A stretch of DNA of 64,000 nucleotides from contig NZ_CADEAR010000001.1 in NCBI RefSeq assembly GCF_902825325.1, positions 62,001 to 126,000 of the forward strand, given 5' to 3'. This stretch comes from Brucella tritici (GTDB taxonomy: Bacteria > Pseudomonadota > Alphaproteobacteria > Rhizobiales > Rhizobiaceae). Under the pieces are notes generated by a model. That model was not told the DNA's origin. It saw only the letters and a list, made by a program, of their open reading frames with translations, and searched no databases. The translations under genes and the position numbers were made by a program. Numbering within the stretch: the stretch's first letter is position 1; each line of letters begins with the position of its first letter. Below are positions 1-64,000 of this stretch, piece after piece.

Positions 1-1
1 G

Positions 2-889
2 AAGGCCGCACCGCTGATCCTGATCGCGGTTGGTCTCTGCGTCTGTTTTCTATCCAACAACTGGAATATCGGTGCTGAGGGACAGTTTATCGCCGGTGCC
101 ATAGCGGGATCGGTCCTGCCTGTCATGTTTCCCGACCTGCAGTCATGGGTGGTTCTGCCCTTGATGATGCTGATGGGGATGGCGGGTGGCGCGGCTTATG
201 CATCCATTCCGGCATTGCTGAAAGTGCGCTTCAATACCAATGAAATCCTGACCAGCCTCATGCTTGTCTATGTCGCGCAACTGTTCCTCGACTGGCTGGT
301 GCGCGGGCCGTGGCGCAACCCGGAAGGATATAATTTCCCGGAAACCCGTCAGTTCAGCGATAGCGCCATTCTGCCGGAAATCTGGAGTGCATCCGGTCGT
401 GCGCATTGGGGCTTCATTTTCGCGCTCGTTGCAGCGATTTTCGTCTGGTTCCTGCTCAAGCACACGCTGAAGGGCTTTGAGGTCAAGGTTATCGGCCAAA
501 GTCCGAGGGCAGGGCGTTTTGCGGGTTTCAGTGCAGGCAAGATGGTGTTCTTCGTCTTTGCGGTTTCGGGTGCTCTTGCCGGCCTCGCGGGCATCGCGGA
601 AACCTCCGGTGCCATTGGCCAGCTTCGTCCGGTCATATCTCCGGGCTACGGTTTTACGGCGATCATTGTCGCATTTCTGGGGCGCCTCAACCCGCTGGGA
701 GCAATAGCAGCCGGTCTGGTGCTGGCGCTTTCCTATCTTGGCGGCGAAGCTGCACAGGTTGCTATCGGCATCTCCGAAAAATCTGCGCGCGTGTTTCAGG
801 GCATGATCCTATTCTTCGTTCTCGCTTGCGATACACTCATCCTTTATCGCATTCGCTTCATATCCGGTCGCCAAGCGGGAAAGGCCTGA
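2..889 (+). CDS. ABC transporter permease, BMP/nucleoside importer type (5' end outside window)
   Basis: The reading frame is open from the first bases, so the gene begins upstream and only its last 295 codons are present. The protein is very hydrophobic, with an early N-I-G-A-E-G-Q motif and a late L-N-P-L-G-A-I-A-A-G segment. Both fit the YufP/branched-chain-like permease family that works with BMP-type binding proteins. It would form half of an inner-membrane channel for purine nucleosides or related compounds, together with the second permease 4 bp downstream. The ATPase is presumably just upstream of the window. The substrate is inferred from the family. Confidence 0.88.
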   Translation, partial: KAAPLILIAVGLCVCFLSNNWNIGAEGQFIAGAIAGSVLPVMFPDLQSWVVLPLMMLMGMAGGAAYASIPALLKVRFNTNEILTSLMLVYVAQLFLDWLVRGPWRNPEGYNFPETRQFSDSAILPEIWSASGRAHWGFIFALVAAIFVWFLLKHTLKGFEVKVIGQSPRAGRFAGFSAGKMVFFVFAVSGALAGLAGIAETSGAIGQLRPVISPGYGFTAIIVAFLGRLNPLGAIAAGLVLALSYLGGEAAQVAIGISEKSARVFQGMILFFVLACDTLILYRIRFISGRQAGKA

Positions 890-893
890 TCTC

Positions 894-1814
894 ATGGATT
901 TGACGCAGGCTATTCTCCTCACGATTGCAACAGCAGCGACGCCACTCCTGATCGCCGCCATTGGCGAGCTTGTCGTGGAACGCTCCGGCGTGCTCAATCT
1001 CGGCGTCGAAGGCATGATGCTGATGGGAGCCGTGTCCGGCTTCGCCATTGCACAAATGACTGGCTCCGCTTGGTTGGGCTTGGTTGCTGGCGTTCTGGTC
1101 GGTGTGCTTTTCTCCGCCGTTTTTGGCTTTCTGACGCTCATACTCGTCACCAATCAGGTGGCAACCGGGCTGGCACTGACGATCCTTGGCGTCGGGGCAT
1201 CGGCCTTGCTTGGCGAAAGCTTTGTCGGGCTTCCCGGCGTCCGGCTTGAAGCTATCCATATTCCCTATCTCACCGATCTGCCGCTTGTCGGGCGGTTCCT
1301 CTTCGGTCAGGATCCGATCTTCTATATGTCTATCCTGCTGGTTGCCGGTGTGGCATGGTTTCTGTTCCGCACGCGAGCAGGGCTTACATTGCGCGCCATC
1401 GGCGACAGCCATGGCTCAGCCCATGCGCTCGGCGTGCATGTGGTGCGCACGCGCTATCTGGCGGTTCTGTTCGGCGGTGCTTGCGCCGGTCTTGCAGGCG
1501 CGCAATTGTCGCTCGTCTATGTGCCGCAATGGGTGGAGAACATGACAGCCGGGCGCGGCTGGATCGCTCTTGCTCTTGTCGTTTTTGCTTCGTGGCGACC
1601 ATGGCGCGTATTGATCGGTGCTTATTTGTTTGGCGCGGTGACCATCGGCCAGCTTCACGCGCAGGCGCTTGGCTTTGGCTTGCCGTCGCAGTTTCTGTCT
1701 GCGCTGCCTTATCTTGCGACGATTGTGGTGCTGGTCATCATCTCGCGCAACAAACGCCTGACGATGATGAATACGCCGGCTTCGCTCGGCAAGCCGTTTG
1801 TTCCTGACCGATAG
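894..1814 (+). CDS. ABC transporter permease, BMP/nucleoside importer type (YufQ-like)
   Basis: This 306-residue polytopic membrane protein follows the first permease after 4 bp, so the two are probably co-translated. Residues about 30-55 contain E-R-S-G-V-L-N-L-G-V-E-G-M-M, the signature of the second permease of BMP-type nucleoside importers. A conserved A-x-G-D loop follows around residue 168 (R-A-I-G-D). The protein would pair with the upstream permease in the cytoplasmic membrane. The C-terminus is short and basic. The start is the first ATG, immediately after the upstream stop. Confidence 0.9.
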   Translation: MDLTQAILLTIATAATPLLIAAIGELVVERSGVLNLGVEGMMLMGAVSGFAIAQMTGSAWLGLVAGVLVGVLFSAVFGFLTLILVTNQVATGLALTILGVGASALLGESFVGLPGVRLEAIHIPYLTDLPLVGRFLFGQDPIFYMSILLVAGVAWFLFRTRAGLTLRAIGDSHGSAHALGVHVVRTRYLAVLFGGACAGLAGAQLSLVYVPQWVENMTAGRGWIALALVVFASWRPWRVLIGAYLFGAVTIGQLHAQALGFGLPSQFLSALPYLATIVVLVIISRNKRLTMMNTPASLGKPFVPDR

Positions 1815-1896
1815 AAAGAACGGCTGAGGGGTAGACGTAAACCGTCCCAAGGGTTTTCGTTTTGGTTAGTGGGTAAAAACAAGGAGTGCAGGGAAC

Positions 1897-2964
1897 ATGA
1901 AAAAGACGCTTATGGCTATGGCCACTGCGGCCAGCTTTATGCTTGGCGGCGCAGCGCATGCAGAAGATAAACTCAAGATCGGGTTCATCTATATCGGACC
2001 TCCGGGCGATTTCGGCTGGACCTATCAGCACGATCAGGCCCGCAAGGAGCTTGTCGAGGCGCTTGGCGACAAGATCGAAACCACATTTCTGGAAAGCGTT
2101 CCGGAAGGCGCCGATGCCGAACGTTCCATCGAACGTCTGGCACGTGCTGGCAACAAGCTGATCTTCACGACGTCGTTCGGCTATATGGACCCGACCCTTA
2201 AGGTCGCCAAGAAGTTCCCGGACGTGAAGTTCGAACACGCAACCGGCTACAAGACCGCCGACAACATGTCCGCCTATAATGCGCGCTTCTATGAAGGCCG
2301 TTATGTGCAGGGCGTGATCGCTGCCAAGATGTCGACAAAGGGCGTTGCAGGTTACATCGCATCCGTTCCGGTTCCTGAAGTCGTGCAGGGCATCAACGCA
2401 TTCATGCTTGGCGCACAGTCGGTCAATCCGGACTTCAAGGTCAAGGTGATCTGGGCTAACTCCTGGTTCGATCCGGGCAAGGAAGCCGATGCAGCCAAGG
2501 CCCTGATCGATCAGGGCGTGGACATCATCACACAGCACACCGATTCTACCGCCGCCATTCAGGTGGCGCATGATCGCGGGATCAAGGCTTTCGGTCAGGC
2601 TTCGGACATGATCAAGTTCGCGCCCGACACGCAGCTTACCGCTGTCGTGGACGAATGGGGGCCGTATTATATCGATCGCGCCAAGGCTGTTCTCGACGGT
2701 ACGTGGAAAAGCCAGAACATCTGGTGGGGTATGAAGGAAGGCCTCGTGAAGATGGCGCCTTATACCAACATGCCGGACGACGTGAAGAAACTGGCCGAGG
2801 AAACCGAAGCCAAGATCAAGTCGGGCGAACTGAAGCCTTTCACTGGCCCGATCAAGAAGCAGGACGGCTCCGTCTGGCTGAAAGAAGGCGAACAGGCTGA
2901 CGACAAAACCCTGCTGGGCCTGAATTTCTACGTCGCTGGCGTGGACGACAAACTACCGCAGTAA
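1897..2964 (+). CDS. BMP family ABC transporter substrate-binding protein
   Basis: The 355-residue product starts with a clear signal peptide (M-K-K-T, hydrophobic core, A-H-A cleavage region near residue 22). It then has the Bmp/PnrA-like fold, with the opening K-I-G-F-I-Y-I-G-P-P-G-D-F-G-W-T motif and a Y-x-G-R-Y-x-x-G segment around residue 135. This family binds purine nucleosides and similar ligands in the periplasm. It lies 82 bp after the permeases, preceded by an AAGGAG-like ribosome site, and ends just before a strong terminator. It therefore closes the operon. The exact ligand cannot be read from the sequence. Confidence 0.9.
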   Translation: MKKTLMAMATAASFMLGGAAHAEDKLKIGFIYIGPPGDFGWTYQHDQARKELVEALGDKIETTFLESVPEGADAERSIERLARAGNKLIFTTSFGYMDPTLKVAKKFPDVKFEHATGYKTADNMSAYNARFYEGRYVQGVIAAKMSTKGVAGYIASVPVPEVVQGINAFMLGAQSVNPDFKVKVIWANSWFDPGKEADAAKALIDQGVDIITQHTDSTAAIQVAHDRGIKAFGQASDMIKFAPDTQLTAVVDEWGPYYIDRAKAVLDGTWKSQNIWWGMKEGLVKMAPYTNMPDDVKKLAEETEAKIKSGELKPFTGPIKKQDGSVWLKEGEQADDKTLLGLNFYVAGVDDKLPQ

Positions 2965-2984
2965 GCTTCTCCATACTGAAACAG

Positions 2985-3019
2985 AAAAAGGGCGCTCAAA
3001 GCGCCCTTTTTATTTTTTT
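2985..3019 (+). terminator. Rho-independent terminator of the BMP importer operon
   Basis: A perfect stem of AAAGGGCGCT with AGCGCCCTTT encloses a 3-base loop and is followed by a T-rich run. It sits 20 bp after the binding-protein stop. It may also work for the convergent acetyltransferase gene, since A-runs precede the stem. Confidence 0.9.
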
Positions 3020-3040
3020 ACAATGGATTAAATCTGCCCG

Positions 3041-3508
3041 TTAAAGCGATAGCTTAAGGCCATCGTGACTATCCGAGAAGCCGAGCGACTGATAGAAACG
3101 CAGCGCGTCGGAACGCGATTTATCCGTCGTCAGTTGTACGAGACCACAGCCGCGCTCACGGCACTGCTCGATTGCCCACCCGATCATCTGGCGGCCTATT
3201 CCACCGCCACGAATGTGGCTTGCAATCCGCACACTTTCGATCTGTCCGCGCCACATGCCCATTCGCGACAGGCCGGGTATGAAGCTGATTTGCATGCAGC
3301 CGATGATCTCGCCATCATGTTCAACGACAGCCAGAAGCTGATTGGGATCAGCATCGATTGCTGCAAAGGCGTTGCGATAAGAATCCCGCAAGGGGAGGCT
3401 CGCATCTTCGCGCTGTGCACCGAGTGCGTCGTCTGCAAGCATGGAGACAATCGCCGCCACGTCAGCCGCTGCGGCTTTTCTGATCGCTATGGCAACTTCC
3501 GCCGCCAT
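3041..3508 (-). CDS. GNAT family N-acetyltransferase
   Basis: This 155-residue protein has the GNAT order. A variable N-terminus is followed by a beta strand I-G-C-M-Q-I, the V-R-I-A-S-H-x-R-G-G-G-I-G-R-Q pyrophosphate-binding loop (about residues 92-106), and a final L-x-x-D-K-S-R-S-D-A-L-R-F-Y-Q-S-L-G-F motif. It would transfer an acetyl group from acetyl-CoA to an unknown amine. Its ATG overlaps the rimO stop (ATGA), so it is translationally coupled to rimO. The substrate is unknown. Confidence 0.88.
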   Translation of the reverse strand: MAAEVAIAIRKAAAADVAAIVSMLADDALGAQREDASLPLRDSYRNAFAAIDADPNQLLAVVEHDGEIIGCMQISFIPGLSRMGMWRGQIESVRIASHIRGGGIGRQMIGWAIEQCRERGCGLVQLTTDKSRSDALRFYQSLGFSDSHDGLKLSL

Positions 3509-4821
3509 CAGACCGCCATGCCATGCAGGTCGTAAGCGTCGCTCGCTTCGATCTTCACCGTCACGATGTCGCCGACGCGAAGCGGACGGCGCGACTGGAT
3601 GTGAACGCTGCCGTCGATTTCCGGAGCATCGTAGCGCGTACGGCCCTTGGCAATCGTGCCGTTTGTCTCATCGATAATGACAGGCAGGCGCTTCCCGACC
3701 TTCTTCTTGAGGAGATTGGTCGAAATCTGCTGCTGCTTGGCCATGAAACGATGCCAGCGCGCTTCCTTGATTTCTTCAGGAACCTGCTCAAGGCCGAGAT
3801 CATTAGCCTTCGCGCCCTTCACCGGCTCATATTTGAAGCAGCCAGCGCGCTCGATTTTGGCTTCGTCGAGCCAGTCGAGAAGCATCTCGAAATCTTCTTC
3901 CGTTTCGCCGGGATAGCCGACGATAAAGGTGGAACGCACGGCCAAATCCGGGCAGGTTTCACGCCAGGCCTGAATGCGGCGCGAGGTCTTTTCCTGATGT
4001 GCCGGACGGCGCATGTTTTTCAGAACTGCCGGTGAGGCGTGCTGGAAAGGAATATCCAGATAAGGCAGAATCTTGCCTTCAGCCATCAGCGGAATGACTT
4101 CGTCGACATGCGGGTAGGGGTATACATAGTGCATACGCACCCATACGCCCATATCGCCCAGCTCGCGCGAGAGGTCGAGGAACTTGGTACGAACCGTGCG
4201 GTCCTGCCACATGGCTTCCTGATATTTGATGTCGAGGCCGTAGGCACTCGTATCCTGCGAGATGACGAGGATTTCCTTCACGCCTGCGTTGACCAGCTTT
4301 TCCGCTTCACGCAGCACCTGATCGATCGGGCGCGACACCAGATCGCCACGCAGCGCCGGGATGATGCAGAAGGAGCAGCGGTTTGAGCAGCCTTCGGAAA
4401 TTTTCAGATAGGCGTAGTGGCGCGGGGTAAGCTTCACGCCCTGTGGCGGCACCAGATCGACAAAGGGGTCGTGCGCGGGAGGGGCGGCTTCATGCACCGC
4501 GCTCATCACGCTTTCATAAGCCTGGGGGCCGGTGATGGCCAGCACGTTCGGATGGCGCTCACGGATGACATCGGGTTCGGCGCCAAGACAACCAGTTACG
4601 ATGACCTTCCCGTTCTCGTTGAGTGCAAGGCCGATCGCATCGAGCGATTCATCACGTGCGGAATCGAGAAAGCCGCAGGTATTGACGATGACCAGATCGG
4701 CTCCGTCATGCTTCCGGGAGATTTCATAGCCCTCGGAGCGGAGGCTGGTGATGATGCGTTCCGAATCGACAAGCGCCTTCGGGCAGCCGAGTGAAACGAA
4801 ACTGACGCGCGGTGCGCTCAT
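3508..4821 (-). CDS. rimO: Ribosomal protein S12 methylthiotransferase RimO
   Basis: The 437-residue product begins M-S-A-P-R-V and has the three N-terminal domain cysteines (about C13, C49, C78) that hold one 4Fe-4S cluster. The radical-SAM motif C-x3-C-x2-C follows at about 145-152, and a C-terminal TRAM-like domain ends the protein. RimO methylthiolates a conserved aspartate of ribosomal protein S12. The open frame continues far upstream of the chosen ATG, but that part reads antisense-like into the bacterioferritin region and is not protein-like, so the start at 4821 is preferred. The length matches the family. Confidence 0.95.
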
Positions 4822-4895
4822 GGTGATACCTTGCGAATTTCGGAAAATTGGGCGCGCAATATCACGATAAAGGGGCAACGGTAAAGTTGAGATGA

Positions 4896-4928
4896 TAAAA
4901 AAAGCCGGAGCGCAAAGCCCCGGCTTTT
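4896..4928 (-). terminator. Terminator downstream of bfr
   Basis: A 9-bp stem (AAAAGCCGG pairing with CCGGCTTTT) with an 11-base loop lies 21 bp after the bfr stop. On the minus strand it is followed by a run of T residues. Confidence 0.85.
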
Positions 4929-4948
4929 GTTTACTTGGCGAGTTTGGC

Positions 4949-5434
4949 TTATTCTGCCTGATCGGCCGGAGCTGCGTTGAGCTGGCCGTAACGCTCTTCG
5001 CCGATCTTGGCGAGGAGGTCGAGCTGGGTTTCAAGGAAGTCGATATGACCTTCTTCATCCGCCAGAAGCTCGTCGAAAAGCTGCTTGGAAACGTAGTCGC
5101 CGAGCTCATCGCAGATCTCGCGCGACTTCTTGTAGGAAGCACGGGCGTCATATTCACCGGCAAGATCGGCTTCCAGAACTTCCTTGACGTTCTGGCCGAT
5201 GCGCAGCGGTGCGAGAGTCTGCAGGTTTGGGTGACCTTCGAGGAAGATGATGCGGTCGATGATCTTGTCAGCGTGATGCATCTCTTCGATGGATTCTTCA
5301 CGCTCTTTCTTGGCAAGACGCGTGAAGCCCCAGTCGTTCAGCAGGCGGTAGTGCAGCCAATACTGGTTGACGGCGCCGAGCTCGAGAAACAGAGCCTCGT
5401 TAAGCCGCTCGATGACCTTTGGTTCGCCTTTCAT
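4949..5434 (-). CDS. bfr: Bacterioferritin
   Basis: This 161-residue protein has the four-helix ferritin-like pattern. Ligand-type residues E18, E51 and H54 are visible, along with M52, the usual axial haem ligand of bacterioferritins (E-E-M-H-H). It stores iron as a ferric mineral inside a 24-mer cytosolic shell. The ATG at 5434 was chosen because a GGGAG ribosome site lies just upstream and the protein then starts M-K-G-E as in relatives. It partly overlaps the 3' end of the bfd-like gene and has its own terminator downstream. Confidence 0.95.
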
Positions 5435-5711
5435 TCCATGAACTCCCGAATTTGTCGCGTAGAGAACGTACACGATCCATGAACTGGACCACGTTTTCGT
5501 CCATTTGGTTATGACGAAGATGATACTCTTCAGTCACCCTTATGATCGTTTCCACGACGTTTGGGAAGCAGCCACAGCAACGGCCGCGCTTGGACATGAT
5601 ATTATAGACGGTGCCGGGAACGATAAGCTGCCAGCAATCCTGATCAAGAAGCTCGATAACAACGGCTTCAATGTCTTTATCGGTAATAACGTTGCAGCTG
5701 CAAACTAGCAT
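5400..5711 (-). CDS. bfd: Bacterioferritin-associated ferredoxin (Bfd-like, 2Fe-2S)
   Basis: The 103-residue protein has C4-x-C6 near the N-terminus and a C45-x2-C48 pair in R-G-R-C-C-G-C. This is the BFD-like 2Fe-2S ligand arrangement. Bfd delivers electrons to bacterioferritin to release stored iron. Its last 35 bases overlap the start of bfr in another frame, which suggests coupled translation. The C-terminal 30 residues extend beyond the compact E. coli-type domain. An Irr-type palindrome lies about 310 bp upstream. Confidence 0.9.
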
Positions 5712-6166
5712 GAGAAACTATCTCCCATGCCTGTAAAGCAGAAACCAGATGCAAAAAGCACCAAATGGAGAGACTTTACCGGCTCACTGCGTATTTCTAC
5801 TATATTGCTGGCCTGAAAAATGGACAGCTTTATTTCACTTGTGGCGCAAGGCCGAACTGAACCGGTCAATGGTTCCTCCAACTGCAAGGGTTAAAGGCCC
5901 GAACATTAAAGGCATTACTTAAGTGGTGTTTATAAAACCCACCAAATTAAGTCAGGTTATGGCCGGTGAGGCTCCAATCTGTCAATTTTTATGTTTTTGA
6001 AACGTTCTAAAGATCAATAAGTTAGAATCATTCTAAATATGAGTTAACTACCCATCTTTAAACGATAATTGTCATTTTAGTATAGCCATGGCAGCGTTCC
6101 AATGGCGCCGCCATGCCATTATGCGCTATTTCGCCGCACCTTGTGGACAGGCGTTTCTCCCGAGCG
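5712..6166. other. 455-bp intergenic region with Irr-like operator, no gene seen
   Basis: No convincing coding region lies here; the open frames are short and unlike proteins. The stretch is AT-rich. It holds the ICE-like palindrome described separately, and an imperfect inverted repeat around 5918-5952 (ACTTAAGTGGTG facing CCACCAAATTAAGT). It is the only space for the bfd-bfr promoter. Confidence 0.6.
6022..6036. promoter_or_regulatory. Irr/ICE-type iron control element upstream of bfd-bfr
   Basis: TTAGAAT-C-ATTCTAA is a perfect 7-bp palindrome with one central base and matches the ICE box bound by Irr in rhizobia and Brucella. A weaker copy (TTTGAA-ACG-TTCTAAA) lies just upstream at 5996-6011. 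The likely target is bfd-bfr, although the distance to the bfd start is long. Confidence 0.7.
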
Positions 6167-6481
6167 TCAGGAGCCAAGAACGGAGCTGAAGCCTTCGAAC
6201 TGCGGAGGTCCGAGATAGAGCGGCTTGTTGTCTCCAGCATTGCGATGAGCATCGCGGAACTGTTCGGACTTGGTCCAAGCGACAAAATCATCGCGATTGC
6301 GCCATACCGTGTGCGAGGCATAAAGCGTGTAGCCTTCCTCTTCGTTGGTCGCACCGCGCAGGAGGTGAAAGCTTTCAAAACCGGGAAGTTCGGACAATTT
6401 GGAGTCTCGGTTTTTCCACACAGTCTCAAAATCGGTTTCGCTGCCGACGCGAACCTTGAAGCGATTCATGGCTATGAACAT
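6167..6481 (-). CDS. bhuQ: Antibiotic-biosynthesis-monooxygenase fold protein, probable haem oxygenase (BhuQ/HmuQ-like)
   Basis: The 104-residue product is a single ABM-fold domain with the N-R-F-K-V opening strand, the central W-K-N-R-D and P-G-F-E-S-F-H-L-L-R motif, and Y-A-S-H-T-V-W. This is typical of IsdG/HmuQ-type haem-degrading enzymes. It lies 179 bp downstream of the haem receptor gene on the same strand, which supports a role in opening the haem ring to release iron. ATG 6481 has an AAAGGA site 6 bases before it; a second ATG four codons later is possible. The precise reaction is inferred from family and context. Confidence 0.82.
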   Translation of the reverse strand: MFIAMNRFKVRVGSETDFETVWKNRDSKLSELPGFESFHLLRGATNEEEGYTLYASHTVWRNRDDFVAWTKSEQFRDAHRNAGDNKPLYLGPPQFEGFSSVLGS

Positions 6482-6531
6482 TGCTGATCCTTTTCCATCA
6501 GGTTTGGGACTGACTACTTTATATAACTTTT

Positions 6532-6562
6532 GGCGAGTGCAGCGGTAGGGGCTGCACTCGCC
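6532..6562. other. Perfect 12-bp stem-loop between bhuA and bhuQ
   Basis: GGCGAGTGCAGC pairs perfectly with GCTGCACTCGCC around a 7-base loop. Neither side has a T-run, so it is not a classical terminator. It could stabilise the receptor mRNA or reduce read-through into bhuQ. Confidence 0.7.
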
Positions 6563-6660
6563 GCGTCACATCTCGGGATCAGAAGGCCGCCGCGGTCAGG
6601 TTGGCCGGTCTTCGAAGATGCGACGATCATGAACGAGAGACGAGAACGCCTCTCAAAGGT

Positions 6661-8649
6661 TTAGAACTGGAACTGTGTCGAGACGAGGAAAGTGCGTCCG
6701 CGACCAGAGCCATAGGTGCTGAGAGCAGGAGTATATTCCTTGTCAGTGATGTTCAGCACCTGAAGCGAAAGATCAACCGTGTCAGTGAACTTGTACTTCG
6801 CGAAGACGTCCACCAGCGTATAGGGATCGGTGTCGTTTCCTGTGATGCTTCTGCCACTCGAAACATGTTGAACGCGCAGACCGCTCTCAAGCTTGCGTTC
6901 GAAGAAGCGTGCACCAGCCGTAACTGTTACGACATCTTCAGGCAGATACTGGTTTGCCCCGAGGCCCGCCGTCTGTTCCGGGAGTTCGGAGGTGGAGTGC
7001 GTGTAAGCAATGCCACCAAAGGCGAAGCCGGCATCGTAACGGGCATCAAGTTCGAAGCCTTTCACATCGGAAATGCCATCCACATTGATGAACTGGCTGT
7101 TCGTGCTGGAGGCGGTGATGTAGTCCTCAACACGCATCATGTAGTAGTTGGCTTTGATGCGCAGGCCGTCTTCTGCTGTAAATATGCCGTCGCGTGCGAT
7201 ATTGACGCCGAACTCCCATCCGCGCTGCTTTTCAGGGCGTAGATCCGGATTGCCACGCAAACCTGTTGTACCCGCATGGGCCACGCCACCAAGGAAGGTT
7301 TCCTGCAAGGTTGGCGAACGCATGGAATGCGCATATGTAATATAAGGCTGCAGCCAGTCGGTCACGTTATAGGCAACTGTGACCTTGGGGCTGAGTTCGC
7401 CATCGCTGTTCGAAATGGAGCTGTCTTCGCTCTCAAGCTTGAAATAATCGTAGCGAAGGCCGGTGATGACCTGCAAGGCTTGATAGTTCCAGGTCGCTTC
7501 CGAGAAGACCGCGCTGCGATTGGAAGTGGCGTCTGTCGGGTTGACACCAGTAATGTTGCCACCAGCATTGTCGCGATTAATTTCAAAGCCGTTCTTCCAC
7601 GCGACAGCTACATCACCAAAGGTGAATCGTGACGTGTTTGAGGCGGTCATCCCTGTGGTGTCTGTTGAAATTTGACGCCCGACGTAGCTGCCATTGCCGC
7701 CCACCCAGTTCTGCAGCGTGCTGTTGTGGTAGAGGTTGACGTCGAGGTCGATGAGATCGTTGTCGGACGGGTTGTAGTTATATTGTGCGAAGAACGTGCG
7801 GTTCTGCAGGAACATATCGTAGATCGTATAGGTTCCCGGACGGTAGCCGTTGGCATATGTTCCGTAGTGGTTGTTGTAGAGGACACCGCCAAGCGTCAGC
7901 TTCTGGTCTTCACCAAGACCGAACTCAGCCTTGAACAGACCGGAGGTCAGTTCCTCGCCGGACTTCTCGACAGTCGCGCCGTCGCCGTTTTTGTAATCGC
8001 TGGAATCGTGACGGCTGATGGCCGCAACAATCCCGATGGAATTGACGCGGGCAGCACCTGCCAGCATTTCGGAGAAACCGGTGCCATTGCTGCCCCAGGA
8101 AGCGCGGCCGAGGACGCCCTTGTCCTTGCCATCCAGAATGACATCATCAACGCCGATCGTGCGGAAATTGACGCTGCCGGCAAGGCCGGTGCCGCCCTCG
8201 GTCGTCACGGCGCCGCGCGCCACATCGATTTCTGACAGCAGGTTCGGGTCAATATAGGCATAACCCTGCGCATCGTGCGCGGTGTTGCGATAGCTTTGCG
8301 GCACGCCGTCGATCATCATGTTGACGCGGCCGGAGCCTTCGAAACCACGAATATTGACCGCGACACCCGGATTGGACGCATTTTGCAAGGTGAACACGCC
8401 AGCCGTGCCACGCAACACATCATCGAGCTTCGCGCCACCGAAACGATTGATCTCTTCGCGGTCGACCCTACCGACCGGTGCCGCCTCTGTCGCCCGGCGA
8501 ATGGTGATCGTCTTCAACGCAACGCCAGCTTCTTCTTCAGAGGCTTTCTGTTCCTGCGCAAAGGCTTGTGACGTCATCGCCACAAGAATGACAGCAAGCC
8601 CCGTGCTCGCCAGAATTGAATGTTTGTGAACCCCACCAGTCGCCCGCAT
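6661..8649 (-). CDS. bhuA: TonB-dependent haem receptor
   Basis: This 662-residue outer-membrane receptor has a signal peptide ending A-F-A-Q, a TonB-box-like I-T-I-R-R segment, and a plug domain with R-G-F-E-G-S-G-R-V-N. The barrel contains the haem-receptor G-N-P-D-L-R-P-E-K box and ends in the aromatic Q-F-Q-F. It would import haem using TonB energy. The frame runs further upstream from a TTG, but ATG 8649 has an AAGGAA site 9 bases before it and gives a normal signal peptide. It is divergent from the hemP-hmuSTUV operon, with an IRO-like site between. Confidence 0.93.
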   Translation of the reverse strand: MRATGGVHKHSILASTGLAVILVAMTSQAFAQEQKASEEEAGVALKTITIRRATEAAPVGRVDREEINRFGGAKLDDVLRGTAGVFTLQNASNPGVAVNIRGFEGSGRVNMMIDGVPQSYRNTAHDAQGYAYIDPNLLSEIDVARGAVTTEGGTGLAGSVNFRTIGVDDVILDGKDKGVLGRASWGSNGTGFSEMLAGAARVNSIGIVAAISRHDSSDYKNGDGATVEKSGEELTSGLFKAEFGLGEDQKLTLGGVLYNNHYGTYANGYRPGTYTIYDMFLQNRTFFAQYNYNPSDNDLIDLDVNLYHNSTLQNWVGGNGSYVGRQISTDTTGMTASNTSRFTFGDVAVAWKNGFEINRDNAGGNITGVNPTDATSNRSAVFSEATWNYQALQVITGLRYDYFKLESEDSSISNSDGELSPKVTVAYNVTDWLQPYITYAHSMRSPTLQETFLGGVAHAGTTGLRGNPDLRPEKQRGWEFGVNIARDGIFTAEDGLRIKANYYMMRVEDYITASSTNSQFINVDGISDVKGFELDARYDAGFAFGGIAYTHSTSELPEQTAGLGANQYLPEDVVTVTAGARFFERKLESGLRVQHVSSGRSITGNDTDPYTLVDVFAKYKFTDTVDLSLQVLNITDKEYTPALSTYGSGRGRTFLVSTQFQF

Positions 8650-8850
8650 TTCCAATGTTTCCTTCATTAACCAGACGCGCTTCATCGACCCGACGGGTGA
8701 CGAAGAAACTAGAAAATTCAATTGTTTATGACTTCCCCCTCAAGAGAAGGCCGCGTGCTGGCTGGGAAGACGGTTTCTTCCGGGCTTGCGCTGAAAAAGC
8801 GAGATTTAAACTTGACTCGATTATTCCAGTAATGCAGTGATTAATAAACA

Positions 8851-8865
8851 TGACTGTTGATGTCA
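8851..8865. promoter_or_regulatory. RirA/IRO-type operator in the bhuA-hemP divergent region
   Basis: TGA-CTGTTGATG-TCA fits the iron-responsive operator pattern TGA-N9-TCA recognised by RirA in rhizobia. It sits 55 bp before the hemP start and about 200 bp before the bhuA start, inside the only region available for both promoters. Confidence 0.6.
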
Positions 8866-8919
8866 ACAAAACAAATTTGCTGTCATCACCGTGTGGAAAG
8901 TCGATGCTGAGGCGAGAAA

Positions 8920-9204
8920 ATGAACAGGCGAATCCATATCGACATGCAGGTGCGGTTACCGCGCGGACCCGTTTCCGACAGAACTGCAAATCGCATTCCT
9001 GAAAGCCAGCTCAGCGGCGATTCAACCGGGTCTGTCCCGGCTCAGATAAAACCTCGCTTCGGCGAGAATGCACTTGAGCCGCAACTGAAAACCTATGGCA
9101 GTCGCGAACTCTTCGACGGCTCCCGGGAAGTGGGCATAGAGCACGGCGGCTCGCTCTATCGCCTCAAGATCACCCGCCAAGGCAAGCTCATCCTAAACAA
9201 GTAG
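8920..9204 (+). CDS. hemP: Hemin uptake protein HemP/HmuP
   Basis: This 94-residue protein ends with the HemP signature (S-R-E-L-F-D-G near residue 62, then L-Y-R-L-K-I-T-R-Q-G-K-L-I-L-N-K). In rhizobia HmuP is a small activator of haem-uptake gene expression. The N-terminal half is less conserved and longer than usual, so a later start is possible, but GAGG lies just before this ATG. It heads the hmu operon, 11 bp before hmuS. Confidence 0.85.
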   Translation: MNRRIHIDMQVRLPRGPVSDRTANRIPESQLSGDSTGSVPAQIKPRFGENALEPQLKTYGSRELFDGSREVGIEHGGSLYRLKITRQGKLILNK

Positions 9205-9215
9205 GCAACCATCAG

Positions 9216-10292
9216 ATGACGACTCATTCCAAGCCCTCCCCAGAGCAGATTCTCAAGGCACGGGCTGATAATCCGAAAATGCGTGAACGCGATTTTGCGC
9301 AGAGCCTCGGTATATCAGAAGCCGATTTCGTAGCAGCGCATTGCGGACAAGATGCAACGGCACCGATTTCGGCGCGGCGTGTTCGCGCCGATGTCGAAAC
9401 GCTGTTGAATCGCATTGGGGCCGTCGGCGAAATCATGGCGCTGACGCGCAATGAGAGTGTTGTCCATGAGAAGATCGGGCCTTTTGAAAAGACGATCTGG
9501 GGGCCACATGCTTCGCTGGCACTCGGCAAGGAAATCGATCTTCGTATTTTCCCGAAGCATTGGGTTCACGGTTTTGCGGTTTCCAAGCAGGATGGCGAAG
9601 CAACGCGCCGCAGCCTGCAGTTCTTCGACGCCACGGGCGAGGCGGTCTTCAAGATTCATCTGCGTCCGGCTTCCAACGTTGAAGCCTACGAGGCGCTCGT
9701 CAACGATTTGCTGCTGGACGATCAGTCCCCAGTCATTGAAACCAGCGTTCTCGCGCCAAAAGGACCGAAGGTCGACGTATCGCTTCTCGATATCGACGCA
9801 TTCCGTGAACGTTGGGGCGCTCTCACCGATGTGCACCAGTTTGTCGGCTTGTTGAAGGATTTCGGCGTGGATCGCCATCAGGCTGTGCATCTTGCCGGTC
9901 ATGATTTTGCCTGGCGTGTCGATACGTCGTCGGTCGAGGCTATGATGAACCATGCTGTGCAGGAAAAGCTGCCGATCATGTGCTTTGTCGGCAGCCGTGG
10001 CTGCATCCAGATTCATACGGGTCCGATCCTCGAGATCAAGATGATGGGCCCATGGCTTAACGTACTGGATCCGACGTTCCATATGCACCTGCGCGTCGAT
10101 CACATTGCCGACGTCTGGGTGGTGCGCAAGCCTACGAAGGATGGTCATGTGACATCGCTGGAGGCCTATGATGCCAATGGCGAACTGATTGTTCAGTTCT
10201 TCGGCGAGCGTCATGAAGGCGAAGCGGAGCTGGCCGACTGGCGCATGATCGCGGAAAATCTTCCGCGTCTGCCGCAGTCGTCTGCGGCATGA
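9216..10292 (+). CDS. hmuS: Hemin-degrading/trafficking factor HmuS
   Basis: The 358-residue cytosolic protein has the duplicated HemS/HmuS domain. The first half carries A-L-T-R-N-E-S-V-V-H-E-K and I-D-L-R-I-F-P-K-H-W, and the second half has F-V-G-S-R-G-C-I-Q-I-H-T-G and L-R-V-D-H-I-A-D-V-W. The family binds haem delivered by HmuTUV and passes it on or helps to degrade it. It sits between hemP and hmuT with 10-11 bp gaps, so it belongs to one operon. Length is normal. Confidence 0.94.
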   Translation: MTTHSKPSPEQILKARADNPKMRERDFAQSLGISEADFVAAHCGQDATAPISARRVRADVETLLNRIGAVGEIMALTRNESVVHEKIGPFEKTIWGPHASLALGKEIDLRIFPKHWVHGFAVSKQDGEATRRSLQFFDATGEAVFKIHLRPASNVEAYEALVNDLLLDDQSPVIETSVLAPKGPKVDVSLLDIDAFRERWGALTDVHQFVGLLKDFGVDRHQAVHLAGHDFAWRVDTSSVEAMMNHAVQEKLPIMCFVGSRGCIQIHTGPILEIKMMGPWLNVLDPTFHMHLRVDHIADVWVVRKPTKDGHVTSLEAYDANGELIVQFFGERHEGEAELADWRMIAENLPRLPQSSAA

Positions 10293-10302
10293 GGTGACGG
10301 CA

Positions 10303-11196
10303 ATGTCGTTCATTTCCTTGCGCTTCAGGCGCGGAGCTGCTCTGGCTGCCGTGGCATTATCGCTGGCGGCTGGTGGTGCTGCAGGTGCCGAGACTGTCGA
10401 TCATTTCGGCGACACGTCGCGCATTGTTTCCGTCGGCGGCTCGCTGACGGAAATCGTCTACGCTCTCGGTGCGGAAAAGATGCTCGCCGCGCGTGACCAG
10501 ACGAGTATCTATCCCGATGCCGTAAAGAAGCTGCCGGATATCGGCTATATGCGCCAGCTTGCGCCCGAAGGCGTGCTCTCGGTCAATCCGACCGGCATTC
10601 TGCTCCTTGAGGGCAGCGGTCCGCAGGACACGCTGGATGTTTTGAAAAAAGCATCTGTGCCGATGATCGTCGTGCCGGAAACTTATACCGGCGAAGGCGT
10701 CGTCAAGAAAATCGAGATCGTGGGCAAAGCTCTCGGTCTGGAAGATAAGGCCAAGACGCTTGCTGCCGAAGTTTCGCGCGATATTGACGCCGCTGAGAAG
10801 GCCGCGTCCGGCCACAGTTCACGCAAGCGTGTGCTTTTCGTGCTGTCGGCTCCTGGCGGGCGCATGATGGCATCTGGCACAGGCACGGCGGCCAACGGCA
10901 TGATCGAGCTTGCCGGTGGCGAAAACGTCATCACCGAGTATCACGGATATAAGCAGCTGACCGACGAAGCTGTCGAGAAAGCCGCGCCCGACATGATCCT
11001 GATGATGGATACGGGTTCGGACGGGATGACGCCGGAATCGCTGTTGAAAAATCCCGTTATTGCCGCGACACCGGCGGGCCGCGACAAGAATGTCGTGTCG
11101 ATGGAAGCAACCTATCTGTTGGGATTTGGGCCGCGGACCGGCGCTGCCATTCGTGACCTGTCAGCAAAACTCTACGGCGCTTCCTCAGCGCAATAA
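10303..11196 (+). CDS. hmuT: Haem ABC transporter substrate-binding protein HmuT
   Basis: The 297-residue product has a signal peptide (A-A-G-G-A-A-G-A-E around residue 25) and the class III periplasmic binding fold. The fold shows R-I-V-S-V-G-G-S-L-T-E-I-V-Y-A-L-G at the start of the mature protein and a long central helix. It carries haem across the periplasm. A GTG three codons earlier is open, but the ATG at 10303 has a GAGGTG ribosome site 6 bases before it. A 12-bp stem-loop follows the stop. Confidence 0.94.
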   Translation: MSFISLRFRRGAALAAVALSLAAGGAAGAETVDHFGDTSRIVSVGGSLTEIVYALGAEKMLAARDQTSIYPDAVKKLPDIGYMRQLAPEGVLSVNPTGILLLEGSGPQDTLDVLKKASVPMIVVPETYTGEGVVKKIEIVGKALGLEDKAKTLAAEVSRDIDAAEKAASGHSSRKRVLFVLSAPGGRMMASGTGTAANGMIELAGGENVITEYHGYKQLTDEAVEKAAPDMILMMDTGSDGMTPESLLKNPVIAATPAGRDKNVVSMEATYLLGFGPRTGAAIRDLSAKLYGASSAQ

Positions 11197-11200
11197 CATG

Positions 11201-11237
11201 ATCAGGCTTGCACGTTTGAAGAACATGCAAGCCTGAT
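11201..11237 (+). other. Intra-operon stem-loop between hmuT and hmuU
   Basis: ATCAGGCTTGCA pairs perfectly with TGCAAGCCTGAT around a 13-base loop in the 58-bp hmuT-hmuU gap. It lacks a T-run. Such structures after binding-protein genes often protect the upstream mRNA or partly stop transcription. Confidence 0.72.
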
Positions 11238-11254
11238 TGTAAGGGATATTCGAA

Positions 11255-12394
11255 ATGACCAGCCAAGGTCGCGTAGCGCGCGAACAGCGCTTTGCAGCGC
11301 GTCATTCAGATAATGAAGCCACTACCTCCGAACGTGATGTCACGGGGGACCGGGCGGCTCGTGCACGGCTCACCATCCTATTGCTCGCCGTTGCTTTATG
11401 CATTGCGGCACTGTTCAGCCTGACAGCAGGTGCTTCGGATGCGTCCGTGCTTTCTGTGCTGCGCGCTCTGACCTCCTCCGGCGCAGCCGAAGGTGCGGAT
11501 GCATTTCGTCGCGATCATCTGATCATCATGGAAATCCGCCTGCCGCGTATCGTCATGGGCATGTTGATCGGGGCTGGGCTCGCCGTTTCCGGGGCCGTGA
11601 TGCAGGGCCTGTTTCGCAATCCGCTGGCCGATCCGGCGCTTGTCGGTGTGTCTGCCGGTGCCGGCCTTGGCGCAGTATCGATGATCGTTCTGGGTGGCAC
11701 TTTTCTTGCACCCGTTATTGCGATCCTCGGTGTCTACGCGTTGCCTCTGGCCGCATTTCTGGGCGGTCTTGCCAGTACTTTGCTGCTCTATCGTGTCGCG
11801 ACGCGTCGCGGACGCACATCTGTTGCAACCATGCTGCTTGCAGGTATTGCACTTGGTGCCCTGGCGGGCGCTGCGACCGGCGCGCTTATCTATCTGGCCG
11901 ATGACCGGCAGTTGCGGGATCTGACATTCTGGGGCCTCGGTTCGCTTGCTGGTTCTACCTGGGCAAAGATTGGCGCTGCGGGGCCGGTCATCGCCATCAT
12001 TCTGGTGGTTTCACCTTTGCTCGCCCGTGGTCTCAATGCACTGGCTTTGGGTGAGGCTGCTGCTGGTCATCTTGGCATTCAGGTGCAGCGCATCAAAAAC
12101 ATTGCTATCGTGACGGTGGCTGCTGCTACCGGCGCAACGGTGGCCGTTGCAGGCGGGATCGGCTTTATCGGCATTGTTGTGCCGCATATGCTGCGCCTCA
12201 GCATCGGGCCGGACCATCGTTATCTCCTGCCAGCGTCAGCTCTGTTGGGCGCTACGCTTCTGCTTCTGGCGGATGCGGTAAGTCGCACGATTGTGGCTCC
12301 GGCAGAATTGCCGATCGGCATCATCACCGCGCTTTTCGGCGCACCGTTCTTCCTCTGGATATTGCTGCGCCAGCGCGGCCTGCTTGATCTCTGA
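11255..12394 (+). CDS. hmuU: Haem ABC transporter permease HmuU
   Basis: This FecCD-family permease of 379 residues has about ten membrane helices. It contains the conserved R-L-P-R-I-V-M-G-M-L-I-G-A-G-L-A-V-S-G-A motif near residue 95 and the N-P-L-A-D-P-x-x-x-G-V-S-A-G-A segment. The G-F-I-G-I-V-V-P-H-M-L-R cytoplasmic loop near 307-318 contacts the ATPase. It forms the inner-membrane haem channel with HmuV. The first 35 residues are charged and unusually long before helix 1. The start ATG has AAGGGA about 9 bases upstream. Confidence 0.94.
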   Translation: MTSQGRVAREQRFAARHSDNEATTSERDVTGDRAARARLTILLLAVALCIAALFSLTAGASDASVLSVLRALTSSGAAEGADAFRRDHLIIMEIRLPRIVMGMLIGAGLAVSGAVMQGLFRNPLADPALVGVSAGAGLGAVSMIVLGGTFLAPVIAILGVYALPLAAFLGGLASTLLLYRVATRRGRTSVATMLLAGIALGALAGAATGALIYLADDRQLRDLTFWGLGSLAGSTWAKIGAAGPVIAIILVVSPLLARGLNALALGEAAAGHLGIQVQRIKNIAIVTVAAATGATVAVAGGIGFIGIVVPHMLRLSIGPDHRYLLPASALLGATLLLLADAVSRTIVAPAELPIGIITALFGAPFFLWILLRQRGLLDL

Positions 12395-12401
12395 GGCTAT
12401 C

Positions 12402-13205
12402 ATGATTGAAACAAAGGCATTGGGCGTAAGCCTGTCGGGCAAGACCATCATCAGTGACATCGCCTTTTCGGCTAAGCCGGGTGAGGTGACCGCCATCGTT
12501 GGGCCGAATGGTTCCGGGAAGACCACGCTGTTGCGCGCACTTTCCGGCGATATCGCTTACAAAGGAAACGCCTATCTGGATGGCCAGTCCTTCGCTGAAA
12601 TCAAGCCGTGGCAGATGGCGGCGCGCCGGGCAGTGCTTCCGCAGGCAAGCGCCTTGTCGTTTCCCTTCACGGTTCGCGAAATCGTAAAGATCGGGCTTAC
12701 CGGCGGCTATAGCGGCGTTTCTCGTGATGAAGAAAAACGTCTGCCCGATCTCGCCCTGCAAAAGGTTGATCTCGCTGGCTTCGGCGGGCGGCTTTATCAG
12801 GAGCTATCCGGTGGAGAACAACAGCGGGTACAGCTTGCCCGCGTTATTTGCCAGGTCTGGAAACCGGTCGTGGATGGGAAGGCGCGCTATCTCTTTCTGG
12901 ACGAGCCGATTTCAAGTCTCGATATCCGTCACCAGATCGTGGTGATGGAGATTGCGAAGGATTTTGCCGCAGCAGGCGGCGGGGTGATTGCCATCCTGCA
13001 TGATCTCAACCTGACTGCCATGTTTGCCGACCGTATCGCGGTCATGAACAGGGGCAAGCTCGACGCGATGGGCACGCCGCGCGAAGCATTGACCGACGAG
13101 CGGCTCGAACGTGTTTATGAATGCTCGTTGCGCGTGGGCGTTCCGCCGGAAAAGGGTGTTCCTTTCGTATTGCCGCAATCTGCGTATCGCGCAGCCGCAG
13201 AATAA
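12402..13205 (+). CDS. hmuV: Haem ABC transporter ATP-binding protein HmuV
   Basis: The 267-residue ATPase has Walker A G-P-N-G-S-G-K-T-T (about residues 34-42), the signature L-S-G-G-E-Q-Q-R, Walker B Y-L-F-L-D-E-P and a switch histidine in I-L-H-D-L-N. It powers haem import by HmuTU. ATG 12402 lies 7 bp after the hmuU stop with GAGG just before it. The longer frame upstream is only overlap with hmuU. A two-way terminator follows. Confidence 0.95.
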   Translation: MIETKALGVSLSGKTIISDIAFSAKPGEVTAIVGPNGSGKTTLLRALSGDIAYKGNAYLDGQSFAEIKPWQMAARRAVLPQASALSFPFTVREIVKIGLTGGYSGVSRDEEKRLPDLALQKVDLAGFGGRLYQELSGGEQQRVQLARVICQVWKPVVDGKARYLFLDEPISSLDIRHQIVVMEIAKDFAAAGGGVIAILHDLNLTAMFADRIAVMNRGKLDAMGTPREALTDERLERVYECSLRVGVPPEKGVPFVLPQSAYRAAAE

Positions 13206-13236
13206 AAAAGTCCGGCATAAAGCCGGACCTTTTCGT
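13203..13236. terminator. Bidirectional terminator between hmuV and rirA
   Basis: GTCCGGC pairs with GCCGGAC around a 5-base loop, with an A-run on the left and a T-run on the right. It can therefore end transcription of both convergent genes. Confidence 0.88.
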
Positions 13237-13257
13237 TTCTGGTCTTGCGGTGAACTA

Positions 13258-13719
13258 TCAGCTCGCTACGCGCTCTTCTTCCATTTCATCGAGACCAAGC
13301 AAGTGCCGCACATTCGGGCGCGCCTTGACGAGGTCTGCAATGCTGTACTTCATCAGCACGCCGAAAAAGGCATTGAGCGCTTCGCGGAGCGCTGAATTTA
13401 GCGCGCAGCTATCAACGAGCGGGCATTCGGTGGCATCATTTTCGAAGCACTCTGCCATGGCGAAGTTTTCTTCGGTCACACGCACGACGTCGAACAGCGA
13501 AATGTCTTTTGCGGCACGTCCGAGGCGCACGCCGCCATTGCGGCCGCGTACAGTTTCTACGAGTTTATGCTCAACCAGTGGCTGAAGAATCTTGAACAAA
13601 AACAGTTCAGAGACACCGTAGGCACGCGCAATTTCCGGAATGCGGCTGAGCTTGCCGTCATTGGCAGCGCAGTACATGAGCATACGAACGGCATAATTCG
13701 TCTGGCGGGTAAGACGCAT
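13258..13719 (-). CDS. rirA: Iron-responsive transcriptional regulator RirA (Rrf2 family)
   Basis: The 153-residue Rrf2 protein has an N-terminal winged helix (M-R-L-T-R-Q-T-N-Y-A-V-R-M-L-M-Y) and exactly the three RirA cluster cysteines C91, C99 and C105. RirA binds an Fe-S cluster and represses iron-uptake genes when iron is sufficient. The ATG at 13719 gives the family N-terminus and is preceded by AAAGGAA. The open frame upstream is not conserved in character. An Irr-like palindrome lies about 225 bp upstream, and the neighbouring hmu and bhu genes are expected targets. Confidence 0.96.
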   Translation of the reverse strand: MRLTRQTNYAVRMLMYCAANDGKLSRIPEIARAYGVSELFLFKILQPLVEHKLVETVRGRNGGVRLGRAAKDISLFDVVRVTEENFAMAECFENDATECPLVDSCALNSALREALNAFFGVLMKYSIADLVKARPNVRHLLGLDEMEEERVAS

Positions 13720-14060
13720 CACTGTTCCTTTCAACACGTCTCGGAGCGATTCCATGCCTCGATAGTGAGGACGATGATGCTCCAATCCTTGAGTTCGCAA
13801 TTCCTAACCGAAAGCGGCGTATTCCCTGTTTCGGTTTGTTTCGGAGTTGCTCCAAAATTCTGGTCTTGTCGCATTTTCGATCCAGAAAGGTTCAAGGCTC
13901 AATCGGATCATGCGCTAAAGCGGATATCTGTTTCTTAACCCACTTTAGAATCATTCTTAAAATATATGAAGTCTTTTCTCACCTTTAAAGGGGAAAAGTT
14001 GTTACCGGCATCAATTAACTGCGAGTTCCTCCCAGATCCGCTGCGACAGCCCATTTCGGC
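13720..14060. other. Intergenic region upstream of rirA
   Basis: No gene is seen in these 341 bp. The region holds the Irr-like palindrome at 13944-13961 and, by exclusion, the rirA promoter. The distance to the rirA start implies a long 5' leader if the palindrome overlaps the promoter. Confidence 0.55.
13944..13961. promoter_or_regulatory. Irr/ICE-type operator upstream of rirA
   Basis: TTTAGAAT-C-ATTCTTAAA is a near-perfect palindrome and shares the core TTAGAATCATTCT with the site upstream of bfd-bfr. The match to the ICE motif suggests Irr control of rirA, as known in related bacteria. Confidence 0.7.
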
Positions 14061-14519
14061 TTACTGGCAGACGTCTATCCATTCGGCGCGGACCAATTCA
14101 GCCATTTTGTGCGGAGCAATGCGTACGGCGCTGTTGGTCGCCCCGGCGGCAGGCACGACTTCCTCGAAACTCTTCAATGATACATCGCAGTAAACGGGCA
14201 GGGCGCTTGGCAGACCGAATGGACATACACCGCCGACCGGATGGCTGGTTTCAGCAAGAACGGTTTCGGCATCCAGCATGCGCGGCTTGGTTCCAAACTG
14301 ATCCTTGAACTTGCGATTATCGATACGCGCATCGCCACGCGTAACGATGAGTATCGTCTGGTCCTTGGCCGAAAAAGAAAGTGTCTTGGCAATCTGCCCT
14401 GGTTCAACACCATGGGCTTCGGCGGCAAGAACGACTGTGGCGGTGCTCGTCGGCAGTTCGATCACTTCGATTTCAGGCGCTTTTGCTGCAAAAAATGCCT
14501 TTACGGAATCCAGACTCAT
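14061..14519 (-). CDS. YbaK/EbsC family aminoacyl-tRNA deacylase-like protein
   Basis: The 152-residue product is a single YbaK/ProX-type editing domain with K-T-L-S-F near residue 45 and the G-G-V-C-P-F-G-L-P glycine-rich loop. A late D-V-S-L-K-S-F-E-E-V-V-P-A-A-G segment completes the domain. Members hydrolyse mischarged Cys-tRNA(Pro), Ala-tRNA(Pro) or similar products in the cytosol. ATG 14519 was chosen because upstream codons are lysine- and isoleucine-rich and not family-like. It stands alone. Which tRNA it edits cannot be told from the sequence. Confidence 0.88.
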   Translation of the reverse strand: MSLDSVKAFFAAKAPEIEVIELPTSTATVVLAAEAHGVEPGQIAKTLSFSAKDQTILIVTRGDARIDNRKFKDQFGTKPRMLDAETVLAETSHPVGGVCPFGLPSALPVYCDVSLKSFEEVVPAAGATNSAVRIAPHKMAELVRAEWIDVCQ

Positions 14520-14690
14520 AGCTTCCCATCTTTTTATTTTGATTATTATACTCATGTTTAAGCTGCAATATGGCGAAGGACAAGCCCGGTCGCTTCCTTG
14601 CGGCGTTTTGACAATAAATTTCTATCAGATCGAGGTCTCGAACTGCAACAATGCAGAAAAACGGTGGGCAAGGCAGATGAGGTGGAAGGG

Positions 14691-14728
14691 GCTCATAACA
14701 CGGCAGCCTTTGGCCGCGTGTTATGAGC
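14691..14728 (-). terminator. Stem-loop downstream of the DUF2171 gene
   Basis: GCTCATAACACG pairs perfectly with CGTGTTATGAGC around a 14-base loop, 18 bp after the DUF2171 stop. There is no clear T-run, so termination is only likely. Confidence 0.55.
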
Positions 14729-14745
14729 AGGTATTGAGACTGGCT

Positions 14746-15000
14746 TCAGAGATCGACCGGACGGCCTGAGGCTTCTTCCTCCAGGGTTACCGCCACATCG
14801 GCATTGGCAGAAAGTCTCACCTTGTCGCCTTCGACGTCGGCAACAAAACCGAGTTCGATATAATGATGGTGGTCGCTGTGCAGGCCGGAATTATCGGTTT
14901 TTTTCAGCTTGATGCGGTTATCTTCAATGTGGTCGACTGTGCCAACATGCACGCCATCGGCGCCGATGACTTCCATGTCTTCCTGGATTTTGTGTTGCAT
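14746..15000 (-). CDS. DUF2171 domain-containing protein
   Basis: This 84-residue acidic protein has the DUF2171 pattern: M-E-V-I-G-A-D-G-V-H-V-G-T-V-D near the start, then I-K-L-K-K and D-H-H-H-Y-I. PRC-barrel-like beta strands are expected. Its function is unknown. ATG 15000 has a strong GGAGG site; codons upstream are not family-like. Nothing nearby suggests a role. Confidence 0.8.
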   Translation of the reverse strand: MQHKIQEDMEVIGADGVHVGTVDHIEDNRIKLKKTDNSGLHSDHHHYIELGFVADVEGDKVRLSANADVAVTLEEEASGRPVDL

Positions 15001-15322
15001 GGGGATTCCTCCGTGTTGAATCATGCCGGAACGGCAATCTGCGATTGAGGCTGCTTGAGAGAATCTAGCGCGGTTTCTACCGCTGGCCATGGCGCTGGCA
15101 TTGAAAGTTGCATTTTGGACGGCCGGATCAAGTTCCTGAGATCAAGTCCTGCTGCTAATTTCGTTTGCCGGGACAGAATGCTGGCAAATGAAACAGTGCA
15201 CGTTGACGCGAGAAGAAAAACTGCTAAGAAGTCACTCGCTGAGCGATTGGGCGCAAATCGATAGCTTGCTTCGGTTTGCTGCTTTTCCACAATGCGGAAA
15301 AGCATAGATAAAACAATTGCCT
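15001..15322. other. Intergenic region before tRNA-Ser, no supported gene
   Basis: A 94-codon frame exists on the minus strand at 15021-15305, but it has no clear ribosome site or recognisable motif. I do not call it. The tRNA promoter must lie at the right end. Confidence 0.5.
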
Positions 15323-15412
15323 GGAGGGGTGGCCGAGCGGTTTAAGGCACCGGTCTTGAAAACCGGCGTGCAGGAGACTGTACCGTGGGTTCGAATCCCA
15401 CCCCCTCCGCCA
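15323..15412 (+). tRNA. tRNA-Ser (UGA)
   Basis: The 90-base gene folds as a class II tRNA. The acceptor GGAGGGG pairs with CCCCTCC, the anticodon stem CCGGT/ACCGG holds loop CTTGAAA (anticodon TGA at 15357-15359), a long variable arm is present, the T-loop is TTCGAAT, and an encoded CCA ends the gene. Its 3' part is the attachment site of the integrative element that follows; the gene itself remains intact. Confidence 0.97.
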
Positions 15413-15413
15413 T
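15348..15413 (+). repeat. attL: left 66-bp direct repeat (3' part of tRNA-Ser)
   Basis: These 66 bases, from the anticodon arm through CCA plus one T, are repeated without a change at 24469-24534. The repeat starts in the anticodon stem, where tyrosine integrases commonly cross over. Confidence 0.96.
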
Positions 15414-15738
15414 AACTTACTAAAATTATTATGCAAATTTAGTTGACAAAAAACGAGCTTATCAGGATCGGCCTGCAACAAATTTGTTTACAGCTGCAAC
15501 AATGACGCAACAATTTTCTTGTTGCAAACGCCGCTTCTGAAGACGCTATGCGAATCATGACAGTGAACGGCCTGTATGTGCCGATATGTCGAGTCTAAAA
15601 AGACTAATCTGAGACAACAATTATCAACACGCTAAATTGCAAATCGACATTTGGTGCAGCGAGGACAGCGAATAATATTTGTGGAATCGAAAATACCCCG
15701 GTAAATGAAATTTGGGCATAGTTATTGGGGAAGGTGTT
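15414..15738. other. Left non-coding end of the element
   Basis: This stretch has no gene. It holds four copies of TGCAACAA or a one-base variant (15474-15526) and must include the promoter of the DUF4747-like gene, perhaps using TTGACA at 15443-15448. Confidence 0.6.
15474..15526. repeat. Cluster of four TGCAACAA repeats near attL (candidate integrase arm sites)
   Basis: Copies are at 15474-15481, 15495-15502, 15506-15513 (CGCAACAA) and, inverted, 15519-15526. The same word occurs beside the integrase gene at the other end of the element. Confidence 0.65.
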
Positions 15739-16608
15739 ATGGGGCGCAAAGTAAAAATATCTGCGTCGGCGCTAAACGTTCGGTTACATCCTCATTCAGC
15801 GGACATCTATAAACGATGGATAAAGTCAATTTATTCGAAACGGTTAATCGCCCAAGTTTATGGAGACAGGTATGGGATGATTTCCAGCATTGACCGTTCG
15901 GGGGAAGCGAATAACATTGTAACTGGAGCCATTACTACATTCATTAAATTTGATGGCGACGGGAATTGGTTTAACGCTGCTGACATGGCTGAAGCCACAG
16001 AACAGGATATCTCCGAAATCCATATTCCCCAGAATCTGTTTCCCAATGCTGCGTCGTTTTATTTCTATTTTGATGTGCAAGAACACAAGATCTATTTTCA
16101 AACCTATTCAAAGGGCAAAACAATTACACCGGGGTCGGCTCTAAGGTTTTTTAGAGGTTTTGCCGAAAGGTCGGATATCGCTGATGAGTTCGGGGTGGCA
16201 AAGATAAACATTGTCCAAGACAAATATTCTCTTAAGGAAATGTTTTCTATAAAAAGAATTAAAGAAATAAACATTACAATCGCTAAGCCAAATACAGATA
16301 TATTTGATGATGATTTTGAAATTAATATCGAGAAACATTTGGAGCAAACCGGAAGCCGTGAGATTTCAGTTTCTTATAAGTCGGAGGGTAACGGGTCGAT
16401 CAAACCCGATGATGACATTAAGAAGATCAGCCAGGTCGCCCTTGAGAATGGAACCGTCGAGGTGGTGGGCAGAGATGAAAGGGGGGCTGTTCGTCTGAAT
16501 AGTGAAGACTTCCCGAAGGAGTTGCACGACCGTTACGATCCAGATGAACAAAGCGAGCGGTCGGCCTTTTTCGCTCTAATTCCGGCTCGCAGAAACGCGG
16601 GCGCTTGA
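15739..16608 (+). CDS. DUF4747 family-like protein, possible defence component
   Basis: The 289-residue soluble protein opens K-I-S-A-S-A-L-N-V-R-L-H-P-H-S and has a central S-F-Y-F-Y-F-D-V-Q-E-H-K-I-Y-F-Q-T-Y-S-K-G-K segment (about residues 118-140). It also contains I-T-I-A-K-P-N-T-D-I-F-D-D-D-F-E. I recognise this as the DUF4747 pattern, a family without an assigned activity; no catalytic motif is evident. ATG 15739 follows a GGGGAAGG site. The gene is AT-rich compared with the chromosome and ends 2 bp before a membrane-protein gene, so the two very likely form one unit. The architecture recalls RexA-RexB, but sequence similarity to RexA was not established. Confidence 0.72.
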   Translation: MGRKVKISASALNVRLHPHSADIYKRWIKSIYSKRLIAQVYGDRYGMISSIDRSGEANNIVTGAITTFIKFDGDGNWFNAADMAEATEQDISEIHIPQNLFPNAASFYFYFDVQEHKIYFQTYSKGKTITPGSALRFFRGFAERSDIADEFGVAKINIVQDKYSLKEMFSIKRIKEINITIAKPNTDIFDDDFEINIEKHLEQTGSREISVSYKSEGNGSIKPDDDIKKISQVALENGTVEVVGRDERGAVRLNSEDFPKELHDRYDPDEQSERSAFFALIPARRNAGA

Positions 16609-16610
16609 TC

Positions 16611-17183
16611 ATGATTAAGTGGTTTAAGCCATGGGTGACCTTGTTCAAGTGGCTGAATCGATATCGTCGTGCCTACGGTGGCTTCCGAGCTATGTTCGCA
16701 TCGCCTTTTTTTGGGGTCGCGATAATAATCACAGGATTAAGCTATTCGTTGTGGATTGAGCCTAAATGGATTGAAAAAGCAGAAAATCTTATTCCAAGCC
16801 TTCTTGGATTCAGTCTCGGTACATACGCAATAATCTTCAGCATAGTGGGTGGGCGAATAAAAGGCGCTTTAAGGCAAGTGCAAGCTCCACACGGCGTGAG
16901 CTATCTAGAGGCAATCAACTCTATTTTTTTTCACTTTATATTTGTTCAAGTCTGCTGTTTAGCTTGGGCTTTTTTGTACCAAGGAACTTGGTTAATCGAT
17001 TTTGTTGTATTGATAGAACCGAGTCTCCCGTTCGCACGGAATGGATTTATTTACGTCAGTTTGATGGGTTCATTTATGGGCTGCTTCTTGCTGGTTTATT
17101 CTATTCTCTTGATGGTAGCAGCGGCTATGGCCGTTTATCGATTGGCAATTCTCAAAGACCCATTGGAGTATGAGAAACGATAG
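16611..17183 (+). CDS. Four-helix membrane protein paired with the DUF4747-like protein
   Basis: The 190-residue product has four hydrophobic segments at roughly residues 36-52, 62-83, 104-136 and 145-178. The N-terminus is basic (K-W-F-K-P-W, R-Y-R-R) and the C-terminal tail is short and charged. No enzymatic motif is seen. ATG 16611 lies 2 bp after the upstream stop and has no good ribosome site of its own, which suggests translational coupling. The segment L-L-G-F-S-L-G-T-Y-A-I-I-F-S-I with glycines could line a pore. I do not recognise the family; a membrane effector role is inference. Confidence 0.7.
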   Translation: MIKWFKPWVTLFKWLNRYRRAYGGFRAMFASPFFGVAIIITGLSYSLWIEPKWIEKAENLIPSLLGFSLGTYAIIFSIVGGRIKGALRQVQAPHGVSYLEAINSIFFHFIFVQVCCLAWAFLYQGTWLIDFVVLIEPSLPFARNGFIYVSLMGSFMGCFLLVYSILLMVAAAMAVYRLAILKDPLEYEKR

Positions 17184-17386
17184 AATACATGACTTACTTC
17201 ATCTCGGTCAGTTGCCTAAAGTGCTAGTTTACAATAGTCGTTTCCTGTTTTGAATGCTCACATCGTCCACTGCAGACGTAAAAAATACTAAGTGAGTAGC
17301 TACAAAGTACGGCTAGCAGTATTAATGATACCCTTCGCTACAGTGATCACGGATAGAGGTGCACTAAGATTGAGTGGTAGACTGCG

Positions 17387-17971
17387 TCAGACTTTTGTTC
17401 GCACCTTGTCATCCGGCGTTCTAGTGAAAAGTTCCTTCAATTTTCTCATGAGCTCTGCTTGAGCGGTCGCGTCATCCATTGCGTCAGCTTCGATGGTATT
17501 GTCTGCATTCAATTCTGATTGCCAAAGTGCGATGATTGCATGGTCTTCCAACCCGGGCCGAACGTGGACTGCCAAACGGTTAAATTTCTCTTCGCGAATT
17601 TGTTCAATGACCCACCAACGAAGGCCGACGTCATCAATGCGCGCCAGCAGGAATTGCATCGCATCCTCACGTGCAGCAGGGCGACGAAGATCACGCATCA
17701 GGCGTTTAATTGATGGCTGCGTGTTGTAGCGCTCGCGGTGGGGTTTCGGCGAGGTGGAGTAACCGCGCTCATAATCTGATATCGGCCAATCAGTATCGGT
17801 ATCGGATTGCTGTGGCGTCGCTGGCCGCATGACAGGTGTACGGATTGATAGCAGCGCTGCAATGAATATCCAGCCAATCAGGAGGGGATGCTTCTTCTGA
17901 CGTCGCGCCTGACGTGCGCGAGTCAGAGCAATTTCTGCGCAGCTCTTTTGAGGTCGTTTTGTCTTTTTCAT
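17387..17971 (-). CDS. Hypothetical protein with one N-terminal membrane helix
   Basis: This 194-residue protein has a very basic N-terminus (K-K-T-K-R-P, then R-A-R-Q-A-R-R-Q-K-K). One hydrophobic helix follows at about residues 30-45, then an acidic, hydrophilic C-terminal domain predicted to lie on the other side of the membrane. A GGGAGA ribosome site supports the ATG. I do not recognise the family. It lies between the cargo pair and the mobilization gene and is the last gene of the minus-strand run. Confidence 0.6.
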   Translation of the reverse strand: MKKTKRPQKSCAEIALTRARQARRQKKHPLLIGWIFIAALLSIRTPVMRPATPQQSDTDTDWPISDYERGYSTSPKPHRERYNTQPSIKRLMRDLRRPAAREDAMQFLLARIDDVGLRWWVIEQIREEKFNRLAVHVRPGLEDHAIIALWQSELNADNTIEADAMDDATAQAELMRKLKELFTRTPDDKVRTKV

Positions 17972-18119
17972 CGCTATCTCCCGATTTTCGGCAACGGAAG
18001 AATTATGGGAGGAAAAGCCACCGGCGGCTCGTTTCAGAGCGGTTTTTGCAAGCCGTCAACATTCTAACGCACAGAAACAGGGCAAAGAATGCGAAGATTG
18101 GTGTCGCATGATGGTGAGG

Positions 18120-19328
18120 TCATCGAATTTTCGGACTGTTCGGCTCGAAACTCTGTTGCTCAGGATTGAGCAGCCGATCCCGCTGACGGCGCAATTGATC
18201 GCGTTCGCTGACCAGGGCCTGCATTGACTGGGTGGTATTGGAAAGTTTTGTTTCCGCAGCCATGCGGCGGCGGGTTTCATTCTGCAAATGCTTCTGGGTA
18301 TGGGCTGCGCGTTCGCGCTCCCGGTCAATGAGGGGCTGCACTTCTTTCCAAAGGGCCTTGTGAAGTGCGGATATGCGCAACGCGTCCCAAAAACTGCGAA
18401 GCCTGCTGGCGAGGGAGCGGACCTTCCGCATTTCGGCGTTGGCACTGGCAACAAGCCTATCGGATTGATGCCGCGCATCCTGCACAATGGTTTTTGCATG
18501 CTGCCGGGCATGGGCCATGGTCTTCTGTGCTACCATTTCGCGCTGCTGACGATTTTGGTCGGCTGCTTGCGCGGCCTTCATCGCTGTTGCTGCCATAGCG
18601 TTCGCCTGCTGCACGCTTTTGGCTGCAGCCTTTTCTGCCTTCCATGCGGCCCGGGAAAGGCGACGTCGCGCCGGACCAAGGCGGGTCAGTCCATGCACCA
18701 GGCCGACATTCGTTGAATATGAATCCTGCCATGCACGCATTGCTTCCACATAGGCTTTATCACCCATGGCATTGGCAGCCTTCTTTTCCTGCCCGTTTTC
18801 AATTGCAGCTTCCACCACTGCTTTCTTGGCTACCTTACCGGGGTGCAACCGATCAGCGTGGCCGCAGGAATGCAGACCATATGCGTGCAGATGCACATGC
18901 GCCTCGTCCACGTGCATGATGACGGTTTCCAGCGTGCCACCGCGCGCTTCCAGATCATGCCGCAGCCATTTCACCGAATCCCGTGCCCACGCTTCCACGG
19001 CAGCCTTGACGTTAGGATCATTGCGACATTCCTCGGGTGTCGCTGGATGTGACAACACGCATGTGAACAGCGAGCAGGTGTCTTTGCGCACGGCGCGCGT
19101 CTTGCCATTCGCCAGCGATTCCCGGGCCTGCTCGATCATTGTATCGTGACGGCGCATGAGTTCATCAAAACCGCAGCCATAGACGGTCACGGGATTTTTA
19201 GGATTTTCAACGTGCAGCGAGGCTTCCGGTGAGCGCCGCGCTTCGGAAATAATTTCCGCAATAGTGAGCTTTCCGCTGCGGCCACCTGTTCGGGAATAAG
19301 TTTCGATATGAGCGAACTGGAAGCCCAT
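18120..19328 (-). CDS. MobV/Pre-like relaxase
   Basis: The 402-residue protein starts F-Q-F-A-H-I-E-T-Y-S-R and has the metal-binding triad H-V-D-E-A-H-V-H-L-H at residues 139-148. This matches the H-x-D-E-x-x-x-H-x-H motif of MobV (Pre/Mob) relaxases. After about residue 230 it is a long alanine-, lysine- and glutamine-rich coiled coil. Relaxases nick one strand at oriT to start mobilization. It starts 5 bp after the stop of a small upstream gene and has no ribosome site of its own, so it is probably coupled. oriT should lie nearby, likely upstream at 19574-19750. Confidence 0.75.
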   Translation of the reverse strand: MGFQFAHIETYSRTGGRSGKLTIAEIISEARRSPEASLHVENPKNPVTVYGCGFDELMRRHDTMIEQARESLANGKTRAVRKDTCSLFTCVLSHPATPEECRNDPNVKAAVEAWARDSVKWLRHDLEARGGTLETVIMHVDEAHVHLHAYGLHSCGHADRLHPGKVAKKAVVEAAIENGQEKKAANAMGDKAYVEAMRAWQDSYSTNVGLVHGLTRLGPARRRLSRAAWKAEKAAAKSVQQANAMAATAMKAAQAADQNRQQREMVAQKTMAHARQHAKTIVQDARHQSDRLVASANAEMRKVRSLASRLRSFWDALRISALHKALWKEVQPLIDRERERAAHTQKHLQNETRRRMAAETKLSNTTQSMQALVSERDQLRRQRDRLLNPEQQSFEPNSPKIR

Positions 19329-19333
19329 TTACG

Positions 19334-19573
19334 TTACAGTTTCGATCCAACGCTGGCTGCAAGCTGGCGTTCGGTTTCCTGAACCAATTCCCAAACCGCC
19401 TGAAGGTCGGCGCGGATTTGCATAAGTCTGGAATCCAGTTCTCTGCCGTTTGGCCAGCCGCGCTGCTGTAATTGTTCAAAGCCACGCGCAGCCGAGCGCA
19501 GCTCATCCATGAGGTGGTTATAGCGGGCATGATTGAGGGGAAATTGGTCGGTTGGAATTTCAAGCAGATTCAT
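19334..19573 (-). CDS. Small helical protein upstream of the relaxase gene
   Basis: The 79-residue product is mostly amphipathic helix (for example R-Y-N-H-L-M-D-E-L and I-R-A-D-L-Q-A-V-W-E-L-V). ATG 19573 has an AGGAG site 8 bases before it. I recognise no family. Its tight link to the relaxase gene suggests an accessory mobilization role, such as a relaxosome component, but this is inference. Confidence 0.6.
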   Translation of the reverse strand: MNLLEIPTDQFPLNHARYNHLMDELRSAARGFEQLQQRGWPNGRELDSRLMQIRADLQAVWELVQETERQLAASVGSKL

Positions 19574-19730
19574 GGTCCAGACTCCTGTCATAACGGTTAG
19601 ACAAGAATCGTCACCCATCGGCGCGAATGAAACAAGGGGAAGATATAGTGACCGACTACATCTATTCGCTTCACGCCTTCAGCTGCTCATAGATATCGGC
19701 TCTCCGAGGGCCTCGGCAGGGGCCGTTTTT

Positions 19731-19750
19731 GTAACGGAATTATCCGTTAC
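19731..19750. other. Perfect 8-bp stem-loop overlapping the Rep-like stop codon
   Basis: GTAACGGA pairs with TCCGTTAC around ATTA. It lies between the Rep-like gene and the mobilization genes, where an oriT or a single-strand origin could be expected. There is no T-run in a useful position. Confidence 0.5.
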
Positions 19751-21494
19751 ATTTCCATTGCATCGCGCCAGATATGTAATCATTCCGCATCTGTTCAACA
19801 AATGTTGAGACAGGCAGATCATATGGGATCAGGTCGTCCAGATCATCGTCCGTGAGTTCTTCGAAACGCTCGCGATAAATGCCGTATTCTTCCAGCAGGA
19901 GAAGATCATCCTTACGGCGCTGTTCCCATGCTTCTTGCTGTTCCCGGCCTTTCTCAAGCAGCTTATGGGGATCAGCGACGTCGATTGACCATTCATGGAA
20001 CGTCTTCGGAGCGTGTTCCTGCAGGATTTGCGTTACACGGTCACGGACGACATCCAAATCGTGTTCCGGCCTGATAAAGCCGAGCAGCTTGAACAGCTTC
20101 TGACGTCGCTCATGAGAGGTGCGCACAAATTCTGAAATGAACTGTCTGGGAATTATCGTAAGAGTGTCAAGTTTAGACGACCGGACGCCTGCGTCGTCCA
20201 GGTCTTCACACTCCACGCCTTGTTCGGCAAGCAGCTTCATATGGAAGGCGCGACGCCCATTGATGGCTTCCAGACCATCCCTGCCGTTCCTAGTCATCGG
20301 ATAGCTGCTGAAATTGCTCACCACGACGAAAGGCTCGGCCAAGAGCATGGCTCGCGACTGGGGAAGCGTTTTGCAGAGGATTTGATTTTCGATTTCTTCT
20401 TTCTCGTTGCCGCGCTCATATCGCGCAGCCATGACACGACGCTGCTGACGTTCGGCTTCTTCGGCGTCCGCCAGAATGTCGGCCTGAATCTCTTCCGCCG
20501 ATCCCGGTACAGGCTTGCGCTTTGAGACCTGACAACGGACAAGCGACTTGGCCTTGCTGTCAAAACGGACCTTCTGACCGTTATCCTTGAGTTTCATGCG
20601 CCATTCACGGAAAAGGCCCAGAGGGCGGACCATCTGCTTCTTATGCAGGGTTTCTGCAATGAATGCGGTGCTCGTGCCGTCAAGCCCCGCAATCTCGTTG
20701 TACTTACAGACGTACTTGATAATTTCCTTGGTGTCCTTGACGCGTCCTGCATCGTGCAGCATCTGACCGTCGAAATGGCTTCGGGTCGTATCGAGCCATT
20801 TTGACCAGCCTTGCGGGCCGAATGCTTTTCGTGGCGCAGACACAATGTTGGCATGCAGATTGATGGAACGATCTTCGTCCACCGTGAATTCAATCGAGCA
20901 TAAAATCACATCGATTTCGGCATTCGTGCTGATTGCGAAGTAGCGGCCCAGTTGCTTGTTAAAGGCCGCAAGGCGCTCGGGGAACTGATCGAGATGAAAT
21001 CGAGGTCCTGACGTCACAACCATATAACGGGCATAGCGGCGAATTTTTGGATTCTCTTTCAGGAACAGGTCAAATTGCTGGAGCAACGGCTGCCGATTGC
21101 GCTGGGCGACTTCAGGAATGATGTTGACGTTGCGATATTTAGACAGGCCGAAAATGGCACCGGAAATCAGGCCGACCATGGAAATGGTGTTTTCGCCTGA
21201 CAGGTACGGATTGAAGCCGGATTTCTCCAGCTTATAGGCGATGCGTTCGGATTGCTTGGCAATCTGGGCGTCGGCCAGTAACCGTTCCACGAAATCAATA
21301 CCCGCGAGCCTGTTGAGCGCATTGTTGTGCAGCACCTCGTCATGGGTGCGCACAAGAACATTGTCGTTGGAGACGTCGGGCGAACAAGCAGTAACTGAAT
21401 TCGCGAGACCAGACGTGGGTTTGTCAATATTTTTGGTTAGGGGAGTAGAAAAGCCCTGTTTGCTGAATACGGGGGTATTCAGCGCCGCGATCAC
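19740..21494 (-). CDS. Rolling-circle replication initiator (Rep)-like protein
   Basis: The 584-residue protein has a middle region with the order expected for Rep_1-type HUH endonucleases: a strand with R-Y-M-V-V-T-S-G-P (about 156-164), a degenerate metal motif L-H-A-N-I-V (213-218), and a helix K-E-I-I-K-Y-V-C-K-Y (256-265). Tyrosines Y261 and Y265 there could be catalytic. The metal motif lacks the second histidine of a classical H-x-H, which is odd. The long C-terminus is charged and unlike known domains. The frame opens with GTG and no good ribosome site. It could also be a transposase-like HUH protein; I am only moderately sure. Confidence 0.55.
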   Translation of the reverse strand: MIAALNTPVFSKQGFSTPLTKNIDKPTSGLANSVTACSPDVSNDNVLVRTHDEVLHNNALNRLAGIDFVERLLADAQIAKQSERIAYKLEKSGFNPYLSGENTISMVGLISGAIFGLSKYRNVNIIPEVAQRNRQPLLQQFDLFLKENPKIRRYARYMVVTSGPRFHLDQFPERLAAFNKQLGRYFAISTNAEIDVILCSIEFTVDEDRSINLHANIVSAPRKAFGPQGWSKWLDTTRSHFDGQMLHDAGRVKDTKEIIKYVCKYNEIAGLDGTSTAFIAETLHKKQMVRPLGLFREWRMKLKDNGQKVRFDSKAKSLVRCQVSKRKPVPGSAEEIQADILADAEEAERQQRRVMAARYERGNEKEEIENQILCKTLPQSRAMLLAEPFVVVSNFSSYPMTRNGRDGLEAINGRRAFHMKLLAEQGVECEDLDDAGVRSSKLDTLTIIPRQFISEFVRTSHERRQKLFKLLGFIRPEHDLDVVRDRVTQILQEHAPKTFHEWSIDVADPHKLLEKGREQQEAWEQRRKDDLLLLEEYGIYRERFEELTDDDLDDLIPYDLPVSTFVEQMRNDYISGAMQWKCNG

Positions 21495-21967
21495 CGCAGC
21501 ATTTGAGGGAGCTTTACAAGATCATGGCCGTTAAGCATCATTGAATGGTTCCTAAAAAACTCCGTGTAGGGTTCCTGCCCTTTGACCACGGAGTTTTATT
21601 TTGGCTGTCATTTTTTGATGCTGTCAAATCGTATACTCCGCCGTTGCCAAACACTTTGCTGCTCGGCTGTTGTTTCGCATACGAAATGATAGTCAAATGC
21701 GCCGATAAAGTCACTCGGCTGAAAGGAGTGGATGGCTAAATAGCGGCTCAAACCTATGCCTGTAATTTTGATTTGGCATATCCGGTATGGGTTGAAACCG
21801 GTCTAGCAGGTCTGGACGGGCTACGCGGTGGAAGCGGACGTCATCGATTTCGCGAGTTTAGCATATTTGCGTGGGTTACCTGCAACAACGGTAAAGATGC
21901 TGAGGTAGACTCATTGCATTGATTTCCCTTATGCCTATCATCTGCCGAGTATTATGGTGGGGTTTAC
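21495..21967. other. Intergenic region between the Rep-like and HrgA-like genes
   Basis: The region separates two divergent genes and must contain both promoters. It has one strong stem-loop (described separately); I see no convincing gene. A 64-codon frame at 21545-21739 crosses the stem-loop and is not called. Confidence 0.5.
21556..21597. other. Large stem-loop upstream of the Rep-like gene (terminator or replication origin candidate)
   Basis: AAAACTCCGTG pairs with CACGGAGTTTT, and an inner AGGG/CCCT stem lies in the loop. Runs of A and T on both sides allow termination in both directions. Its position 62 bp before the Rep-like gene also fits a double-strand origin. Confidence 0.6.
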
Positions 21968-22921
21968 ATGAAATTTGATCTGAGAAGGCGCGTAGCGGAG
22001 CTGCTGTCCTCTAATCCGGGGAAGCGGTATAAAGCGCGCGATATCGCAATCTGGATCACAGAGACATATCCAGAGGCTTCTGCGGCGAAAATGAAGAAGA
22101 GCGCATCTCTGGAGAATCACTCGCAGCTTTTGAACCAGATTGTCGCTGAAATCGGCGCTAACAGGCCGGGCTGGCAGCGAAATATGCCTCAATTGCGCAC
22201 GACTGAAGGCGTTCGGCCCCGCCAATATTATTGGACAGAGAAGACCGAGAAGCAGGAAGTCGAGGAGGTAGAGGCCGGGGGTATTGAACAGGTTGAAGTA
22301 GACATCGACATCTTGGCAAAAAACGATACACCGAAACTAGTCGAGAAAATAACTCCGAGGCGGAGCGAACACGATCTGTACCCGATGTTAATTGATTTCA
22401 TTGAGGCTGAACATAGCGTACGAGGCTATAGGATTGATGAGAAAAAGTCCTCGAATGCACATGGCTCCGGGGGCAACAAATGGCTCTTTCCAGATGTTGT
22501 CGGAATGGAAAACCTGACGACGGGGCTTCACTCAGAAGTAGTGACAGCAGTCAGGGAAAGCCGGGATCGACAACTACGGCTCTGGTCGTTTGAAGTTAAG
22601 CTCCTGATTAACAGGTCGAACGCCCGAGAGACATACTTTCAAGCGGTTTCTAATTCATCATGGGCAAATTTCGGCTACTTGGTTGCTGCTGATTTTGAAG
22701 GGTCTGAAACTCTTAAGGAATTGCGAATCCTGTACGCTATGCATGGGATTGGACTCATACGGCTGGATCAAGATAATCCCGTTGAAAGTGAAATCCTCGT
22801 TCCCGCACGCGAAAAGCTAGATATTGAATGGCCGATGTGTAGCCGTCTCGCCGTCGAGAACAGAGATTTTCGGGACTTCACTACGAAGGTCCGACAGTTT
22901 TTTCAAACGGGAGATATGTAA
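21968..22921 (+). CDS. HrgA-like protein with PD-(D/E)XK nuclease-type C-terminus
   Basis: The 317-residue protein begins with a winged-helix-like domain (about 1-90; K-R-Y-K-A-R-D-I-A-I-W-I), followed by a glutamate-rich linker. The C-terminal domain has E134, P175-D176, E209-V-K211 and Q225, the spacing of a PD-(D/E)XK fold. This resembles HrgA, known as a gene replacing a restriction enzyme gene in Helicobacter. No methyltransferase is nearby, so it is not an ordinary type II restriction pair. It may act on foreign DNA, but that is inference from fold and island context. Confidence 0.68.
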   Translation: MKFDLRRRVAELLSSNPGKRYKARDIAIWITETYPEASAAKMKKSASLENHSQLLNQIVAEIGANRPGWQRNMPQLRTTEGVRPRQYYWTEKTEKQEVEEVEAGGIEQVEVDIDILAKNDTPKLVEKITPRRSEHDLYPMLIDFIEAEHSVRGYRIDEKKSSNAHGSGGNKWLFPDVVGMENLTTGLHSEVVTAVRESRDRQLRLWSFEVKLLINRSNARETYFQAVSNSSWANFGYLVAADFEGSETLKELRILYAMHGIGLIRLDQDNPVESEILVPAREKLDIEWPMCSRLAVENRDFRDFTTKVRQFFQTGDM

Positions 22922-23279
22922 CCGATCTATTCTCGGAAATCTTAAATCTAGCAATACAGCAGACAGAGGGGGATGGTGGCAATCCCACTGCACTCATTGG
23001 TTGTGCAGGGCATCTCGCTGATCCAGCGGGCTCGCTTTTCTTATTGTGAGGCAGAGGTAGCCTCGCTATGCCCAACGTCGATTTTTCTGAAGCACTTCAA
23101 CCAACGCCCCGACCGAGCTGCGCATCTCGTCCGGGGCAGGTTTTCGTTGCACCAGAAAAACAGGACATTGGGACCCGCCGCTCGGTGACGTCGTTTCGCC
23201 CAACGATTTTGTCCTACGGCCATCTCCGGCTCGCCAAGGCGGAGCCAGAGAAATAAATCATATGTCGGGCTAGACGATG
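22922..23279. other. Intergenic region between HrgA-like gene and integrase, no gene seen
   Basis: Small open frames occur on both strands but none has motifs or a good start. One hairpin (GGCTCGCC facing GGCGGAGCC, 23228-23246) is near the integrase stop and lacks a T-run. Confidence 0.5.
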
Positions 23280-24386
23280 TCAACCCGCTGCCGATGTCTC
23301 CGTCCCAGCAACCGATTCCGTTGAAGGAAATAGTCGCGCTCGCTGTTCCGCTGGCGTTGGATTCAGATACCGCATCAGGACGGCAACCGTTTTGTGACCT
23401 GATTGGCGCATGAGGGTTTTCAGGTCCACGCCTCGCGATGCCATCAATGACAGGGCCTCGTGGCGTAGATCATGGATGCGTAGGTCGGGACATTTGGCGG
23501 TTACACGAATGTCATTCCGCCAGACGTTCTTTGCTGTCCATTCCGAAAACCTAAAAACAAGGCTGTCATCAGACTCCCGATCAATGTGTTTCATAAGCTC
23601 TTCATAGGAGCGGTCGGAAAGGGCGACGTAACGACGGCTGCCGTTCTTACTATCAGGGATTACGACAAAATTTTCCTGTTCCCGCAGCCATCCGCATCGA
23701 AGGGACATGGCTTCGCCCAAGCGCATGCCTGTGTCAAGCAGCAGGGGGAAGAGAACCTTCCACTGGCGACCAACAGGCCCTTCAATCGCGGCAATGGCCT
23801 CATTGATGGCTGTTTCTTCTCCTGGACGTAATCTGCGCTCGCGATGACCATTTGGTTGCGGAATACCCCGCTTACGCCTTCTCAGGCTGGCAATCGGATT
23901 TGCGACGTCAACTGACTTCTCATGAATCAACCATTCAAAGACTGCGCTGATCGTATTCAAATTGTTTCTGATGGTGGAAGCGCTACGGCCTTCGTCTTCG
24001 CGGCCGTCGCGGAAATCCGCAAAATCAGGAACTGACAATTCGCGCAGCTTCTTCTTCGCGAAATTCTGACGCGCCAGCATATTGAGCATCGCGGCTTCTT
24101 GAGACGCTCCTTTCTTTTCTGGTGTTACCTCATCACGGTAGGTTTCTATCGCATCTTTAAACTGCTTGTCAGGCCAGCCCAGCGGGCCAAACTGTTTTGG
24201 AGTCAAGCGAGGGTCTTTCCAGGTGCCAAGGCGCATAGCTGCTTCTGTTGACTCAAGCCACAGGCGAGCATCAGACTTCTTGGTGAAGGTCTGATTGATC
24301 GATCTGGCCTTGGCAGGTCCCTGAAAAGTATCAGGAAGGCGCGCTGTCGCGGTCCATCGTCCATTACGCTTTACAAGGCTTGCCAT
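23280..24386 (-). CDS. Tyrosine-family site-specific integrase
   Basis: The 368-residue protein shows all catalytic positions of the family: R222 (D-T-G-M-R-L-G-E), K247 (S-K-N-G-S-R-R), H305-x-x-R308 (I-H-D-L-R-H-E), H331 (S-G-H-K-T) and Y340 (M-R-Y-L-N-P). The N-terminus has a phage-integrase SAM-like domain. It lies 83 bp from attR and would integrate and excise the element at tRNA-Ser(UGA). ATG 24386 was preferred over a TTG nine codons earlier. Two TGCAACA words lie just upstream of the start and may serve integrase binding or autoregulation. Confidence 0.95.
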   Translation of the reverse strand: MASLVKRNGRWTATARLPDTFQGPAKARSINQTFTKKSDARLWLESTEAAMRLGTWKDPRLTPKQFGPLGWPDKQFKDAIETYRDEVTPEKKGASQEAAMLNMLARQNFAKKKLRELSVPDFADFRDGREDEGRSASTIRNNLNTISAVFEWLIHEKSVDVANPIASLRRRKRGIPQPNGHRERRLRPGEETAINEAIAAIEGPVGRQWKVLFPLLLDTGMRLGEAMSLRCGWLREQENFVVIPDSKNGSRRYVALSDRSYEELMKHIDRESDDSLVFRFSEWTAKNVWRNDIRVTAKCPDLRIHDLRHEALSLMASRGVDLKTLMRQSGHKTVAVLMRYLNPTPAEQRARLFPSTESVAGTETSAAG

Positions 24387-24405
24387 CGCTGTTTTTACCC
24401 ACGTT

Positions 24406-24423
24406 TGCAACAATTATGCAACA
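24406..24423. repeat. Two TGCAACA repeats next to attR (candidate arm sites)
   Basis: TGCAACAA at 24406-24413 and TGCAACA at 24417-24423 repeat the word clustered near attL. They overlap the integrase promoter area. Confidence 0.6.
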
Positions 24424-24468
24424 TTGTGGATATAAATGATAAAAAAGTCAAGATAATCAGTATTATCA

Positions 24469-24534
24469 CACCGGTCTTGAAAACCGGCGTGCAGGAGACT
24501 GTACCGTGGGTTCGAATCCCACCCCCTCCGCCAT
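24469..24534 (+). repeat. attR: right 66-bp direct repeat (tRNA-Ser 3' fragment)
   Basis: The repeat is identical to 15348-15413. It lacks the first 25 bases of the tRNA, so it is not a functional tRNA gene but the displaced chromosomal 3' end. Confidence 0.96.
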
Positions 24535-24551
24535 TGTTTTTCACATATTGC

Positions 24552-24980
24552 TCATGATGCTTCTTCTTCGATCACATTCTGTGCGACCTGCTCAATACCG
24601 CCGTTGAAGCGTTCTGCGGCGAGAAGTCCGAGCCATACGGCGATCAGGCAAAGCACGACCGAAAAGCCGATATTGAATAGAGCTTTTCCGGGTTGGCCAG
24701 CGCGTAGAAGATCCATTGTCTGCAGGCTGAAAGACGAGAAAGTGGTGAAACCGCCGCACACGCCAACCATAAAGGCGATGCGCCAGATTTCCGGTACAGG
24801 AAAACGGCCCTGTTCCAGCGTCAATGCGCCGAAGAACGAAATTGCGAAAGAGCCGACAATATTGATGACGATGGTTCCCCAGGGAAGCTCACGGCTTATA
24901 GGTAACATCAACACGGCCAACCAGTATCGCGCGACGCTTCCGATCGCTCCGCCGAGCGCCACCATCAGGGTTGCTTGCAT
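24552..24980 (-). CDS. crcB: Fluoride ion exporter CrcB/Fluc
   Basis: This 142-residue protein has four membrane helices and the family motifs [10 protein letters not shown] (near 10-19), [11 protein letters not shown] (near 35-45) and [13 protein letters not shown]. It forms a dual-topology channel that exports fluoride. ATG 24980 gives M-Q-A-T-L; a GTG/ATG region six codons upstream is less likely. I looked for a fluoride riboswitch upstream and did not find its conserved bases. The element inserted just downstream of this gene. Confidence 0.93.
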
Positions 24981-25230
24981 TGTTCTGTGTCCATTCAATA
25001 ATGGATAGAGCTTCGGTCAGTTACCTTTGGAAGCTTGACATGGTATCCCGCTTCGAGAGGTCTTGCGACGCACTCTTCTCCTGTTTCAATTCAAGCAGGA
25101 GTCATCAGCCAATTGGTGGCAGTTTCGGGAGAACCCCATTCCCATCATGCACGGCAGGTGCCGCTGTGCGTTTATACAGAATAGTGACGGCAGCCGTCAA
25201 TCTGAGGGGCCACGATCAGCGCCGCATCTA

Positions 25231-25755
25231 TTATAAGCGGTCGTCAGGAGAGGGCGCCCCTTTGCTTCGTCCCAGGCGCCGTCTTGCGGCATCGCTCGCC
25301 CGATAGATGAATGATGCGGGCTCTGGCAAGGTACGTCGCATGAAGGCGACCTTACGCAGATAGTTGTCGATTTTCCAGGTTGCCCATGTACCGCCGCGGA
25401 AATAGGCAACGTCGCCAGCCCGCAAAGTGCGGGTCCCGCCATCTGCGTCGGTAACGTGTACTTCGCCTTCCAGAATATAGACGGTTTCATCCCAGCCGAA
25501 ATACCAGCGGAATGTGCCCGCAGTGCAATCCCAGATCGCGGTGTAGGCGGCACGATCTTTGCTTGCCGATTGCTCGCGGGCTCGCGCCTGCGGATTACCT
25601 TCAAGTATCCAATCGGGATTGATTGGCGCGGACTTGAGTTCCATCTCCATGGCATTGTCGGAGGTCACAGCTGGTCCGGCAGGTGCGACGAAGACTCGCG
25701 GCATTGTCCGAGCTATAGCAAGGACGGCACTTGCAAACATGAATTTCCAAGCCAT
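25231..25755 (-). CDS. Cupin domain protein (cupin_3/DUF861 type)
   Basis: The 174-residue product has a hydrophobic N-terminal segment that may be a signal peptide (M-A-W-K-F-M-F-A-S-A-V-L-A-I-A). One cupin follows at about 80-140, with W-D-E-T-V-Y-I-L-E-G-E-V and A-G-D-V-A-Y-F-R-G-G-T. This resembles the cupin_3 family found alone or in ethanolamine-utilisation proteins. No enzymatic role can be assigned. It is a single gene between crcB and the siderophore locus. Confidence 0.75.
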   Translation of the reverse strand: MAWKFMFASAVLAIARTMPRVFVAPAGPAVTSDNAMEMELKSAPINPDWILEGNPQARAREQSASKDRAAYTAIWDCTAGTFRWYFGWDETVYILEGEVHVTDADGGTRTLRAGDVAYFRGGTWATWKIDNYLRKVAFMRRTLPEPASFIYRASDAARRRLGRSKGAPSPDDRL

Positions 25756-25846
25756 GGTTTTCCCCGATAGATAGGCGCATTTCAGGATAGCGGCTATTTG
25801 TCAGAAATAGGTTAAACTATTGAGGAAAATTGCTCTTTCCGGGGAG

Positions 25847-27070
25847 CTAATTCGTTACTTTGGGGCGGCAGAGTTTCCACATCAGTGGGGCAGCGAAAAT
25901 CGCGATCGCACCAAAGCCAGCAAAGAACGGCCCATATCCGAAATGCTGCGCCAGAAAGCCAGATGCGACGCCACCCGCCATGCTGACAAGAGCATCCATG
26001 CACTGGAACAAGGTGAAGTCCACACCTGCTTGTTTTGGATCTGACCAATGCATGAATTGGGCATAAAGAGCGACAAAACCGAGTGCTACCACACCTGACG
26101 AGCTAATCACTGCAACGGCAATGAGTGCAATGCCTGCGTTCTTGTCAGCTGAATGCAGAGCAAAGAACAGGAAACAGAACGCCTGAAGCAACAGAGCCGC
26201 CGCCAGAATGCTGCGAACGCCGAAAGCGCGAACCAGCCCGCCGCCTGCCAATGCAGCAGCAAGGCCCAAAAACATGCTGCCGGCTCCGTTCAGGATACCG
26301 ACGGTGGTGAGATCCAGACCTGCATCGATGAGAAATGGTCCGAGCATTGCCAGACCAGTCTTTTGCGCAATCACGTAGACTGCTGCAGCTGCGAGACCGC
26401 GTCTGATCTCCGGTCGCCGCCACGCGGCCAGCAGGGAAGGGGTGTGCGAACGGTCTTCTGCTGTGTCCCGCCCGCGTGACAAGAAAGCGAAAGGCAAACC
26501 AAGCATCACCAGAACTGCTGCCATCGTCCAGATCGCAATATGCCATCCAAACCTGTCGACAAGGATGAGAAAGGCGCCGGCACCGATGGCCGACCCCAGA
26601 TAGGCACCACCCACCTGAGCCGCATTGCCCCAACCGTAGTTTTCCGGCGACAGGCTTTGAACGGCATAGCCGTCGCAGGCTATGTCGACGGTGGCTGTGG
26701 CAAAGGCCACAACCGCTAGAATACCGAGCAGCAGATAGACTTGACCCGGATCGATGAAGCCGATGACAAGCAGGCAGAGAACGGACAGGAATCCGCCGCC
26801 CAGAATGATGGTGGCGGTTCGGGTTCTACCTGCTGGCGGCAGCCGGAAACGTTCCACTGTGGGTGCCCAGAGAAATTTGAGCGCCCAAGGCAGAATGATA
26901 AGCGAAACAAGGCCGATTTGGTCGAGCGATACGCCGTTGTCGCGCATGATCGCCGGTAAGCCCGTCCACGTCATGCCGCCAATTACGCTTTGGGCAATAT
27001 AAAGCCCGCTGATCGTCGCGAACACGGCGACCGGCGATGGTGCTTTGTCGATCCGTTCCATCTTGTTCAT
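25847..27070 (-). CDS. MFS transporter, RhtX/FptX siderophore-uptake type
   Basis: The 407-residue protein has about twelve membrane helices and resembles the RhtX/FptX group: G-L-P-A-I-M-R-D-N-G-V early, then L-P-W-A-L-K-F-L-W-A-P and C-D-G-Y-A-V near residue 132. In that group a single MFS protein imports a ferric siderophore across the inner membrane, replacing an ABC importer. Its ATG overlaps the stop of the siderophore receptor by one base, so the two are co-translated. This pairing makes siderophore uptake the best explanation; the siderophore is unknown. Confidence 0.87.
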   Translation of the reverse strand: MNKMERIDKAPSPVAVFATISGLYIAQSVIGGMTWTGLPAIMRDNGVSLDQIGLVSLIILPWALKFLWAPTVERFRLPPAGRTRTATIILGGGFLSVLCLLVIGFIDPGQVYLLLGILAVVAFATATVDIACDGYAVQSLSPENYGWGNAAQVGGAYLGSAIGAGAFLILVDRFGWHIAIWTMAAVLVMLGLPFAFLSRGRDTAEDRSHTPSLLAAWRRPEIRRGLAAAAVYVIAQKTGLAMLGPFLIDAGLDLTTVGILNGAGSMFLGLAAALAGGGLVRAFGVRSILAAALLLQAFCFLFFALHSADKNAGIALIAVAVISSSGVVALGFVALYAQFMHWSDPKQAGVDFTLFQCMDALVSMAGGVASGFLAQHFGYGPFFAGFGAIAIFAAPLMWKLCRPKVTN

Positions 27071-29178
27071 TAGAAGCGGTAACGCAGACTACCGAAAACC
27101 TGACGGCCATCCTGCTGATAGCAATAGCCCGAGGTGCAGACCGGATCGCGATTGTCGAAGATATTCTTGGCATTGACCTGCAGCAGAACGCCTTCAAGCT
27201 TCGGATTCTGATAGCCGAAATCGTAGGAAACGGCGGCGTCGACCATGATGCGTGAATCGTTCTTGAAGCTGTTCTGGTCGTCGCCGTAACTTGAGCTGAC
27301 GTAGCGAACGCCGGAACCAAGACCAAGACCCGCGAGAACGCCATTTTCGATCTTGTAATTGCCCCAAAGCGACAGCACGTCATTCGGTGTGCCGGAAAGT
27401 TCGTTTCCAACGGTGCCTTCGGCTCCCTTGTCGATCTTGACCCGCAGGTGTGTATAGGAGGCGATAACACCGATGCCATTATCGAGCGTGGCATTGGCTT
27501 CAAGCTCGAACCCGCGTGAGTTCAGGTCGAGCTGGCGCTGTTTGTTGATGCCCGAAGACGCATCGAGCACGATGCCATCCTTTTGGTCGATATCGAAGAG
27601 GGCAGCGCTGATAACGGCATTGTAGCCGGGAATCTCGTATTTGACGCCGATCTCTTTCTGCCGACCTATGGTCGGATTTGCGACGCGCTTGTCGTCACTC
27701 ATAACATCGTCATAGACGAAACCGATATTGGGCGAGAACGAGGTCGAATAGTTGACATAGGGAATGAAACCCCATTCGGTCTTGTAAGCGACACCAATAC
27801 GGCCGGAGAATGCGCTGTCGTCCTGTTTGCTGTCGGTGTAGTCAGCGTCCGTGGTCGTAGACTTCACCCAGTCATAGCGGCCGCTGCCGAACAGGGTCAG
27901 GTTGTCCCATTCGATCTGGTCGTGTGCATAGACGCCGACCTGATTCATCTTCTGCGCGCCGTTGAACGGCACATCCATGGCGCGAATATCTTCGACGGAC
28001 ACATAGGAGAGGCCGCTATAAGCCTTGTAATCCGACCACGCATAATCAATGCCAGTAATTGCCTTGTGGGTTAGAGGGCCGGTTTCGAAATCGAATTGCG
28101 CCATCGTATCGACGACGAAGTTCTTCATGCGCTCCTTGTAGTGGCCCCAATAGCGGGCAAGGTCGGCGCTGCCTTCCTGCGGATAATGACCGCTATATTC
28201 GAGGTCGGCGTCCACATCGCTATAGCGGACATTCTGACGAACCGTCAGCAGATCGTTGAAGCGATGCTCGAACTCGTAGCCGATGCGACCCTGCTTTTGC
28301 ACGAAGTCATTATAGTTTGGATCGCCTTCGTAAAGGTTGGAAACCTCGCCATAGGACGGATTGTAGAATGCTGCGGTACCACCGGTGACAGAGCGGGAGA
28401 ATTCGCTGAGGAATGTGAAACGCGTATCTTCATCCGGCTTTATCGTGAAGGCTGGCGCGATGAAATATTTGTCGTCTGGATAGCCGGGCAGTTCCGTATC
28501 GCTTATGCGACCTAAGCCAGTAACGCGATAGAGAAGCGTTTTGTCTTCATTGGCAGGACCGGATACGTCGAAAGCCGCCTGATAGCGATTGTGATTGCCG
28601 AATAGCAGTTCGACTTCACGGAACTCTTCATCCTTCGGGCGCTTGGTGACAACGTTGACGATGCCGCCGGGACCGCTCACACCGTAAAGAGAGGAGGCAG
28701 GTCCTTTCAGGACGGTTATGCCCTCAATACCGTAAGGTTCGGTTTTCAGCCAGGCGGACGGGCCATTGATGATGCGCAAGCCATCCCTGAACATGCCGGT
28801 ATAATAGGCGGGGAAACCGCGCAGATAGAACGCGTCGTAACGTGTGTCGAAACCGAAATTGTTCGGGTTGGCGCTTGCCGTATAGCTCAACGCATCATTG
28901 AGTGTGACTGGTTTCTGATCTTCTAACTGGCGCTGCGTGATGACCGAAATGGATTGGGGGATCTTGACGATGTCCGTGTCGATCTTGGTGCCTTCTCGAT
29001 CCTTTTTGGCAACGTAACCGTCCTGCACGAGCGTGTCGTTACTTTGTGACTGGATCGTAACCGTATCGAGAACGAGTGGTTGTGCGCTATCCTGAGCAAG
29101 CGAAATCGCAGTCGATGCCAGAAGGGTGGAGCAGGTCAAAGCAAGATTCAGCCGACCGTGATAGGAATTGAAGCGCAT
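27070..29178 (-). CDS. TonB-dependent siderophore receptor (FhuA/FpvA type)
   Basis: This 702-residue outer-membrane receptor has a signal peptide ending S-L-A-Q and a plug domain with K-I-P-Q-S-I-S-V-I-T, R-G-F-P and V-L-K-G-P-A-S-S-L-Y-G. A barrel follows, ending in L-R-Y-R-F. Near the C-terminus a C-T-S-G-Y-C pair could form a disulfide, as in ferrichrome-type receptors. ATG 29178 has a GAGGGAA site; the longer frame upstream runs through the promoter. It is coupled to the MFS gene. It is probably iron-regulated, though no perfect IRO or ICE site was found upstream. Confidence 0.92.
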   Translation of the reverse strand: MRFNSYHGRLNLALTCSTLLASTAISLAQDSAQPLVLDTVTIQSQSNDTLVQDGYVAKKDREGTKIDTDIVKIPQSISVITQRQLEDQKPVTLNDALSYTASANPNNFGFDTRYDAFYLRGFPAYYTGMFRDGLRIINGPSAWLKTEPYGIEGITVLKGPASSLYGVSGPGGIVNVVTKRPKDEEFREVELLFGNHNRYQAAFDVSGPANEDKTLLYRVTGLGRISDTELPGYPDDKYFIAPAFTIKPDEDTRFTFLSEFSRSVTGGTAAFYNPSYGEVSNLYEGDPNYNDFVQKQGRIGYEFEHRFNDLLTVRQNVRYSDVDADLEYSGHYPQEGSADLARYWGHYKERMKNFVVDTMAQFDFETGPLTHKAITGIDYAWSDYKAYSGLSYVSVEDIRAMDVPFNGAQKMNQVGVYAHDQIEWDNLTLFGSGRYDWVKSTTTDADYTDSKQDDSAFSGRIGVAYKTEWGFIPYVNYSTSFSPNIGFVYDDVMSDDKRVANPTIGRQKEIGVKYEIPGYNAVISAALFDIDQKDGIVLDASSGINKQRQLDLNSRGFELEANATLDNGIGVIASYTHLRVKIDKGAEGTVGNELSGTPNDVLSLWGNYKIENGVLAGLGLGSGVRYVSSSYGDDQNSFKNDSRIMVDAAVSYDFGYQNPKLEGVLLQVNAKNIFDNRDPVCTSGYCYQQDGRQVFGSLRYRF

Positions 29179-29686
29179 ACGTTTCCCTCTGATTATAGGC
29201 TTATACGCCGTGAGAGCCCCGTTCCAACGACGTAAATAGGAGTTAGAGACTCCACTATAAAATGGAGTGTAAAAGTCAACAATAATTAGTGGGCAATCTA
29301 TCGCGAAATGGGGGGGCAATCCGATCGTTGCGATCAATCTGCAACAGTTTGCCCCGCATGGCCGCAACTCTGTCTGGTGAGGGCATAATTGCTAGCGAAC
29401 AGAGGTTGTGGTGCATGCTCGACACTGATTCCGGTTTGTTCTGCCGGTAAACGTCAAAGAAGCGTTCTCCGGCAACTTAAACCGCAATGTAGCCATTTAG
29501 CGTCAGCCAAAAGTGTAGGATAGGCAGCCAAGTCAGCCACGAAAATTAGGACCATTTGGTCGAGAGCCGGGTTCCCGCGCAAACCTATTCTAAATTAAAT
29601 CTATAATATCTATAGACATTGAAAACTAATTCCAGCTGCCGTAAGAATTTAAAAGACCCCTATCGTTTCAAAATCGGTATAACCAT
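29179..29686. other. Divergent 508-bp region between siderophore receptor and sulfonate-type importer
   Basis: No gene is seen. The left part has a promoter-like stretch with ACTCCA repeats (reported separately). The right part is AT-rich (29585-29625) and must drive the sulfonate-type operon. Confidence 0.5.
29239..29285 (-). promoter_or_regulatory. Promoter region of the siderophore receptor with GGAGT/ACTCC repeats
   Basis: GGAGT, ACTCC and TGGAGT alternate so that ACTCCA and TGGAGT (29249-29254 and 29263-29268) form an inverted repeat around a TATA-like core. On the minus strand TTGTTG and TATAGT are 17 bases apart. A dimeric regulator could bind here. Confidence 0.4.
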
Positions 29687-30664
29687 ATGAAAAGACGAGA
29701 TTTTATCAAGCTTTCGCTTGCGGTTGCACTGGCGGGTACGTTTCAGGTTACTTCCCATGCGCAGACGAACAATTCGACAAAACTGGTCGTCGCGGATCAG
29801 AGCGAGTTCGTGCGTAATCTGCTGGATGCAAGCGGAGAGAGAAGCAAGCTCCAGTTTGACATCGAGTTTCCAAATTTTGCCGGTGGTCCAGCGATCTACG
29901 AGGCAATCCGCGCCGGTGCGCTGGATATCGCCTATGTCGGCGACACGCCGCCCATTCAGGCACGCGCTGCAGGAACGCTTCTGCCTATTATCGGTACTTT
30001 CACCCGAGAACTGGCCACATATCGGCTGACGACCAGACCCGGTCTCGTCATCAACAAGCTCTCCGAACTGAAGGGCAAGAAGGTCAGTTATATTGAGGGC
30101 TCGGGGCGGCAGGTGTACCTGACCGAGGCGCTCAACCGTGCCGGACTCAGCCTGAAGGATGTGGAACTCGTCAATCTCCGCGTCGCAGATCTTCCCGATG
30201 CCGTTCGTTCCAGCACGGTCGATGTGGCGGTGCTGCAGGAGCCGCACATAACGCGGTTGGTGAAACAGGTCGGTGCATCTCCGGTCCTCGATCCGGAAGA
30301 ACGTCGTCTTCTTCCCAGCACTTCCTATTTTTATGCCCGTCCCGATGTTCTTGCCGACCCGGAAAAATCCGCAGCAATCCGCGAATTCCTGGCGGCATTT
30401 GTCAGGGCAGCGAAATGGAGCAATGAAAACGAGGAAAGCTGGGCCAAGTTCTACTACACAGATTTCCAGCGCGTCGATCCGGCCGATACGGCAGCGATCC
30501 TAGCGGCACAGTCTCCGCTTGTCCTGCAAACGTCTGCAGAGGCAATCCCTCATCATCAGAAGCTGATCGATATTCTTTATCAGGCAGGTTCGATCAAGGA
30601 GCGTTTCGACGCCAGGCAATCCTTTGTGGATACCTATGACGACGTGATCGCTGCAGAGCGTTGA
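29687..30664 (+). CDS. ABC transporter substrate-binding protein, sulfonate/taurine type
   Basis: The 325-residue product has a Tat-like signal (K-R-R-D-F-I-K-L-S-L). It then shows the SsuA/NrtA/TauA binding fold with G-G-P-A-I-Y-E-A-I-R-A-G-A-L-D-I-A-Y-V-G-D and a central G-S-G-R-Q-V-Y segment. It would capture an organosulfur compound in the periplasm. It heads an operon with permease, ATPase and a flavin monooxygenase, which supports a desulfonation role. There is no good ribosome site before this ATG. The exact ligand is unknown. Confidence 0.87.
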   Translation: MKRRDFIKLSLAVALAGTFQVTSHAQTNNSTKLVVADQSEFVRNLLDASGERSKLQFDIEFPNFAGGPAIYEAIRAGALDIAYVGDTPPIQARAAGTLLPIIGTFTRELATYRLTTRPGLVINKLSELKGKKVSYIEGSGRQVYLTEALNRAGLSLKDVELVNLRVADLPDAVRSSTVDVAVLQEPHITRLVKQVGASPVLDPEERRLLPSTSYFYARPDVLADPEKSAAIREFLAAFVRAAKWSNENEESWAKFYYTDFQRVDPADTAAILAAQSPLVLQTSAEAIPHHQKLIDILYQAGSIKERFDARQSFVDTYDDVIAAER

Positions 30665-30690
30665 GCGCAAGATATCAGCGAGGAGGTCCC

Positions 30691-31554
30691 ATGACTGATA
30701 TGATAGCCAATGTATTCGTCCCCAAGCCCGGCAGGCTACGCTCCGGCAAGGGCGAAACCCGGTCAAGCCGACGGCATGGCGGTCAGTTGGCGCCCAGGCG
30801 ACTGCCCGGCGGCATGCGGCTTCTTGGACCGATAATCGTGCTGCTCTTATGGGAAGCCACTTCGCGTCTAGGGCTGGTTTCGCCGAGTACACTTGCCGCT
30901 CCCTCGACCGCATTTGTCACCGGCTATCAGATGTTTGCCGATGGCACACTGCTACCGCATCTTCTCGCCTCTGCCGCACGTGCCTATTCCGGTCTGTTTC
31001 TGGGCGTGCTCGCTGGTGTCGCGTTGGCGCTTCTCTCCGGTCTCACCCGCAGCGGTGAAGCGCTGATCGACGGGCTGGTTCAGATCAAACGGGCTGTTCC
31101 CACGCTTGCACTTATTCCTCTGGTCATCATCTGGCTTGGCATCGGCGAAGCGATGAAGGTCTTCCTGATTTTTACTGCCGTCCTGGTGCCGGTCTATATC
31201 AATACCCATGCAGCGCTTCGCGGTATCGACATCGCCTATATCGAGCTTGCCCGCACGCTTGGCCTTACCCGCAGCGAATTCATTCGCAAGGTCGCACTTC
31301 CAGGGGCATTGCCCGGCTTTTTTGTGGCTCTGCGACTGGCCGTTGCTCTTTGCTGGACAGCCCTGGTGGTGCTGGAACTCATCAATACCCAGACGGGCAT
31401 CGGCTATCTCATGAACCGGGCCCGTGACTGGGGGCAGACTGATATCATCGTCGTCGGCATCATCATTTATGCCGTGCTTGGTCTCGTATCGGATGCGGTT
31501 GTTCGCTTTGTCGAAGCGCGAGCTCTGTCCTATCGGAGGTCGCTCGGTTCATGA
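30691..31554 (+). CDS. ABC transporter permease, SsuC/TauC type
   Basis: This 287-residue inner-membrane protein has a long basic N-terminal tail (about 40 residues) before helix 1. The cytoplasmic E-L-A-R-T-L-G-L-T-R-S-E-F-I-R-K-V-A-L-P-G-A-L-P motif typical of this family follows near residue 190. ATG 30691 has GAGGAGG before it; the frame is open further upstream but the tail there is not family-like. Its last bases overlap the ATPase gene. It works with the neighbouring binding protein. Confidence 0.9.
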   Translation: MTDMIANVFVPKPGRLRSGKGETRSSRRHGGQLAPRRLPGGMRLLGPIIVLLLWEATSRLGLVSPSTLAAPSTAFVTGYQMFADGTLLPHLLASAARAYSGLFLGVLAGVALALLSGLTRSGEALIDGLVQIKRAVPTLALIPLVIIWLGIGEAMKVFLIFTAVLVPVYINTHAALRGIDIAYIELARTLGLTRSEFIRKVALPGALPGFFVALRLAVALCWTALVVLELINTQTGIGYLMNRARDWGQTDIIVVGIIIYAVLGLVSDAVVRFVEARALSYRRSLGS

Positions 31555-32279
31555 ACACTCACATCAAGACACCTCCGGCAGTCGTTCTGCGGAATATCTC
31601 GCGCGGCTTTCGCGGCAAAACCGTCCTCGAACATATTTCGCTGGAAATCCCGCAGGGGCAGTTCGTTTCGCTGCTGGGTGAATCTGGTTCGGGCAAGACA
31701 ACGCTCCTGCGCGCATTGGCCGGTCTTGATGATGATGCGGAAACTGAAGGCCATTTCGTGGTTCCGGTCAGCATGTCGGTTCTCTTTCAGGATTCACGGC
31801 TGCTGCCATGGATGAAAGTGCTGGACAATGTCACCTTGGGACTGCGCCGTCCCGATCCGGCGGAAGCCGCCCGTGCCATGCTGGAAGCAGTCGGTCTGGG
31901 CGACAAGGCCGACGTATGGCCAGCCACCTTGTCGGGCGGGCAGAAACAGCGGGCGTCGCTGGCACGTTCGCTTCTGCGCGAACCGGAACTGTTGCTGGCT
32001 GATGAACCCTTCGGCGCACTCGATGCACTGACGCGCATGCGCATGCATGCCTTGCTGTTCCGGCTGATCGAGACAAGGAGGCCAACCGTCATTCTGGTGA
32101 CGCATGATGTCGATGAAGCCTTGCTGCTCTCGGACCGCATTCTGGTCCTGAAAGATGGGCGTATCGCCGAAGATCACGCAGTTGATCTGCCGCATCCGCG
32201 CCGTACCCGCCTCGATAAATTCACTGCTCTCCGACAGAGGCTACTGCAAAGTCTCGGTGTGGAAGGCAATGCTCTTTAA
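31551..32279 (+). CDS. ABC transporter ATP-binding protein, SsuB/TauB type
   Basis: The 242-residue ATPase shows Walker A G-E-S-G-S-G-K-T-T, signature L-S-G-G-Q-K-Q-R, Walker B L-L-A-D-E-P-F and the D-V-D-E-A switch region typical of SsuB. It overlaps the permease gene by 4 bp (ATGA) and energises the sulfonate-type importer. The FMN monooxygenase gene begins 11 bp later. Confidence 0.92.
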   Translation: MNTHIKTPPAVVLRNISRGFRGKTVLEHISLEIPQGQFVSLLGESGSGKTTLLRALAGLDDDAETEGHFVVPVSMSVLFQDSRLLPWMKVLDNVTLGLRRPDPAEAARAMLEAVGLGDKADVWPATLSGGQKQRASLARSLLREPELLLADEPFGALDALTRMRMHALLFRLIETRRPTVILVTHDVDEALLLSDRILVLKDGRIAEDHAVDLPHPRRTRLDKFTALRQRLLQSLGVEGNAL

Positions 32280-32290
32280 AGGAACTCGTC

Positions 32291-33628
32291 ATGTCGAGAA
32301 AACTGCACCTGAACCTGTTTCTCATGTCTCGTGGCCATCATGAGGGCGCGTGGCGGCATCCGTCGTCTTCGCAAAAATCCCTGACCGATCTCGAACTTTA
32401 TATCGAAGCGGCCCGGATCGCCGAAGCGGCCAAATTCGATGCGGTCTTTCTGGCGGATACGCTTGTTGCCCCCAACAGCAGCGGGCTCGCGGCTTCCGGG
32501 GCACTCGAACCGATAGTGTTGCTGTCGCTTCTCGCCGGAAAAACGCAACGCATTGGTCTTATCGGCACGGCTTCCACGACCTATAGCTTGCCCTATACGC
32601 TGGCACGCCAGTTTGCGACGCTGGATCATCTTTCCCAAGGGCGCGCTGGTTGGAATATCGTCACATCCTGGGCTGCCGAGGCTGGAGCCAATTACGGCCT
32701 GCAGCAGAATGTCGACCATGCCGACCGCTACAAGATTGCGGAGGAGTTTGTCGAGGCCGTTGACGCGCTGTGGCGCAGTTTTCCGGCCGATGCCGTTCAA
32801 GACGATAGGGAAAGTGGGCAATATCTCGACCCTTCGCGGATAAAGCCAGTCAATTTCACTGGACGCCATTATCGGACTGCTGGACCGCTCAATGTGCCGG
32901 AAGGGCCGCAGGGCAGACCTGTCTATATTCAGGCGGGCCAATCGGATGCCGGTCGTGGTTTTGCCGCCAAATGGGCGGAGGCAATTTTCACCGCTCACAT
33001 GACCAAGGAATCGGCGCGTGACTTCTACACGGATGTAAAGGGCAGGGCTGCGGCCTACGGACGGCAGAACGACGATATCGCCATTCTGCCTGGCCTGAGC
33101 GCTGCAGTTGGATCAACTGAAGCAGAAGCGGAACGTGTATGGGAAGAGCTTGATGCCTTGACCAGTACCGATGTCGGCCTCTCACGGCTGTCGGCTCGCT
33201 TCGGTGGTCACGACTTTTCTACCGTACCTCTGGATCGTCCATTGAAGGCTGGAGATTTCCCCGATCCGGAAGCCGTGCAGGCATCAAAAAGCCGCGTCAT
33301 CGGCTATATCGAGATGTCTTTGCGCGAGGGCCTCACATTGCGGCAGCTGTTGCGCAAACTCGCCGGTGCGCGTGGCCATTTCGCGACGGTTGGCACGCCG
33401 GAACAGATCGCGGACACAATCGAAGACTGGTTCAGTTCGGGCGCTGCGGACGGCTTCAACGTGATGCCGCCAATCATCACCAGCCAGTTCGAGCTTTTCA
33501 CGACGGAGGTGGTCCCGATTTTGCAGAAGCGCGGTCTTTTCAGGGAAGAATACGAGGGTTCGACGCTTCGCTCGCATCTGGGTCTGAAGCCGGTAGGCCC
33601 AAGAGAACTGCTGGCCAAGTCGGCTTGA
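32291..33628 (+). CDS. FMN-dependent monooxygenase, NtaA/SnaA/DszA family
   Basis: The 445-residue flavin enzyme has the luciferase-like TIM-barrel motifs of this family: L-N-L-F-L early, then F-D-A-V-F-L-A-D, R-A-G-W-N-I-V-T-S and G-R-P-V-Y-I-Q-A-G-Q-S. These enzymes use reduced FMN and oxygen to oxidise organosulfur compounds such as dibenzothiophene sulfone, or chelators such as NTA. The position in a sulfonate-type import operon with a flavin reductase points to sulfur scavenging. The actual substrate cannot be read from the sequence. Confidence 0.9.
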   Translation: MSRKLHLNLFLMSRGHHEGAWRHPSSSQKSLTDLELYIEAARIAEAAKFDAVFLADTLVAPNSSGLAASGALEPIVLLSLLAGKTQRIGLIGTASTTYSLPYTLARQFATLDHLSQGRAGWNIVTSWAAEAGANYGLQQNVDHADRYKIAEEFVEAVDALWRSFPADAVQDDRESGQYLDPSRIKPVNFTGRHYRTAGPLNVPEGPQGRPVYIQAGQSDAGRGFAAKWAEAIFTAHMTKESARDFYTDVKGRAAAYGRQNDDIAILPGLSAAVGSTEAEAERVWEELDALTSTDVGLSRLSARFGGHDFSTVPLDRPLKAGDFPDPEAVQASKSRVIGYIEMSLREGLTLRQLLRKLAGARGHFATVGTPEQIADTIEDWFSSGAADGFNVMPPIITSQFELFTTEVVPILQKRGLFREEYEGSTLRSHLGLKPVGPRELLAKSA

Positions 33629-33769
33629 GCCGTGCCGCCGTCAGTATTTTCGGCGTTAAAGCAAGCATATCCGCAGAGATAGCGCAGTTTTCTAAATTTC
33701 TTTCGAACTATGGAAAGAACAATCTCGGTCGGCATTTCCACGCATGCTAGAAATTGTCGAGTTCGGTTT

Positions 33770-34345
33770 ATGAGAGGATCTGGCGTGGTATCAACGGTGA
33801 CATATCTACGCGACAGCGCGTCCCGCTATATTGATGAACCGGAAGATATTGAGGTTTCTCCCGGTGAACTGAAAGCTGCAATGCGCCAACTTGCCGGTGG
33901 TGTCAGCGTCGTCACCGCAGGTTATGACGATGGCCGCACGGGCGCGACAGTGACATCGGCCACTGCTCTTTCAGTTGAGCCACCGACGATCATCGTAAAC
34001 ATCAATCGCGGTTCGTCGGTCTGGTCGGCGATTAGTCGCCACAACCATTTCTGCGTGAATGTTTTGTCCTCCGGCCAGCAGTCGATTGCTGATCGTTTTG
34101 CCGGCAAGGGCGGCATCAAGGGGACTGCCCGGTATGCAGGTGCCGAATGGTATTCGCTTGAAAGCGGAGCGCTGGCGCTGACAGGCGCTCTGGCGTCGGT
34201 CGATTGTGCGGTGGAAGACGTCATCGAGCGTCATACCCATGCAATCGTGATCGGGCGTGTTCTGAAGATCGTCACCGGTTCCGGTGAACCGCTCCTGTAT
34301 CACAATGGCAGCTATCGGCTTCTGGACGTCGTATCAGGCGCTTAA
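33770..34345 (+). CDS. Flavin reductase (NTAB/HpaC-like)
   Basis: The product of up to 191 residues has the FMN-binding split-barrel pattern: M-R-Q-L-A-G-G-V-S-V-V-T-A, then G-A-T-V-T-S-A-T-A-L-S-V-E-P-P, then H-F-C-V-N-V-L. It supplies reduced FMN to the upstream monooxygenase. The start is uncertain: ATG 33770 is open, but GTG 33785 has a better AGAGGA ribosome site. Its 3' end overlaps the convergent Rrf2 gene by 12 bp, so the two transcripts are antisense there. Confidence 0.88.
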   Translation: MRGSGVVSTVTYLRDSASRYIDEPEDIEVSPGELKAAMRQLAGGVSVVTAGYDDGRTGATVTSATALSVEPPTIIVNINRGSSVWSAISRHNHFCVNVLSSGQQSIADRFAGKGGIKGTARYAGAEWYSLESGALALTGALASVDCAVEDVIERHTHAIVIGRVLKIVTGSGEPLLYHNGSYRLLDVVSGA

Positions 34346-34798
34346 CCGGGCCCAGGTCGGCGCGGAACTGTCGTCTTCCAGTCCACCGTTGCGGGTAAAT
34401 TGTTCAAGCGTCATCGTATCGAGAACGCCTGCTATTGCTTCGCGCACGAGCAGCATGGAGCGGCGTACCTGGCAGGCGCGGTGATCCTCGCAGTCGTCGC
34501 AAGGCTCATACGCTGTGCGGCTGGCACAACGGATCGGCGCCAGAGGTCCGTCCAGAACACGGACGACTTGTCCGATGGTGATTTCGGACGCGGGCTTCGA
34601 CAGGCTATAGCCGCCTCCGGGACCCTTTTTGGAGCGCAGAATGCCATTATTGCGCAATTCCAGCAGGATTGCGTCGAGAAATTTCTTCGAAATATTATTC
34701 CGTGCGGCAATTTCAGCGACGAAGGCGCTTTCACCCGGCTCAAGCGCGGCGAGATGAGCCAGAGCCTTCAAACCGTATTTACCCTTCTTGGTAAGCAT
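34334..34798 (-). CDS. Rrf2 family regulator with a cysteine cluster
   Basis: The 154-residue regulator has the Rrf2 winged helix (K-Y-G-L-K-A-L-A-H-L-A and I-S-K-K-F-L-D-A-I-L-L-E-L) and four cysteines at C91, C100, C103 and C109. IscR-type members have three cluster cysteines, so this one may hold an Fe-S cluster or sense thiols. It faces the sulfonate-type operon, which makes a sulfur-related signal plausible. ATG 34798 gives M-L-T-K-K-G-K-Y, the normal family start. The regulated genes are inferred only from position. Confidence 0.87.
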   Translation of the reverse strand: MLTKKGKYGLKALAHLAALEPGESAFVAEIAARNNISKKFLDAILLELRNNGILRSKKGPGGGYSLSKPASEITIGQVVRVLDGPLAPIRCASRTAYEPCDDCEDHRACQVRRSMLLVREAIAGVLDTMTLEQFTRNGGLEDDSSAPTWARLSA

Positions 34799-34896
34799 GC
34801 GCACTCCGCCGATGTTTCGCCGGGATGCTTTTGCATGAAATCGAGAGAATTGATAGTCTATTGCAATTGGCCGAGTGTCGCAGGAGCGCGAGCGTT

Positions 34897-35127
34897 TCAA
34901 CCGATTTCGCGCGATGCAACAGGTGTATGATAGTAAAGCGGGAAGATCAGGCCGTAAGGAATGGTCACGACATCCGCCATTTGGTCGTCGGTTGGGCGAT
35001 CATCACTCAACTCTTCGCGGCCCGAATAGCTGGTGTCCATGTCAGCTTCCGACAGCAGGAAGATAAACGCGCTCCAAAGCAGAAACGGGAGCAGGGCGAT
35101 GGCGATATAAACGTAGCTCGTATCCAT
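34897..35127 (-). CDS. Small membrane protein, hypothetical
   Basis: This 76-residue frame has one hydrophobic helix near the N-terminus (Y-I-A-I-A-L-L-P-F-L-L-W-S-A-F-I-F-L-L) and a polar acidic middle part. The ATG lacks a good ribosome site, and the frame could begin 17 codons earlier with TTG. I recognise no family, so the gene is tentative. Confidence 0.4.
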   Translation of the reverse strand: MDTSYVYIAIALLPFLLWSAFIFLLSEADMDTSYSGREELSDDRPTDDQMADVVTIPYGLIFPLYYHTPVASREIG

Positions 35128-35247
35128 GCCGTGATGGTGGGCTACGGGGCCTTGTTCATCAAGGAACAGACTTCTCAAGTTTGATGGCTTTGAGGTCGGA
35201 TTTTGCTTTTGTGGATCGCCACCGGAATTTTCTCCGGTGACGAAATC

Positions 35248-35700
35248 TCATGCGCCGACTATGCCGTCACTATGGGCAGGCAGCTCGAAGAGGCGGGCGC
35301 CATTGTCGGTTCCCTTTTCTTCGTAACCGATAATTTTGAACCATTTCACGATATCGGAACGGTCGAGCCAGCTTCGCGAATGAATAGGCAGATCGCCCGC
35401 CAAAGCCTGAATCTGCCGGATGTGCTGTTTGCAGAAGCGCACCGTATTTCGGTTGAAGAACTCTTCCTTCGCAGCAAAAAGCGTGTCAGTGGCGCCATCT
35501 CCCTCGTGCCAGGCGATGATTGCGACAACCTTGTCGTTCTGTAGTAAAGCGTGCGCCCGGCCTTCCCGCAAGTTCATCATCAGATTGTCATAGGCGGCCT
35601 TGGTATCTTTGCCGGCTGCGATGTACTCGATTGCCATCCGTCTTGAAAGGTCGTGAAAAACGCTCTCAAGATCACCGACAGTCGCTGTGCGTGCCTTCAT
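35248..35700 (-). CDS. GNAT-fold-like protein, hypothetical
   Basis: The 150-residue protein starts M-K-A-R-T-A-T-V-G-D-L, like many N-acetyltransferases. It has a strand-turn pattern A-L-L-Q-N-D-K-V-V-A-I-I-A-W-H and an S-D-I-V-K-W-F-K-I-I-G-Y end that fits the last GNAT helix. The acetyl-CoA loop is not convincing, so activity is doubtful. GGGAGGT lies 8 bases before ATG 35700. Similar small GNAT-like proteins occur in phages, but no other phage genes are near. Confidence 0.6.
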   Translation of the reverse strand: MKARTATVGDLESVFHDLSRRMAIEYIAAGKDTKAAYDNLMMNLREGRAHALLQNDKVVAIIAWHEGDGATDTLFAAKEEFFNRNTVRFCKQHIRQIQALAGDLPIHSRSWLDRSDIVKWFKIIGYEEKGTDNGARLFELPAHSDGIVGA

Positions 35701-36140
35701 TTTTCCGACCTCCCTTCGTTTCACTTCCGTCGCGTAGAAATCGCGACGCACCATAATGGCCACTTCCGGCCGTCGCTTTCAACGTGAAAAGTCCTTGCCG
35801 GTTCCGGCTAGGCGAAGTGAATTCTGCAGTGAGAGGGGCTCGAAACCGCAGGTCTGGGAAAATAGGCAGTGAACTAAGCCGGCATTCACGCGATTGTGAA
35901 AACCGTGCTCGAAGTGGTATCACGGGGCCTGATTTTCGTCGTTCTTCGGGCCTTTCCGAATTGCGCTAAGGCTCTAGTTTTATAATGAACTCCGGTTGGT
36001 TATGCACAACTAGGGTACAAGTTATTTGAACTATTCTGGAGGTATGTGTATCCAGCGTATATGTTTCTCGTCTGCGTATCGTGGAATTTTCTCGGAAACA
36101 CCTCAAAAAGTCTTACCCACCAAATCGGCAGGAAACGACA
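35701..36140. other. Intergenic region before the GMC dehydrogenase operon
   Basis: No gene is supported. A perfect TATAAT at 35981-35986 is a candidate -10 box for the dehydrogenase operon, but I do not see a well-spaced -35 box. Confidence 0.45.
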
Positions 36141-36842
36141 ATGACCGACCTTCCCGGATATCCGAGTCGGCGCAGTTTTCTGAAAGCCTCCGCGGCAAGC
36201 GTGATGCTTTCAGGGCTCGCTGTCTCAGCCAAAGCGGAGCCACAAACTCCCCCGGTTCCGCTTGAAGAATATGAACGTCAATATTTCAATGAAGTTGAAT
36301 GGGCTTTCATTCTCGCCGCGACGGCGCGACTGATCCCGTCCGAGGGGGATGGCCCCGGCGCCATCGAAGCCCGTGTTCCCGTATTCATCGATCTCCAGCT
36401 TGCCGGCGATTTCGGTCGTGCGGATGACTGGTACATGGTCGGTCCCCACGATCCTTCGGCCGATCCGACGCGCGGCTGGCAGACACCCCTCAATCCGGCA
36501 CAGATTTACCGGCAGGGCATTCCTGCCTTCAATGCGTGGTGCGAACAAAAGCATGGCGCAGCTTTCTCTGCCCTGACGGCTGAACAGCAGGACGCCGCTT
36601 TGACCTCGTTGCAGAAGGGGGAGGTCGGCCTACAGCCTGAACTGCGCGACTTCTTTACGCTTCTCTTGCAGAACACCAAGGAAGGCTATTTCGCCGATCC
36701 GATGTATGGCGGCAATCACGGCATGCAGGCGTGGAGCTATATCGGCTTCCCCGGTGCGCGCGGCAGCTACAAGGAATGGGTTGAACGCTATAATGTTCGC
36801 TATCCACTAGGCCCGATTTCGATCAAGGGCGAGAGGGCTTAA
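36141..36842 (+). CDS. Gluconate 2-dehydrogenase subunit 3 family protein (small subunit)
   Basis: The 233-residue product has a twin-arginine signal (S-R-R-S-F-L-K-A-S-A) and the subunit-3 pattern with A-A-T-A-R-L-I-P-S-E near residue 58 and Y-F-A-D-P-M-Y-G-G-N near 190. The small subunit carries the folded flavoprotein to the periplasm and stabilises it. ATG 36141 has AGGAAA upstream; an earlier in-frame ATG lacks a signal. It is followed after 2 bp by the large subunit. The sugar or alcohol oxidised is not known. Confidence 0.9.
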   Translation: MTDLPGYPSRRSFLKASAASVMLSGLAVSAKAEPQTPPVPLEEYERQYFNEVEWAFILAATARLIPSEGDGPGAIEARVPVFIDLQLAGDFGRADDWYMVGPHDPSADPTRGWQTPLNPAQIYRQGIPAFNAWCEQKHGAAFSALTAEQQDAALTSLQKGEVGLQPELRDFFTLLLQNTKEGYFADPMYGGNHGMQAWSYIGFPGARGSYKEWVERYNVRYPLGPISIKGERA

Positions 36843-36844
36843 CA

Positions 36845-38614
36845 ATGGCACGTCAGGAAAAGAAAAAAGACGTGGTCGTCGTCGGCCTCGGCTGGACAGG
36901 CGCCATTCTGTCCATGGAACTGGCTCAGGAAGGGCTTGAAATCGTCGCGCTTGAGCGCGGCCACGACCAGAACACGGTCCCCGATTTCAAATATCCCAAC
37001 ATGATTGACGAGCTGAAATATGGCGTGCGCCTCAAGCTGATGCAGCGCGCCAGTCAGCAGACAGTCACGATCCGGCGCAACGAGAACGAAATTGCATTGC
37101 CTTATCGCAGCTTCGGCTCGTTCCTGCCGGGCAATGGCGTCGGCGGAGCGGGTACGCACTGGAACGGGCTGAACTGGCGTCCGCAGCCGGAAGAGCTGCG
37201 CCTGCGCTCCTATGTAAGGGAACGCTGGGGCGAGCAGATCATTCCGGAAGACATGCTCCTGGGCGATTATCCAATCCATTACGACGAGCTGGAACCGTTC
37301 TTCGACCGCTTCGAGCGCATTGCCGGCATTTCCGGCAAGGCTGGCAATCTCAAGGGCAAGACCGTCGAAGGCGGCAATCCGTTCGAGGGATGGCGTTCAA
37401 ACGACTATCCGATGCCGCCAATGCACACGACCTGGGACGGACGGAAATTTGGAGATGCCGCCCAAAGCATGGGGTATCACCCGTTCCCGTCGCCGGGTGG
37501 TATCGCGTCGACGGCCTATGTCAACGAATATGGCATGCAGATGGGGCCGTGCAATCATTGCGGTTTCTGCGAGCGTTTCGGCTGCTACCAGTATTCCAAG
37601 TCTTCGCCGCAGACGGCAATTCTCGATGCACTGAAACGCATGCCGAACTTCTCCTATCGCACGGAGTCGGAAGTTCTGCGCGTCGAAATGGCGCCGGATG
37701 GCAAGACGGCTACAGGCGTTACCTATTTCGACGAGGCGACGCAGGAAGAGGTGTTCCAGCCCGCCGATATCGTTATTCTTGCGTCCTTCTCGCTCAACAA
37801 TGTGCATCTGGCGCTGCTTTCCGGCATCGGCCAGCCATACGACCCGGCGACGGGCGAAGGTGTGACCGGGCGTAATTATGCCTATCAGATGAATGGCGGC
37901 GTGACGCTCTTCTTCAAGGATGAAGAGTTCAATCCGTTCATCGGCACCGGCGCGAACGGCATGTGCATCGACGATTTCGGTGTCAATCAGATCGATTTCG
38001 GACGGGAAGGCTTCATCGGCGGTTCGTACTGGCGCGCAGGCCAGACCAACGGCCAGCCGATCCGCAGTATGCCGCTTCCGTCGGGCACTCCAGCTTGGGG
38101 TGGGGCATGGAAAAAAGCCATCGCCGACTGGTACGGCCACGCCATGTCCATCGGCAGCCATGGTTCGCATATGTCCTACCGGACCAACCATCTCGATCTG
38201 GACCCGACCTACAAGGACCGTCACGGTCGCCCGCTTATGCGCATGACCTTCAACTGGAATCCGAACGATATCCGGATGACCCAGTACATGAAGACCAAGA
38301 TGGAAGAGCTGGCGAAGACGATGAATCCGGACCTGCTGCAGTCGTCGTTCAAGAAGGAAGGCGCTCAATACGACGTGCGCCCATACCAGACGACGCACAA
38401 TACGGGTGGCCATATCATGTCGGAAAATCCGCGTGAGGGCGTGGTCAACCGTTACTCGCAGGCCTGGGACAAGCACAATGTGTTCATGACCGGCGCAGGC
38501 AATTTCGTGCAGAACACGCAGTACAATCCGACAGGCCTGCTCGGCGGGCTTGCCTATTCGACTGCGCATGCGATCCGCACGCAATATCTGTCCAATCCGC
38601 GTCCGCTGATCTGA
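36845..38614 (+). CDS. GMC-family FAD dehydrogenase, large subunit
   Basis: The 589-residue flavoprotein has the FAD motif G-L-G-W-T-G at residues 14-19 with a following E-R-G, the G-N-G-V-G-G-A-G-T-H-W-N segment near residue 98, and a cysteine group C-N-H-C-G-F-C-E-R-F-G-C near residue 237 that could hold an iron-sulfur centre. The C-terminal G-A-G-N-F catalytic region is also present. It oxidises a sugar, sugar acid or alcohol in the periplasm and passes electrons to the cytochrome encoded next. No signal peptide is visible, consistent with export as a partner of the Tat-signal small subunit. Confidence 0.92.
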   Translation: MARQEKKKDVVVVGLGWTGAILSMELAQEGLEIVALERGHDQNTVPDFKYPNMIDELKYGVRLKLMQRASQQTVTIRRNENEIALPYRSFGSFLPGNGVGGAGTHWNGLNWRPQPEELRLRSYVRERWGEQIIPEDMLLGDYPIHYDELEPFFDRFERIAGISGKAGNLKGKTVEGGNPFEGWRSNDYPMPPMHTTWDGRKFGDAAQSMGYHPFPSPGGIASTAYVNEYGMQMGPCNHCGFCERFGCYQYSKSSPQTAILDALKRMPNFSYRTESEVLRVEMAPDGKTATGVTYFDEATQEEVFQPADIVILASFSLNNVHLALLSGIGQPYDPATGEGVTGRNYAYQMNGGVTLFFKDEEFNPFIGTGANGMCIDDFGVNQIDFGREGFIGGSYWRAGQTNGQPIRSMPLPSGTPAWGGAWKKAIADWYGHAMSIGSHGSHMSYRTNHLDLDPTYKDRHGRPLMRMTFNWNPNDIRMTQYMKTKMEELAKTMNPDLLQSSFKKEGAQYDVRPYQTTHNTGGHIMSENPREGVVNRYSQAWDKHNVFMTGAGNFVQNTQYNPTGLLGGLAYSTAHAIRTQYLSNPRPLI

Positions 38615-38625
38615 GGAGAATGGTG

Positions 38626-39978
38626 ATGAAAACTTTTCTTCGCATAATCGGCGTTCTGGTCGTCATCGGGATTATCGCGCTGCTGGCCTTCATCTTCGTG
38701 CCGGTACAACTGACCAAGCCGACCAAGGAACTGGCCGCAGACTGGAAGCCCGCCGAAGGGCAGGGCCAGTATGTCATGTATGCCTCCGACTGCATGGCCT
38801 GCCATACGGCGGAAGGCGGCAAGCCCTTTGCCGGTGGTCGCCCGATTGCAAGCCCGATGGGCACAATTTGGACGACCAACATCACTCCTGACAAGGAGAC
38901 CGGCATTGGAAACTGGACACTCGATCAGTTTCGCGCCGCTCTTTATGACGGCATTCGTGCCGACGGCTCGCATCTCTATCCGGCAATGCCATATGAAAAC
39001 TATCGCAAGCTGACGGAAGAAGATGTCCGCGCGCTGTATGATTATTTCATGCATCAGGTAGAGCCGGTAAACAATGTCGTTCAGGAAACCAAGCTCGGCT
39101 TCCCGTTCAACATGCGTTTCGGCATTCGCGCCTGGAACTGGCTGGCTCTTGGCCAGGAAGCGGGCTTCAAGGCCGCTGGCAAATCGGAAGCAGAGGATCG
39201 CGGACAATATCTGGTCGAGGGACCGGCGCATTGCGCCGCCTGCCATAGCCCGCGCAATCCGCTGATGGCGCAAAGTGGCACACAGGTCGGTGACAAGGAC
39301 TTCCTCACCGGCGGTGTTGTCGATGGCTGGAATGCACCGTCCCTGCGCGGTGCCAATTCCGCTCCGCAGAAATGGAGCATCGAGGAACTGGCGACCTACC
39401 TTGCGACGGGCCGCAATTCATACTCCACGGCCAATGGCGAAATGGGCCTTGCGGTCGAACATTCGTTGCAGCATCTCACCGACGCCGACAATCTGGCGAT
39501 TGCCGCCTTCCTCAAGGGGATCGACGGTGCAGCCGTCGAAGTGCCGCAGGGTTTTGCTTTAAAGGCGTCGATGGCATTGCCAGCGGCTCCGGCGGATGCC
39601 GCCGGTGAAGCAACGACAAAGATGCTGACGGAAGCTTCTCCGGATATGCCTCTTGGTGCGCGTCTCTACATCGACAATTGTGCCGCGTGTCACTTCGTGA
39701 CGGGCAAGGGCGCGCCGGAAATCTTCCCAGAGCTTGCCGGGAATGATCTTGTGACGGGTTCGGAAACGAAGCCGCTGATCTCGATCATCCTGCACGGCGC
39801 CGAGGTTCCGTCCACGGCGAAGCGTCCGATGCGTCTGGTGATGCAGGGTTATGCCGACCGCCTGTCGGATGACGAAGTTGCCGAACTGGCGACATTCGTG
39901 CGCTCGGCATGGGGGAACAGCGCAGGACCGGTAAAGGCGGCAGATGTCGCAGCGGTCCGTGGCAGCCAGACCCACTGA
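38626..39978 (+). CDS. Triheme cytochrome c subunit of the GMC dehydrogenase
   Basis: This 450-residue protein has an N-terminal membrane anchor (about residues 5-27) and three C-x-x-C-H haem sites: D-C-M-A-C-H at 55-60, H-C-A-A-C-H in the middle, and N-C-A-A-C-H near residue 350. It would carry electrons from the flavoprotein to the quinone pool or oxidase. ATG 38626 lies 8 bases after GAGGA; ATG 38620 is too close to it. A strong stem-loop ends the operon. Confidence 0.92.
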   Translation: MKTFLRIIGVLVVIGIIALLAFIFVPVQLTKPTKELAADWKPAEGQGQYVMYASDCMACHTAEGGKPFAGGRPIASPMGTIWTTNITPDKETGIGNWTLDQFRAALYDGIRADGSHLYPAMPYENYRKLTEEDVRALYDYFMHQVEPVNNVVQETKLGFPFNMRFGIRAWNWLALGQEAGFKAAGKSEAEDRGQYLVEGPAHCAACHSPRNPLMAQSGTQVGDKDFLTGGVVDGWNAPSLRGANSAPQKWSIEELATYLATGRNSYSTANGEMGLAVEHSLQHLTDADNLAIAAFLKGIDGAAVEVPQGFALKASMALPAAPADAAGEATTKMLTEASPDMPLGARLYIDNCAACHFVTGKGAPEIFPELAGNDLVTGSETKPLISIILHGAEVPSTAKRPMRLVMQGYADRLSDDEVAELATFVRSAWGNSAGPVKAADVAAVRGSQTH

Positions 39979-39988
39979 GAATAAAGTA

Positions 39989-40014
39989 ACGGCGGAACAC
40001 AAGTTCCGCCGTTT
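39989..40014. terminator. Terminator between cytochrome c and AraC genes
   Basis: ACGGCGGAAC pairs perfectly with GTTCCGCCGT around ACAA, followed by a short T-rich tail. The convergent layout suggests use in both directions. Confidence 0.8.
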
Positions 40015-40018
40015 CTAT

Positions 40019-40906
40019 CTATGCGGCTTCGATGTCGCGCATGGGCGGGTTTCCATAGAAGCGGCTATATTCACGGCTGAATTGCGAAGGGCTTTGATAG
40101 CCGACGCGATGACCCGCCGTACCGGCATCCAGCCGCTCGACCAGCATCAGCCTGCGTGCCTCGTTCAGACGCAACTGCTTTTGATATTGAACCGGCGTCA
40201 TAGCCGTAATCGCCTTGAAATGATGATGAAATGACGACGCACTCATATTGACGTGTTCGGCAAGCTGTTCGATCCGCAATGGCGCTGCGAAGTTCTGCCG
40301 AAGCCACCCGATGGCGCGGGCTATCCGGTTAGCCTGGCTGTCGGCGGTTGCGATGTTGATCAGGCGCTCGCCGCCTGGACCTGTCAGAAGGCGATAGAGA
40401 ATTTCCTGTTCGATGAGGGGTGCCATCACCGGAATATCCTCCGGGTTGTCGAGGAGGCGCAGCAGGCGCAAGGCTGCATCCAGCAATCCCGCTGGTGCAG
40501 CATTGACGGTGATGCCCCATTGATCGCCGTCGGTCATCATATGCCTGCGAACGTCGGCGCGCCCTATCAGGTCGGTGAGCTTTTCGCTGTCGATAGCGAG
40601 AGCCAGACAAAGATGCGGCGCTTCCGGGCTTGCTTCCACCACCCGCCATGTGACAGGCAGGTCGAGTGACGTCACCAGATATTCGCCCTTGGTGTAGTTG
40701 ATCGTCTCGGAACCGAGACGCAGGGATTTCGCGCCCTGCAGAACCATGGCGAGACAGGGCCGATAGCTGCTATGGCAGGGTATGCTTGGCGTTGTCCGCC
40801 TGCTGATCCCCAGACCTTCGATTGGCGTGCGATATTCACCGTCCTGTCCGGTGAAACGCTCAGCCAGAGCGGCAAGCTCTTTATAGGTGTCTGTCAGTGA
40901 GGTCAT
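40019..40906 (-). CDS. AraC family regulator, YqhC-like
   Basis: The 295-residue protein has an AraC_N-type N-terminal domain (S-Y-R-P-C-L-A-M-V-L-Q-G-A-K-S-L-R-L-G). A C-terminal double helix-turn-helix follows, with I-E-Q-L-A-E-H-V-N-M-S-A-S-S-F-H-H-H-F-K and V-G-Y-Q-S-P-S-Q-F-S-R-E-Y. YqhC-type members respond to aldehydes and activate a neighbouring alcohol/aldehyde reductase gene. Here the divergent neighbour is a zinc alcohol dehydrogenase, and an 11-bp direct repeat lies between them. Aldehyde sensing is inferred from that analogy. Confidence 0.9.
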   Translation of the reverse strand: MTSLTDTYKELAALAERFTGQDGEYRTPIEGLGISRRTTPSIPCHSSYRPCLAMVLQGAKSLRLGSETINYTKGEYLVTSLDLPVTWRVVEASPEAPHLCLALAIDSEKLTDLIGRADVRRHMMTDGDQWGITVNAAPAGLLDAALRLLRLLDNPEDIPVMAPLIEQEILYRLLTGPGGERLINIATADSQANRIARAIGWLRQNFAAPLRIEQLAEHVNMSASSFHHHFKAITAMTPVQYQKQLRLNEARRLMLVERLDAGTAGHRVGYQSPSQFSREYSRFYGNPPMRDIEAA

Positions 40907-40987
40907 AGGTTATCCGCTTGAGATGAGATAGAATACAGAAATTATTGATCAGACAGGCATGCATCAGCAATCATGAAGCAGGCAGTT

Positions 40988-41019
40988 TTGCAGGATCGTG
41001 CAAGAAGCTTGCAGGATCG
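40988..41019. promoter_or_regulatory. 11-bp direct repeat, likely AraC-type operator
   Basis: TTGCAGGATCG occurs at 40988-40998 and 41009-41019, 21 bp apart start to start. That is two helical turns, as expected for an AraC-family dimer. It lies 70-100 bp upstream of the dehydrogenase start. Confidence 0.65.
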
Positions 41020-41088
41020 GTCTACCGCTTCTGCCCTTGCTTCCCGCATATTCCGCTTACTTCCCTAATCCAATAAATGGAGTCTATC

Positions 41089-42135
41089 ATGGCCATAGCA
41101 AGAGGTTACGCTGCTACGGATGCAGATGAACCGTTGGTTCCGTTCACTTTTGAACGACGTGAACCCAATGTGGATGACGTGGTCATCTCGATCCAGTATT
41201 GCGGTGTCTGCCATTCCGATATCCATACCGTCCGCAATGAATGGAAGAATGCCGTTTATCCAATCGTTCCGGGGCATGAAATCGCGGGCGTTGTCACTGC
41301 TGTCGGTGATGCGGTTACCAAGTTCAAGGTCGGCGACAAGGTCGGCGTTGGCTGCTTCGTGGATTCCTGTGTCGGATGCGCCAGCCGTGATGTCGACAAC
41401 GAGCAGTATCTTCCGGGCCTCATCCAGACCTACAATACATTCGATGCGGAGGGAAAAGAGCGGACGCAGGGCGGATATTCCGACCATATCGTCGTCAAGG
41501 AAGGCTATGTCCTTTCCATGCCCGACAATCTTCCACTCGATGCGGCAGCGCCGCTGCTTTGCGCAGGCATTACGCTCTACTCGCCATTGCGCCACTGGAA
41601 TGCGGGCCCCGGCAAGCATGTCGCCATCGTCGGCATGGGTGGGCTTGGGCATATGGGCGTCAAGCTCGCCAACGCCATGGGCGCGCATGTGACCGTTCTG
41701 AGCCAGTCGCTTTCAAAGAAGGAAGATGGCCTCAAACTTGGTGCCCACGAATATTATGCAACCAGCGACGCAACCACGTTCGAGAAGCTGGCAGGATCGT
41801 TCGATCTCATCATCTGCACGGTTGGCGTTGCCATCGACTGGAATGCCTATCTTGCCCTGCTCAAGGTAAATGGCACTATGGTTGTCGTCGGCGTTCCTGA
41901 AAACATGGTGCCGGTGCATGCGTTCTCGCTCATTCCCGGTCGCAAGTCGCTTGCGGGATCGATGATCGGTTCGATCAAGGAAACGCAGGAAATGCTGGAC
42001 TTCTGCGGTCAGCACAACATCGTTTCGGAAATCGAGAAGATCACTATTCAGGACATCAACGAAGCCTATGAGCGCGTTCTGAAAAGCGACGTGCGCTACC
42101 GCTTCGTCATCGATATGGCTTCGCTGGCAGCTTAA
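41089..42135 (+). CDS. Zinc-dependent alcohol dehydrogenase, YahK/CAD-like
   Basis: The 348-residue medium-chain dehydrogenase has the catalytic zinc motif [16 protein letters not shown], and the NAD(P) motif G-M-G-G-L-G-H-M-G near residue 180. It would reduce aldehydes or oxidise alcohols in the cytosol. In the structural zinc loop ([10 protein letters not shown]) only two of the usual four cysteines are kept, so this site may be weak. ATG 41089 has GGAG 7 bases upstream. It is divergent from, and probably activated by, the AraC regulator. Confidence 0.9.
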
Positions 42136-42180
42136 ACCGATAAACTGCGCGGCTCCTTCCTGGTGCTGCGCAGGCCATTT

Positions 42181-42693
42181 TTATTCAGCCTTGGTTACAT
42201 CGTTATCAGCACCGGAGATCGAGATTGTCGGTTCGGTGGAGCCGTCGGCAAGTGACCAGGTCACCTGATGGTTCGCGCCGCTGACGTCGAATTGCGAAGG
42301 CCCGTCGACCTTTACATTGACGATATTCGCTGCGCCGGAAACCTCCAGAATTGAAGGGTCCGTTCCTTCCTTCAAGGTGGCGGATACCTGATTGTTCGAC
42401 ACTTCAACAATCAGATTTTGCGTTGCTCCGCCCGACACCGTGTTGTCAGTTCCCGATATCGAGAGCTTCTGGGCGTTCTCAAAGGTCACGGTATGGGAAA
42501 CGCCATGAACGGTGACATGGCCGCATTCTCCCTTGAGCTTGACGTTATTTTCCGCACCGTAGATTCCGACATCGCCGGAGGTGCAGGTGATTTCCCTGCC
42601 GAGGCCCACGCCTTCGATTGTCTGTTCGTCTGCGAACGACGATTGCGCCGCAAGAAGTGTCAGGCTGCCTGCCAGCAATGCAATTTTCAACAT
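42181..42693 (-). CDS. DUF3060 domain secreted protein
   Basis: This 170-residue protein has a signal peptide ending S-S-F-A-D. A repetitive beta pattern follows in which N-x-V and T-x-T-F recur every 20 residues or so (N-N-V, H-T-V, N-T-V, N-Q-V, N-I-V, H-Q-V, N-D-V). This is the DUF3060 repeat, probably a beta-helix-like surface or periplasmic protein. Function is unknown. ATG 42693 has GAGG just upstream. It has no obvious operon partners. Confidence 0.8.
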   Translation of the reverse strand: MLKIALLAGSLTLLAAQSSFADEQTIEGVGLGREITCTSGDVGIYGAENNVKLKGECGHVTVHGVSHTVTFENAQKLSISGTDNTVSGGATQNLIVEVSNNQVSATLKEGTDPSILEVSGAANIVNVKVDGPSQFDVSGANHQVTWSLADGSTEPTISISGADNDVTKAE

Positions 42694-42873
42694 CTCGACC
42701 TCTTTTACCAAAACCCCGCGCGCTGATTATTAACCATAGCTCATCTGTTCTGTATAGATATGGCATCCAATGGGACGATGCCTGTCTGATGGGAGCATAT
42801 TGCTTATCGCTTATTTTCAAGAGCTGAATTACACTTGGTTTCATCGTGGGCATGCGGTGGGGGAAAGGCAGCT

Positions 42874-44019
42874 TTGGGACTCGACCAGAACACTTTGTTT
42901 TTTGCGACTGGTATCTGCTCGCTGGCAGTAGGCCTTACGATTCTCAGCGTCTGGTATCAGAATTCGCGGGACAAGTTTTTGCTTTGGGGCTGCCTTGGCA
43001 TGATCCTGCTCGGCACGGGAGCAGTGCTTTATTATGCGGGGCCTTTGTCGCTGGCTACGGCCTCGATTGTTGCTTTCAGTCTGGAAAGTATAGGTTTCAT
43101 ATTTCTGATTATTGGTTCTCGGCAGATTTCCGGACGTCCGATACAACGCAGCTTTCTGGTCGTTCTGGCGGTTGCCGTCATATGCGCAACGACGCTTCCT
43201 ATTCTGGCCGGGCAGACGGGTACCGGCACGGCGATCTTCAATCTGACTTCGGCTCTGCTGCTCCTGCTGACGGCGAAAGAATATTTCCGTGTCTATCGGG
43301 AAGCGCCGGTCCCTGTCATAGGCATGATCGCTCTATATACCCTGACGGCGATTTCGTTTTTTCTGTGCGGCGCTGTCATCCTGCATGAACAACAGTGGGT
43401 CATGACTACGATCCCAAGCAATTGGGCTGAAGATATCAATGCCATTACCGCCATCATAGGCATTACGGGCATTGGCGCGCTGTCACTGAATTTCACCCAG
43501 TCGCGCATTGCCCGCCGTCATGCCAATGAGGCACGCACCGACAGCCTGACCGGATTGCTGAACCGGCGCGCGCTTTACGACGTGCTGGACGATAATGAAC
43601 TGCAACTCGGGGATTCAGTCGTGATCTTCGATCTCGATGCATTCAAATCCATCAATGATACGCATGGACACATTGTGGGCGATCAGGTGCTGGGCACCTT
43701 CTCCGACGTTCTGCGTAGCCATGTCAAAGGCGCGGCCCTCATCTCCCGCATAGGCGGCGAGGAGTTTGTTCTGATCCTGAGGCAGAAACACAATAGCGAT
43801 GTTCTCGCTCTGGCCGACGCAATCCGCAAAGCCTTTGCGGCGATTGCATTCGAGGCCCCGGCGGGGGACTTCTCAACGACGACCAGTGCGGGGATCGCTT
43901 TCTGCACGCCGGGAGACGATGATTTCCAGACTGTTTTCCGCAGAGCCGATGCCGCGCTTTATCGCGCCAAACATATGGGCCGCAACAAGGTTTGCACGGA
44001 ACTGCACAGCGTCGCCTGA
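42874..44019 (+). CDS. Membrane-anchored GGDEF protein (diguanylate cyclase)
   Basis: The 381-residue product has six to seven N-terminal membrane helices (about residues 5-205), followed by a GGDEF domain with D-S-L-T-G-L-L-N-R-R-A and active site G-G-E-E-F. It would make cyclic di-GMP at the inner membrane. The usual inhibitory R-x-x-D site five residues before G-G-E-E-F is absent (V-K-G-A stands there), so feedback control may be missing. The TTG at 42874 was chosen because GGGGAAAGG lies just before it; a TTG 13 codons earlier is possible. Confidence 0.9.
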   Translation: MGLDQNTLFFATGICSLAVGLTILSVWYQNSRDKFLLWGCLGMILLGTGAVLYYAGPLSLATASIVAFSLESIGFIFLIIGSRQISGRPIQRSFLVVLAVAVICATTLPILAGQTGTGTAIFNLTSALLLLLTAKEYFRVYREAPVPVIGMIALYTLTAISFFLCGAVILHEQQWVMTTIPSNWAEDINAITAIIGITGIGALSLNFTQSRIARRHANEARTDSLTGLLNRRALYDVLDDNELQLGDSVVIFDLDAFKSINDTHGHIVGDQVLGTFSDVLRSHVKGAALISRIGGEEFVLILRQKHNSDVLALADAIRKAFAAIAFEAPAGDFSTTTSAGIAFCTPGDDDFQTVFRRADAALYRAKHMGRNKVCTELHSVA

Positions 44020-44032
44020 GCTCTTCCGCATG

Positions 44033-44063
44033 AAAAGGGCCTGAAATCAGGCCCTTTTCGCTT
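44033..44063 (+). terminator. Terminator after the GGDEF gene
   Basis: AAAAGGGCCTGA pairs perfectly with TCAGGCCCTTTT around two bases, followed by T-rich sequence. It may also stop the convergent oligopeptide operon. Confidence 0.9.
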
Positions 44064-44080
44064 TTTATTCCGTCACGAGA

Positions 44081-45685
44081 TCACGTACCAAAGCGTTCTT
44101 CGCTAAGCGCCGCCGCCATCAGGGCCTTGGTATAGTCCTCGCGCGGGTGATCGAAGACCTGTTCGGTATCGCCCTGTTCGACGATCTTTCCGTTCTTCAT
44201 CACGATCACATAGTCCGAGACCGCACGCACGACCGCCATGTCGTGGCTGATGAAGAGATAGGACAGGCCGTGGTCTTTCTGAAGGTCGCGCAGCAGGGTA
44301 ACGATCTGCTTCTGCACTGAGCGATCCAGCGCACTCGTCGGCTCATCGAGGACGATCACGCGCGGTTTCAGGATCATCGTACGCGCAATGGCGATGCGCT
44401 GGCGCTGGCCGCCGGAAAATTCGTGCGGATAGCGATTGCGCATGGCCGGGTCCATGCCGACTTCCCGCAATGCTTCCTGCGCACGACGATCACGCTCTTT
44501 CGCCGAAAGGTTCGGTTCGTGGATGAGAAGCCCTTCGGTGATGATGCGTCCCACGGTCATGCGCGGGCTGAGCGAGCCGAAAGGATCCTGAAAAACGAGC
44601 TGCAATTCGCGGCGCTTCGGGCGCATCGCCTGCGATTCTGTCGGCAATTCCTTGCCGAGATAGGCGATACGGCCTTCTGACGGGAGAAGACGCAGAATGG
44701 CGCGACCGAGCGTTGACTTGCCCGAACCGGATTCTCCCACGATACCGATGGTCTGGCCTTCCTTCAGCGTCAGCGAGACATTGTTGACGGCTGTGAGATA
44801 GTTCGCAGCGCCGAGCCATGGCTTGTTGATGAGGAAGTTGACCTTCACATTGTCGGCGCGAACCAGCACCGGCGCGTCTTCACGGGGAGGCGCCTTTTCG
44901 CCTTCCGGCTCCGCATCGAGCAGCATCTTCGTATAGGGATGCTCAGGCGCAGTGAAAAGTTTTTCCGTATCGTTGGTTTCAACCACTTCGCCGGAACGCA
45001 TCACATAGACCCGGTCGGCAAAGCGCCGCACGATGCCGAGATCATGCGTGATGAAGACCACCGCCATGCCCAGTCGCTTCTGCAGATCGGCCAGCAGGTC
45101 GAGAATCTGCGCCTGAATGGTGACGTCGAGAGCGGTGGTTGGTTCGTCGGCAATCAGGATGTCCGGTTCGTTGGCGAGCGCCATGGCGATCATGACGCGC
45201 TGGCGCTGTCCGCCCGACAGTTCATAGGGGTAGCTGTCGATACGGCGCTCCGGTTCTGGAATACCAACCAGCTTGAGCAGTTCAAGAATACGGGGGCGCG
45301 CCTGCTTCTTGTTCATGCCGCGATGATAGCGAAGCGGTTCGGCAAGCTGGTCGCCAATGCGGTAAAGCGGATCGAGCGACGTCATCGGCTCCTGAAAGAT
45401 CATGGTGATCTTTGCACCGCGGATATTGTTCAGCTTCTTTTCGGACATGCCGATCAGATCCTGACCGCGATAGAGCGCCTGCCCGGTCGCCTTGCCGTTC
45501 TGGGCCAGAAGCCCCATCATCGCCATTGTCGTCTGGCTCTTGCCGGAGCCGGACTCGCCGACGATGGCGATGGTTTCACCGGCTTTGACATCGAGATTGA
45601 TACCGCGCACTGCCTGCACCGGCCCGTCATGCGTGTCGAAAGTGACCTTCAGGTCGCGCACGCTCAGAATGTTTTCACTCGTCAT
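44081..45685 (-). CDS. Fused double ATPase of an oligopeptide ABC importer (OppDF/YejF type)
   Basis: This 534-residue protein carries two complete ATPase halves: Walker A G-E-S-G-S-G-K-S near residues 40 and 310, signature motifs L-S-G-G-Q-R-Q-R and F-S-G-G-Q-R-Q-R, and D-E-P after each Walker B. In many importers these are two proteins (OppD and OppF); here they are joined. ATG 45685 begins M-T-S-E-N; the frame upstream overlaps the permease gene. It is the last gene of a five-gene run and powers peptide import. Confidence 0.93.
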
Positions 45686-45686
45686 C

Positions 45687-46820
45687 TCAGCGGTCCTTTG
45701 GGTCAAGGCTGTCGCGCAGGCCGTCGCCAAGGAAGTTCAGCGCAAACAGGATGATGGTCAGCGTTGCGGCAGGCCAGATCAATTGCCAGCTTGCACCGCG
45801 CATGTTCTGGGCGCCTTCGGAAATCAGCAGCCCCAGAGAGGTGAGGGGGTCCTGAACGCCGAGACCGAGGAAGGAGAGGAGACTTTCGAGCAGGATTGCC
45901 TTCGGTACCAGAAGCGTCACGAAAACGATGACCGGGCCGAGCGCATTCGGAATGATGTGGCGGGTGATGACGCCGCGCCGCGTCGCGCCAAGCGCTTCTG
46001 CCGCCTGAACAAATTCCTGACGTTTGAGGCTTAATGTCTGTCCGCGCACGATGCGCGCCATATCCAGCCATTCCGTCGCGCCGATGGCGATGAAGATGAT
46101 GAAAATGGATCGCCCGAAGAAGACGAGCATCAGTATGACGAAGAAGATGAAGGGCAGCGAATAGAGAATATCCACCAGCCGCATCATCACGTTATCGACA
46201 CGTCCGCCCAGATAACCGGAGATGGCACCGAAGGACACGCCCAGTATCAGAGACATCGCCGAAGCAAGCAGGCCGATGGCAAGCGACATGCGCACGCCGA
46301 TGAAGATACGCGTCATCAGATCGCGGCCAAGATTATCAGTGCCGAGCAGGAAGTAATTGCGCGTCACGTTGAGGGTCAGCTTGCCCGACAGCCCATCGGA
46401 AGCGATGTCAATCTTCGGATTGCTGAACAGGTCCGAGCGCTGGAAATAACGCAGCACACGTTCATCCGTCGGGCGCTGTGCGGTGAAATCGACAACGACA
46501 TTGTTGCCGCTCAGTTCCGGTTCGCCGGCAGCTTTCAATCGCGCGCGGGCAAGTTCGCGGTCAAGGCCCGGCAGGATGGTATCCGCACGCGGATAGGCTT
46601 CCAGGCTTGGGGCCACCCGCACGAACTGCGGATAAATCTTGTCGTAAGGATGCGGGCTCAGCATCGGGCCGAATATGCCCAGAAATGCCATCAGGAGAAG
46701 GACGATAGCGCTTGCCACCGCAGCCCTGTTCTTGCGCAGGCGCAACCATGCGTCCTGCCAGAGCGAGCGGCTTGGAACTTCCAGCCGGGCTGTTTCCGTC
46801 GGTACAGAAAGATCAGTCAT
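45687..46820 (-). CDS. Oligopeptide ABC transporter permease (OppC/YejE type)
   Basis: The 377-residue membrane protein has a first helix near residue 35 and an unusually large periplasmic loop (about residues 60-155). The core follows with N-L-G-R-D-L-M-T-R and the [18 protein letters not shown] motif that docks the ATPase. The large loop resembles YejE. Its start overlaps the upstream permease by 8 bases, and its stop lies one base from the ATPase start. It forms the peptide channel with OppB. Confidence 0.93.
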
Positions 46821-47736
46821 AGCGAACCCTCGGATCAAGCCATGCATAAAGAAGGTCGACAATCAGGTTGAACACCACGACGAAGACCGAAATGACAACA
46901 ACGGTTCCCATGACGAGGGTGTAATCGCGGCTGAGCGCGCCCTGCACGAAATAGCGACCGATGCCGGGAATGCCGAAAATCGTCTCGACGACGACCGAAC
47001 CCGTGAGCAGGGCTGCAGCCGTCGGGCCGAGATAGGAGACGGCGGGAAGCATGGCGGCGCGCAATGCATGCACGCCCACAACCACACGCGATGGCAGGCC
47101 ATAGGCGCGCGCGGTGCGCACGTGATTGGCGCGCAAAGCTTCGATGGTCGCTCCGCGTACGAGACGCGCAATGACGCCGACCTGCGGCAATGCAAGTGTC
47201 AGAACCGGTAATATCCAGTAGGTTACATTGGCCGACGACCAGCCGCCTGCCGGAACCCAGCCGAGGATGACACCGAACAAGAGGCTGAGGAGAGGGGCCA
47301 CGACGAAGTTCGGTGTGGTGATGCCGAATGTGGCCAGTGCGACAACGAAATAGTCGACGGCTGAATTCTGCTTCAGCGCTGCCAGTGTGCCGAGAAACGT
47401 TCCGATAATTGCCGCAAGCGTCAGTCCGAGCGTGCCGAGCATGATCGAAACGGGCAGGCCGGAAGCGAAAAGGTCGTTCACGGTGAAATCGCGTCGCGTG
47501 AAGCTTGGTCCAAGATCGCCGTGCAGAAGATTGCCCAGATAAATCAGATACTGCTGCCACAGCGGCGCATCCATATTATAGGCCTTCTTGAGGTTCTCCA
47601 GGATCAGTGGATCAATCGGCCTTTCAAGGTCGAAAGGTCCGCCGGGCGCAAGCCGGATCAGAAAGAATGTCAGCGTGATGATGATAAATATCGTGGGTAT
47701 CGCACTACCCAATCGTCGGAGCGTATAGCCCAGCAT
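46813..47736 (-). CDS. Oligopeptide ABC transporter permease (OppB type)
   Basis: The 307-residue product has six membrane helices, an early L-R-R-L-G-S-A-I-P-T-I segment, F-L-I-R-L-A-P-G-G-P-F-D, and the cytoplasmic T-A-R-A-Y-G-L-P-S-R-V-V-V-G-V-H-A-L-R-A-A-M-L-P loop. It overlaps the next permease. A 12-bp stem-loop separates it from the binding-protein gene upstream, a common way to keep binding protein in excess. Confidence 0.93.
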   Translation of the reverse strand: MLGYTLRRLGSAIPTIFIIITLTFFLIRLAPGGPFDLERPIDPLILENLKKAYNMDAPLWQQYLIYLGNLLHGDLGPSFTRRDFTVNDLFASGLPVSIMLGTLGLTLAAIIGTFLGTLAALKQNSAVDYFVVALATFGITTPNFVVAPLLSLLFGVILGWVPAGGWSSANVTYWILPVLTLALPQVGVIARLVRGATIEALRANHVRTARAYGLPSRVVVGVHALRAAMLPAVSYLGPTAAALLTGSVVVETIFGIPGIGRYFVQGALSRDYTLVMGTVVVISVFVVVFNLIVDLLYAWLDPRVRYD

Positions 47737-47750
47737 GTTCTCTTCCCTTC

Positions 47751-47782
47751 TTTACCGGATCGCTTTCAAACGATCCGGTAAA
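47751..47782 (-). other. 12-bp stem-loop between binding-protein and permease genes
   Basis: TTTACCGGATCG pairs perfectly with CGATCCGGTAAA around 8 bases. It lies between the binding-protein stop and the oppB start and may cause partial termination or mRNA protection. Confidence 0.72.
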
Positions 47783-47812
47783 TCCCACTAAGGGCGTGTT
47801 TCATTTTTGTTT

Positions 47813-49390
47813 TTAATTCTTTGTCGATAGCCAACGCGTGCCGTGCGAATTCATGAGGTTGTCTTCGTAACCCTGAACGCGGTCGGCAACGAGAGCGGTG
47901 GACGAATAGTACATCAGGGGCACGACAGCCCCGTCGCCGAGCAGTATCTTCTCTGCTTCAGCGAGGATTTTTGCCCGCTCTTTAAGATCGGTCGTAGTTG
48001 CGGATTTCGCCATCAGCGCGTCGTAATCCTTGTTCGACCATTCGGCATAATTGAAGTAATTGCCGGTGGTATAAAGCTCCAGGAACGAATTCGGATCGTT
48101 GTAATCGCCGATCCAACCGTCGCGGGTGATGTCGAACATCCCCTTTTCCTGAAGGTAGTTATAAAAGGTGGCGCCTTCGACCTCGTTGAGGGTCGCCTTG
48201 ATGCCGATATTGCCCAGCATGTTGGCAAGCGCTGCCATGGTATTCTTGTGGTTTTCAGAGGTGTTGTAACGCAGGGTCACAGAAAGGCTGCCCGGCTGGA
48301 CACCGGCTTCCTGCAGCAGTTCCTTGGCCTTGTCCTCGCGGTCCAGCACATCCTCGTCGGCGAAATCCAGCTTCGGCGCATCCTTGACGTAATTCGCAAT
48401 GCCGGGCGGCACCATCGAACTAGCTGGCAGCATCACACCGCGCCAGACCTCATTGGCGAGGAACTCGCGATCGACGGCCATCGATATGGCCCGACGCACG
48501 CGCGGATCGCGCAGCTTGCTCGAGGGCTCGCCTTTGATGTCGACATAATAGATGCCGAGATAGGGAGCGAGGCGGAACTGGCTGCTGAGGTTCTTCTTCA
48601 CATAATCCATCTGTTCGGCAGGAACATCGGAACAGATGTCGACCTCTTTCGCCTCGAAGCGACGCATGCAGCTTGCCCGGTCTTCAAACGGTATCCAGTT
48701 GACCGCATCGATCTTCACATTGGAAGCGTCCCAGTAATTCGGGTTCTTCTTCATGGAGATCTTGTCATTGGGAGTGAAACCGACAAGCGTGTAGGCGCCA
48801 TTGGTCACCATATTGCCGGGCAGGGTGAACTTGTCGCCGAACTTCTCGACAGCCTTCCTGTTGACCGGAAATCCCGTCTGGTGCGTGAGAAGCTCAAGGA
48901 AATAAGGGGCAGGGTTCTTGAGGCTTATCTGAAGGGTCTTGTCGTCAAGCGCCTTCACGCCAAGCTGATCGACTGGTATCTTGCCGGTGGCAACTTCCTC
49001 GGCATTCCTGATGGCATAGAGGACGCTGGCGTAACCGGCAGCCGTCTTCGGGTCCATGATGCGGCGGAAGGAAAACTCGAAATCGCCCGCGGTGACGGGG
49101 TCGCCATTCGACCATTTGGCATTTTCGCGCATATGGAATGTGTAGGTGAGACCGTCTTCGGAAATATCCCACGATGCAGCCGCGCCGGGGATAGCCTCGC
49201 CCTTCTCGTTCTGCGCGAGCAAACCTTCATAAAGGTCGCGCAGGACACGGTTTTCCGAAACGGTGGTCGTGTGGTGCTGGTCCAGCGTGGCGGGGTCGGT
49301 ATCGTTACCCCGGTTGAGCACTGTTTCTGCCGATGCAGCGCCGCTGAGTGCCATCAGGCAAATGCCTGTCATCAGGAATCCGCGAACCAT
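47813..49390 (-). CDS. Oligopeptide ABC transporter substrate-binding protein, copy 1 (OppA type)
   Basis: The 525-residue product has a signal peptide ending A-A-S-A-E, then the class C (SBP_bac_5) fold with N-R-G-N-D-T-D-P-A-T-L-D-Q and a long two-lobe domain. It would bind peptides in the periplasm for the channel encoded downstream. ATG 49390 has GGAG 8 bases upstream; an ATG five codons earlier lacks one. It is clearly a paralogue of the protein encoded next upstream, sharing many long identical stretches by eye. Confidence 0.93.
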   Translation of the reverse strand: MVRGFLMTGICLMALSGAASAETVLNRGNDTDPATLDQHHTTTVSENRVLRDLYEGLLAQNEKGEAIPGAAASWDISEDGLTYTFHMRENAKWSNGDPVTAGDFEFSFRRIMDPKTAAGYASVLYAIRNAEEVATGKIPVDQLGVKALDDKTLQISLKNPAPYFLELLTHQTGFPVNRKAVEKFGDKFTLPGNMVTNGAYTLVGFTPNDKISMKKNPNYWDASNVKIDAVNWIPFEDRASCMRRFEAKEVDICSDVPAEQMDYVKKNLSSQFRLAPYLGIYYVDIKGEPSSKLRDPRVRRAISMAVDREFLANEVWRGVMLPASSMVPPGIANYVKDAPKLDFADEDVLDREDKAKELLQEAGVQPGSLSVTLRYNTSENHKNTMAALANMLGNIGIKATLNEVEGATFYNYLQEKGMFDITRDGWIGDYNDPNSFLELYTTGNYFNYAEWSNKDYDALMAKSATTTDLKERAKILAEAEKILLGDGAVVPLMYYSSTALVADRVQGYEDNLMNSHGTRWLSTKN

Positions 49391-49462
49391 TGTAAAAACT
49401 CCCATATACTTTTTAGAAAACGTTTGCCCCGACAAAAGAGGGCCCTCCGGAACAGCCGGAAG

Positions 49463-49491
49463 AAAAAGGGCCGCGCCGAGAAGCGCAGCCC
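49463..49491 (-). terminator. Terminator after binding-protein copy 2
   Basis: GGGCTGCGC pairs with GCGCGGCCC (one G-T pair) around 6 bases, and a run of five T follows on the minus strand. It separates the two binding-protein genes, so copy 2 may be expressed mainly alone. Confidence 0.75.
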
Positions 49492-49502
49492 GAGCTGAAA
49501 AT

Positions 49503-51080
49503 TTATTGTTTAAACGAAAGCCAGCGCGTCTTGTGGCTATCCATCAGGTTGTCGTTCCAACCGTCGATCTTGTCCGAAACAAGGGCGCGCGACGAATAAT
49601 AGAGGATCGGGATATTGCTCATCTCATCAAGCTTCAGCTGTTCGGCTTCTGCCAGTGTCTTGGCACGCTCGTTGAGATCGAGGATCTTTTCGGCCTTCGC
49701 CATCAGCGCATCGTAATCGGCGTTCTTCACCTTGGAATAGTTGAAGCTCACGTTGCTCTGGCTGATGAACAGGAAGTTCTGCGGATCGTTATAGTCACCG
49801 ATCCAGCCTGCACGGGCGATGTCAAATGGACCGTCGTCGCGCATGAAGTTGAAGTAGGTCGCACCTTCAGTTTCGTTGAGCGAAGCCTTGACGCCGATAT
49901 TGCCGAGCTGATCGGCGATGGCAGCCATGGTGTTCTTGTTGTTTTCCGAGGTGTTGTAGAGCAGTTCGATCGAAAGCGTATTCGGCTCTACGCCTGCTTC
50001 CTTCAGCAGTTCCTTGGCCTTGTCTTCGCGCTCCAGCATATCGTCGGAATAGTTGAGCTTCGGCGCATCCTTCACATAATTGGCGATGCCCGGAGGAACC
50101 ATCGAATAGCCCGGCAGCATGGTGCCTTGCCAGACCTGATCGGCAATGAAATCACGGTCGATGGCCATGGAAATCGCCTGGCGGACGCGCGGGTCCTTCA
50201 GCTTGCTGTCAGCGGTCTTGCCCTTTACCGGCAGATAATAGACGCCGAGATAAGGCGCCATGCGGAATTCCTTGGAAAGGTTCTTCTTCACATAGTCCAT
50301 CTGCTCGGCCGGAACGTCGGAGCAGATCTGCACTTCCTTCGCCTCGAAACGGCGCATGCAGCTTGCGCGATCCTCGAACGGTATCCAGTTGACCGTATCG
50401 ATCTTCACCTGATCCGCTTCGTAATAATACGGATTCTTCTTCATCACGATCTTGTCGTTCGGGGTGAAGCTTTCCAGCATATAAGCGCCGTTCGTCACCA
50501 TCTTGCCGGGCGTGGTGAACTTGTCACCATTCGCCTCGACGCTTTTCTGGTTCATCGGGAAGCCGGTCTGGTGGGTCAGAAGCTCAAGGAAATACGGAGC
50601 AGGGGCGTTCAACGTGACCTTGAGAGTGTGGTCATCGACGGCTTCGACGCCGAGCTGGTCGGTCGGCTTCTTGCCTCCGGCAATGTCTTCGGCGTTCTTG
50701 ATGATGAACAGCATGCTGGCATAACCGGCGGCCGTCTTCGGGTCCATCAGGCGGCGGAAGGTGAACTGGAAGTCACCGGCGGTGACCGGATCGCCGTTCG
50801 ACCATTTTGCGTCATCGCGCAGATGGAAGGTGTAGACGGTGCCATCTTCGGAAACATCCCAGGATTTCGCTACACCCGGCACTGCTTCGCCATTTGCGTT
50901 CTGAATAGTCAGGCCGTCATACAAGTCGCGCATGACATTACCTTCAGCCACCGTCGAGGTGCGATGATGGTCCAGTGTCGCGGGATCGGTGTCGTTGCCG
51001 CGATTGAGAACGACTTCAGCCGAAGCTGCTCCGGCCAGCGCCAGAAGACACACACCTGTCAGTAGAAATTTACGATACAT
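49503..51080 (-). CDS. Oligopeptide ABC transporter substrate-binding protein, copy 2 (OppA type)
   Basis: This 525-residue protein has a signal peptide ending A-A-S-A-E and starts N-R-G-N-D-T-D-P-A-T-L-D-H. Its length equals that of copy 1, and both share the E-A-K-E-V-x-I-C-S-D-V-P-A-E-Q segment, so they arose by tandem duplication. The copies probably differ in peptide preference. ATG 51080 has a strong GGAGGGG site; the upstream frame is not signal-like. It is the first gene of the importer operon and is followed by its own terminator. Confidence 0.93.
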   Translation of the reverse strand: MYRKFLLTGVCLLALAGAASAEVVLNRGNDTDPATLDHHRTSTVAEGNVMRDLYDGLTIQNANGEAVPGVAKSWDVSEDGTVYTFHLRDDAKWSNGDPVTAGDFQFTFRRLMDPKTAAGYASMLFIIKNAEDIAGGKKPTDQLGVEAVDDHTLKVTLNAPAPYFLELLTHQTGFPMNQKSVEANGDKFTTPGKMVTNGAYMLESFTPNDKIVMKKNPYYYEADQVKIDTVNWIPFEDRASCMRRFEAKEVQICSDVPAEQMDYVKKNLSKEFRMAPYLGVYYLPVKGKTADSKLKDPRVRQAISMAIDRDFIADQVWQGTMLPGYSMVPPGIANYVKDAPKLNYSDDMLEREDKAKELLKEAGVEPNTLSIELLYNTSENNKNTMAAIADQLGNIGVKASLNETEGATYFNFMRDDGPFDIARAGWIGDYNDPQNFLFISQSNVSFNYSKVKNADYDALMAKAEKILDLNERAKTLAEAEQLKLDEMSNIPILYYSSRALVSDKIDGWNDNLMDSHKTRWLSFKQ

Positions 51081-51556
51081 TTGAGAACCCCTCCTTTGAA
51101 ATTTTTGAAATGTCCCGCATCTTATGGATAAGCACGCCACTTGCAAGAGAACTTATCAACGCTTTGACTTAATTAACATATTCACAATTTCTTGAGCAAT
51201 TTATATGGTGGTTTTCTGGTACGGAAACACGCATTTTCATCGAATTTACAAGCTCGAATTGCCGTCCATATGTGCCAGAAAAATGCCGTAAATTCCGGCA
51301 TTTGCGACGTTTGAATGTCAGCTGAATTGACGTCGGGCTTCACCCGATTCGCTGAAAGTTACATACGCGGCTTTTGGCGCGCGTTTCTGTGTATGAATTG
51401 TGCTGTGAAGTCGCAATTGTAGGCCTGGAGTGCGAGCTTCAACGAGAAGCGCCGCTGGGTCGCGTTCTCAAGCAGTAAGAGGGCGTTCGGCGCGCTTCAG
51501 CAAGCGCACCGCTCGTTTGCCCAGGGAGGATCGGACTGAATGCCTGCGTTGCCGTC
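51081..51556. other. Intergenic region between the peptide importer and phosphate transporter genes
   Basis: No gene is supported. The left end is AT-rich and must hold the promoter of the importer. One stem-loop (AAATGCCG facing CGGCATTT, 51281-51303) is present without a T-run. Confidence 0.5.
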
Positions 51557-53047
51557 TCAGGGATGCCCAACAGGAATCTGGTTCAACAGCGCGAACAGAA
51601 TGGCCGAGAGGATTGCGGCAGCAGGAACCGTTACCACCCAGGCAGCTGCAATCGTCAGTGCGTGGGAGCGGCGAACCAGCTTGCGACGGCGGCGCTCCTC
51701 AACCGGGATAGAATCCAACGGCAGGGCCTGGCGCGCCTTCTTCAATCGTCGTTCAGTGTCCCATTCGCGGAAGAAACCAACGCCAAAGATCGCTCCAATG
51801 GCGATGTGGGTCGAACTGACCGGCAATCCCAGCCAGCTGGCCAGAATGACGGTGATTGCGGCTGACAGTGACACGCAATAAGCACGCATCGGGTTCAGCT
51901 TGGTGATCTGATTGCCAACCATTCGAATGAGCTTAGGGCCAAACAGACACAAGCCGAATGAAATGCCACATGCGCCGATCAGCATAACCCAGAGCGGAAT
52001 CTCAACGCCGTCGTTTAACGCGCCGGTCTGCGATGTCTGGACAATTGCCGCGAGCGGCCCGACGGCATTTGCCACATCATTTGCACCATGGGCAAAGCTG
52101 AGCAATGCCGCCGAAACAACGAGAGGAATGCTGAACAGGATCTTGAGTGACTTATTGCGGTTTTCGAGCCCGTATGACTGGCGGCGGATGACCGGGATCA
52201 AGATCAACCAACTTCCGACGCCAACAGCCAATCCACAGATCAGAGCTACCTCAATCGATACGTCGATCAGCTGTTTCAGCCCCTTCATGATCAGATATGT
52301 CGCGAAGGTCCCCGCCATGAGACCAACAAGGATTGGCACCCATACGCGAGCGGCAGCAATCTTATCTGCACGATAGACAATGCGGGCTTTAATCAACCAG
52401 AGAAAACCAGCCGCTATGATCGCACCCAGCACTGGCGAGATAACCCAGCTTGCCGCAATCGCCGCCATTTGAGACCAGTTCACCGCTCCGAAGCCAGCTG
52501 CGACGATGCCTGCACCCACGACACCGCCGACGACGGCATGCGTTGTTGAAACAGGAGCGCCGATCCACGTCGCAAGGTTGACCCAAAGCGCGGAGGCGAG
52601 CAACGCTGCCATCATTGCCCAGATGAACATGATCGGTGTTGCAAGTGTGTCTGGCGCAATGATGCCGGTTGCGACCGTTGACACAACATCGGCTCCGGCG
52701 ATGAGTGCGCCAGCACTTTCAAACACTGCGGCGATCGCAATCGCGCCCCCCATGCTCAGTGCATTGGCACCGACAGCCGGTCCCATATTGTTGGCCACGT
52801 CGTTGGCGCCAATGTTCAAAGCCATGTAGGCACCAAAAACGGCCGCGGCCACAACGATGAGCATTTGGCTGGTCTGGCCCAGCAGCATGGCCGCGCCAAG
52901 TCCGGCAAGCATGATGAATACGAGAGCAATGCCCGGAGCCACGAGCGGACGTGAGACGTAACTCGCCGCCGTTTCCAGCTTGACGAAGCGGCCCAAGTCC
53001 CGGTCCAGAGTCTCTAGATGCCGAGCTTCGAGATCTTCGTTTGCCAT
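51557..53047 (-). CDS. PiT family inorganic phosphate transporter
   Basis: The 496-residue membrane protein has the duplicated PiT signature: G-A-N-D-V-A-N-N-M-G-P at residues 80-90 and G-A-N-D-V-A-N-A-V-G-P in the second half, with a hydrophilic middle loop. It imports phosphate, probably as a metal-phosphate complex, using the proton gradient. The N-terminus (about 35 residues) is charged and precedes helix 1. The gene stands alone, with no PhoU-like partner nearby. Confidence 0.93.
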   Translation of the reverse strand: MANEDLEARHLETLDRDLGRFVKLETAASYVSRPLVAPGIALVFIMLAGLGAAMLLGQTSQMLIVVAAAVFGAYMALNIGANDVANNMGPAVGANALSMGGAIAIAAVFESAGALIAGADVVSTVATGIIAPDTLATPIMFIWAMMAALLASALWVNLATWIGAPVSTTHAVVGGVVGAGIVAAGFGAVNWSQMAAIAASWVISPVLGAIIAAGFLWLIKARIVYRADKIAAARVWVPILVGLMAGTFATYLIMKGLKQLIDVSIEVALICGLAVGVGSWLILIPVIRRQSYGLENRNKSLKILFSIPLVVSAALLSFAHGANDVANAVGPLAAIVQTSQTGALNDGVEIPLWVMLIGACGISFGLCLFGPKLIRMVGNQITKLNPMRAYCVSLSAAITVILASWLGLPVSSTHIAIGAIFGVGFFREWDTERRLKKARQALPLDSIPVEERRRRKLVRRSHALTIAAAWVVTVPAAAILSAILFALLNQIPVGHP

Positions 53048-53381
53048 GATTTACTCTTGATTTCTAACGCAGCGTACCAGTCGACACGGACGCTTGGGGA
53101 TGATCCAATTCAGGAATTTGACCGGTGTTTAAATGCGGCCTTTTTGAAAAGTCAATGGTTCGAGGTCAAGATGACCAATATGGAGGGCCGCTCGACAAGC
53201 TATGATGGAGTCCTAATCTGATGCACGACCCGACAACGGGATAAAGCTCTCTGCCATTTAAGTCAGCGTATTTGCTGAGATATCCTCCGGTTCACGCGAC
53301 CCGCAGGGCAAATAGCGTGACGTTTGTCGCTGTTGGGCCAGGCTTAGCTGGCCGGCGGCACGTAGCGGAAGGTGTTGACAG
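53048..53381. other. Intergenic region upstream of the phosphate transporter, nothing recognised
   Basis: I see no gene, no clear operator and no Pho-box-like repeats in this stretch. It must hold the transporter promoter and the 3' end signals of the regulator. Confidence 0.45.
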
Positions 53382-54014
53382 CTATTCCCTAGAGTTTTTC
53401 AGGATAGGTGTTGTTCCTACCCAGAGTTCCTTCGCAGTTTTCGATGTCATGTTGCGTGCGCGGTGCGGCAACGACGATGGAAAATGCAACGTGTCTCCGG
53501 CTTTTAGATAATATTCCTTCCCATTGATTTCGTAGAGAATTTCACCTTCGATCAGATAGAGAAAATCCTCGCCTTCGTGCGATGTCATTTCAGAGACGTA
53601 ACCTGGCGGAATATGGGTTATGCACCCGTTCAAAAGCGCGCCCGGAAAACCTCGCTCCACAATTTCATACACGCGTTCCTTCGTCTCGATATTGTATCCT
53701 TGGCGCGATTCCGCCCGCGAGACGATAGAATGCTCGGCGGGTGGTGTATGATTGAGAAACGTATCGACGCTTGTGCCCAGTACATTGGCAATCTTGTATA
53801 GAGTGACCAGAGACGGCGTTGAAATCCCGCGCTCGATCTGACTGATAAACCCTTCTGTCAGACCTGCCTTTGTGGCGACAGTTTTCATCGTCATGCGCAG
53901 AGCTTTGCGTCTCTGACGCAGAAGAGTGCCCAGTCGTTCGATATGTTCGCTTGTTTCCTCCCTCTGGACGAAGTCAGTTGGGCTTAGGCCGGCCATCTTT
54001 TCAATTTCTCGCAT
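53382..54014 (-). CDS. XRE family regulator with C-terminal cupin domain
   Basis: The 210-residue protein has a helix-turn-helix at about 30-85 (L-R-Q-R-R-K-A-L-R-M-T-M-K-T-V-A, then G-F-I-S-Q-I-E-R-G). A cupin sensor follows at about 135-200 with G-E-D-F-L-Y-L-I-E-G-E and A-G-D-T-L-H-F-P-S-S-L-P-H. Such regulators often control neighbouring transport or amino acid and polyamine genes through a ligand bound in the cupin. ATG 54014 was chosen; ATG 53996 is possible. It is divergent from the peptide-type importer, with a 17-bp perfect palindrome just upstream, and probably controls both itself and that operon. Confidence 0.9.
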   Translation of the reverse strand: MREIEKMAGLSPTDFVQREETSEHIERLGTLLRQRRKALRMTMKTVATKAGLTEGFISQIERGISTPSLVTLYKIANVLGTSVDTFLNHTPPAEHSIVSRAESRQGYNIETKERVYEIVERGFPGALLNGCITHIPPGYVSEMTSHEGEDFLYLIEGEILYEINGKEYYLKAGDTLHFPSSLPHRARNMTSKTAKELWVGTTPILKNSRE

Positions 54015-54029
54015 TTCACATTCCGTACC

Positions 54030-54070
54030 TTGCCTTTCGAACTTTAGTGTGATTAAAGTTCGAAAGGCAA
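54030..54070. promoter_or_regulatory. 17-bp perfect inverted repeat, likely operator of the XRE-cupin regulator
   Basis: TTGCCTTTCGAACTTTA and its exact complement TAAAGTTCGAAAGGCAA are separated by 7 bases. The palindrome starts 15 bp before the regulator ATG and lies in the divergent region of the importer operon. A related half-site (AAACTTTAG) recurs at 54090-54098. Confidence 0.78.
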
Positions 54071-54212
54071 ACTGATATATCAATGATTAAACTTTAGCTG
54101 AACTTAACAATATCAGGCACGCTTGGCCAGAGAAGGGGGGATGAAAAGCTCTCTGGAGAAAAGCATCTGAATAGCAAGGCCTGGTTCGAAGCCAAAATAG
54201 GGGAGGACTTCT

Positions 54213-55793
54213 ATGAAACTGCCGACAAATCTGTTTCTCGCGACCGCGCTAACGATGGGCAGCCTGACAAGCGTGGCCATGGCGGTGGAACGCGGTGGCA
54301 CCATGACCTTTGCGCGCTATGACGACTCGACGCTTATCGATCCGGTATATGCCGACCGCAATCCCGATATCTGGCTGGTGACAAGCCTTTACGAAACGCT
54401 TCTGCGCAATGGCCACGATGGCAAGATCGAGCCGGGTCTTGCCGAAAGCTATACGGTTTCGCCGGACGGACAGACCGTGACGCTGAAGCTACGCGACGGC
54501 CTTTTCTTCTCGGACGGCAAGCCTATCACTACAGAAGATGTAATTTTCTCGCTCAACCGCTCGCGCAACCCTGATTTTGGCCCGTGGGCCGACTTGCTTG
54601 GTTCTGTCGATAAGGTCGATGCGGATGGCAACCTCATAACTATTTCGCTCAAGCACGCCGATCCGACCGTCGTGCCGGTTCTGGCAAGCTTCAACACCGG
54701 CATTGTTCCAAAGGCTGCGTTCGAGAAGGCCGAAGGCGAGGCGGACAAGGATAAGGCCGCTTCATTTTTCGCCAAGGGACCGGTTACATCAGGTCCTTTT
54801 ACGCTTAAAAGTCGCACGGCAGGCACCAGCATGGTCTTTGCCCGCAATCCGCATTACTGGCGCCAAGGCGAGGACGGCAAACCGCTGCCCTATCTCGACG
54901 AAGTCAACTTTCTGATCATCCCAGACGATGCGACGCGTATTCTGAAACTGCAGGCTGGTGAGGCCGATGCGGCCGAATTCATTCCATTCTCTCGCGTTTC
55001 GGAGCTTAATACGCAGCCCAACATCAAGGTCGAGCTGTTCCCGTCGAGCCGCATCATCTATTCGCCCATCAATACCCGCGCCACGAAAGGTGACGGATCG
55101 GGCAACCCGCTGAGCGACAAGCGCGTCCGCCAGGCGCTGAACTATGCCACCAGCAAGGAAATGCTGATCAAGCTTATCACCTTTGACACCGGCAAGCCGA
55201 TGACGTCGCTAATGGCGGCCTCCACCAACCTGCATTACGGCCCCGCACCGCTCTATCCTTACGATATAGACAAAGCCAAGGTGCTGCTTGCTGAAGCCGG
55301 TTTCGACAAAGGTCTGAATATCAAGTTCACCACGCTTGCTGGCAGCGCGGAAGACTCCACGCTCTTCACCGCCCTACAGCAGATGTGGACCCCGCTCGGC
55401 ATCAATATGACAGTAGAGCAGGTCGATAATCCAACCCGTGGCGCCAAGAACCGCACTGGCGACTTCGATATTCATACCTATGCTTGGGCGAACGACATCA
55501 ACGATCCTGCACAGGTCACCGGCTGGCTCGGCTATTACAAGCTTCGTCAGTCGGTCGGTACGGGCTGGAATAATGAAAAGTTCAACTCGCTTTTCGAGGC
55601 CTCCAATAAAGAGGCGGACCCGGAGAAGCGCGCGGCTCAATATGAGGAAATGCAGAAAATTTATGCGGATGAAGCACCGCTACTTTTTCTCTTCGAGACG
55701 CCTTTCGCCACGGCCCTTTCCAAGACCGTTACCGGTTTTGTGCAGACCCCGCTTGGCGTTAACGACTTCTCGGAAGCCCAAAAGGCAAAGTAA
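54213..55793 (+). CDS. Peptide-type ABC transporter substrate-binding protein
   Basis: The 526-residue product has a signal peptide ending A-M-A-V-E and the SBP_bac_5 fold, with Y-E-T-L-L near residue 60 and the L-R-D-G-L-F-F-S-D-G-K-P segment. It binds peptides or related compounds in the periplasm. It heads an operon of two permeases, two ATPases and a peptidase. GGGGAGG lies before the ATG. It is not closely similar to the two tandem binding proteins further left. Confidence 0.92.
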   Translation: MKLPTNLFLATALTMGSLTSVAMAVERGGTMTFARYDDSTLIDPVYADRNPDIWLVTSLYETLLRNGHDGKIEPGLAESYTVSPDGQTVTLKLRDGLFFSDGKPITTEDVIFSLNRSRNPDFGPWADLLGSVDKVDADGNLITISLKHADPTVVPVLASFNTGIVPKAAFEKAEGEADKDKAASFFAKGPVTSGPFTLKSRTAGTSMVFARNPHYWRQGEDGKPLPYLDEVNFLIIPDDATRILKLQAGEADAAEFIPFSRVSELNTQPNIKVELFPSSRIIYSPINTRATKGDGSGNPLSDKRVRQALNYATSKEMLIKLITFDTGKPMTSLMAASTNLHYGPAPLYPYDIDKAKVLLAEAGFDKGLNIKFTTLAGSAEDSTLFTALQQMWTPLGINMTVEQVDNPTRGAKNRTGDFDIHTYAWANDINDPAQVTGWLGYYKLRQSVGTGWNNEKFNSLFEASNKEADPEKRAAQYEEMQKIYADEAPLLFLFETPFATALSKTVTGFVQTPLGVNDFSEAQKAK

Positions 55794-55870
55794 TCGAGAC
55801 ATGTCATGCAGGTCAGGTCGGTCACCTTGCCTGGTTTGCCATTCCGATCAACGGTTACAGAGGTGGAGTT

Positions 55871-56812
55871 ATGCTTTCCCCCACTTACCTAATCTCGCGA
55901 CTGCTGCAGATGATACCGACCCTGCTTCTCGTCATGGTCTTCATTTTTCTGCTGGTGCGTATGTTGCCCGGTGATCCGGCGGTCGCAATGGCGGAAGCCA
56001 AGGCAACGGATGCGCAGCTTGAGCAGATCAGACATACGATGGGGCTGGACCAGCCTTTGCCCGTACAATTTGGCTATTTCGTCAAGAACACGCTGACAGG
56101 TAATCTGGGCACGTCCATCCTGCTCAAGCAGCCGGTGGCTTCGGTTATTCTGCAGCGACTTCCGACCACCATCGCGCTCGGCCTTTATGCTGTTCTGCTG
56201 GCGACATTGCTGGCAGCACCGCTGGCACTTGTCGCGGCATCGAAACCTAATGGATGGGCGGACATAAGTATTCGCTCCGTCTTTCAAGTCGGATTGTCCG
56301 CACCGGTCTTCTACATCGGCCTGATCCTCCTGACCGTGCTGGCGGCCAAGCTGCGACTTTTCCCGGTCGGTGGCTATGGCGACACATTTCTTCAGCGGAT
56401 GCATCATCTGTTTCTGCCCGCAATGAGTGTTGGGCTCTACATCTCAGCCATCATCCTGCGCAATCTGCGCGCATCGCTGATTGACGTGCTTGACGCCGAA
56501 TATGTGCAATTCGCCCGTGCCAAGGGATTGCCGAAACGCACTATCTGGACAAGGCATGTCATGAAAAATGCCCTCGTTTCGACGGTTACTCTTCTCGGCC
56601 TATCCATCGGCAACCTGATGAGCGGTACGCTTGTCACCGAAACGGTTTTTGCTGTTCCAGGTTTGGGCCGTCTCATGCTCGAGGCGATATACGCTCGCGA
56701 CTATCCACTCATCCAGGCACTGACACTCACTTTCGCGGTTTGCGTTTCCGTTGTCTTCCTGCTGACTGATCTCGCTCAGTCCTGGCTTGATCCGAGGCTT
56801 CGTCAAGCATGA
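55871..56812 (+). CDS. Peptide-type ABC transporter permease (DppB type)
   Basis: The 313-residue permease has the order of DppB proteins: L-L-V-M-V-F-I-F-L-L-V-R-M-L-P-G-D-P-A near the start, then an F-A-R-A-K-G-L-P-K-R-T-I-W-T-R-H-V-M-K-N-A-L cytoplasmic motif near 215. It forms one half of the inner-membrane channel. It overlaps the next permease by 4 bases. GGTGGAG precedes its ATG. Confidence 0.92.
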   Translation: MLSPTYLISRLLQMIPTLLLVMVFIFLLVRMLPGDPAVAMAEAKATDAQLEQIRHTMGLDQPLPVQFGYFVKNTLTGNLGTSILLKQPVASVILQRLPTTIALGLYAVLLATLLAAPLALVAASKPNGWADISIRSVFQVGLSAPVFYIGLILLTVLAAKLRLFPVGGYGDTFLQRMHHLFLPAMSVGLYISAIILRNLRASLIDVLDAEYVQFARAKGLPKRTIWTRHVMKNALVSTVTLLGLSIGNLMSGTLVTETVFAVPGLGRLMLEAIYARDYPLIQALTLTFAVCVSVVFLLTDLAQSWLDPRLRQA

Positions 56813-57681
56813 TCACACTCGTTGAAACAACGTCCCTAATGCACAATGCACGCCTTGGTGCCTTTGTCCGCCGCGCTTTCACCAAGCCGACATTCATCGT
56901 CGGCTTTCTGATCGTGCTCGCGTCTGTGTCAATGGCCGCAGCTCCACAGTGGTTTGCACCCTATGATCCGCTGACCTTCGACATGACCGCGATTCAGCAG
57001 CCACCCAGCCTTGTTCATCCCTTCGGTACCGACAACTTCGGGCGCGATATGCTTTCCCGCGTGATATGGGCCTATCGCGTCGACATGCAGATCGCCTTTT
57101 TCGCAACGGTCTTCGCTCTCATCATAGGCATGAGTCTCGGCGCATTGGTTGGGTATTACGGCGGCATCGCCGATATCGTCTTCGGACGTACGGTCGATGC
57201 GATCATCACCTTCCCCTTTCTGGTGCTGGTAATCGCCATCGTGGCGGTGCTCGGACCCGGTCTCGTCAACATGTATATCGCGGTGACAGCTGTGAACTGG
57301 GTTTACTATGCTCGGCTAACCCGGGCTGAAGTTCGCACGCAGAAAGCCAATGACTATGCCGCTGCTGGGATCGTGCTTGGTTTTTCTGACCGGCGCATCA
57401 TTTTCCGGCATCTTTTGCCCAATATTAGTTCACCGCTCATCGTCTACTGGATGACAGACATGGCGCTCGCCATCCTGCTTGGTTCTTCTCTCGGTTATCT
57501 CGGCCTTGGCGCGCAACCACCTGCTGCCGAATGGGGCGTACTCATCGCGGAAGGGCGCAACTTTATCCTTACTGCGTGGTGGATGAGCCTCACCCCCGGT
57601 CTGGCGATCGTGCTGACCGGCCTCGGTTTCAGTCTCCTTGGTGATGCGTTGGCCGATCTCATGCGCCCGAAAGGACGTTGA
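56809..57681 (+). CDS. Peptide-type ABC transporter permease (DppC type)
   Basis: This 290-residue permease contains P-F-G-T-D-N-F-G-R-D-M-L-S-R-V-I near residue 65 and a late G-L-G-A-Q-P-P-A-A-E-W-G motif, both typical of DppC. It completes the channel with the overlapping DppB-type protein. Its stop is followed after one base by the first ATPase gene. Confidence 0.92.
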   Translation: MITLVETTSLMHNARLGAFVRRAFTKPTFIVGFLIVLASVSMAAAPQWFAPYDPLTFDMTAIQQPPSLVHPFGTDNFGRDMLSRVIWAYRVDMQIAFFATVFALIIGMSLGALVGYYGGIADIVFGRTVDAIITFPFLVLVIAIVAVLGPGLVNMYIAVTAVNWVYYARLTRAEVRTQKANDYAAAGIVLGFSDRRIIFRHLLPNISSPLIVYWMTDMALAILLGSSLGYLGLGAQPPAAEWGVLIAEGRNFILTAWWMSLTPGLAIVLTGLGFSLLGDALADLMRPKGR

Positions 57682-57682
57682 C

Positions 57683-58672
57683 ATGTCTTCTCTTCTCGAA
57701 ATCCGCAACCTGCGCACGGAATTCGGTGCGCTAGACCGTCCGCTCTTGGCGGTAGATGATCTCTCGCTGACGCTCGACAAAGGAGAAATTCTGGGTCTTG
57801 TAGGCGAATCCGGCTCCGGAAAAAGTATGACACTGCGTTCCCTGATCGGCATCATCCGTCCTAAGGGCCGGGTTTTCGGCCAAGTTATATGGAAAGGCCG
57901 CGATCTCGTCGCCATGAGCGAAGCGGAGCTACGGGGTGTACGCGGACGCGAGATCGCTATGATCTTTCAGGAACCGATGGCTTCACTCAACCCACTTGTT
58001 TCGATCCGGGTGCAGATCGGCGAAAATCTTGCCGCGCACGCCACGCTTGATCGTAACGCCCGCAAGAAGCGGGCCGTCGAACTCCTAGACATTGTCGGTA
58101 TTCCATCTGCGGCAGAACGGCTTGACGACTTCCCGCACGAATTCTCCGGCGGGATGCGTCAGCGCGTGATGATCGCTATCGCGCTTGCCTCCGATCCGGA
58201 ACTGCTTCTGGCAGACGAACCGACGACAGCACTTGATGTCACCATCCAGGACCAGATTCTGCGCCTGATCCAGACGCTTGCACGTGAGATGGGCATGAGT
58301 GTTGTACTTGTCACCCACGATATGAGCGTGGTGGCGCAAACCTGTGACCGGGTTGCAGTGATGTATGGGGGACGGCTGTGTGAAACGGGACCAACCCGCA
58401 GCGTAATCCGGGATCCGCACCACCCTTATACCCAGGGTTTGTTACGCTCGATCCCGCGCAATATTGCTCCTCGCACCCCGCTCTATTCCATCCCTGGTAC
58501 ACCGCCCGCCCTGAGCGATCTACCTGTCGGCTGTGCTTTCACAGCAAGATGTTTCTTGGGAGAAGCAGCCTGCGCTGCAAAACGTCCCGCACTCGAACTA
58601 ATCGATGTTACGCATGCCGCCTGTTGTCACAAACTGGCAGCCGCTGTCGCAAAAATCCCGCTGGAGGCATAA
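57683..58672 (+). CDS. Peptide-type ABC transporter ATPase (DppD type)
   Basis: The 329-residue ATPase has Walker A G-E-S-G-S-G-K-S, signature F-S-G-G-M-R-Q-R, Walker B L-L-A-D-E-P-T, and the C-terminal oligopeptide-transport extension with a C-A-F-T-A-R-C cysteine segment. That segment may bind an iron-sulfur cluster, as in related DppD proteins. ATG 57683 lies one base after the permease stop; the frame upstream overlaps it. The second ATPase follows 2 bp later. Confidence 0.92.
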
Positions 58673-58674
58673 TG

Positions 58675-59700
58675 ATGCATTCTGTTCCCACGCCATCGGT
58701 TGATACCACGCCACTTCTCAGCGTGCGGGGTCTCACGATGCGCTTTACCAAGGGGCGCACGCTCGCGGACATGCTGTCACGGCGTGCGGCGCAAACCGTG
58801 TCGGCGCTCAACGGCGTGTCGCTTGATGTGATGCCAGGCGAAACACTCGGTATTGTCGGCGAGTCCGGGTGTGGCAAGTCCACACTTGCCCGTTGCATTG
58901 TGGGGCTGCACCGTCCGACCAGTGGCGAAATCCTGTTCGAAGGACAACCCACCCGCAGCAAATCGGCTGCTGCCCGACGCGCCTTCAATCGCCGCGTCCA
59001 GATGATGTTTCAAGATCCGTATACCTCGCTCAACCCCCGCATGACCGTGCGTAATGTTTTAGAAGAAACACTGACAGTACATCAGATGCGTAGGGGCAAG
59101 GCCGTGGACCAGCGCATTGCCGAGCTTCTTGATCTCGTACGGCTACCACAAAATGCAGCGGAAAAGTTTCCTCACGAATTTTCCGGTGGGCAACGTCAGC
59201 GTATTGCGATTGCGCGTGCACTGTCGCTGGAACCGTCCTGCTTGGTCGCCGACGAGCTTGTCTCGGCGCTCGACGTTTCCGTGCAGGCACAAGTCGTCAA
59301 TCTGTTGCTTGAGTTGCAGATGAAGTTGGGACTGGCTGTCATTTTTGTAGCCCATGACCTACCGCTCGTGCGCCACCTTTCGCACCGCGTCGCCGTAATT
59401 TATCTGGGCGCCATCGTCGAAATTGGACCATCGGAAGAACTGTTTAGGCGCCCCGTACATCCCTACTCTAAGGCACTTCTTGCGGCTGCTCCTTCGCTTG
59501 ATCCCGATGAGCGGCGTGCGGCACCCGTGCTTACAGGTGAACTACCGAGCCCACTCAACATCCCGTCCGGCTGCCCCTTTCATGTTCGATGTCCGTTCGC
59601 CAAGGAAACTTGCCGTCAGTCGAGACCGGCCTTGCGCGCTTTTGGTGAGGGCGCGGTGGCCTGCCATTTCGCTACAGAACTTGCCTCGGTAGCTGTCTGA
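58675..59700 (+). CDS. Peptide-type ABC transporter ATPase (DppF type)
   Basis: This 341-residue protein has Walker A G-E-S-G-C-G-K-S, signature F-S-G-G-Q-R-Q-R and the DppF-type end with C-P-F-H-V-R-C-P. With the preceding ATPase it drives import. Two adjacent ATGs exist at 58672 and 58675; the second is spaced 7 bases from GGAGG and is preferred. The frame further upstream lies inside the previous gene. Confidence 0.92.
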   Translation: MHSVPTPSVDTTPLLSVRGLTMRFTKGRTLADMLSRRAAQTVSALNGVSLDVMPGETLGIVGESGCGKSTLARCIVGLHRPTSGEILFEGQPTRSKSAAARRAFNRRVQMMFQDPYTSLNPRMTVRNVLEETLTVHQMRRGKAVDQRIAELLDLVRLPQNAAEKFPHEFSGGQRQRIAIARALSLEPSCLVADELVSALDVSVQAQVVNLLLELQMKLGLAVIFVAHDLPLVRHLSHRVAVIYLGAIVEIGPSEELFRRPVHPYSKALLAAAPSLDPDERRAAPVLTGELPSPLNIPSGCPFHVRCPFAKETCRQSRPALRAFGEGAVACHFATELASVAV

Positions 59701-59883
59701 AGCTCCGTTCAAGTTATGTCCGCTCTCTCTCCAGAAGTTTGAACTATCCACCCATTTACGCATTTCGGCACGCAACGCCGTCACTGGTCCGGCCTGAAAG
59801 TCTCTTGTTATTTGCTCGAACGCACATCTTGCGACGAAGGCCGTTTCCTACCTTGCGAAATGCGTTCCAGAAGGAAACTTGCC

Positions 59884-61674
59884 GTGAATATTGTCGCTTC
59901 CCAACGTCCGTCGCCTTTGGAGATCCTGCAACAAGCGCTCGTCGTTAACGCGCTTGATGGCTATGTCATACCGCGTTTCGACGAGCATCAGGGTGAATAT
60001 TGCACACCCCATGACAATCGCCTTGCTCATGTTACCGGCTTTACCGGCTCGGCGGGAGTCGCTCTGGTCCTGCGCGACAGGGCGATGATTTTCGTCGACG
60101 GGCGCTATCAGGTACAGGTCCGCAGCGAGGTGGATATGACGGCTTTTACTGTTGAACATTTTCACGACGCCCCGCTAAAGCAATGGCTGCGCAATCATGT
60201 GGAGCCGCGGCAGAGGATCGGCTTCAATCCGATGTTGATTCCATTGCTATGGGATCAGGAATGCGGCGCGGCCGTTACCGACGCAGGTGGCGAATGGGTA
60301 GCCGTGAACGGGGACCTCGTAGATGAGATCTGGATCGATCAGCCGGATAAGCCACTGGGCAAGATCAATGCCTTTTCCAATCGCTATGCTGGACAATCTG
60401 TGGCCGATAAAAAAGCACAGCTGGCCGCAATACTGCGCGAAATCGATGCCGACTATCTGCTTGAGGCCCAGCCGGACAATATTGCTTGGCTGCTCAACGT
60501 GCGGGGTAGCGACGTGGCTTTCAACCCGCTGCCGCAATCCTTTCTGCTGTTCGGCAAGGATGGCCAAACCGAATGGCTTGTCGACAGCCGCAAGCTGCCC
60601 AATGACCTTTCCGATTTCGAACTGGACGGCGTTTCCATCAGCGATCCTTCGCGGGTTCTGGAACTCATCACCGCGCGCTGCACCGGGAAAACGGCGCTCA
60701 TCGACCCAAGCTTCGCTCCATCGGCCTTTGCCCGTTCGGCGATGGCCGCGGGTGGCTGCGTGCAGCACCGCCGCAGCCCGATAACCGATCTGAAGATGCT
60801 GAAGAACGATACTGAACTGACCGGTTTCCGCGATGCTCATCGTCACGATGGTGCAGCCTGGGTCCGATTTTTGGCTTGGCTCGACACCGAAGGCCGCGCG
60901 CGTGCAAGCGACAACCCGGTGAGCGAATTGGAAGCGGAAAACATGATACTCGCTTTTCGCGAACTTCATCCCGATTTCGTGGAAGCGAGTTTCCAGACCA
61001 TATCCGCTGCGGGGCCGAATGCCGCCATGTGCCACTATGCAGCCACTGCTGCCAGCAATTCTCTGATAAGGCCCGGCAATGTATATCTGCTCGATTCCGG
61101 TGGTCAATATTTCACTGGCACCACGGATGCCACCCGCACGACAGCGCTAAGCGCCGTTCCAGATGAGATGCGTATTGCCTTTACCGCCGTACTCAAGGGG
61201 CTGATCTCGATGTTGTCGGTTAGGTTTCCGAAAGGTACTCAGGGTCATCAGCTTGACGCCTTCGCCCGCCGCCCGCTCTGGGAGCTGGGGCTCGACTACG
61301 ATCATGGTACCGGCCACGGCGTCGGCCACTTCCTGTCTGTGCATGAGCAGCCGCAGCGCTTCGATAAGAAAGTAAACGCTGTCGACCTGCGCCCCGGCAT
61401 CGTGACCACGATCGAGCCGGGTTATTACAAGGCGAATGCTTATGGCATCCGTCTCGAAAATCAGGTTGAAATCGTCGCAGACCAAAATGGCTTCATGCGG
61501 TTTGAAAGCCTGACACTCATTCCGCTGGATGTGCGGCTGGCCAACATCGAAAGCCTGAACCGTGAGGAAATTCAGTGGATCAATGCCTATCACCGGCAAG
61601 TCTATGATGCGCTTAAGGACCTACTGGACGGCACCACATTAGACTGGCTCGCCATGCGCTGCCAAGCAATTTGA
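59884..61674 (+). CDS. M24 family Xaa-Pro-type aminopeptidase
   Basis: The 596-residue metallopeptidase has two creatinase-like N-terminal domains and a pita-bread catalytic domain. Metal-ligand motifs are Y-L-L-D-S-G-G-Q-Y with T-T-D-A-T-R-T, then H-G-V-G-H-F, then T-T-I-E-P-G-Y-Y and R-L-E-N-Q-V. It would trim peptides with proline in the second position in the cytosol. The GTG at 59884 was chosen because AAGGAA lies 7 bases upstream; longer frames start inside poorly conserved sequence. Its place after the importer genes suggests it degrades the imported peptides. Confidence 0.9.
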   Translation: MNIVASQRPSPLEILQQALVVNALDGYVIPRFDEHQGEYCTPHDNRLAHVTGFTGSAGVALVLRDRAMIFVDGRYQVQVRSEVDMTAFTVEHFHDAPLKQWLRNHVEPRQRIGFNPMLIPLLWDQECGAAVTDAGGEWVAVNGDLVDEIWIDQPDKPLGKINAFSNRYAGQSVADKKAQLAAILREIDADYLLEAQPDNIAWLLNVRGSDVAFNPLPQSFLLFGKDGQTEWLVDSRKLPNDLSDFELDGVSISDPSRVLELITARCTGKTALIDPSFAPSAFARSAMAAGGCVQHRRSPITDLKMLKNDTELTGFRDAHRHDGAAWVRFLAWLDTEGRARASDNPVSELEAENMILAFRELHPDFVEASFQTISAAGPNAAMCHYAATAASNSLIRPGNVYLLDSGGQYFTGTTDATRTTALSAVPDEMRIAFTAVLKGLISMLSVRFPKGTQGHQLDAFARRPLWELGLDYDHGTGHGVGHFLSVHEQPQRFDKKVNAVDLRPGIVTTIEPGYYKANAYGIRLENQVEIVADQNGFMRFESLTLIPLDVRLANIESLNREEIQWINAYHRQVYDALKDLLDGTTLDWLAMRCQAI

Positions 61675-61762
61675 GGGAAGTCCGAAGGCGGCACCGGATG
61701 TTTGCGCAGACTGTGCGCCGCATCATCGGCTGAAAACAAGTGCTTTAATATTCTTGGATAAG

Positions 61763-61795
61763 AGGCGGCGCTTTGGTTTTCATGCCGCCTTTTTC
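61763..61795 (+). terminator. Terminator after the aminopeptidase gene
   Basis: AGGCGGC pairs with GCCGCCT around a 14-base loop and is followed by a T-run, 88 bp after the stop. Confidence 0.75.
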
Positions 61796-61877
61796 GCCGG
61801 CCCTTTTCGGTGAAGGCCCTCTTGACCAAGACGTTGCTTCGACAGCTGCCTCCATATTTCTATTGACACTTCCAATT

Positions 61878-61898
61878 ATTTACTAAACTTTAGAAAAT
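61878..61898. promoter_or_regulatory. Inverted repeat upstream of the ROK gene, likely operator
   Basis: ATTTACTAAA and TTTAGAAAAT form 10-bp arms with one mismatch around a single C. A TTGACA hexamer lies just upstream at 61863-61868, so the palindrome would cover the promoter. Confidence 0.6.
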
Positions 61899-61914
61899 AA
61901 ATAGGGGAGGTCGC

Positions 61915-63039
61915 ATGAGCATACACCTCGGCATGGTGTTAAAAATCCTGCGTGACGAGGGACCGCAATCGCGGGCCGAGCTGGCGCGGCGTTGCAGATT
62001 GTCTGCCACGACCCTCACACATCTCACCGCGCAACTGCTCAGGGACGGTTGTATTACCGAAACAGAAGTTCCAGTTCTGCCTTCAGGATCGCCAGCGCCG
62101 GGAAGGCCGCCGGTCAGTGTGCGTCTGGTTCCGTCGGCATATTATGTGGCTGGCGTGCATGTCGGAGCCGAGGTTGTGCAGGTCGCGATTTGCGATCTGA
62201 CGGCACAGATTGTCGCCAGTGCTGCCTTCGACCACGCTGCAAACGATAATCCGCTGCAACTGACGCATCAGGTAGCCGATGTTCTGCGCGATCTCGTGCG
62301 GAGCAAAGGCATTGCTCTGGGTAGCCTGGTCGGTGTCGGCATGGGCGTGCCGGGACCCGTCGATCAGGCACGCCGACGCAACTTGCTGTCGATCAATACC
62401 GGCTGGCGCGATGTCGCTTTCGCCGATGCAATGGAAGCGGAACTGAATATTCCAACCGTGGTTGAACAGAATGTTACGGCCATGGCGCTTGCCGAGGCCC
62501 ATTACGGCATAGGGCAGGGCTGCCCGGCTGTCCTCTATGTTTATTTGCGCACGGGTCTGGGAGCGGGTCTGGTGGTCGACGGCGTGCCGTTTCGCCCCGG
62601 CGGTCATGGTGCGGTGGAGCTGGGACATATCCAGATCGATCCGCAGGGTGCGCTTTGCGCATGCGGTAATCGCGGTTGTCTGGAAACTTTTGTGTCGGAA
62701 CGCGTGTTGCGCGAGCGTGGAGCTGGCAGCGGAGAGCCGCTTCTTGCAGCGGTCGCCCGTGACCCGGCACTGCATGATGAGGTTGCCAGCCACTTTACAA
62801 CTGCGCTTGCCAATGCGGTCAATCTGTTAACGCCGGATTTGATCGTGCTCGGGGGGCATTTTGCGGAAGCGCCTGAATCTTTCTACGAGTGCTTGCGGAG
62901 CGATCTGCCACCACGGGTGCTACCGCATATGCGTGATGTCTTGCGGATAGAGCGCGGCGGCTTCGGAGATAATGCCGGTGCGGTGGGCGCTGCCGCTGTC
63001 GCGCTGGATCACCTGTTTTATTCGGGAGTATCCCGATGA
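61915..63039 (+). CDS. ROK family transcriptional regulator
   Basis: This 374-residue protein has an N-terminal winged helix ([17 protein letters not shown]) and a ROK domain with G-V-G-M-G-V-P-G-P. The zinc motif runs G-H-I-Q-I-D-P then [10 protein letters not shown], and R-T-G-L-G-A-G occurs near residue 207. ROK regulators usually bind sugars or sugar phosphates. It overlaps the permease gene by 4 bases, so regulator and importer are one unit; a sugar-type regulator with a sulfonate-type importer is unusual. GGGGAGG precedes ATG 61915. Confidence 0.9.
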
Positions 63040-63788
63040 ACGCGCGTATGACGGGCCTCAGCCTCAATCTTCTTTCCTTTGCCGTTGGGATAGGAGGCTG
63101 GTATCTCCTCACGGCTACAGGTGCGGTGGTGCTGCCTGGCCCGGTCGATGTGCTAAACCGGGCATTGGCGCTGTTGCTGAATGGTCAGCTCGTGGGGGAT
63201 ATCTTCGCCAGTTTGCGTCGGGTTCTCTCCGGTTTCGTGCTCGGCGTGGCGCTCGCAATACCCGTTGGCTTTCTGATGGGATGGTATCGTATTGCGCGCA
63301 GTCTGATCGAGCCGTGGGTTCAGTTCTTCCGAATGATTCCGCCACTGGCAGTAATTCCGCTGGCCATCGTGACGCTGGGCATTGATGAATCGCCAAAGAT
63401 TTTCGTCATCTTTCTTGCATCGTTTCTGTCTTCTGTTGTGGCTACCTATCAGGGTGTAATCAGTGTGGACCGCACGCTTATCAACGCTGCTCGGGTGCTG
63501 GGTGCGAAGGATGCGACAATCTTCGCCCGTGTGATCGTCCCAGCGTCTGTTCCTTTCATTCTGGTGGGCGTGCGTATCGGACTTGGGGCTGCCTGGGCAA
63601 CCGTGGTTGCTGCTGAACTGATCGCGGCCCAGTCCGGACTTGGATATCGCATGCAGCAGGCGCAGCTCTACTACGATCTGCCGACCATTTTCGTGAGCCT
63701 CGTCACAATTGGTATCCTCGGGCTGTTCATGGACCGGCTGCTTCAGGCGGCTGACCGTCGCCTGACACAATGGCAGGAGCGGGCATGA
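63036..63788 (+). CDS. ABC transporter permease, nitrate/sulfonate/taurine type
   Basis: The 250-residue permease has a short N-terminus, P-V-D-V-L-N-R near residue 35, and the family loop [24 protein letters not shown] near residue 150. It resembles SsuC/TauC proteins. It overlaps both the ROK gene and the ATPase gene by 4 bases. No binding protein is present in the window; it may follow beyond the right edge. Confidence 0.9.
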
Positions 63789-64000
63789 CACCTAAAATAT
63801 CCTTCAACGACGTGGTGATGCACTATGGCGGCTTTCTCGCTCTGGATCGGCTGAACCTCGATATTGCCGATGGTGAATTCGTAACGGTGGTAGGTCCGTC
63901 CGGTTGCGGAAAATCCACTGCAATGAATATTGCGGCCGGGCTTCTGCGACCGTCGAGCGGTGATATTCTTGTTGGTGACAAGCCGGTTGCTGGTCCCGGA
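63785..64000 (+). CDS. ABC transporter ATP-binding protein, nitrate/sulfonate/taurine type (3' end outside window)
   Basis: The first 72 codons are present. They include Walker [10 protein letters not shown] near residue 45 and the typical start [11 protein letters not shown]. The gene overlaps the permease stop (ATGA) and runs off the right edge. It would energise the permease. Confidence 0.9.

What the first reader, a model, noticed from the sequence alone, without database searches (positions are those of the whole stretch)
15739..17183. Translationally coupled DUF4747-like protein plus four-helix membrane protein as a candidate two-gene phage-defence system
Two adjacent genes, 2 bp apart, encode a soluble 289-residue protein of an uncharacterised family and a 190-residue protein with four membrane helices. 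They sit as cargo at one end of a tRNA-integrated element. A cytosolic sensor plus a small membrane effector is the layout of RexA-RexB abortive infection and other membrane-disrupting systems. The pairing, the AT-rich composition and the island position are seen; a defence role is inference.
Basis: partly seen in the sequence, partly recalled or inferred. Interest (0 to 1): 0.88.

Follow-up and report, generated by a model that had tools for sequence, protein, structure and literature searches.

The report
RexAB-like phage-defence gene pair
A mobile DNA element in this bacterium carries two tightly linked genes, a soluble protein folded like the phage-lambda sensor RexA and a small membrane protein, that look like a suicide-style defence against viruses; it is a real and widely spread pair, but of a kind already recognised.

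Summary
Window 15739-16608 (+) encodes a true DUF4747 protein (PF15931, 163 bits, cut-off 27); two bases later, 16611-17183 (+) encodes a 190-residue membrane protein with four predicted helices. They are end cargo of a 9.1-kb element bounded by an exact 66-bp tRNA-Ser repeat. The pairing is strict in all that was searched: 32 of 32 genome loci found with the membrane protein have DUF4747 directly upstream, and 11 of 11 genomes found with DUF4747 have the membrane protein downstream. The two proteins diverge in parallel (r = 0.91), and the pair rides on unrelated elements, once in an E. coli P4-like satellite exactly between psu and int, a published defence hotspot. The predicted DUF4747 fold ranks lambda RexA first of 350,542 PDB chains, then RdgC, though superposition is loose. 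No sequence similarity to RexA or to the proven CarolAnn/Sbash proteins was found, and the membrane protein matches RexB only in layout. Best reading: a RexAB-type abortive-infection cassette, a DNA-clamp-like sensor that triggers a four-helix membrane effector. Defence is inferred, not shown. A 2026 paper already lists 'DUF4747/CarolAnn' among immune operons, so this is a new member of a known kind.

The parts
15739..16608 (+). DUF4747 (PF15931) soluble protein, 289 aa; predicted RexA/RdgC-like fold; proposed infection sensor
   Evidence: Pfam E 1.1e-47; PHROG 10040 E 1.4e-77, function unknown; AF2 pLDDT 90.3, pTM 0.85; Foldseek top PDB hit 8twq lambda RexA E 4.3e-7, prob 1.00
16611..17183 (+). 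Four-helix membrane protein, 190 aa; proposed effector
   Evidence: PHROG 20580 E 1.7e-20, function unknown; AF2 pLDDT 92.5; hydropathy and charge bias; 133 relatives at E 0.001
15727..15734 (+). Purine-rich Shine-Dalgarno-like stretch GGGGAAGG before the DUF4747 start
   Evidence: read in sequence
16609..16610 (+). 2-nt gap between the two genes
   Evidence: sequence
15323..15412 (+). tRNA-Ser (TGA), integration target
   Evidence: ARAGORN
15348..15413 (+). attL: 66-bp repeat overlapping the tRNA 3' part
   Evidence: exact repeat
24469..24534 (+). attR: exact copy of the 66-bp repeat
   Evidence: exact repeat
23280..24413 (-). Tyrosine integrase of the carrying element
   Evidence: PF00589 E 7.3e-19; PHROG integrase E 3.1e-51
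19740..21494 (-). 584-aa replication-protein-like ORF of the element (name from recalled motifs only)
   Evidence: no Pfam, PHROG or NCBIfam hit; 23% identity relative in L049
18120..19328 (-). 402-aa relaxase-like ORF (HxDE..HxHxH-type stretch, recalled motif)
   Evidence: sequence; no family over cut-off; 33% identity relative in L049

Best explanation
A two-gene abortive-infection cassette that works like lambda RexA-RexB. The DUF4747 protein is a soluble sensor with the two-domain RexA/RdgC fold, probably a dimer that clamps DNA or a phage DNA-protein complex; on infection it switches on the four-helix membrane protein, most likely through that protein's positively charged N-terminus and central cytosolic loop. 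The membrane protein then damages the inner membrane and stops growth before phage is released. Shown here: the pairing, parallel divergence, predicted fold of the sensor, predicted topology, mobile cargo position. Inferred: dimer and DNA binding, trigger, activation, membrane damage, defence.
For: Pairing from both sides: 32 of 32 genome-contig loci and 10 of 10 viral-contig loci (some the same genomes) found with the membrane profile have DUF4747 upstream; 11 of 11 genomes with PF15931 (4 of 199, 7 of 398, 2 of 385 searched, own genome shared) have the partner, one weakly (L012). In one draw of 398 genomes the membrane profile hit 6, all among the 7 with DUF4747. Distance matrices of 46 pairs correlate at 0.91; 0 of 2000 shuffles reach it, maximum 0.29. 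RexA is the top PDB fold match, RdgC next. The cassette moves alone: 40 of 40 related loci lack the window's integrase in the stretch held, 39 of 40 lack every other gene of the element outside the pair. E. coli: 19 of 5426 genomes; 7 of 19 contexts read, all on islands, one a P4-like element with the pair between psu and integrase, a site with tested anti-phage systems (PMC9122126, passages). Strong PADLOC matches (Septu, HEC-05, PDC-S02, RmrA) among 284 of 295 neighbour ORFs; best control match among 136 ORFs E 4.8e-54. RexAB-type pairs CarolAnn, Sbash and P. putida RexABpp are reported defences.
Confidence: 0.7

Rival explanations
1. Butters-type wiring: the soluble protein is the antiviral agent and the membrane protein only anchors or restrains it until infection.
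For: In Butters, gp30 alone blocks two phages and gp31 attenuates it (PMC7542560, passages). Strict pairing and parallel divergence fit a restraining anchor equally well.
Against: In CarolAnn, Sbash and RexABpp both genes are needed and the membrane protein is held to be the effector. The DUF4747 protein matches no recognised catalytic family.
Confidence: 0.12
2. An addiction or maintenance module of the mobile element, toxin-antitoxin in style, with phage defence absent or secondary.
For: On mobile or accessory DNA in every annotated context read, also on two 11-kb Acinetobacter plasmids directly after toxin-antitoxin genes.
Against: The larger soluble protein with a RexA-like fold is unlike an antitoxin (recalled sizes); the P4 psu-int position favours defence.
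Confidence: 0.1
3. A regulator of the carrying element, as RexA biases lambda's lytic switch, with the membrane protein tuning it.
For: RexA binds DNA and shifts the lambda switch independently of RexB (PMC11077077 abstract).
Against: The pair sits on elements sharing almost no other genes with the window's, and in the 9 annotated contexts read no gene annotated as a phage repressor is directly upstream.
Confidence: 0.05
4. A housekeeping pair, or a chance neighbour pair.
For: RdgC, the second fold match, is a housekeeping protein (recalled), but it is not known with a membrane partner (recalled).
Against: Sporadic (4 of 199 genomes in the family, 7 of 398 in the phylum), low GC, on a mobile element, strict pairing.
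Confidence: 0.03

Closest known systems
Lambda RexA-RexB (PF15969, PF15968)
   Same: Soluble gene followed by a four-helix membrane gene; RexA is the best solved fold match to the DUF4747 model; RexB shows four hydrophobic segments like the window protein
   Different: Separate Pfam families; no profile similarity of either protein; not beside a cI repressor here; longer membrane protein (190 against 144 aa)
Gordonia phage CarolAnn gp44/gp43 and Mycobacterium phage Sbash gp30/gp31 (reported defence)
   Same: Soluble plus four-helix membrane gene pair on mobile DNA; the papers note a weak DUF4747 match
   Different: Soluble protein 370-372 aa; CarolAnn proteins have no Pfam hit at E 10; no profile similarity to the window proteins found
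DUF4747/CarolAnn operons behind capK-capS (PMC13373217, passages)
   Same: Named there as an immune operon with DUF4747, 17 of 443 capK loci
   Different: No gene annotated as capK or capS beside the pair in the 9 annotated contexts read; here the pair is the first gene after the tRNA, 326 bp away
Pseudomonas putida RexABpp PP_5643-5644 (PMC12894663)
   Same: RexA-fold DNA-binding protein plus four-helix membrane effector; defence and membrane damage reported (abstract, passages and one section)
   Different: Whether PP_5643 is itself a DUF4747 protein was not tested here; the paper is not among the five that hold the term
RdgC
   Same: Second solved fold match, Foldseek prob 0.98; ring dimer on DNA (PMC11077077 passages)
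   Different: Housekeeping recombination protein without a membrane partner (recalled)

Membership tests
PF15931 (DUF4747) two-gene cassette | Sensor matches PF15931 over its cut-off | tested here: met
   163.1 bits, cut-off 27
PF15931 (DUF4747) two-gene cassette | Membrane partner immediately downstream on the same strand, conserved across relatives | tested here: met
   32 of 32 loci and 11 of 11 genomes
Lambda RexAB proper | Sensor belongs to PF15969 or is detectably related in sequence | tested here: not met
   Only PF15931 hit; hhalign 0.4% probability against 29 RexA sequences
Lambda RexAB proper | RexA fold | tested here: met
Lambda RexAB proper | Membrane protein belongs to PF15968 or is related in sequence | tested here: not met
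   No hit; hhalign 0.1% against only 3 RexB sequences
Lambda RexAB proper | RexB-like fold of the membrane protein | tested here: inconclusive
   Helical bundles only among matches
RexAB-type (works like) | Four transmembrane helices, termini inside | tested here: met
   Prediction only; 33 of 46 pairs, window included, give four segments at the same threshold, the rest 2, 3 or 5
RexAB-type (works like) | Sensor dimerises and binds DNA without sequence preference | not testable with these tools
   needs purified protein
RexAB-type (works like) | Excludes phage; both genes needed; membrane damage | not testable with these tools
   needs bench work
CarolAnn/Sbash family | Detectable sequence relation to gp44/gp30 | tested here: not met
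   hhalign 0.1% against only 3 sequences; hmmsearch E above 1

The most novel reading that the evidence does not exclude
DUF4747 plus its membrane partner is a main bacterial branch of a single, wide superfamily of DNA-clamp-triggered membrane killers. RexA, CarolAnn gp44, P. putida RexA and DUF4747 would all be RdgC-fold clamps that have diverged beyond sequence recognition, each with its own four-helix effector. The branch spreads as free-standing cargo of satellites, plasmids and small integrative elements rather than as part of a prophage switch, so its ancestral job would be defence.
Probability: 0.45. Interest if true: 0.6.

Novelty: new member of a known kind. Interest (0 to 1): 0.42.

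Why it matters
What RexAB is for and how it senses infection has stayed open for decades (recalled). A 2026 paper counts only five described RexAB-like systems (PMC12894663, passage). A strictly paired, sequence-distinct family with a RexA-like fold, found from rhizobia to E. coli satellites, offers many natural variants away from a prophage switch, so the defence role can be tested apart from lysogeny control.

Tried and rejected

Defence-island test: tallies are per family, not per locus; only the first 25 families are shown; many of the 249 families of the second batch are probably the same few ATPases hit by related models; the 136-ORF control comes from the window's own genome and is unmatched. 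So I claim no statistic. 11 of 295 neighbour ORFs were not scanned (all 7 of L044 and 4 of L043), and ORFs under 90 or over 900 aa were left out. Mobile markers near relatives are not universal: Phage_integrase in 3 of 144 ORFs of one batch, and not among the 25 families shown for the other 140.

Promoter-like sites: 2 found, shuffles 3.7 on average; terminator-like: 2 against 1.7. The element's other ORFs gave no family except the integrase.

Considered and dropped: holin (no lysis gene recognised in the element; RexA-like partner); housekeeping pair (sporadic).

Full report
What is there. The window holds a true DUF4747 gene at 15739-16608 and, after two bases, a 190-codon gene at 16611-17183, both on the + strand. 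The first matches PF15931 at 163 bits against a cut-off of 27. The second has no named family but matches a viral cluster of unknown function (PHROG 20580, E 1.7e-20), as the first does (PHROG 10040, E 1.4e-77). NCBIfam at E 0.01 and PADLOC at E 1 gave nothing for either. Hydropathy gives four segments and the charge bias puts both ends and the central loop inside.

The carrier. A 66-bp exact repeat of the tRNA-Ser 3' end lies at 15348-15413 and 24469-24534, with a tyrosine integrase next to the right copy. Between them lie a relaxase-like and a replication-protein-like ORF (names from recalled motifs; no family hit) and a 317-aa ORF, so this looks like a small integrative mobilisable element rather than a prophage. 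Of 30 genus members searched with the left flank, 10 gave loci, one of them the window. These loci hold only about 0.8-1.5 kb beyond the tRNA. In the other 9 no part of the element was found there except 111 bp in one, and in 5 of 9 the window's right flank follows within about 1 kb. The pair is the end cargo, 326 bp from the tRNA, at GC 0.430 against 0.560 outside the element.

The pairing. Starting from the membrane protein, 32 of 32 loci in named genomes and 10 of 10 in viral contigs have DUF4747 directly upstream on the same strand. Starting from DUF4747, 11 of 11 genomes have the partner (4 of 199 family genomes, 7 of 398 phylum genomes, 2 of 385 class genomes, own genome shared; partner). 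In one draw of 398 genomes the membrane profile hit 6 genomes, all among the 7 with DUF4747 (chance about 1e-12 if genomes were independent); the seventh has a weak partner. Three of three plasmids also hold both, one of them apparently the same locus as the class genome's. Hosts run from rhizobia to Acinetobacter, Pseudoalteromonas, Klebsiella and, weakly, Pedobacter (L044: E 3.7e-5 and 3.7e-9). Across 46 distinct pairs the two distance matrices correlate at 0.91, with 0 of 2000 shuffles reaching it. Shuffling ignores relatedness, so this shows inheritance as a unit and is compatible with contact, without proving it.

The pair travels alone. Of 40 related loci, none has the window's integrase in the stretch held, and one (L049) has distant relatives of the relaxase and replication ORFs. 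In E. coli 19 of 5426 genomes hold a relative; I read 7 of 19 contexts. One is an island with an integrase at tRNA-Asn. Five carry ProQ- and PerC-type genes upstream (four of the five also DUF4222, two an annotated primase), a set that I recall from phage satellites; all five share one membrane-protein accession and four share the DUF4747 accession too, so they are not independent. In these six the pair seems to be the last gene of the island, but I did not map the boundaries. The seventh, NCTC10973, is a P4-like satellite at ssrA with the pair exactly between psu and integrase. Rousset and colleagues describe that slot as a reservoir of antiviral systems and tested several (PMC9122126, passages).

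Neighbours. Of 295 ORFs within 5 kb of the 32 named loci, 284 were scanned (L044 not, L043 in part). PADLOC gave strong matches to Septu (PtuA E 1.6e-237, 2 members; PtuB, 2 members), HEC-05, PDC-S02 and RmrA, and weaker ones to type IIG restriction. A control of 136 ORFs from the window's genome gave 12 families, best E 4.8e-54 (mad3, 8 members), which I take to be generic ABC-type, DrmC and similar matches. Small numbers and an unmatched control make this suggestive only.

Mechanism. By analogy with CarolAnn, Sbash and RexABpp, where defence is reported (passages of PMC6426606 and PMC6426596, passages and one section of PMC12894663), the sensor meets a phage product or DNA intermediate and activates the membrane protein, which harms the membrane and halts growth. 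In Sbash, changes in the central cytosolic loop of the membrane protein inactivate defence; the window protein has a positively charged loop in the same place (79-97). RexABpp let dyes in without measurable depolarisation, so the exact injury is open. Invariant residues that deserve mutation are H116, N185 and G238 in the sensor and F67, F106 and Q113 in the membrane protein.

Novelty. Five held papers mention DUF4747 (passages of all five seen); one, from 2026, already counts the 'DUF4747/CarolAnn prophage system' among immune operons. No experimental test of a sequence-confirmed PF15931 pair appeared in the passages I saw; whether P. putida RexABpp is one was not tested. So this is a new member of a known kind, with a firmer fold link and pairing count than I saw in those passages.

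Noticed in passing
window 21968-22921 (+): 317-aa ORF in the same element with a D...ExK-like stretch near its middle (recalled motif), perhaps a nuclease; no Pfam, PADLOC, PHROG or NCBIfam family and no convincing solved-structure match (best E 0.47). A possible second defence gene.
   Followed up: partly
window 18120-21494 (-): Relaxase-like, small and replication-protein-like ORFs without any family hit over cut-off; only L049 of 40 loci has distant relatives. The element may be a little-known type of integrative mobilisable element.
   Followed up: partly
window 6661-13800: From reading the ORFs only: TonB-dependent receptor, haem-degrading-type protein, binding protein, permease, ATPase and an Rrf2-type regulator, a likely haem or iron uptake cluster beside the element.
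   Followed up: no
L090 7818-9316: E. coli NCTC10973: the pair sits between psu and integrase of a P4-like satellite at ssrA.
   Followed up: yes
L078 5161-7515; L079 5130-7675: On two 11-kb Acinetobacter plasmids the pair lies directly after a toxin-antitoxin pair (NadS-RelE type, opposite strand; BrnT-BrnA).
   Followed up: no
L012 662-2169: Most divergent pair (profile E 4e-9 and 9e-6), hinting that the family extends beyond the PF15931 model's easy reach.
   Followed up: partly
PMC11181664, Table 1 passage: A DUF4747 gene and the next locus tag (606 bp, hypothetical) are strain-specific genes in a Salmonella Welikade isolate, probably another copy of the pair.
   Followed up: no
G600:C4, G606:C56 and L101: Second partial copies of the tRNA-Ser 3' end about 13.5 and 18.6 kb from the gene in two genus relatives, and a tRNA match cut short in L101, suggesting that other elements use the same site.
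   Followed up: no
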